20,994 bases of DNA. Origin: a virus. Positions within the stretch are counted from its first letter, which is position 1. Every line of letters starts with the position of its first letter. The stretch spans positions 1 to 20,994 of the IMG/VR virus record IMGVR_UViG_3300021445_000005. One strand, given 5' to 3'. A model generated the notes under the pieces. The model was not told the origin of the DNA and searched no databases. It worked only from the letters and a program-made list of their open reading frames with translations. A program made the translations under genes and the position numbers. This document shows positions 1 through 20,994 of the stretch, piece after piece.

Positions 1-1461
1 GCCGAGCTCGTCGAGCCCGGGATCCACCGCGGCCGCCGGCGCCGTCTCTTCGACGTGTTCGACCTGGTTTTCTGCGGAATTTGACCCGGGATCCACCGGC
101 TCGGCCGCCGGCGTCTCTTCGACCGCGGCCGGCGCGGCGGTCTGCGGTGTTTCAGCGAGGATTTCTGCGGCCCCCGGGCCCGAAACCGCCTCGGCGGTCT
201 GGTCGGCGTTCGCGGTCTGGTCGGCCGCGGGAATCAATAGGGGGGGGGTATTTTCTCCCACTTGCGGCGCTGCAGCATCGGCCGCCGGTGCCGTCTCGAC
301 CGGTTGAGCCGCGGGCCCGGCGACCTGTTCGGTCAGCTCGGCCGCATGCTCGAGCGAGGCCTCGATCTCGGCCTCGAGCTCGGCGGTCGACTTTTGATCG
401 TCAGGCACGATCGGCGTCGAAGCGCTGACCCCGTCAGGCGCGATCCCTTCGGGCGCCGGCGGCGCCGGCGGTTGCCAGTCCGGATTTGCGGCCAGGAACT
501 CGCGCTCGATCGCGGACTCCTCCTCGGCCGACTGCGCCAGCTTGCCGTGAACCCATTTCGGATAATCGTCCATTACCGCAGCCTCGCTCTGAGCAGGCAC
601 CGGCGAGCTCGCGCCGACGCTCGACGGCGCCAGGCCTTCCGGCTCGATCAGTTTCCCGTGTTGACGAAAGAGCTCGCGCAGCAGGTTGCCCTGCCAGGTT
701 TTCAGACCCGTATGCGCGAAATGAATGTTCGGATCGCACCAGCACTCGAGGCCGGCGTTGATCACGCGCTGAATGAAAATCGTGTCCTCGCCCCAATAGG
801 TCAGTTGATCCGCAACGTCGGGATCAGGAGCGACGCCACACGAGAAGAAGTGCCACAGCATCCGGCCAGTCTCAGGCTCTCGATACCGGACGCACTTATC
901 CGCCTCGATCAGGTGCTGCAGCACAGACCGCTTGATCCGCATAAAGCCGGCGGGCCCGCGGTCAATCTTCACCAGGCCGTTATTCTGGATCAGCCGCGGC
1001 TGGCCCGAGCTGTTATCGGCCAGGAAACGAACGGTGAAGGTGATCCCACCTTCGACGTCCTCTTTTTTGGGCGGCGCCCCGAGCAGCAGCGGCTCAGGCC
1101 GGATCGCGAACTCGAGCACCTTTTCAGCCGGGAAACCGACGTCGTCATCGACCAGAAACAGATCGGTTGCGTCCGGAAAATCCTCGAGGAATTGAGTGCA
1201 CAGAAAGTCGCGCACCCGGTCGAGGTACATCATGCGGCTGCGGTCAAAAATGACGTGCGGAACGCCGCGCTGCACCAGCAGGCCGCGCAGCTCGATCATC
1301 GAGGCGCGGTGCGCCATCGTGCAGCTCGCCGTCATCGACGGCGTTGCGATCGCGATAAACGGAGTCGGGATCTGCACCCGATCGGCGATCACCTGGCCGC
1401 CGTCCGACGTCGGCGCGTCGTCAATCGCCACCGGCGCGAGGCCGGCTGTTAGATCATCCAT
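1..1461 (-). CDS. Phage GT-A-type glycosyltransferase, 3' end beyond window
   Basis: The minus frame is open from ATG 1461 to the window edge (487 codons, no stop). The first ~290 residues look like a GT-A nucleotide-sugar transferase: LFLVDDD with the acidic triad at residues 105-107 (DXD-type metal/nucleotide-sugar site), a GFM segment at 172-174, and WGEDT at 223-227 (candidate catalytic acid) followed by a CWCDPNIHFAHTG stretch at about 240-252. This pattern is common in phage glycosyltransferases that decorate virion proteins or DNA; the acceptor cannot be told from sequence. From about residue 300 the protein becomes a low-complexity Ala/Pro/Glu/Val tail with a repeated VEET..A..VDPG unit (DNA repeats near 17-55 and 85-123). 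A 9-base homopolymer (G on +, C on the coding strand) lies in the tail at 240-248. GGAGAG precedes the ATG by a normal spacing. Last gene of the visible late unit. The fold is fairly sure, the role is not. Confidence 0.8.
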   Translation of the reverse strand, partial: MDDLTAGLAPVAIDDAPTSDGGQVIADRVQIPTPFIAIATPSMTASCTMAHRASMIELRGLLVQRGVPHVIFDRSRMMYLDRVRDFLCTQFLEDFPDATDLFLVDDDVGFPAEKVLEFAIRPEPLLLGAPPKKEDVEGGITFTVRFLADNSSGQPRLIQNNGLVKIDRGPAGFMRIKRSVLQHLIEADKCVRYREPETGRMLWHFFSCGVAPDPDVADQLTYWGEDTIFIQRVINAGLECWCDPNIHFAHTGLKTWQGNLLRELFRQHGKLIEPEGLAPSSVGASSPVPAQSEAAVMDDYPKWVHGKLAQSAEEESAIEREFLAANPDWQPPAPPAPEGIAPDGVSASTPIVPDDQKSTAELEAEIEASLEHAAELTEQVAGPAAQPVETAPAADAAAPQVGENTPPLLIPAADQTANADQTAEAVSGPGAAEILAETPQTAAPAAVEETPAAEPVDPGSNSAENQVEHVEETAPAAAVDPGLDELG

Positions 1462-1466
1462 TGCTC

Positions 1467-1540
1467 GTCTCTCCGTTGAGCATGGGAGGAAGTGGCCCGG
1501 CCAAGAGCCGGCCCGCCCGGGCCTTGCAGGTCGGAGAGAC
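1467..1540 (-). promoter_or_regulatory. Predicted RNA stem masking the glycosyltransferase RBS
   Basis: On the minus-strand transcript GTCTCTCC (1540-1533) is exactly complementary to GGAGAGAC (1474-1467), which contains the Shine-Dalgarno sequence of the glycosyltransferase gene. The intervening bases hold a second perfect 7-bp stem (1517-1523 with 1494-1500), so the arms are brought together. This would hide the RBS. The complementarity is seen directly; regulation is inference. Confidence 0.4.
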
Positions 1541-1584
1541 AGGCGAGGGGATTACGCCCACCGGCTCCCGTAACTGAGGCACGA

Positions 1585-1604
1585 GCGCGGCGAGGTTGCC
1601 GCGC
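1585..1604 (-). terminator. GC-rich stem-loop after the 99-aa gene
   Basis: A perfect inverted repeat, GCGCGGC / GCCGCGC, with a 6-base loop lies 17 bases past the stop of the 99-aa gene. No T-run follows on the minus strand, so it is at best a weak terminator or a processing/pausing hairpin. The rest of the 1462-1620 gap contains only the RBS-masking stem described separately. Confidence 0.3.
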
Positions 1605-1620
1605 CCGGCCTTAAAGACTG

Positions 1621-1920
1621 TTAAAGGACGAGCCCGAGCAGCCCGTGCACGATCCCGAGCGTTGCCGTCGGCAGCTGCGCCTCGAGGTGCTGCATGAAGG
1701 GATGCCGCAGGATTGCGCCCATGACAGCCGGCACCTCATGCTCGGCCGCCTCGACGAGCTTGTGCATCAGCGGCGGGAAATCTTCGGCGAGATCCTGCGC
1801 GACCTGGTGCGCCTCGTCGCTCATTTCGCTCTTGAGCAGATCCCACAGATCGACCGGCGCCTCGGCCTCGTCGGTCATCGCGACCGGATCGACGGCCACA
1901 GTTTCGGCGTTTTCGTCCAT
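1621..1920 (-). CDS. Hypothetical acidic 99-aa phage protein
   Basis: Starts at ATG 1920 behind AGGAG at good spacing. The first ~27 residues are acidic (MDENAETV..., several Glu/Asp), followed by a mostly helical region (about 28-85) rich in Leu, Ala, His and Glu. No Cys, no signal peptide and no clear membrane span; the last 15 residues are hydrophobic (GIVHGLLGLVL). It lies between the repeat-containing head protein and the glycosyltransferase and is separated from the former by an 11-bp hairpin. I do not recognise the family. It could be a minor structural or chaperone-like protein, but only position suggests that. Confidence 0.7.
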   Translation of the reverse strand: MDENAETVAVDPVAMTDEAEAPVDLWDLLKSEMSDEAHQVAQDLAEDFPPLMHKLVEAAEHEVPAVMGAILRHPFMQHLEAQLPTATLGIVHGLLGLVL

Positions 1921-1953
1921 GCTGGACTCCTGAGTTTTGCGCTGGAAGGAAGG

Positions 1954-1987
1954 CCGGCGCCCGATCCGCGGAGGGTTCGGGCGCCGG
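1954..1987 (-). terminator. Strong 11-bp hairpin after the four-repeat protein gene
   Basis: A perfect 11-bp inverted repeat, CCGGCGCCCGA / TCGGGCGCCGG, with a 12-base loop lies 21 bases downstream of the stop at 2009. On the minus strand it is followed by GCCTTCCTTCC, only moderately T-rich. It is a plausible partial terminator or RNA-stabilising stem between the abundant head proteins and the downstream genes. Confidence 0.45.
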
Positions 1988-2008
1988 TGCTTTATCGAGA
2001 GCCGCGGC

Positions 2009-3394
2009 TTATGCGCCGGCGATCAGCCCGAGCTGCACATGCGCCAAGCGCATCGCGTTGGCGAGGTTCTGCAGCTGGTTGTTGATCGGCAGGACGCTCT
2101 GCGCGACGAAATTGCCCGCGGTCGGCAGCGTCTGGTTGATCTGCGCCACCAGCCAGGTCAGCGACGGCGGCACGACCGCGGCGCTTCCGAGGTTGGCGAA
2201 CACAATGCCGATCTGGTTGGTGCCGCTCGCGCGCACACCGCCAAAGGCGATCGCGCCCGTGCTGTTGAGCTGGCCCTGCGGCTCGGCCCACACCGGCTGA
2301 CCGGAGGTGATGCCCGTCACGCTAAAGGTCTGCTCGGCCGTCGTATTGGCCGCCACGCTCGCCGGCGTGATCGTGACCGAGAACAGCGACAACAGCGCGG
2401 CCGGCGAGGGACGATAGATCGTCACCCCGTACACTTCCGAGCCGGTCGGCGTCAGGTTGGCCGCGGTCGGATTGGCAAAGCTGAATTTCAGCGTCGCGGC
2501 GCCCGAGACGCGCCCGCCGACAAAGGCGAGGCCGGTCTGCTGGGTCGGCTTGGTTGCGCCGACCCAAACGTCGGTTGCGGCAATGCCCGCTTCCGTCACG
2601 CTCTGCTCGGCCGAGGAGATCGTCGCGCACAGCGCCAGCGTTCCGGCGTTGACCCCGAAATTGAGGATATTCGAGACGGCGCAGAGCCCCGATAGCGCGC
2701 TGAAAAGATACGTTTCAGACGCGGTCGGCGTGATCGTCGCCGCGGTGAAATTGGCGAAGGTCAGCGCGACCTGGTTGTTGGCGGTGATCCGCGCGCTCAT
2801 CAGGCCGAGCCCGGCTTGCTGGGTCGGCTTGTTGGCAAAGGCGATCATGCCGGGCGCCAGCGCGCCGGCAGCGGTGCCGCTCAGCGTAAAGGTCTGCTCG
2901 GAGACACTGTTCGCGGCGACGGCCGCCGGCGACAGCGCGGCGCTGACCTGCAGGTTGGCCGCGATCGTGCCGATGATCCAGGCTTCCGAGCCCGTCGGCG
3001 TCAGCGTTGCGCCCGTCGGATTGCCGAGCGACAGCTTGACCGTGTTCGCCGCGGAGACGCGCCCCATGCAGAGCGCAATTCCCGCCTGCGCGGTCGGCTT
3101 GTTGTACCAGACGAGATCGGTCGACAGGACGCCGGTCACGGTCAGCGACTGCTCGGCCGACGTGATCGTCGCAATGCCGCTCGGCGATTGCGTCGAGGTG
3201 TAGACCGTCACCTGGCCGCCGGCGTTGCCGTAGCCGCTCGCGCCGGTCGGGATCGCGCTCTGCAGCGCGCCGCTCGGCTGCACGATCGGCGTCGCGCCAT
3301 AAAACCCGATCGGATCGCTGGCGCTCAGACCATACTTTTTGCCGTCAGGATTGCTCGGCCCGATCTGCAGAGTTTCCGTCGTTGTCATCGTCAT
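2009..3394 (-). CDS. Repeat-containing structural protein, probable head decoration/fibre
   Basis: I place the start at ATG 3394 (461 aa): GAGG sits 8 bases upstream and the previous gene stops 10 bases away. A TTG at 3412 would overlap that gene and lacks a better RBS. After ~75 residues the protein consists of four copies of a ~65-residue module (roughly residues 78-140, 162-230, 260-323 and 352-414). Each begins near (A/S)EQ(S/T)(F/L/V), carries a KPT.Q(A/T)GLA-type turn in copies 1-3 (degenerate in copy 4), and ends F/LxNPTxAxLTPTGSE or a variant. The modules are rich in Thr, Ala, Ser, Val and Gly and alternate hydrophobic residues, typical of beta-sandwich surface modules. The last ~45 residues look helical (NNQLQNLANAMRLAHVQLG). 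Its place next to coat suggests a decoration or fibre-like virion protein; the family is not recognised. Confidence 0.8.
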   Translation of the reverse strand: MTMTTTETLQIGPSNPDGKKYGLSASDPIGFYGATPIVQPSGALQSAIPTGASGYGNAGGQVTVYTSTQSPSGIATITSAEQSLTVTGVLSTDLVWYNKPTAQAGIALCMGRVSAANTVKLSLGNPTGATLTPTGSEAWIIGTIAANLQVSAALSPAAVAANSVSEQTFTLSGTAAGALAPGMIAFANKPTQQAGLGLMSARITANNQVALTFANFTAATITPTASETYLFSALSGLCAVSNILNFGVNAGTLALCATISSAEQSVTEAGIAATDVWVGATKPTQQTGLAFVGGRVSGAATLKFSFANPTAANLTPTGSEVYGVTIYRPSPAALLSLFSVTITPASVAANTTAEQTFSVTGITSGQPVWAEPQGQLNSTGAIAFGGVRASGTNQIGIVFANLGSAAVVPPSLTWLVAQINQTLPTAGNFVAQSVLPINNQLQNLANAMRLAHVQLGLIAGA

Positions 3395-3404
3395 AGGGAG
3401 AACC

Positions 3405-3764
3405 TCAGACAAAGAGCTGAGCCGGCTTTTTCCCGAGCTCAGCGGTGAAGTTGATTACCTGCGGATCGGCCCAGCGCTTCTCGCGGCCGAGCTCGATCTG
3501 TTGCTTGATCGCCATGCAGAGCGCCTCGGCAATTTCTGCCGTCTCGCATTTCGGCCCGACCCGCAGCTCGCGGCCGCCGTTGCGCAGATCGCGCACGACG
3601 AGCTGAAAGACTGCAGGCTTTGACCGAGGCGCCGCTTTCGGCATGCCGCGACCCCACGGGTTGAGCGGCACGAAATCCGGAAACCCGGCAGGGTTGCCGC
3701 CGCTGACACGCAGCAGCGGCTTGAGCCCACCAGGCGGCGGCGCGGGAATGAGGCGCTCTGACAT
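3405..3764 (-). CDS. Hypothetical 119-aa protein next to coat
   Basis: ATG 3764 is preceded by AGGAT. The N-terminal ~45 residues are Pro/Gly-rich and probably unstructured (PAPPPGGL, NPAGFPDF), followed by a Lys/Arg-rich mixed region with FQLVVRDLRNGG (about 53-64) and a predicted helix ALCMAIKQQIELGREKRW (about 80-98). It ends 10 bases before the next start, so it belongs to the head operon. Its ALC(M/L)AI helix resembles one in the partial gene at the right edge of the window, a weak similarity. No known function; a head-completion or accessory role rests on position only. Confidence 0.65.
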   Translation of the reverse strand: MSERLIPAPPPGGLKPLLRVSGGNPAGFPDFVPLNPWGRGMPKAAPRSKPAVFQLVVRDLRNGGRELRVGPKCETAEIAEALCMAIKQQIELGREKRWADPQVINFTAELGKKPAQLFV

Positions 3765-3789
3765 TGGCGATCCTGCTCGACGATCTCGC

Positions 3790-4971
3790 TCAGACCGTCA
3801 GACGGCAGGCCAGCTCAGGGTAGAACGCGGCGACGCCATAGAGAATGTCGAGCCGGCACGGCGTCACGTCGTTGTTGATGTCGTAGGCGCGCACGATCCG
3901 GATCGAGATATTTTTGTACGTCTCGCGCGCCGCGAAATCGACACCCTCCGGCAGCTCTTTTGGCACCGTGACCAGGCCGAACGCATCGCGCACGAACCCG
4001 AGGTTTTTCGCGAGCACACTGTTTGCCGCGCCGCTGATAACGCTCACGGCTGCACCGTTCGCCGGTGAAGCGCTGACCGTCTGATAAGCGCCCGACGTCA
4101 CGATCGCCGGCGAGATCGTCAGCGTCGCATTGCCGGCGCCGTCAGACGTGACCGGGCCCGTGATCACGAAATTCGCCAGCGCGCCGGTCGACTGGTAATT
4201 GACCGGGTTAATCGCGTTGACACCGGCGAACGTGACCACCTCGCCGCCGTTGAACAGCGTGCGATTGGCCGTCCACCCATTCGTGAGGATCGAGGATCCG
4301 GTCTGGTTGGCGCCGTTGACCACACCCGTTCCGGCATAATTGCCGCTCGTCAGGGTGTTGACATTTTGATCTAAGAAAATTTCAAAGTTCGCGATCGCGG
4401 CCAGGAAACCCTTGAGCGCAGGCTCGGCGACGCTGCGGACATAGAGCGTCGAGAGTGCTGCAGCCATCGACCAGTTCGTCGCGGCGTTGATGACCAAGCA
4501 GCGGCCATCCTGCGGCACCGCGCCCTCATCCATGCGCTGACCGACAGCGGCAAGGAACGTGAAATTGTTGGGAACCGTCGCCGGCGTTCCGACCTCGTTA
4601 TTCACCTGGCTATAGAGCGCGGCCAGGTCGAAATCGACCTTGTTGCCGAGAGCGAGCGCGGCACCTTTGAGGTAGCGCTCTGAGAACTCCTCGACCGTCA
4701 GCGTGAGCTCTTTCGCCGAGAACAGGAACCCGACGTGTTTCTGATTCGAGATCGTGATGCTGGTCGACGGCTCGTTGATGTTCTGGATCACCAGCGCGGC
4801 GCCATCGCTGACCGTGAAGCGGTTGGGCTTCCGGACGGTGATCGTGTCGCCGATTTTCACGAACTGGTTTTCAAACTGGCGATTCACCTTGCCAGCGAAA
4901 ACGAGATTGTTCTCGAGCTGCACGAGCGTCTCTTTTGTGATGACGCTCGGCGTCAAAAGGGATTGTGACAT
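3790..4971 (-). CDS. Major capsid protein, P22 gp5-like coat
   Basis: 393 aa, close to the ~430 aa of the P22 coat. The N-terminal part, with an FENQFVKIGDTITVRK-type segment (about 34-48) followed by a helix-rich EFSERYLKGAALALGNKVD region (about 94-112), is typical of P22-type coat proteins with an HK97 fold; the middle contains GRCLVINAATNWSM (about 152-165). Residues ~215-315 form a Gly/Thr/Asn-rich beta segment (NGANQTGSSILTNG and following), where an inserted I-domain-like part would sit; the C-terminus ends in a compact FYPELACRLTV. It builds the icosahedral shell around the scaffold. No good SD is seen at ATG 4971, odd for so abundant a protein; the long structured leader (4972-5302) may matter. 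Residues 40-53 recur identically in the 195-aa protein at 12937-13524. Confidence 0.88.
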   Translation of the reverse strand: MSQSLLTPSVITKETLVQLENNLVFAGKVNRQFENQFVKIGDTITVRKPNRFTVSDGAALVIQNINEPSTSITISNQKHVGFLFSAKELTLTVEEFSERYLKGAALALGNKVDFDLAALYSQVNNEVGTPATVPNNFTFLAAVGQRMDEGAVPQDGRCLVINAATNWSMAAALSTLYVRSVAEPALKGFLAAIANFEIFLDQNVNTLTSGNYAGTGVVNGANQTGSSILTNGWTANRTLFNGGEVVTFAGVNAINPVNYQSTGALANFVITGPVTSDGAGNATLTISPAIVTSGAYQTVSASPANGAAVSVISGAANSVLAKNLGFVRDAFGLVTVPKELPEGVDFAARETYKNISIRIVRAYDINNDVTPCRLDILYGVAAFYPELACRLTV

Positions 4972-5302
4972 GGAGGATCAGCGCTCCGCTCAGGACTCGC
5001 GCTGGCGCACCTAGAGCGCGCGCAGAGTCCGGGTTGATGGATCTGCCGGCGGTAAGGCCCGCCTCGAGCCATCGCGTGAGCGCCACGCGGTAAGCGATTG
5101 AGCCCAGCTGTTGACGCAAGCGGTCAGCGGCGCCGATCGTCGGCGCAGAGGATCCGGTGACGGGGATCAGCCGACCGGCTTATCGCATGCCGGTGCTCGG
5201 AATGTCGGCTAAGCAGGCCGACCGCAAAATTCAGAAGTGCTCGAGGCCGACGGCAGGTAAGCCTCGAGCACGCCCCCGACCACGAGGGAGACTCGCGGAA
5301 GA
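4972..5302 (-). other. Structured non-coding leader of the coat gene
   Basis: I see no convincing gene in these ~330 bases. It contains nested inverted repeats, AGCCGAC/GTCGGCT (5169-5175 with 5204-5210) enclosing ACCGGC/GCCGGT (5174-5179 with 5189-5194; the two stems share two bases), and a perfect 10-bp hairpin at 5237-5271. This is the longest leader in the late unit and sits directly before the most heavily needed protein, which argues for a 5' UTR that stabilises or regulates coat mRNA. No clear -10/-35 pair was recognised. Confidence 0.5.
5237..5271 (-). terminator. 10-bp perfect hairpin downstream of the Tat-signal gene
   Basis: GTGCTCGAGG / CCTCGAGCAC pair perfectly around a 15-base loop. 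On the minus strand the stem is followed by TTCTGAATTTTG, fairly T-rich for this genome, so it may be an intrinsic terminator or a 5'-end stabilising stem for coat mRNA. Confidence 0.45.
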
Positions 5303-5530
5303 TCAGCTCTTAAACGTGAAACCGTTAAGCGAGCCTAAATGGCCCTCGACCTGGTCGCGGCCGACGCACCCGCGCAGCAGCTCGGCCGTGCTCGGCGTGA
5401 TCGCAAACCACCGCGGCACCGGCACCGGCGCCGCGTCGAGGAGCTCGCCGATCGAAACAGATACGCGCGCGCGCGCGCGTGCGATCGCCGTCGACGCCAG
5501 CAGCCCCGTCAAAAACCCGCGCCGGTTCAT
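5303..5530 (-). CDS. Small protein with Tat-like signal peptide, 75 aa
   Basis: ATG 5530 follows AGGGG at suitable spacing. The N-terminus MNRRGFLTGLLASTAIA is a textbook twin-arginine pattern: RR, then F-L, a hydrophobic run and Ala-x-Ala-type sites (AIARARA, about 16-22). The mature part is ~50 residues with no Cys and one Trp; the end is basic/Ser. It would be exported folded through the host Tat pathway, though phage genes between scaffold and coat are normally cytoplasmic. An (CG)n run at about 5464-5478 encodes the RARAR stretch at the end of the signal. The function is unknown. A chance Tat-like start in a cytoplasmic basic protein is possible. Confidence 0.65.
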   Translation of the reverse strand: MNRRGFLTGLLASTAIARARARVSVSIGELLDAAPVPVPRWFAITPSTAELLRGCVGRDQVEGHLGSLNGFTFKS

Positions 5531-5542
5531 GTATCATTTCCC

Positions 5543-5570
5543 CTGCGGCGTAGGACGGAGGGCGCCGCAG
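5543..5570 (-). promoter_or_regulatory. Inverted repeat upstream of the Tat-signal gene
   Basis: CTGCGGCG / CGCCGCAG pair perfectly around a 12-base loop, ending right at the AGGGG ribosome binding site. The arm and loop contain a 13-mer, GCGGCGTAGGACG (5545-5557), found again at 6902-6914 upstream of scaffold. Probably an RNA stem in the leader; an operator is the alternative. Confidence 0.35.
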
Positions 5571-5614
5571 CCGCATGACGAATCGCTAGAGCATGGGGAT
5601 TGAGTACCCAACAG

Positions 5615-5650
5615 ACGGCCGCGGGGAGGAGGCCAAACACCCGCGGCCGT
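5615..5650 (-). terminator. 11-bp hairpin directly after scaffold
   Basis: ACGGCCGCGGG / CCCGCGGCCGT pair perfectly around 14 bases, beginning 8 bases after the scaffold stop. On the minus strand an AAAA precedes the stem and no T-run follows; on the plus strand TTTT follows the stem. It could act as a bidirectional or weak terminator, or shape the 3' end of scaffold mRNA. Confidence 0.4.
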
Positions 5651-5657
5651 TTTGCGT

Positions 5658-6794
5658 CTAGGCCGTGCCGCGGTTGCCGAACATCGACCCGCGCCGCTGC
5701 GCCTGCAGCTCGGCCGAGCGACGCGCCGCATATTCTTCCATCGATTCGGACTCGGGATCCTTGGCCGCGGCCCGGTTGTTGTTGCGCACCGGGTTGATCG
5801 GCGCCGGCGTTTTGCTGACCTGCGCTTTGATCACGCCGGTTTTGCCGAGCTGCTTTTGTATGGCGTAGAGCTCGGCGAACGCGACCTGCGGGTTGAACTT
5901 GCCCGCCTGCTTTTGGTCGGCGATCGCGGCGATCTCTTTCGCCTCGTCGGGATGCTGCGCCAGGTAATAGAGCACGTCGGGCCCGCGATCGAGCGTCAGC
6001 AGCATGGCCGCCATAGCATCCGGCACCGGCACGTCGTTGGAATAGGCCTTGTCGCGAAAATCGGCCGTTGCCTCGTTGTTCTCGAGCTCGGCGACGCGGC
6101 TTTCCCACACCTGAGTCCGCTGCGCGTGAAAGTCGCGGTTTTGCCGGGCCCGCACCTCTTGCTGTTCGCGCGCCTGCCTTGCCTGCTCGCGGCGGTCGAT
6201 CTCGGCCTGCACCACCTTTGCCGTCTGGCGCCGGTTCCAGGCGTCGACCGCCTCGTCATAGGCTTCCGGATCGTCGAAGCGATCGCGCGTCGGCCGAGGA
6301 TCCGGCCGCTCAGGCTCGGCCGGCGGCGTTGCCGCTGCGGCGGGATCCGCCGGCGGTTTGGCCGCGGCCGCGCCATCGCCGAGGCGCTCGATCGCTTTCG
6401 ACAGGAGATCGGCGAGCTGGTCGCGCTCCGCGCGGATCTCGTTGCGCTCGCGCGTCCGCTGGCTGAGGCGGCCGGCTAGGGACTTGTCGACCGGCGGCTT
6501 GGCCGCCTGGCCGTCACCTTCGCCGTCAGCGCCGGCCGTGCCGCCGTCGCCGCCATCCGTCGCCGCCTGGTTGCCCTCGCCAGCCTCGCCGCCCTCACCT
6601 TGGGCGGCAGGCGTTTGCTCTGCTGCGGGCGGCGTCCCGCCGTCGGCCGGCGTTTTCGGGGCATCGGCCGCAGGATTGCTCGCGGCCGCCGGCGGCGCAA
6701 CCGCGGCGCCCTTGTCGCCCGGCCAGTTAGAGACGCTCGTCGGCGGCGCCGCATCAGCGGCGACCATCGCCTCGGCATTGGTCACGTTGTCCAT
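5658..6794 (-). CDS. Scaffolding protein, P22-type head assembly
   Basis: I place the start at ATG 6794 (378 aa) because AAGGGG lies 8 bases upstream; a GTG at 6818 has no such site and would abut the terminator. Residues ~10-100 are low-complexity Ala/Pro/Gly/Glu/Asp; ~100-135 and ~190-240 are long charged helices (SQRTRERNEIRAERDQLADL; DRREQARQAREQQEVRARQN), probably coiled coil. A conserved-looking GPDVLYYLAQHPDEAKEIA segment follows (about 285-303), then KTPAPINPVR (about 335-345) and a basic C-terminal end that in P22-type scaffolds binds coat. It directs coat assembly and leaves the procapsid. Gene order portal / (accessory) / scaffold / coat matches P22-like heads. A strong terminator lies 25 bases upstream of the start. 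Confidence 0.85.
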   Translation of the reverse strand: MDNVTNAEAMVAADAAPPTSVSNWPGDKGAAVAPPAAASNPAADAPKTPADGGTPPAAEQTPAAQGEGGEAGEGNQAATDGGDGGTAGADGEGDGQAAKPPVDKSLAGRLSQRTRERNEIRAERDQLADLLSKAIERLGDGAAAAKPPADPAAAATPPAEPERPDPRPTRDRFDDPEAYDEAVDAWNRRQTAKVVQAEIDRREQARQAREQQEVRARQNRDFHAQRTQVWESRVAELENNEATADFRDKAYSNDVPVPDAMAAMLLTLDRGPDVLYYLAQHPDEAKEIAAIADQKQAGKFNPQVAFAELYAIQKQLGKTGVIKAQVSKTPAPINPVRNNNRAAAKDPESESMEEYAARRSAELQAQRRGSMFGNRGTA

Positions 6795-6819
6795 TCTGTT
6801 TCCCCTTGCTGTAGACACG

Positions 6820-6841
6820 AAAAAGGCCGCTCGAGGCGGCC
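6820..6841 (-). terminator. Intrinsic terminator or attenuator just before scaffold
   Basis: On the minus strand GGCCGC-loop CTCGA-GCGGCC is followed immediately by TTTTT, the best rho-independent terminator in the window. Its T-run ends 25 bases before the scaffold ATG. Transcripts from portal and the 802-aa gene would end here unless anti-terminated, so scaffold and coat may need read-through or an unseen promoter. Confidence 0.75.
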
Positions 6842-6848
6842 GCTGATT

Positions 6849-6867
6849 TGCGCATTACCAATGCGCA
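6849..6867. promoter_or_regulatory. 8-bp-arm palindrome, operator- or hairpin-like
   Basis: TGCGCATT-ACC-AATGCGCA is a perfect inverted repeat with a 3-base centre, 8 bases upstream (minus sense) of the terminator stem. It could be an operator for the neighbouring ribbon-helix-helix protein or an RNA hairpin competing with the terminator. Confidence 0.4.
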
Positions 6868-6892
6868 GAATGATCAAAACAGAGCAGCGCGA

Positions 6893-7023
6893 GCTCGCGC
6901 CGCGGCGTAGGACGATCGCGAGCGCATCGGTGCTCCCCGCTCGAGCGCTCGTCGACGAGGTGACGCCGGCGGCCAGCGCTGACCGCTGGCGCTCACTGTT
7001 GAACCGGGTTTAAACCGGGTTTA
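6893..7023. promoter_or_regulatory. Control region with tandem 11-mers and inverted repeats
   Basis: No gene is seen in 6795-7085. This part holds: a tandem repeat of AACCGGGTTTA (7002-7012 and 7013-7023), one helical turn apart and containing GGTTTAAACC palindromes, an AT-rich exception in this genome; GCCAGCG/CGCTGGC (6972-6978 with 6984-6990); and GCTCGCG/CGCGAGC (6893-6899 with 6917-6923) enclosing the 13-mer shared with 5545-5557. It lies directly downstream of a ribbon-helix-helix gene, so operator sites are plausible. Confidence 0.5.
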
Positions 7024-7085
7024 AATCTCGATTGCCGGCGCCGATCAGAGGCGGCGCCTGGCGTCCCTGACAACTTGGCGCCAGC

Positions 7086-7286
7086 TCAGCTCGAGCTCGG
7101 CGCCGCTTTTTGCGCTTTGAGCGCCTGGCCGAGCAGCTCGCGGATCACATGCGCCAGCGGCACAGCGCGCGCTGCCGCGAGATCGCGGAGCTCATTGAAC
7201 ATCGCCGGCTCGAGCGCGACCGACATTGTCTTATACTGGCCGGAATCGAACCCTTGCGCGGCCACTCGCCGGTTAATCGTTCGCAT
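7086..7286 (-). CDS. Ribbon-helix-helix DNA-binding protein (CopG/Arc-like), 66 aa
   Basis: The protein has the RHH layout: a short strand KTMSVALE (about 19-26), helix 1 PAMFNELRDLAAAR (about 27-40), turn AVPL, helix 2 AHVIRELLGQALK (about 45-57), and a short Ala/Ser tail. RHH proteins such as Arc, Mnt and CopG bind DNA as dimers through the paired strands in the major groove. The start ATG 7286 overlaps the stop of the 802-aa gene (TGATG), so it is probably translationally coupled. It lies immediately before a control region with tandem 11-mers, palindromes and a terminator, which makes autoregulation or control of scaffold/coat transcription a natural guess. Basic N-terminal residues (RTINRR) may add DNA contacts. 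Confidence 0.7.
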   Translation of the reverse strand: MRTINRRVAAQGFDSGQYKTMSVALEPAMFNELRDLAAARAVPLAHVIRELLGQALKAQKAAPSSS

Positions 7287-9694
7287 CAGAACTCAGGCTC
7301 ACCCTCGACCGGCACCAGGCGGAAATTCGCCGGCGGATAGATCGCCTCGCCGTTGCGCTTGAGCAGCAGCACCGGCTGGTCGGAATAAGTGACGTAATTG
7401 TGAGTGACCGCGTCGAAGCCGCCGGCCTCGAGCACCTTTCTGATCTCGGCGCGCTCGATCGTGCCCCATCGCGAGACAGGCTTGCTATCGTTGAAGGCCT
7501 TGAGCGCGGCCGCCGGATCGCCGCCCGCCTGCTCGAGGAATTGCCGCGCCTCGTTGGCGATCGGATTATCCGGCAGCGCCGCCGGGTTGTAGCGCGAGAA
7601 CTGGTCGAGATACCGCGTCGCATCAATCCCGGCCTGGTGCATCGTCTCAGATGCTGCGCGCCACATTCCATGAGAATCGAGCTCAGGCCTCAGCTGCCGC
7701 TGAGTTAGCGCCGTGTCCATATAGAGCGACTGGCCCGAGCGATCCTCGAGGCTAGGATGCGCGAGCCATTGCTCGTTGAGTTTCTGCCGCACATAGTCGC
7801 TCTGCTCGCGCAGCGGCCGCTCCCAGGCAAGAGTCCTGGCCGGATCGACGTAGAGCTCGCCCTCGTAAAGGTGCCCCTGCTTATCGTGCGCCCGCCGGAT
7901 TGCGGTATCGAGCGCCGACCAGGCGCGAATATCAGCTTGCGAATTGTCAGCGCTCAGCGGCCCGCTTCTTCCGGCCAGGTGCGAGAACGCCCGCACCGCC
8001 TGCTCATTATCCGCCAGCGGCGCCAGGTCAGGATCGAGGCGCAGCATCGCCTCGACCTCGCCAGGCTGGAAAAACTGACCCACGCCAGGCCGCCGCGCTT
8101 TGTCGATCACGCTCTTTGCGCGCTCAGTGGCGCGAAAATAATCGCGCTGCGCAGCGTCGCGCGCATACTCCTCGCCGGTGCCGCGCGCCTCGCCCCAATA
8201 AAGACCATAGGAAAAAGTCTGGTTGCCCTCGCCGGTGCCGATCTTCCCCATATCCGGCCGCGTGAACTCAGCGCCCGAGCCGTGAAAGACGCGGATCGGC
8301 TCAGGTAAGACGTCGTAACGCGAGCGCGGCTCGAGCGCGGCGAGCTCGCCCTTATCCTCGGCCTGGATCTCAGAGAACGATCGCCGCGGATAGCCAGGCG
8401 GCCGCCCGCCCGTGCGCTCCTCGAGGCCTTCGCCGGCGAGCTGGTTGATCCGCTCGAGGCGCGGCGTCGCTTCCGCGCTGTTACCCCCGAGGCGCTCGAC
8501 GATCGCATTGCCAGGCAGCCGCACCGATCCGGCGACGTCCTCGAGCAGCGCCGGCATCGCGTTGAGGCCTTCGCGCGCGATCGCGCCGCCCGCCCGCAGC
8601 GCCGGCACATAGCCGGCGGCCACAGAGCCCGCCATGCCGATCGCCGGCAGATACTCGCCGCGCTGCGCCGAGGCCCAGGCATCGCGCAGCAGCGGGATCC
8701 CCGACGCATCGAGCGCGGCGTTGCCGGCGTCGGCAGCGGTGCGCGGTTGATAGGCCGACCAGCTGCCGTCGGCGCCCTGCACCATCGGCCGCACCTGGTC
8801 GGCCTGTTGCTCGTGCAGCCAGCGCGCATAAGCGCTCGCCTCGTCGGCCGATCGGAAGGTGCCGAAATTCTCGCCGGTGCGCTGGTAGCGATCGCGCGCC
8901 TCGGCCGAGCTCAGCTGCCGGCCATCGCCGACGCCAGGCACCAGCACCTCGCCGCGATCGGTGCCGATCCCGATCGAGCGGGTTGTCGAGATCGAGCCGT
9001 CGGGATTGTTGACCAGCGGCCGGTTGTAAATGTCGAGATTGCCGCCGGCGACCAGGCCGTCGGGCCGCAGCGGCAGCGCCGCGGCGAGCGGATCCTCGTC
9101 AAAGATCGGTTCATAATCGACCGGCACCAGGCCGCCGGCGCCGACCGTGCCGCCGTCGTGAAACCACTGGCGCCCCTGCTCGTCGACGACGGCGCCCGAG
9201 CGATCGTCATAGCGCATAGGCGCCGCCCTGGCGCCCCAGGTGTAGGCCTCGGCGCCGTTGAGCGCACCCTCGCCCACCTCGGCCGTCCCGAGCGCTGCAT
9301 CGCGCCCCGCGGCCATTATGCGCGCGGTCGGAATTTGGTAGCGGCCTGGCATCGCGCCGACCAGACGAGACTCGGCGAGATAATCGAGCATTGCCTCGCC
9401 GCCGCGCGGGATCCATTGCGCCGCATTGCCTACGCCGGCGCCGAGCATTGGCGTCCCGAGGGTTGCCAGCGCGCCCCAGCCGCGCGAGCGGCCGCTTAGG
9501 ACGTCGCCGTAATCGCGCAGATAATTGCCGCTGAGACTATCGAGCCCGGCCATCGAGGCGCGGCCTGCGCCCTGCAGCGCGGCCAGCATCCCGTTCGGGA
9601 ACAGCTGGCGATAGAGCCCGGCCTCCTCGCGCGGCAGCACCTCCTCGCCGACCTGCAGCACAGCAGGAACGTCGCCCGGCCCGAGATCCGACAT
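7286..9694 (-). CDS. Large virion/ejection-type protein with ADP-ribosyltransferase-like domain
   Basis: I choose ATG 9694 (802 aa), 1 base after the upstream stop; a TTG at 9739 would overlap the 28-aa gene. Residues ~70-120 are Gly/Ala-rich and amphipathic. Around 219-244 is the stretch NLDIYNRPLVNNPDGSIST, followed by a VPG.GDG...S..EA...Y..TG..FG.F.....A..YA..LH pattern to ~296, a module I associate with structural proteins of tailed phages. Residues ~465-800 match the polyvalent-protein ADP-ribosyltransferase-like pattern: VFHGSG with His 471, then SYGLYWGE (495-502), GHLYEGEL (607-614), WERPLREQSDYVRQKL (about 624-639), AGIDATRYLDQ (about 688-698) and a final VTYSDQPVLLLK strand. It probably enters the cell with the DNA, where the ART domain could modify host proteins. 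Activity is unproven; the catalytic Glu cannot be assigned with certainty. Confidence 0.72.
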   Translation of the reverse strand: MSDLGPGDVPAVLQVGEEVLPREEAGLYRQLFPNGMLAALQGAGRASMAGLDSLSGNYLRDYGDVLSGRSRGWGALATLGTPMLGAGVGNAAQWIPRGGEAMLDYLAESRLVGAMPGRYQIPTARIMAAGRDAALGTAEVGEGALNGAEAYTWGARAAPMRYDDRSGAVVDEQGRQWFHDGGTVGAGGLVPVDYEPIFDEDPLAAALPLRPDGLVAGGNLDIYNRPLVNNPDGSISTTRSIGIGTDRGEVLVPGVGDGRQLSSAEARDRYQRTGENFGTFRSADEASAYARWLHEQQADQVRPMVQGADGSWSAYQPRTAADAGNAALDASGIPLLRDAWASAQRGEYLPAIGMAGSVAAGYVPALRAGGAIAREGLNAMPALLEDVAGSVRLPGNAIVERLGGNSAEATPRLERINQLAGEGLEERTGGRPPGYPRRSFSEIQAEDKGELAALEPRSRYDVLPEPIRVFHGSGAEFTRPDMGKIGTGEGNQTFSYGLYWGEARGTGEEYARDAAQRDYFRATERAKSVIDKARRPGVGQFFQPGEVEAMLRLDPDLAPLADNEQAVRAFSHLAGRSGPLSADNSQADIRAWSALDTAIRRAHDKQGHLYEGELYVDPARTLAWERPLREQSDYVRQKLNEQWLAHPSLEDRSGQSLYMDTALTQRQLRPELDSHGMWRAASETMHQAGIDATRYLDQFSRYNPAALPDNPIANEARQFLEQAGGDPAAALKAFNDSKPVSRWGTIERAEIRKVLEAGGFDAVTHNYVTYSDQPVLLLKRNGEAIYPPANFRLVPVEGEPEF

Positions 9695-9695
9695 T

Positions 9696-9782
9696 TCAGC
9701 GCAGGTGCAGGAACGGCTTGAGGAATACCAGCGCGGCAAACAGCCCCATGACGATCAGCACCGCGCGCACCTCGAGAGGCAT
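9696..9782 (-). CDS. 28-aa single-pass membrane microprotein
   Basis: The frame ATG 9782 to TGA 9696 encodes MPLEVRAVLIVMGLFAALVF and eight more residues, ending in Arg. Residues ~8-21 are continuous hydrophobic; a basic residue at each end could fix the topology. It overlaps the stop of the 42-aa gene (TGATG) and ends one base before the 802-aa gene's ATG, so it sits exactly in a coupled chain. That spacing is the main evidence that it is real. Possible roles are a holin-like, ejection-associated or regulatory leader peptide; none can be shown. Confidence 0.5.
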   Translation of the reverse strand: MPLEVRAVLIVMGLFAALVFLKPFLHLR

Positions 9783-9910
9783 CAGCTCAGCCGCTCGCCG
9801 GCGCGCACCTTGGCGATCGCGATCGCGCGGATCTCCTCGAGCTCGGCCTCGGTTGCCGGCGCCGGCTCGAGCAGCTCGAGCTCGTCATCCTCGACCTGGT
9901 GCTCGAGCAT
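9782..9910 (-). CDS. Acidic 42-aa hypothetical protein
   Basis: ATG 9910 overlaps the previous stop (TGATG) and the stop overlaps the next ATG. The sequence opens with an acidic block (MLEHQVEDDELELLEPAP), followed by a helix EAELEEIRAIAIAKVRAG. No Cys or membrane span. No family is recognised; it may be a small partner of the basic 66-aa protein encoded just before it. Confidence 0.5.
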   Translation of the reverse strand: MLEHQVEDDELELLEPAPATEAELEEIRAIAIAKVRAGERLS

Positions 9911-10110
9911 CAGAGCTGCACCAGGTCGGTGCTCATAACCGTGACCGTGCGCTGCGCCGGCGGCCGGCCGACACCGCGCGTCGCGCGCAGCCGCTGCAGA
10001 TCCCCGTATTTGCTGCGCCGCTGGCGATTCGGCCGGAACCGCATCCCGAGCGCCGTCGCCCCAGCCCGCAGCATGGCGGCCGGCAGCAGCGTCATTGAAG
10101 CCTGTACCAT
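9910..10110 (-). CDS. Basic 66-aa hypothetical protein after portal
   Basis: I place the start at ATG 10110, which has a very strong AGGGGGG-type SD, so the gene overlaps the portal 3' end by 19 bases; ATG 10095 forms an ATGA overlap with the portal stop and is the alternative (61 aa). The first third is hydrophobic (TLLPAAMLRAGATALGM), the middle very basic (RFRPNRQRRSKYGDLQRLRATR), the end VTVMSTDLVQL beta-like. Position suggests a head-completion or minor virion protein; no recognised domain. Confidence 0.55.
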   Translation of the reverse strand: MVQASMTLLPAAMLRAGATALGMRFRPNRQRRSKYGDLQRLRATRGVGRPPAQRTVTVMSTDLVQL

Positions 10111-12425
10111 TGACCCCCCTGGTTGACGTAATAGTTGCCGTCGCGCGCGCGGCGGGCGCCTGGCGGCATCCCCCCGACGCCCTGGCCCAGCTGCTGCCCC
10201 CCCGCACCACCTGGCCCCTTCCCTGCTGCGCGCGCGGCGCTCAGCGCCTGCTCGAGCATGCGAACACCCTCGGCCAGCTCGCCGAGCGGCTGCCCGACCT
10301 GCTGCTCGTGCGCGATCTGCGCCTTTTGCATGATCCCGAGCAGCTTGGCCTCGAAATCCTTGTCGATCTTGTCCTGGCGTTGCGCCCGATCGGCCGCTTG
10401 ATCGCCCAGCACCTTGAGCATTTGCATGCGCTCGTTTCCGAGCTTTTGGAGCTGCTGTTTCAAGCCGGCGATCAGCGCCTGCACCTGCGGCGGCACGTCT
10501 TTCATGCTGCCATCGTCGAGCATGCCAGGCGGCAGCATCTTTGCGAGGCGCGTCGAGAGCTGGTCGGCGCCCTCCCAATCGGCGTGTTTTACGATCAGGT
10601 CGAGCAGGTTCGCGGCGATCTGCGGAGGGCAGACCTTCAAGAACGACAGCATATTGTCCCAGGCCTCGATCCGCCTGGTCGCGGCCGACGGGCCCAGCGT
10701 GACCGTCACGCCATACTTGCCGAGGGTCGGATTGTAAATTTTCGTCAGCTTGCCGCCCATCGTCGCGAGCCGCGCCTCGCCGACGCCCTTCGGCGCGTGA
10801 GGGTCGACCTGCACCTGCTCCTCTTGATCGTCCTCGCGCAGGATCGTGACGACGCGCTTTGTGTCGTAAACCTTGGGGATCAGGTCGACCAGGATCTCGC
10901 CGACGCGGCGCAGGCTGCGGCCGAAATTGTCGATGTAATGGAACGAGCCAATGTCGCCGCGCCGCTGCAGCTCGCGCAGCGCCTTGCCGGACTCGTCATA
11001 GACGCGCTCGCCGATCGTCGCGTCGAAGCGCAGCCCGGTCACGGCCATGAAATCTTGCGAGGCCTGCTGCACCTCGGCGATCACGCCCGCATTGGAGCCG
11101 ATAAAGGGTTGCCGCTGCGGCGGCGGCGCCGGCGCCCCGCCGGCCTCGACGTGGTTGTAAGGCAGGAAGGGATGATTCTTTGTGTTCGCCGTCCGCCAAA
11201 TATCCTCGAAACCCTCGATCTGGCCGAACTCGACGATATACGGAGCGCGCGGCTGCAGCGAGACGAGCTCGACGCCCAGCGTCCGATGAAAGTTATACAT
11301 TTGTTGCGGCGTCTTAGCCGCGCGAATGATCCCCGACTTTGTGACCTTGCCCTCGACGTCAGTCTCGTTGCCGATCATCTCGACCACCGGGATATAGCTC
11401 CCCGGCCAGTCGCGGCGCTCGAGCACCTCTTTTGCGCTGACCTTGTACCAGCGCACGACGGGAACTTGATCCTGGCGCTCGGCGACGATCTCGAGCTCTT
11501 TCGCGCGCTCGTCGAGCTCGTCGAAATATCCGACGTGACCATTCTCGAGCATGACGAGGCGTTTCTCATCGTGCTCAATTTCAAAATACTCGGCGATCCG
11601 GATCTCGGCCTCGTTGATCCAGTCTTTCATCAGCATATCGCCGACCGCGCTCGCGTCCCACGGGCAGGGATCAGCGTCGGGATATTCCTCCTCGAATTGC
11701 TCGCGCGGGATCATTTCAGAGATCACGCACCAGTGAGCGTCGGAGCCGTCGGGCATCTGGCGCGACGGATCCATGTAGACCGTGAAGCGGTTGCGGATCC
11801 GCTGAATCACGATCCGCTTGTTGAACGAGGCAGGCTCGTATTCGGTCAGGATCCGCAGATAACCCCAACCACCATCGACGCCCTGCTCTAAGAGCGTGTC
11901 ATAAGCAATATCGGCCTGGCTGGTGCGCTCGATATGACGGATCAGCCCGCGCATGAATTTCGCGACCTCGCGATCGCTGCGCTCGCCGACCGGCGAGATA
12001 TGGATCGCGGGCCGGTTCTCGCGCCCGTCGTTGACCACCTGGTTGACGAAGGTCGGCAGCTTATTGATGGTCAGCGTCGGCCGCTTGTCGATGTTGCGCG
12101 CCGCGACGACGCCCGCCGGCCACTGGCCGGATCCGATCTTGTGTTTCAGATCGTCGAGCGCCTCTTTCCGATTGTCGCTATCGTATTCCGCCGAGCGCTT
12201 GTGATTTTTGCGGATCCGCGCCAGCAGCTTTTGATCCTTGGCGTCATCCTTGGCGCCTTTGTCCGTCTCGTCGCCGGCGCGCTGCATCGTGTCGACCGGA
12301 TCATCGTCCTGCAGCGAGCCCTTGCCGCCAGCTTTCGCGGTCGGCATGCGGCGGTTCATGGCGCCGTCGACGCGCGGTAAGCGCACCCGCGGATCCTTCC
12401 GCGGTTTGGCAGGATCTTGAGCCAA
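10092..12425 (-). CDS. Portal protein, P22 gp1-like
   Basis: 777 aa, similar to the 725 aa of P22 portal. After a charged leader (1-65) come KRSAEYDSDNRKEALDDLKH (76-95), GQWPAG (~100) and RPTLTINKLPTFVNQVVNDG (~114-133), followed by NRPAIHISPVG, all typical of P22-type portals. The middle contains the wing/stem region; residues ~640-700 are a long Gln/Lys-rich helix (QALIAGLKQQLQKLGNERMQ), as in the P22 barrel, before a Gly/Gln-rich end. Portal forms the dodecameric DNA-entry ring, docking terminase outside. The start is TTG 12425: AAGGGG is 6 bases upstream, while the first ATG (codon 23) has no SD. The same leader pattern precedes small terminase. It is transcribed divergently from the zinc-ribbon cassette. 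Confidence 0.9.
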   Translation of the reverse strand: MAQDPAKPRKDPRVRLPRVDGAMNRRMPTAKAGGKGSLQDDDPVDTMQRAGDETDKGAKDDAKDQKLLARIRKNHKRSAEYDSDNRKEALDDLKHKIGSGQWPAGVVAARNIDKRPTLTINKLPTFVNQVVNDGRENRPAIHISPVGERSDREVAKFMRGLIRHIERTSQADIAYDTLLEQGVDGGWGYLRILTEYEPASFNKRIVIQRIRNRFTVYMDPSRQMPDGSDAHWCVISEMIPREQFEEEYPDADPCPWDASAVGDMLMKDWINEAEIRIAEYFEIEHDEKRLVMLENGHVGYFDELDERAKELEIVAERQDQVPVVRWYKVSAKEVLERRDWPGSYIPVVEMIGNETDVEGKVTKSGIIRAAKTPQQMYNFHRTLGVELVSLQPRAPYIVEFGQIEGFEDIWRTANTKNHPFLPYNHVEAGGAPAPPPQRQPFIGSNAGVIAEVQQASQDFMAVTGLRFDATIGERVYDESGKALRELQRRGDIGSFHYIDNFGRSLRRVGEILVDLIPKVYDTKRVVTILREDDQEEQVQVDPHAPKGVGEARLATMGGKLTKIYNPTLGKYGVTVTLGPSAATRRIEAWDNMLSFLKVCPPQIAANLLDLIVKHADWEGADQLSTRLAKMLPPGMLDDGSMKDVPPQVQALIAGLKQQLQKLGNERMQMLKVLGDQAADRAQRQDKIDKDFEAKLLGIMQKAQIAHEQQVGQPLGELAEGVRMLEQALSAARAAGKGPGGAGGQQLGQGVGGMPPGARRARDGNYYVNQGGQWYRLQ

Positions 12426-12433
12426 TGCTGACC

Positions 12434-12458
12434 CCTTATACTAATTTTGCTATATCGC
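12434..12458. promoter_or_regulatory. AT-rich island between divergent genes, possible promoter
   Basis: In a very GC-rich window the stretch TTATACTAATTTTGCTATAT stands out between portal (minus) and the plus-strand cassette. TATACT on + and TATAGC/TATAAG on - could serve as -10 elements, but I find no good -35 partner at 16-18 bases on either strand. The remaining bases to 12544 contain only GC-rich self-complementary GGCGCC elements. Confidence 0.3.
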
Positions 12459-12544
12459 CCTGGCTGCCGCGCCGGCGCCGGGCATTGTGCCGACCCCATG
12501 AGGGACTAGATCGGCGCCGGTTGCGGCGGCGCCTCGAGGTGACG

Positions 12545-12613
12545 ATGACCCGCCGCTATGAGCTGTTATGCTGGGCGGTGTTTTTTTACTTCCCGGTCTG
12601 GCCGCTTCACTAG
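12545..12613 (+). CDS. 22-aa hydrophobic membrane/leader peptide
   Basis: ATG 12545 follows GAGGTGACG and encodes MTRRYELLCWAVFFYFPVWP plus Leu-His before TAG. The basic start followed by an aromatic hydrophobic run fits a tiny single-span peptide or a translated leader; it ends 12 bases before the GTG of the zinc-ribbon gene. Only the SD and spacing support it, so it could be a leader coupling translation of the next gene rather than a functional protein. Confidence 0.35.
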   Translation: MTRRYELLCWAVFFYFPVWPLH

Positions 12614-12625
12614 GAGCCCAGCCTC

Positions 12626-12940
12626 GTGACCGAGCCGCCGACTTACCGGATCCCGCGGCCGAGCCTATGCCCGAGCTGCGGCCACCTGTTGAACGCTGCA
12701 GGTATTGTCGACCCTCACGAGCCGACCTGGCGCGCGCCAGAGGGCGGCGATACGACGGTTTGTGCCGCCTGCGCTGCGGTGCTCGTGTTTCAGCCCGACC
12801 TATCGCTGCGCAACGCGACGCCGCTCGAGCTCGCCGAGCTGCTCGCGGATCCCGACGTGCTGCGCACGATCGCGGCGATCAGAGAAGGCTGGCGAGTGCT
12901 CGGCCGACCTGGCGACAACCCGCGCAGCCGGAAGAACTAG
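12626..12940 (+). CDS. Zinc-ribbon protein, 104 aa, on the opposite strand
   Basis: GTG 12626 is preceded by AGGAG at 9 bases. CPSC at 15-18 and CAAC at 46-49 form a two-knuckle zinc ribbon; the region between has DPHEPTW and acidic/Gly residues. Residues ~62-95 are helical (TPLELAELLADPDVLRTIAAIREGW), followed by a basic end. Such small zinc ribbons bind nucleic acid or act as adapters. It is one of the few plus-strand genes and lies inside a long minus-strand unit, like a moron. Its TAG overlaps the TAG of the convergent 195-aa gene in a shared CTAG. Function unknown. Confidence 0.7.
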   Translation: MTEPPTYRIPRPSLCPSCGHLLNAAGIVDPHEPTWRAPEGGDTTVCAACAAVLVFQPDLSLRNATPLELAELLADPDVLRTIAAIREGWRVLGRPGDNPRSRKN

Positions 12941-13524
12941 GCGCGGCCGTCCTCGCGTTTGCCGCGCAGGCAATGCCGGCAGATATAGACGCCATCCGAC
13001 CACTGAAAATCGTGTTGACCTGGTGCGCAGGCCACCGGCCGGCGGTTCTCGCGCTGGTAGATCTCGCGCTGCGCCCGCTGGATTGCCTCGGCATCGTCGG
13101 CCGCTCGAGGCTTTGGGCCCTCGGCCATCGCGACCGGCTCGAGCTCGGCGATCGCCTCGTCTGTTGACCGCGGCCCCGAGCCGATCGGCCGCGTCTCGAG
13201 GGTGAAGCGATTCGGCTTACGAACGGTGATCGTGTCGCCGATCTCGCCCTCGGCCACAAAGTACCGCGGCAGCTCGACCGAGCTGCGCAGCAGACGGTTG
13301 AGCGCGCGCATGCCGGCCTCGTAATCCTCGAGGCAGAGCGGCAGCGTAACCCAGCGCCGCATATAGCGCGCGACGTCCTCGCGCAGCATCGTGCGCTGGC
13401 TTTCGCTCAGCCCGTCGGGCGCCGGCGCCGGCCAGCCGCCACGCGGCCGCAGGTCGACCAGGCGCTCGCACCGGCCGCACATATCGCCGAGCCGCAGCTC
13501 GAGACAGCGCGCGTCGCACTTCAT
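12937..13524 (-). CDS. Cys-rich 195-aa protein carrying a coat-protein segment
   Basis: ATG 13524 overlaps the methyltransferase stop (ATGA). Two Cys clusters frame it: C3, C7, C16 and C19 (CDARC...CGRC) and C166, H171, C182, H184 and C185 (CAPGQH...CRHC), possible zinc sites. The middle (about 40-90) is helical and basic. Residues 95-108, IGDTITVRKPNRFT, are identical to coat residues 40-53; the 42 coding bases differ at 5 sites, all third codon positions. It may bind coat or its partners, or derive from an old duplication of coat sequence. I do not recognise the rest. The gene converges on the plus-strand zinc-ribbon gene. Confidence 0.7.
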   Translation of the reverse strand: MKCDARCLELRLGDMCGRCERLVDLRPRGGWPAPAPDGLSESQRTMLREDVARYMRRWVTLPLCLEDYEAGMRALNRLLRSSVELPRYFVAEGEIGDTITVRKPNRFTLETRPIGSGPRSTDEAIAELEPVAMAEGPKPRAADDAEAIQRAQREIYQRENRRPVACAPGQHDFQWSDGVYICRHCLRGKREDGRA

Positions 13525-14075
13525 CCCGCGAGCCTCGCCGGCTTGACTGCCGTCAGCACGAACACCAGCACCGGGTTATGAGGCCCGGCCGGCGTCTCTT
13601 GCCGCGCCTCGACCACAAAATCGCCGCGGTAGATCGACCGAAAATCGCTCATCGGCGTATAGCCGACCTCGCCATAACGCACCTGCTCGAGAAAGGCGAA
13701 CGACTCCATTTGCAGCGCCCGCTTGTGCGAGGGATCGCCCCACACCCACGGCGAGCCGAACCCCGGACAGGTGCCGCACAGCACACCGCCCGGCTTGAGG
13801 ATCCGCCAGAACTCCTCGAATTGAGCGAAGAAGAAAGCCGCGTCACCTTGCGCGCCGGTATGCTCGAGCACCTCGTAAGCGTGAATCTCATCCCAATAGT
13901 CCGAGGCTGACCAGGCGAACGGCAGCACCTCGAGATCGGCGACAATGTCGGGCTCGTGCGACGGCTCTTTGTCGAGCGTTGTCAGGTTCGACCAGTCGCG
14001 GATCCCGTTGACCTGGATATGCCGCTGCCGCCGGCGACCGCAGCCGATCAAGAGCTCGCGTCGTTGCTCGGCCAT
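13521..14075 (-). CDS. Class I SAM-dependent methyltransferase-like protein
   Basis: 184 aa, start ATG 14075 behind GGGGAAAG. It has the Rossmann-type signature: LLIGCG (8-13) as motif I, Asp 35 at the end of the second strand (LTTLDKE), DIVADLEVLPF (43-53), HAYEVLEH (65-72) and FWRILKPGG (89-97). This class includes small-molecule, protein and nucleic-acid methylases; there is no DNA-methylase (D/N/S)PP(Y/F) motif, so a DNA adenine or cytosine-N4 target is unlikely. The C-terminus after ~100 is short and aromatic-rich. It starts inside the 3' end of the 68-aa gene (28-base overlap). The substrate is unknown; phage glycan, protein or nucleoside methylation are all possible. Confidence 0.75.
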   Translation of the reverse strand: MAEQRRELLIGCGRRRQRHIQVNGIRDWSNLTTLDKEPSHEPDIVADLEVLPFAWSASDYWDEIHAYEVLEHTGAQGDAAFFFAQFEEFWRILKPGGVLCGTCPGFGSPWVWGDPSHKRALQMESFAFLEQVRYGEVGYTPMSDFRSIYRGDFVVEARQETPAGPHNPVLVFVLTAVKPARLAG

Positions 14076-14254
14076 TGTGCTTTCCCCATTGCGGCGGCCA
14101 GGCGCTCACAGTCGAGCTCGGCAGCATCGAGATCCTTCCGCGCCATGCTCAGGCGCCAGCGGATCGAGCGCAGCCATTGCTCGGCGCTCTGCTGCGCCTC
14201 GTTGCGCGGCACCTCTTGCTCGACGCTCGGCCACCGGATCGGCTCAGCGGCCAT
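14048..14254 (-). CDS. 68-aa helical hypothetical protein
   Basis: ATG 14254 lies inside the 3' end of the 65-aa gene. Residues ~18-58 form one amphipathic charged helix (NEAQQSAEQWLRSIRWRLSM; KDLDAAELDCERLAAAM), possibly a coiled coil, with a Trp/Pro-containing start. No family is recognised. It is tightly coupled with both neighbours in the accessory run. Confidence 0.6.
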   Translation of the reverse strand: MAAEPIRWPSVEQEVPRNEAQQSAEQWLRSIRWRLSMARKDLDAAELDCERLAAAMGKAQWPSNDASS

Positions 14255-14441
14255 TGCTATCCCCTGGATCGTCGGCCTGCGCCGGCTGCTGCTGCTGCGC
14301 CCGCTGCGCCGCCAGGCAGGCGATCGCCTCGCCCCGCGTCGCGTGCTCGTGACCGCATGACCACACCGGCCGCTTGTAATCCGGCACGTTGCCGGGCCCG
14401 GCGGCCGCGATATAGCCGCGCAGCTCGAGCGACTCTTTCAA
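14244..14441 (-). CDS. 65-aa protein with possible C-H-H-C metal site
   Basis: The start is TTG 14441, overlapping the preceding stop as TTGA; AAGGGG 5 bases upstream supports it and no ATG fits. Residues ~27-42 read WSCGHEHATRGEAIAC, a Cys-x-His-x-His-x7-Cys arrangement that could hold zinc; a Gln-rich end follows (AQQQQPAQ). Unknown role in the accessory run. Confidence 0.6.
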   Translation of the reverse strand: MKESLELRGYIAAAGPGNVPDYKRPVWSCGHEHATRGEAIACLAAQRAQQQQPAQADDPGDSNGR

Positions 14442-14593
14442 TCGCGCCCCTTGGGCGCCGGCCGGCGCTTCTCGAGCTTGGCCGACTTGCTGGGCCGGCC
14501 GCGGCCGCGCTCTTTCGGACTGACCGGCGTCGTTGGCGCCTGCTGCGCCCGCAGCGCCGCCTTGCCGCCTGGCGAGGCCTTGGTGCGCGCCAT
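14438..14593 (-). CDS. 51-aa basic peptide with AT-hook-like core
   Basis: ATG 14593 overlaps the previous stop (TGATG). The protein is strongly basic and contains KERGRGRPSKSAK (about 27-39), whose GRP core resembles an AT-hook, a minor-groove binder of AT-rich DNA. In a GC-rich phage this could target host or special AT-rich sites. The flanks are Ala/Pro/Arg/Lys-rich and probably disordered. A chance basic linker is the alternative. Confidence 0.55.
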   Translation of the reverse strand: MARTKASPGGKAALRAQQAPTTPVSPKERGRGRPSKSAKLEKRRPAPKGRD

Positions 14594-14703
14594 CAGTAGC
14601 CGCTCTTTCCCTTGCCGCCCTTCATCATGGCGGCCATCGCGTTGCCCTTCGGCGCCGGCTTGGCGGCCGGCTTGGCTTTGCCCTTGCCCTTTTTGCCCTT
14701 CAT
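14593..14703 (-). CDS. 36-aa Lys/Gly-rich peptide
   Basis: ATG 14703 follows GGGAG at 6-7 bases. The product begins MKGKKGKGKAKPAAKPAPKG, continues through a short NAMAAMM patch and ends GKGKSGY. It is histone-tail-like in composition, and so likely binds nucleic acid or is disordered. It is coupled to the AT-hook-like peptide by TGATG, so two basic DNA-binding-type peptides are made together. Confidence 0.5.
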   Translation of the reverse strand: MKGKKGKGKAKPAAKPAPKGNAMAAMMKGGKGKSGY

Positions 14704-14717
14704 CGTCGACTCCCGTG

Positions 14718-15017
14718 CTAGGCCGCGCGATCGCGCGGCATCCCGAACGTCTCAGGCAGCGCAGCCTTGCGCGCCGCCAGCGTCTCAGCGCTTACGATCA
14801 CCCCGCGCCGACCTGGCTGCAGCCCATCCTTGATCGCGATCAGCAGGATCTCGACCGCTTTCTCGCGACGTGCGGCGAGCTCGCGGCCCCCCTTGCCGAC
14901 CTCGACGATCACATAAAACTCGACGCGGCCATGCGCCATCGAAACCCGCTCAGCGTCGCCGTCGAGCTCGGCCTCGTAATAGCGGAACAGGTTGTAAGCC
15001 GGCCGCGGCCCGCTCAT
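14718..15017 (-). CDS. 99-aa hypothetical protein of the accessory run
   Basis: ATG 15017 overlaps the stop of the 49-aa gene (ATGA). It is mixed alpha/beta: a beta stretch RVEFYVIVEVGKGG (about 31-44), helix ELAARREKAVEILLIAIKDG (46-65), then VIVSAETLAARKAAL (73-87). No Cys. The compact order suggests a small globular binding protein. Not recognised; anti-defence proteins often have this size, but nothing specific is seen. Confidence 0.65.
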   Translation of the reverse strand: MSGPRPAYNLFRYYEAELDGDAERVSMAHGRVEFYVIVEVGKGGRELAARREKAVEILLIAIKDGLQPGRRGVIVSAETLAARKAALPETFGMPRDRAA

Positions 15018-15163
15018 TCGCCATCTTCCGACGTCGGCAGGTTGAGCCGCTTTTTGATCGAGCTCAGCCGCTCCTCGACGGCCAGCAGGCCGGCGATCGC
15101 CAGCAGCGCGACGAGCAGCGTGCAGATCTGCAGCACCACCACCACGACGAGGAGATAGATCAT
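15014..15163 (-). CDS. 49-aa single-pass membrane protein
   Basis: ATG 15163 to TGA 15014. Residues 2-28 are an unbroken hydrophobic segment (MIYLLVVVVVLQICTLLVAL onward), followed by a charged helix EERLSSIKKRL and a short polar end. The topology is probably N-out/C-in by the positive-inside rule. It overlaps both neighbours by ATGA, which strongly supports it. It could be a holin, a small membrane sensor or an inhibitor; no endolysin is nearby to favour lysis. Confidence 0.6.
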   Translation of the reverse strand: MIYLLVVVVVLQICTLLVALLAIAGLLAVEERLSSIKKRLNLPTSEDGE

Positions 15164-15270
15164 CGCCGGCGCCCCCGGTGCGCGCGCGCAATGTCGAGCG
15201 CCGCCACCACGACGACGTAGAGCGTCACGAGCGCGAACAGCCCGACGACGCCGCCCTCGAAAACCGTCAT
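15160..15270 (-). CDS. 36-aa single-pass membrane protein
   Basis: The real start is ATG 15270, overlapping the stop of the 76-aa gene (ATGA). Residues ~6-26 form the membrane span (GGVVGLFALVTLYVVVVAAL), followed by a basic tail (ARAHRGRRR) expected to stay in the cytoplasm. It is encoded directly before the second membrane microprotein, so the two may act as a pair. Confidence 0.6.
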   Translation of the reverse strand: MTVFEGGVVGLFALVTLYVVVVAALDIARAHRGRRR

Positions 15271-15497
15271 TCCTGGCCCCCGACGAACCGCGCCACCGTC
15301 TCGCTTTCTGGCTTCACCTGGTCGCGCTCGAGCGCGCGCCCCTCGAGGTGCAGCAGCCACATTTGCTCGGCCTGCGCCCAGCTGACCCACAGGTGATCGC
15401 TCGCGCGCCGAAAGCCGGCCGTCAGCTTGTCCTGCACGAAACCGATCGCCTTGAGCGCGGCGATCATTTCCCGCTCTTGCTGGTAATCGAGGCTCAC
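15267..15497 (-). CDS. 76-aa hypothetical helical protein
   Basis: The start is GTG 15497, overlapping the previous stop as GTGA, with AGGGG 6 bases upstream. Mostly alpha-helical, with several aromatic residues at DHLWVSWAQAEQMWLL (about 34-49). It contains no Cys. Unknown function. Confidence 0.6.
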   Translation of the reverse strand: MSLDYQQEREMIAALKAIGFVQDKLTAGFRRASDHLWVSWAQAEQMWLLHLEGRALERDQVKPESETVARFVGGQE

Positions 15498-15799
15498 GCC
15501 CGCCCCTGCGGTTCCATGCCGCTGAGCATTACCGCGCGCGCCTCGTCGAAGTGCTTGCGCAGCCGCGCCGGATCCTTGAGCGCGAGCTGCAGCGTCTCCC
15601 ACACCCCGGGATCGAGCCGATAGGTCACGGTGCGCCAGGTCAGCGGCTCCCCGTCATCGCCGACCGTGCCGTCGGGCATCTTGCGCAATAGCGCGATCCC
15701 GACCGCGCCGTCATCCTTGCGGCGCACGATCGCGACGCGCTCGAGCAGCTCAAAGCCGACGTTGCCCGCCGCGAGCTCGGCAAATTCTTCCTCGGTCAC
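15494..15799 (-). CDS. 101-aa hypothetical protein
   Basis: The start is GTG 15799, overlapping the previous stop (GTGA) and preceded by AAGGGG. Residues ~10-60 are beta-rich with VGFELLERVAIVRRKDDG (14-31) and a DGTVGDDGEPLTWRTVTY stretch (43-60); the end is helical (VWETLQLALKDPARLRKHFD). It looks like a small globular alpha/beta protein. Family unknown. Confidence 0.6.
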   Translation of the reverse strand: MTEEEFAELAAGNVGFELLERVAIVRRKDDGAVGIALLRKMPDGTVGDDGEPLTWRTVTYRLDPGVWETLQLALKDPARLRKHFDEARAVMLSGMEPQGRA

Positions 15800-15993
15800 T
15801 CGAGCCCCTTCATGCAAAAGGCCTCGATCTGGCCGGCGATCGCGAGCGCCTCGTCGACCGTGATCCCGCGGCGCGGCTTGAACCCGATCGCGCCGACGTC
15901 GGTCGCGTCGGGATCCGGCCGCGAGAATTGCTGCGCCTGCATGAAGCAGTCGAAACGCAGCCGGGCCCGCTCGAGATCGGTCACGGCGCACAT
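15796..15993 (-). CDS. 65-aa hypothetical protein
   Basis: ATG 15993 is the only ATG after the in-frame stop at 16039; its SD is weak, so GTG 15984 is an alternative. It contains DLERARLRFDCFMQAQQF and a PRRGITVDEALAIAGQIEAF helix. Two or three Cys, no zinc pattern. First of the overlapping chain after the Acb2-like gene, 49 bases downstream of it. Confidence 0.5.
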   Translation of the reverse strand: MCAVTDLERARLRFDCFMQAQQFSRPDPDATDVGAIGFKPRRGITVDEALAIAGQIEAFCMKGLE

Positions 15994-16042
15994 GCCCGAT
16001 CGGCAGCACGTCGCGCAGGCACCAGCGCAGCCGCCGAATCAA

Positions 16043-16321
16043 TCACGGCAGCCCGAGGGTTGCGGCCTTGACCGCCCACATTGCGGCGTCCTCGGCATGC
16101 GTCTGCGCCAGCGCGACCAGCCGGTTGAGCTCGCCGACGTCCTCGTGCCCGAGCACCCGCGAGGGATCGCGCGCGATCGCGCGCAGCTCGTGGCAATAGT
16201 CGACGAAGGCCGCGGCCATCGTTTTCAGCTCGTTGACGTGCGGCGCCTGGTTTGGGTTGAAGCTGATACGCACCCGGCGCTCGCCGAGCGACAGCGGGCG
16301 GCCCGCTTGGCCTTCCGACAT
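16043..16321 (-). CDS. Acb2-like candidate anti-CBASS cyclic-nucleotide sponge
   Basis: 92 aa with SD AAGGGG before ATG 16321. The layout matches what I know of the Acb2/Tad1 helical-hairpin family: a short start with RISFNPNQAPHVNELK (18-33), a long helix AAAFVDYCHELRAIA (36-50), a loop, and a C-terminal helix with RLVALAQTHAEDAAMWAVKA (67-86). The AxxTHxExAxMWAVKAAT end is the most characteristic part of that family. Acb2 proteins assemble as hexamers and sequester cyclic di- and trinucleotide messengers, blocking CBASS. It is the first gene after terminase, a common place for phage counter-defence genes. Motif recognition is by eye; binding is not shown. Confidence 0.65.
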   Translation of the reverse strand: MSEGQAGRPLSLGERRVRISFNPNQAPHVNELKTMAAAFVDYCHELRAIARDPSRVLGHEDVGELNRLVALAQTHAEDAAMWAVKAATLGLP

Positions 16322-16379
16322 AGGTATTCCCCTTGTGACTCTCCGCGGCCGAGCCTGGCGCCGGCGGCGTAAAGAACCG

Positions 16380-17873
16380 TTAAAGCGTCATCCAGTCGCT
16401 CGAGGCGCTGCCGCCGGTGCGCGCCTCGCCCCGGCGCTCGCTCTGCTTGGCGATCCGCGGCGGTTTGACGTGCTGCAGGCCACGGCCGAGGAGCGAGCAG
16501 ACGTCGACCCCGTCATCGTAGCGCCCGGCCGGAAACCGCGTCAGCTGGCCGAGGAGCTCGCTTTTCCACGGCAGCGGTGCGGCCGGCAGGAACACCTTTC
16601 CCATGCTCGCGAGCGCCTGGAAGGAGCGGGCCCGCGTCGGCTTGTCGCCGATCGAGGAGAGCCACTCGAGCCGGCAGAAGGCACGGCGATCGTTCATCCG
16701 ACGCAGCAGGAACGGCTCGACCGCCTTGCGGATCGGCCCAGCCTCGCCAAACCAGATCAGCGGATCGTGCGCCAGGATCAGATCGCATTGCCGCTCGATC
16801 CAGACGTCGGTTGCCGCCTGGTCGCGCCACCAGTCGACGACGTAAACATTCGACCAAGCATCTATGGCAAAAACCCCGTGCTCGGTGTAGTCGCCGGCGC
16901 CGTCGGTCGCGGCGTAGTCTGAGGCGCCGTAATAGACCAGGTCGGCGGGAAGGTCTTTCCACTCGCCGAACCAATCGAGGTGAAAGTAATCGCCCTCGAG
17001 CGCGGCCGGCTGCTGCTGATAGAGCGCGTTCCAGGCGCGAGCGTCCCGCTTTGCGTCGAGCACCATTTCCTCGGTGAACCATTCCGGCCAGAGCCGCTCG
17101 CCGACCTGGCGCCCGAGCGGATCGTCTGGCTGCGCTTCCATCGGGATCGACAGCAGGTGCCAGAGCCCCGACTCTTTCTCGAGCACTCGGCCGGCGAGAT
17201 CATCCTCGTGCCAGCGTGTCGTGACCAGCAGCCGCGCGGCGTTGGGCTTTAGCCGCGGCACGAAATCGTTGATGTACGCATCCCAGCAGCGTTGCCGGTA
17301 AATGTCGGAGTCCGCCATGCGCCGCGACGGGATCGGATCGTCGATCGAGCCCAGGTCGGCGCGGTGGCCGGCCATAGAGCCGAGGATCCCGCTGGCGTAG
17401 TATTGACCCCCCTCGGCCGTTTCCCACTCACCAGCGCCCGCCAGATCCGGCGCCAGGCCCGTTTCAAAGATCTCCCAATGCGCCGGATCGCGCACCGTGT
17501 TGCGCACCCGCCGGCCCCAATTCCAGGCCAGATCGTCATTGTGCGAGCAGCCGATGATCGAGTGCCGCGGGTTGCGGCCGACATACCAGCTCGGAAAGAG
17601 CCAGCTGCAATAAGTCGACTTGGCCGAGCCTGGCGGCATGCAGACCATGAGCCGGCCAATGTCGCGCCGCTCGAGCGCCTCGAGCGCTTCGATCAGCTTG
17701 CGGTGATGCAGCGCCGGCTGAAACCCGAGATCGAGCGCCTCAATGTACGCTGCTAGGCTCGTCTCCGCTGGCCCGAGTTTCGTCTCCCTCGAGCACAACT
17801 CCCGCAGCCTTAAGATCGTCCCATAATGCGGCGATCCCGGCGCGCACTTCTCTAAGGCTAAGGTTAGAAGCAT
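16380..17873 (-). CDS. Terminase large subunit
   Basis: 497 aa. Walker A PPGSAKST at 80-87, Walker B GSIDDP at 175-180, and motif III LLVTTRWHEDD at 215-225 form the packaging ATPase. The C-terminal RNase-H-like nuclease shows YGASDYA (about 315-321, Asp 319) and DDGVDVCS (453-460). This makes it the DNA-cutting, headful-style motor that docks on portal. The start ATG 17873 has AAGG at 6 bases and overlaps small terminase by 134 bases; a TTG at 17798 is the alternative. The C-terminal ~25 residues are basic/Ser-Gly and likely flexible. Packaging strategy (pac versus cos) cannot be read from this alone. Confidence 0.92.
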   Translation of the reverse strand: MLLTLALEKCAPGSPHYGTILRLRELCSRETKLGPAETSLAAYIEALDLGFQPALHHRKLIEALEALERRDIGRLMVCMPPGSAKSTYCSWLFPSWYVGRNPRHSIIGCSHNDDLAWNWGRRVRNTVRDPAHWEIFETGLAPDLAGAGEWETAEGGQYYASGILGSMAGHRADLGSIDDPIPSRRMADSDIYRQRCWDAYINDFVPRLKPNAARLLVTTRWHEDDLAGRVLEKESGLWHLLSIPMEAQPDDPLGRQVGERLWPEWFTEEMVLDAKRDARAWNALYQQQPAALEGDYFHLDWFGEWKDLPADLVYYGASDYAATDGAGDYTEHGVFAIDAWSNVYVVDWWRDQAATDVWIERQCDLILAHDPLIWFGEAGPIRKAVEPFLLRRMNDRRAFCRLEWLSSIGDKPTRARSFQALASMGKVFLPAAPLPWKSELLGQLTRFPAGRYDDGVDVCSLLGRGLQHVKPPRIAKQSERRGEARTGGSASSDWMTL

Positions 17874-18153
17874 CTTCGACCTTGATCCTGGCGCTCACGT
17901 CAGGCCGGCCCCAGCCGCGATCGAGGAGCAGCTCGGCCGCTCGCACCCGCGACGGTAGCGCCTTGAGCGCTTTCGTCCGCAAAGCCTTGACCAGCGTGTC
18001 GATCGCCTCGAGCGTATGCACCCGCGCCGCCTCTTTGACGTCGCGCGGCACGATCGGTCGGCCGCCAGGATTGCCGGACTTCCCCTTTGCAAAACGGCGC
18101 CCGGTCGGAGGGCGCCGCTTCGCCGCTGTTTTACCGCTGTTCTGAGCGGTCAA
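17740..18153 (-). CDS. Probable terminase small subunit
   Basis: 137 aa. Residues 21-33, FAKGKSGNPGGRP, are the basic Gly/Pro motif of DUF5681-type proteins often found next to large terminase; then come helices DVKEAARVHTLEAIDTLVKAL and SRVRAAELLLDRGWGRP, as in small terminases that recognise the packaging site. The end is acidic. The start is TTG 18153 with AAGGG 7 bases upstream; the stop of the 59-aa gene lies 9 bases away. The leader ATAAGGG(G)TCRGCATTG is shared with portal. The assignment rests on position and the motif, not on a known homologue. Confidence 0.7.
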   Translation of the reverse strand: MTAQNSGKTAAKRRPPTGRRFAKGKSGNPGGRPIVPRDVKEAARVHTLEAIDTLVKALRTKALKALPSRVRAAELLLDRGWGRPDVSARIKVEDASNLSLREVRAGIAALWDDLKAAGVVLEGDETRASGDEPSSVH

Positions 18154-18162
18154 TGCCGACCC

Positions 18163-18342
18163 TTATTTCAGCGCGCCAGGAACGCGACGGCCGAGGCCGC
18201 GCGGATCGGTCGGAGCGCTGGTCTTGATCGTGTAGTGCGACTTTGTCGGCCGAGAGCCGCTGCCGCAGGCGATGTTATTTTTTGCCGAGCTCTGCGCCGG
18301 CGCTTTGACGCCCGAGCCCTGCTCGCTGATTAGCTTACCCAT
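18163..18342 (-). CDS. 59-aa basic protein before small terminase
   Basis: ATG 18342 with AAAGGA upstream. The product begins MGKLISEQGSGVKAPAQSSA and continues KNNIACGSGSRPTKSHYTIK, ending TDPRGLGRRVPGALK. It is low in hydrophobic residues, Ser/Gly/Lys-rich and probably disordered or DNA-binding. The palindrome GGATTAATCC (18344-18353) covers its SD region. It ends 9 bases before the small terminase start, so the two are made together. First gene of the packaging unit. No family is recognised. Confidence 0.6.
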   Translation of the reverse strand: MGKLISEQGSGVKAPAQSSAKNNIACGSGSRPTKSHYTIKTSAPTDPRGLGRRVPGALK

Positions 18343-18517
18343 CGGATTAATCCTTTCGGTTGAAGTGGCCCGAATCTCAGTCAGTCGGGCCCGCTGGCCG
18401 GCGAGGTGATCAGGCCTCGCCTACCCCGTCGCGACGGGGATCTCGTTAACCAGGAAAAGCGCGGTGTTAACCACGAATTTCCTGCGGAAAATCCGGCGCA
18501 TGTCCTAATCTTAGGAC
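18343..18517. promoter_or_regulatory. Divergent control region with four inverted repeats
   Basis: No gene is seen here. It holds GGATTAATCC (18344-18353); GGCCCGA/TCGGGCC (18367-18373 with 18385-18391); GGCGAGG/CCTCGCC (18400-18406 with 18415-18421); the 16-bp palindrome CCCCGTCGCGACGGGG (18424-18439); and two GTTAACCA copies starting exactly 21 bases apart (18445 and 18466), about two helical turns. It must contain the start of the packaging unit and of the modification operon. I find no convincing sigma-70-type pair. Confidence 0.55.
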
Positions 18518-18520
18518 ATG
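18499..18520 (+). promoter_or_regulatory. Perfect 22-bp palindrome over the PP-loop start codon
   Basis: CATGTCCTAA / TTAGGACATG pair perfectly with a 2-base centre, and the right arm ends with the ATG of the PP-loop gene. No SD is seen upstream of that ATG at normal spacing. It looks like an operator that also holds a -10-like CCTAAT/TAATCT, giving a transcript starting near the ATG, or an RNA stem hiding the start codon. Confidence 0.6.
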
Positions 18521-19360
18521 GAAAACACCCTGCCGAACACGATCAAAACCGAGCTCGAGAGCGGCCGTCGCGCCCTGTTCGTGCTCAATCACTCAGGCGG
18601 CAAAGACAGCCAGGCAATGACGATCCTGGTCGAGCGGACGCTGCGCGCCTGGCCGAACGCGATCGCCGTCATGGTTCATGCGAACCTGCCGGAAGTCGAC
18701 TGGCCCGGGATCGAGCAGCACATCAGGTCGAATCATCCCGGCCTGCGCCTCGAGATCTGCACCGCGCGCTGGCAAGACGGCAGCGAGAAACGGCTGCTCG
18801 ATATGGTCGAGCGCCGCGGAATGTGGCCCTCGAGCCAGCAGCGCTATTGCACCAGCGACCTAAAGCGCGGCCCGATCGGCGTTGTGATCCGCGGCCTGGC
18901 GAAGGAGCTCGGCGTTGATCTGGTGATTAACTGCAGCGGCGAGCGCCACGCTGAGAGCGACGATCGCGCGAAGCTGGTCGAGCTCGAGATCGACGAGCGG
19001 CTGAGCGTCAACAAGCGCTTTCAGCGCACCGTCTACCGCTGGCGGCCGATCCTGACCCTGACCGAGGCCGATGTTCGCCAGGTTGTCGCGGACGCCGGCC
19101 AGAAACTGCATCCCGCTTACGACGCCGGCATGAGCAGGCTTTCCTGCTGCTTTTGCATCATGGCGAAAAAGGCCGACCTGCTGACCGCGGCGCGGCTGCA
19201 GCCCGAGCTGGCCCGCCGTTACGGCGCCCTCGAGCGGAAGATCGGCCACACCATGAAGCAGCCCGCCGCCGGCGAGGCCAAGGTTTACCTCGACGAGCTG
19301 CTCGCCTTCGCCGCCCAGCCCAAGGCGCCGGCGGCCCCCGTACAACTGACCTTGATCTGA
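18518..19360 (+). CDS. PP-loop ATPase of the PAPS-reductase/DndC type
   Basis: 280 aa. NHSGGKDSQAMT (24-35) is the PP-loop that binds ATP and releases pyrophosphate. YCTSDLKRGP (110-119), GERHAESDDR (141-150) and RWRPIL.LTEADV (about 174-186) match the order in PAPS-reductase/DndC proteins, and HPAYDAGMSRLSCCFC (198-213) supplies Cys 210, 211 and 213; with Cys 111 these could hold an Fe-S cluster. DndC uses this chemistry for DNA phosphorothioation, but no dndA, B, D or E genes are visible. It is followed 9 bases later by a DpdA-like gene, so a role in making or loading a 7-deazaguanine or thio-modified base is plausible. The start ATG 18518 is inside a palindrome, without SD. Substrate unknown. 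Confidence 0.8.
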   Translation: MENTLPNTIKTELESGRRALFVLNHSGGKDSQAMTILVERTLRAWPNAIAVMVHANLPEVDWPGIEQHIRSNHPGLRLEICTARWQDGSEKRLLDMVERRGMWPSSQQRYCTSDLKRGPIGVVIRGLAKELGVDLVINCSGERHAESDDRAKLVELEIDERLSVNKRFQRTVYRWRPILTLTEADVRQVVADAGQKLHPAYDAGMSRLSCCFCIMAKKADLLTAARLQPELARRYGALERKIGHTMKQPAAGEAKVYLDELLAFAAQPKAPAAPVQLTLI

Positions 19361-19369
19361 GGCCCGACG

Positions 19370-20218
19370 ATGGAACGCACCGCAGTTTATGGCTTGCCGC
19401 TCACCCCGCGGCACCTGCTCGAGCAGCTCGCCGGCGCCTCTTTTTGCGTCTCTTACGCGACGCGCAAAGACCTCGGCTCACAGCTCGACGACGCGATCCG
19501 CCTGGTCGGCGCCGACGGGATCCTGCTCGTTGATAACGGCGCGTTCAGCCTGCACAAGCAGGGGATCAGCGCGCGAGAGGAGTCTTACCTCGAGGGTTAC
19601 GAGGCATGGGCGGCCGAGATCCTCGAGCGGTGCCCGCAGGCGATCGCCGTCATTCCCGACGTGATCGGCGGCACCGAGGAGGAGAACGGTCAGCTGGTGC
19701 GCGAGACGCTGCTCGATCTCGACCGCGCAATGCCGATCTGGCACATGCACGAGAGCCTCGATTACCTGCTCTATCTTTGCGAGAGCTTCAATTACGTCGG
19801 CATCGGCAGCTCAGGCGCCTACTGGAAACCCGGAACCCCGGACTGGCATGCGCGGATCGCCGAGGCCTTCGCCGCGATCGACGCTTGGGAGCTCGAGAGT
19901 GAGGGCGCCTATATCCGCCCGCGGCTGCACATGATGCGCGCCCAGGCGCAGGCCCACCTTTACCCGTTCGACAGCAGCGACTCGACCAACGTCGCGGTCA
20001 ATCATTGCCGGTACAAGGCCGAGGGCGCCGGTCACGTCGGCCGCATGGCCGAGCGCGCCGCCGCGAAGATCGTCGCCGCCGCCGGGCCCGAGGCCGAGCA
20101 CCAGGCCAAACGCCCGCTGCTCGATCACCTGGCGATGAAGGCCTGGCGCGAGGAATTTTATGCCGAGCTCGCCCGCGATCGCCGGCCCGTTCAACTCAGC
20201 CTGGAGCTCGCGGCATGA
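19370..20218 (+). CDS. DpdA/TGT-like DNA guanine transglycosylase candidate
   Basis: 282 aa, SD GAGG at 7 bases. Motifs fit the phage DpdA/tRNA-guanine-transglycosylase fold: LLVDNGAFSLHKQG (52-65) near the base pocket, AVIPDVIGG (93-101), MHES (126-129), YVGIGSSGA (142-150), RPRLHMMRA (183-191) and YPFDSSDSTN (198-207), where LHGLG and yP.DS.DST-type patterns occur in the family. Asp 55, 201 and 204 are candidate acidic residues. DpdA swaps guanine in DNA for preQ0/preQ1-type bases and shields phage DNA from restriction enzymes. No preQ0 synthesis genes (folE, queD, queE, queC) are in the window, so the precursor would come from the host or elsewhere in the phage. Exact subfamily not assigned. 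Confidence 0.7.
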   Translation: MERTAVYGLPLTPRHLLEQLAGASFCVSYATRKDLGSQLDDAIRLVGADGILLVDNGAFSLHKQGISAREESYLEGYEAWAAEILERCPQAIAVIPDVIGGTEEENGQLVRETLLDLDRAMPIWHMHESLDYLLYLCESFNYVGIGSSGAYWKPGTPDWHARIAEAFAAIDAWELESEGAYIRPRLHMMRAQAQAHLYPFDSSDSTNVAVNHCRYKAEGAGHVGRMAERAAAKIVAAAGPEAEHQAKRPLLDHLAMKAWREEFYAELARDRRPVQLSLELAA

Positions 20219-20427
20219 CGCAGATCGACCGCCTGCGCGCCCTTGGTTTCGCCCTGTTCGGCGACCTATGGCAATCGCCGCTCGCTCGCGAGCTCGGCGT
20301 TGCCGACCGCACCGTGCGGCGCTGGATCCGCAGCGACACCGCGATCCCGGCCGACGTCTGGCCGCGCCTCGCCGCGCTCGCCGATCGGCGCCTCGAGCTG
20401 CTGCAGGCGGCCCGCGCCGCGCTCTAG
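20215..20427 (+). CDS. Small HTH DNA-binding protein, 70 aa
   Basis: ATG 20215 overlaps the DpdA-like stop (ATGA). Helix-turn-helix: WQSPLARELGVADRTVRRWIR (about 19-39), with recognition helix DRTVRRWIR (31-39), followed by AIPADVWPRLAALADRRLELL (43-63), a layout seen in small phage transcription factors. It may repress its own operon through the palindrome at 18499-18520. Its TAG overlaps the TAG of the convergent 84-aa gene in a shared CTAG. Confidence 0.7.
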   Translation: MTQIDRLRALGFALFGDLWQSPLARELGVADRTVRRWIRSDTAIPADVWPRLAALADRRLELLQAARAAL

Positions 20428-20678
20428 CGCGCGGGATCCGCGCGGAACGCCACGAGCAGCCGCGCCTGCAGCTGGCCGACGTTGAGGCCGCCAGGTGTTT
20501 CATGTGAAACATTCCGCGCCAGGTCGGCCGGCACGATCTCGATTTCCGCCATTCCCAATTCGACAGCGCAGAGCTGACCGACGAGGCGCTCGATCACCCA
20601 ATCGGGCGGCGCCGTTGAGATTTGCGCGGCGAGCTTGCAGATCCGGCGCCGTTGCGCGCGGCTATACAATGGCGACAC
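20424..20678 (-). CDS. 84-aa hypothetical protein containing the parS-like site
   Basis: The frame runs from GTG 20678 to TAG 20424; upstream is a stop, so a TTG at 20669 is the only near alternative, and neither has a clear SD. It begins basic (YSRAQRRRICKLAAQI), then TAPPDWVIERLVGQLCAVELG, and the C-terminal part ends LQARLLVAFRADPAR. The site at 20496-20511 lies in codons for V-S-H-E-T. Convergent with the HTH gene. No family is recognised; the coding call is moderate. Confidence 0.5.
   Translation of the reverse strand: MSPLYSRAQRRRICKLAAQISTAPPDWVIERLVGQLCAVELGMAEIEIVPADLARNVSHETPGGLNVGQLQARLLVAFRADPAR
20496..20511. other. parS-like ParB binding site
   Basis: TGTTTCATGTGAAACA differs from the canonical chromosomal parS TGTTTCACGTGAAACA at one base; one half-site is perfect. 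Canonical sites load ParB-CTP clamps near bacterial origins. No parA or parB is seen in the window, so host ParB, or a ParB elsewhere in the phage, would be the reader. That it is functional is inference. Confidence 0.6.
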
Positions 20679-20729
20679 TCACAAGAGGCACGGCACCGGG
20701 CGCGCGGATCGTGTCAGCGACCGCGGAGA

Positions 20730-20760
20730 GAGCCGGCGGATCCGCCCAGGAGGCCGGCTC
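20730..20760. repeat. Nested inverted repeats between two minus-strand genes
   Basis: GAGCCGGC/GCCGGCTC (20730-20737 with 20753-20760) enclose the 12-bp palindrome GGCGGATCCGCC (20735-20746); the two structures are mutually exclusive. The whole gap 20679-20792 holds no convincing gene. A terminator, since the 20793 gene ends just upstream in the minus sense, or an operator is possible; no T-run is seen. Confidence 0.35.
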
Positions 20761-20792
20761 GGCCCAGGCAGGCAGGTTGCCCGGCACCGTGT

Positions 20793-20994
20793 TCAATCAG
20801 CGGCGATCTTTAAGACGCCGCAAACCGTAAGAATGACCGCGGCCGCCGTGCCGAGACACTGGCGCAGCCGCTCGAGCCCCGCCGCGCTCTGCGGCTTGTG
20901 CCGCTGGATCGCGCAGACCCGCAGGATGAAAGGCGCGTCGAAGTCGACCCGCTTTTGCAGCTCGGCGTCGATCGCCAAGCAGAGCGCGCGCTTT
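20793..20994 (-). CDS. Hypothetical protein, 5' end beyond window
   Basis: The minus frame is open from the right edge to TGA 20793 (66 residues visible). It contains RALCLAIDAELQKRVDF, then ILRVCAIQRHKPQSAAGLE and a hydrophobic stretch CLGTAAAVILTVCGVLKIAA at the end, perhaps a membrane-anchoring helix. The first helix resembles one in the 119-aa protein at 3405-3764. No start is seen within the window; function unknown. Confidence 0.45.
   Translation of the reverse strand, partial: KRALCLAIDAELQKRVDFDAPFILRVCAIQRHKPQSAAGLERLRQCLGTAAAVILTVCGVLKIAAD

Follow-up and report, generated by a model that had tools for sequence, protein, structure and literature searches.

The window analysed here is the entire 20,994-base virus record. 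Its minus strand carries, in order, genes for a DUF5681 protein, the terminase large subunit (TerL), a 92-aa hairpin protein, a series of short ORFs, the portal protein, a large protein, a scaffold protein and the major capsid protein. TerL (497 aa, 16380..17873, minus strand) was assigned by phrog_38 (E 1e-82) and by TIGR01630, which scored over its cut-off. The DUF5681 gene (17740..18153, minus strand; PF18932, E 3.6e-7) precedes TerL and overlaps its start. DUF5681 homologues also lie ahead of TerL in several relatives, and the protein is possibly the small terminase. The next large gene downstream encodes the portal protein (10092..12425, minus strand; phrog_156, E 2.7e-118). No near-identical phage DNA was found in the phage collection.

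The hairpin ORF (16043..16321, minus strand) begins with an ATG 58 bp past the TerL stop with no gene in between, in agreement with the first-pass annotation, which had placed it as the first gene after the terminase. The intervening gap (16322..16379, minus strand) contains a Shine-Dalgarno-like AAGGGG ahead of the ATG, and no terminator-like or promoter-like site was called within it. The codon-position GC of the ORF (0.74/0.47/0.88) resembles that of neighbouring phage genes (0.66/0.49/0.82 for terL and 0.68/0.40/0.82 for the portal gene).

Between the hairpin gene and the portal gene lies a run of short ORFs (12937..15993, all on the minus strand). Those nearest the hairpin gene occupy 15796-15993, 15494-15799, 15267-15500, 15014-15163, 14718-15017 and 14593-14703, and those nearer the portal gene occupy 14438-14593, 14244-14441, 14048-14254, 13521-14075 and 12937-13524. 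A convincing family match was absent among those scanned. The hairpin gene had been described as heading a run of tiny coupled genes; the run is present, but its first ORF starts 49 bp past the hairpin-gene stop and is therefore not overlapped, whereas the next two ORFs overlap at GTGA.

Several other features of the window deserve mention. The ORF at 12937-13524, which encodes a 195-aa protein ahead of the portal gene, contains the peptide IGDTITVRKPNRFT (13199-13239, minus strand), and the identical peptide occurs in the major capsid gene (4811-4851, minus strand). The coding DNA is similar at both sites and the two proteins otherwise differ. The repeat may reflect either a partial duplication or a short motif that both proteins have. 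An 817-aa protein encoded in the portal-to-scaffold interval (7286-9739, minus strand) gave only a sub-threshold ART-PolyVal match (E 0.022). On the plus strand at 18518-20218, divergent from the packaging operon, two genes stand in succession, the first PAPS-reductase-like (PF01507, E 5e-10) and the second TGT-like (phrog_887, E 3e-31); they may form a DNA modification pair of the 7-deazaguanine type. Locus L081, from an otherwise different phage that likewise has a hairpin gene between TerL and portal, encodes a TGT-like protein with 77.6% identity to that of the window.

The 92-aa protein matched PF24729 (Acb2/Tad1 hairpin) with an E-value of 1.1e-10 and 42 bits against a curated gathering cut-off of 27 bits, with residues 22-88 aligned to profile positions 3-57 of 58. 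This score indicates that the match is not due to chance, and PF24729 matches were absent from 14 control genomes. No other Pfam match of note was obtained. The Acb2 proteins of T4 and of the PaMx type also match PF24729, as do all 10 members of a sequence set (A1). The sole PHROG match of note was phrog_717 (E 8.5e-6), which also takes in the tested Acb2 proteins from T4 (E 4.8e-32) and of the PaMx type (E 1.5e-28). When a profile was built solely from relatives of the window protein (A2), its top PDB match was T4 Vs.4/Acb2 (7UQ2, E 6.1e-5), and profile-profile comparison with an Acb2 alignment by hhalign gave a probability of 97.4% (E 1.6e-11). Acb2 was reached by profiles only; a single-sequence phmmer search of the PDB returned no relevant match. 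PADLOC and NCBIfam returned no match. Identity is 21% to T4 Acb2 and 15% to PaMx-type Acb2.

An AlphaFold2 monomer model built from 58 aligned sequences, with rows taken from annotated phage records excluded, has helices at residues 12-16, 27-50 and 62-87 and no strands (pLDDT 90, pTM 0.79). The Acb2 protomer consists of a short N-terminal helix and two long helices (PMC10419184, PMC12043709), and the modelled fold matches this type and not the Tad1 type. In a library of predicted viral structures, the top two matches were Acb2/Tad1 hairpin proteins (E 5.8e-4 and 5.9e-3). A fold search of the PDB did not discriminate for so simple a hairpin: 7UQ2, at Z 7.3, was level with DgkA and designed bundles. 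Solved Acb2 chains were among the PDB matches, but unrelated hairpins matched about as well, so the fold is consistent with membership of the family and is not proof of it. The first-pass annotation had proposed an Acb2-like protein, to be checked by a search for the Acb2/Tad1 domain and by fold prediction; the profile score well above its cut-off and the helical hairpin predicted at high confidence bear this assignment out. It had also relied on an FNP motif and an AxxTHxExAxMWAVKAAT ending. FNP is found at residues 21-23 and the ending within the C-terminal helix (ALAQTHAEDAAMWAVKAAT), but the spacing had been given with one position too many before TH.

We next compared individual residues, using T4 Vs.4 as the reference. 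This protein binds cGAMP as a hexamer through a pocket comprising Y8, H11, K23, R79 and F82, and its hexamer is lost when L29, A66, A73 or A77 is mutated (PMC10097602). T68M lowers affinity in T4 Vs.4/Acb2 (PMC12657230). In the window branch, K23 corresponds to K33 (62/62 sequences) and R79, by a conservative change, to K85 (62/62). The interface residues A66, A73 and A77 correspond to A72 (62/62), A79 (62/62) and A83 (61/62), and T68 to T74 (60/62). H11 is not kept in the window protein, and the stacking residue F82 is replaced by T88. Y8 aligned with F21 when intermediate prophage sequences were included. This equivalence is likely rather than settled, because the alignment without the intermediate branch placed Y8 at E14. 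At the position of the pocket tyrosine, nine of nine Acb2 proteins have Tyr, and Tyr or Phe is found in 22/22 sequences of a bacterial-genome set, which was obtained by a profile search of 397 genomes from one order (that of Camelimonas), 22 of which contained hairpin genes, and was supplemented with four further loci. Every protein of this set keeps the pocket lysine, and every one read through has Lys or Arg at the R79 position and Thr at the T68 position. Taken from these alignments, F21, K33 and K85 are predicted pocket residues, and A72, A79 and A83 are predicted to line the hexamer interface.

With uncertain N-terminal positions left out and redundancy reduced, mean conservation at nine functional positions was 0.91, a value reached by 3 of 50,000 random draws, compared with 0.57 over all compared positions. 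Most relatives were gathered with patterns around MWAVK, and conservation of the second helix, including A72, A79 and A83, is therefore partly a product of selection and inflated. This bias does not touch K33 and F21, which lie outside the patterns.

In a tree of 51 sequences, the window protein fell in a group of 25 (support 100/93) apart from the tested Acb2 proteins (T4/PaMx); the tree has few columns, which makes its deeper order uncertain. On account of this separate, well-supported group, we assign the window protein to the hairpin superfamily and describe its architecture as that of Acb2, without counting it as Acb2 proper. A third branch of the superfamily, with a YRxLS start and an MWAVKHxT end, occurs at prophage-like loci (L135-L148) in the order of Camelimonas; it has an intermediate place and links the tested Acb2 proteins with the window branch. 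The window branch itself was found at no fewer than 534 places in viral contigs, at 26 bacterial genome loci and in 151 phage records, mostly of Flavobacterium phages. This abundance contrasts with the description of Acb2 as relatively rare and confined to specific phage groups (PMC11722364).

The genomic setting identifies the hairpin gene as accessory. It was absent near all 66 viral relatives of the window TerL, within stretches of up to 5 kb on each side, some of the contigs being short. The gap between TerL and portal genes is 3,955 bp in the window versus −33 to 2,507 bp (median 291 bp) in the 36 relatives with an alignable portal. Together, these observations show that the region holding the hairpin gene and the small genes beside it is a variable accessory slot, and the absence near TerL relatives is as expected for a counter-defence cargo gene. 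Hairpin genes of the window branch recur beside terminases of different families, on the same strand and often abutting them (viral loci L001-L092). In L081 and L030, the hairpin gene lies between portal and a TerL of another PHROG. Among non-redundant hairpin loci, 20 of 77 had a detectable TerL no more than 3 kb away, in every case with both genes on one strand, and for about 14 of these the distance was at most 450 bp. If genes were placed at random in a 45-kb genome, one or two would be expected within 450 bp; this figure is rough, and related phages do not count as independent cases. Other members reside among recombination genes, between YqaJ and RecT in L013 and near ERF and an exonuclease in L012. 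We rejected a conserved homologous neighbourhood, as relatives of the hairpin gene mostly lack the neighbours it has in the window, though terminases of other families recur beside them. Regarding the earlier proposal of a counter-defence locus, the accessory position stands, and the neighbouring tiny genes may form a counter-defence island. The terminase-portal accessory slot is in any case a practical place to seek more counter-defence genes.

Overall, we consider the 92-aa product to be a stand-alone Acb2-type hairpin protein that most probably acts as a homohexameric sponge for cyclic oligonucleotide immune signals, a reading that builds on the family membership, hairpin fold, conserved pocket and interface positions and accessory status described above. 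Protomers would pair and then form the homohexamer, and near the protomer junctions the aromatic F21 and the basic K33 and K85 would hold a cyclic oligonucleotide, such as the cyclic di- and/or trinucleotides of CBASS. Binding would be stoichiometric, with the signal left uncleaved, so that effectors such as phospholipases and nucleases would stay off and the infected cell would survive long enough for phage production. The gene may be expressed with terL from the packaging transcript. Phages that lack acb2 escape CBASS via mutations in capsid genes (PMC10419184), and production together with the late genes would thus suit a defence triggered by assembly. An anti-CBASS role is a plausible specific form of this function; candidate ligands are cyclic dinucleotides, cyclic trinucleotides and gcADPR. 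Extending this reading to the whole FNP/MWAVKAAT branch (more than 500 viral contigs), we suggest only tentatively that it forms a lineage of sponges that prefer a ligand of their own and are positioned repeatedly at the terminase/portal junction for timing with capsid-triggered immunity.

The alternative to which we give most room keeps the sponge architecture and changes the target: whereas T4 Acb2 binds CBASS dinucleotides, the window protein might bind only cyclic trinucleotides, the Thoeris signal gcADPR or another nucleotide. The differences at the F82 and Y8 positions and the separate branch are consistent with this possibility, as is the finding that Tad1 and Acb2 bind different signal sets (PMC12043709). 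The basic pair K33 and K85 is nevertheless kept, and most canonical Acb2 proteins also lack the aromatic residue at the F82 position (Ala in 8/9). On balance, we regard a different target as possible but improbable.

We think it quite unlikely that the protein instead puts the hairpin fold to use in DNA packaging, as an accessory that resembles a small terminase or associates with the portal. Such a role would explain the adjacency to TerL, which the relatives repeat, and the HK97 small terminase was among the weak fold matches. However, the absence of a hairpin gene from the up to 5 kb covered on each side of all 66 relatives of the window TerL indicates that packaging does not need one, and the DUF5681 gene already sits ahead of TerL. 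The mobility of the hairpin gene, with members also among recombination genes, fits a cargo gene and argues against a component of the packaging machinery. Less probable still is a hairpin gene that has decayed or become neutral and serves no function. Nothing direct supports decay, beyond the protein being accessory and diverged, and the intact ORF, the ribosome-binding site, the phage-like codon-position GC and pocket and interface positions that stay conserved across 60-plus diverse relatives all count against it. Because Acb2 and Tad1 sponges are already established, another member is no surprise; its value lies in its origin in a large branch on which we found no experimental report in the literature searched, so that a tested member would reveal if sponges of this branch work by the known mechanism too.

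Compared with known systems, the window protein most closely resembles Acb2 (T4 Vs.4, PDB 7UQ2; PaMx33/PaMx41-type p26, PDB 8H2J/8IXZ). Both are stand-alone small proteins, and they share the helix layout, Pfam domain, PHROG, pocket lysine, basic Arg/Lys and small interface residues. They differ in overall sequence (15-21% identity), in the Phe in place of the pocket Tyr, in the Thr at the F82 position, in branch, and in the N-terminal motif, which is LGExRVxxxFNP in the window protein. With the anti-Thoeris sponge Tad1, the window protein has in common the C-terminal helical hairpin domain, as PF24729 is defined by Pfam. By its description, Tad1 also carries an N-terminal four-stranded beta-sheet ahead of the hairpin, which sets it apart from the strandless model of the window protein, and only 22 in-frame sense codons separate the ATG from the upstream stop, leaving no room for such a sheet. 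The closest counterparts with names are the hairpin proteins of phage EcP1, Flavobacterium VK58 and an uncultured Caudovirales (A0A6J5LWM4), which belong to the window branch, are 34-38% identical to the window protein and share its FNP and MWAVKAAT/MWAVKALT-type motifs. Their genes differ in neighbourhood, lying in early or recombination regions, and are annotated only as hypothetical or domain-containing.
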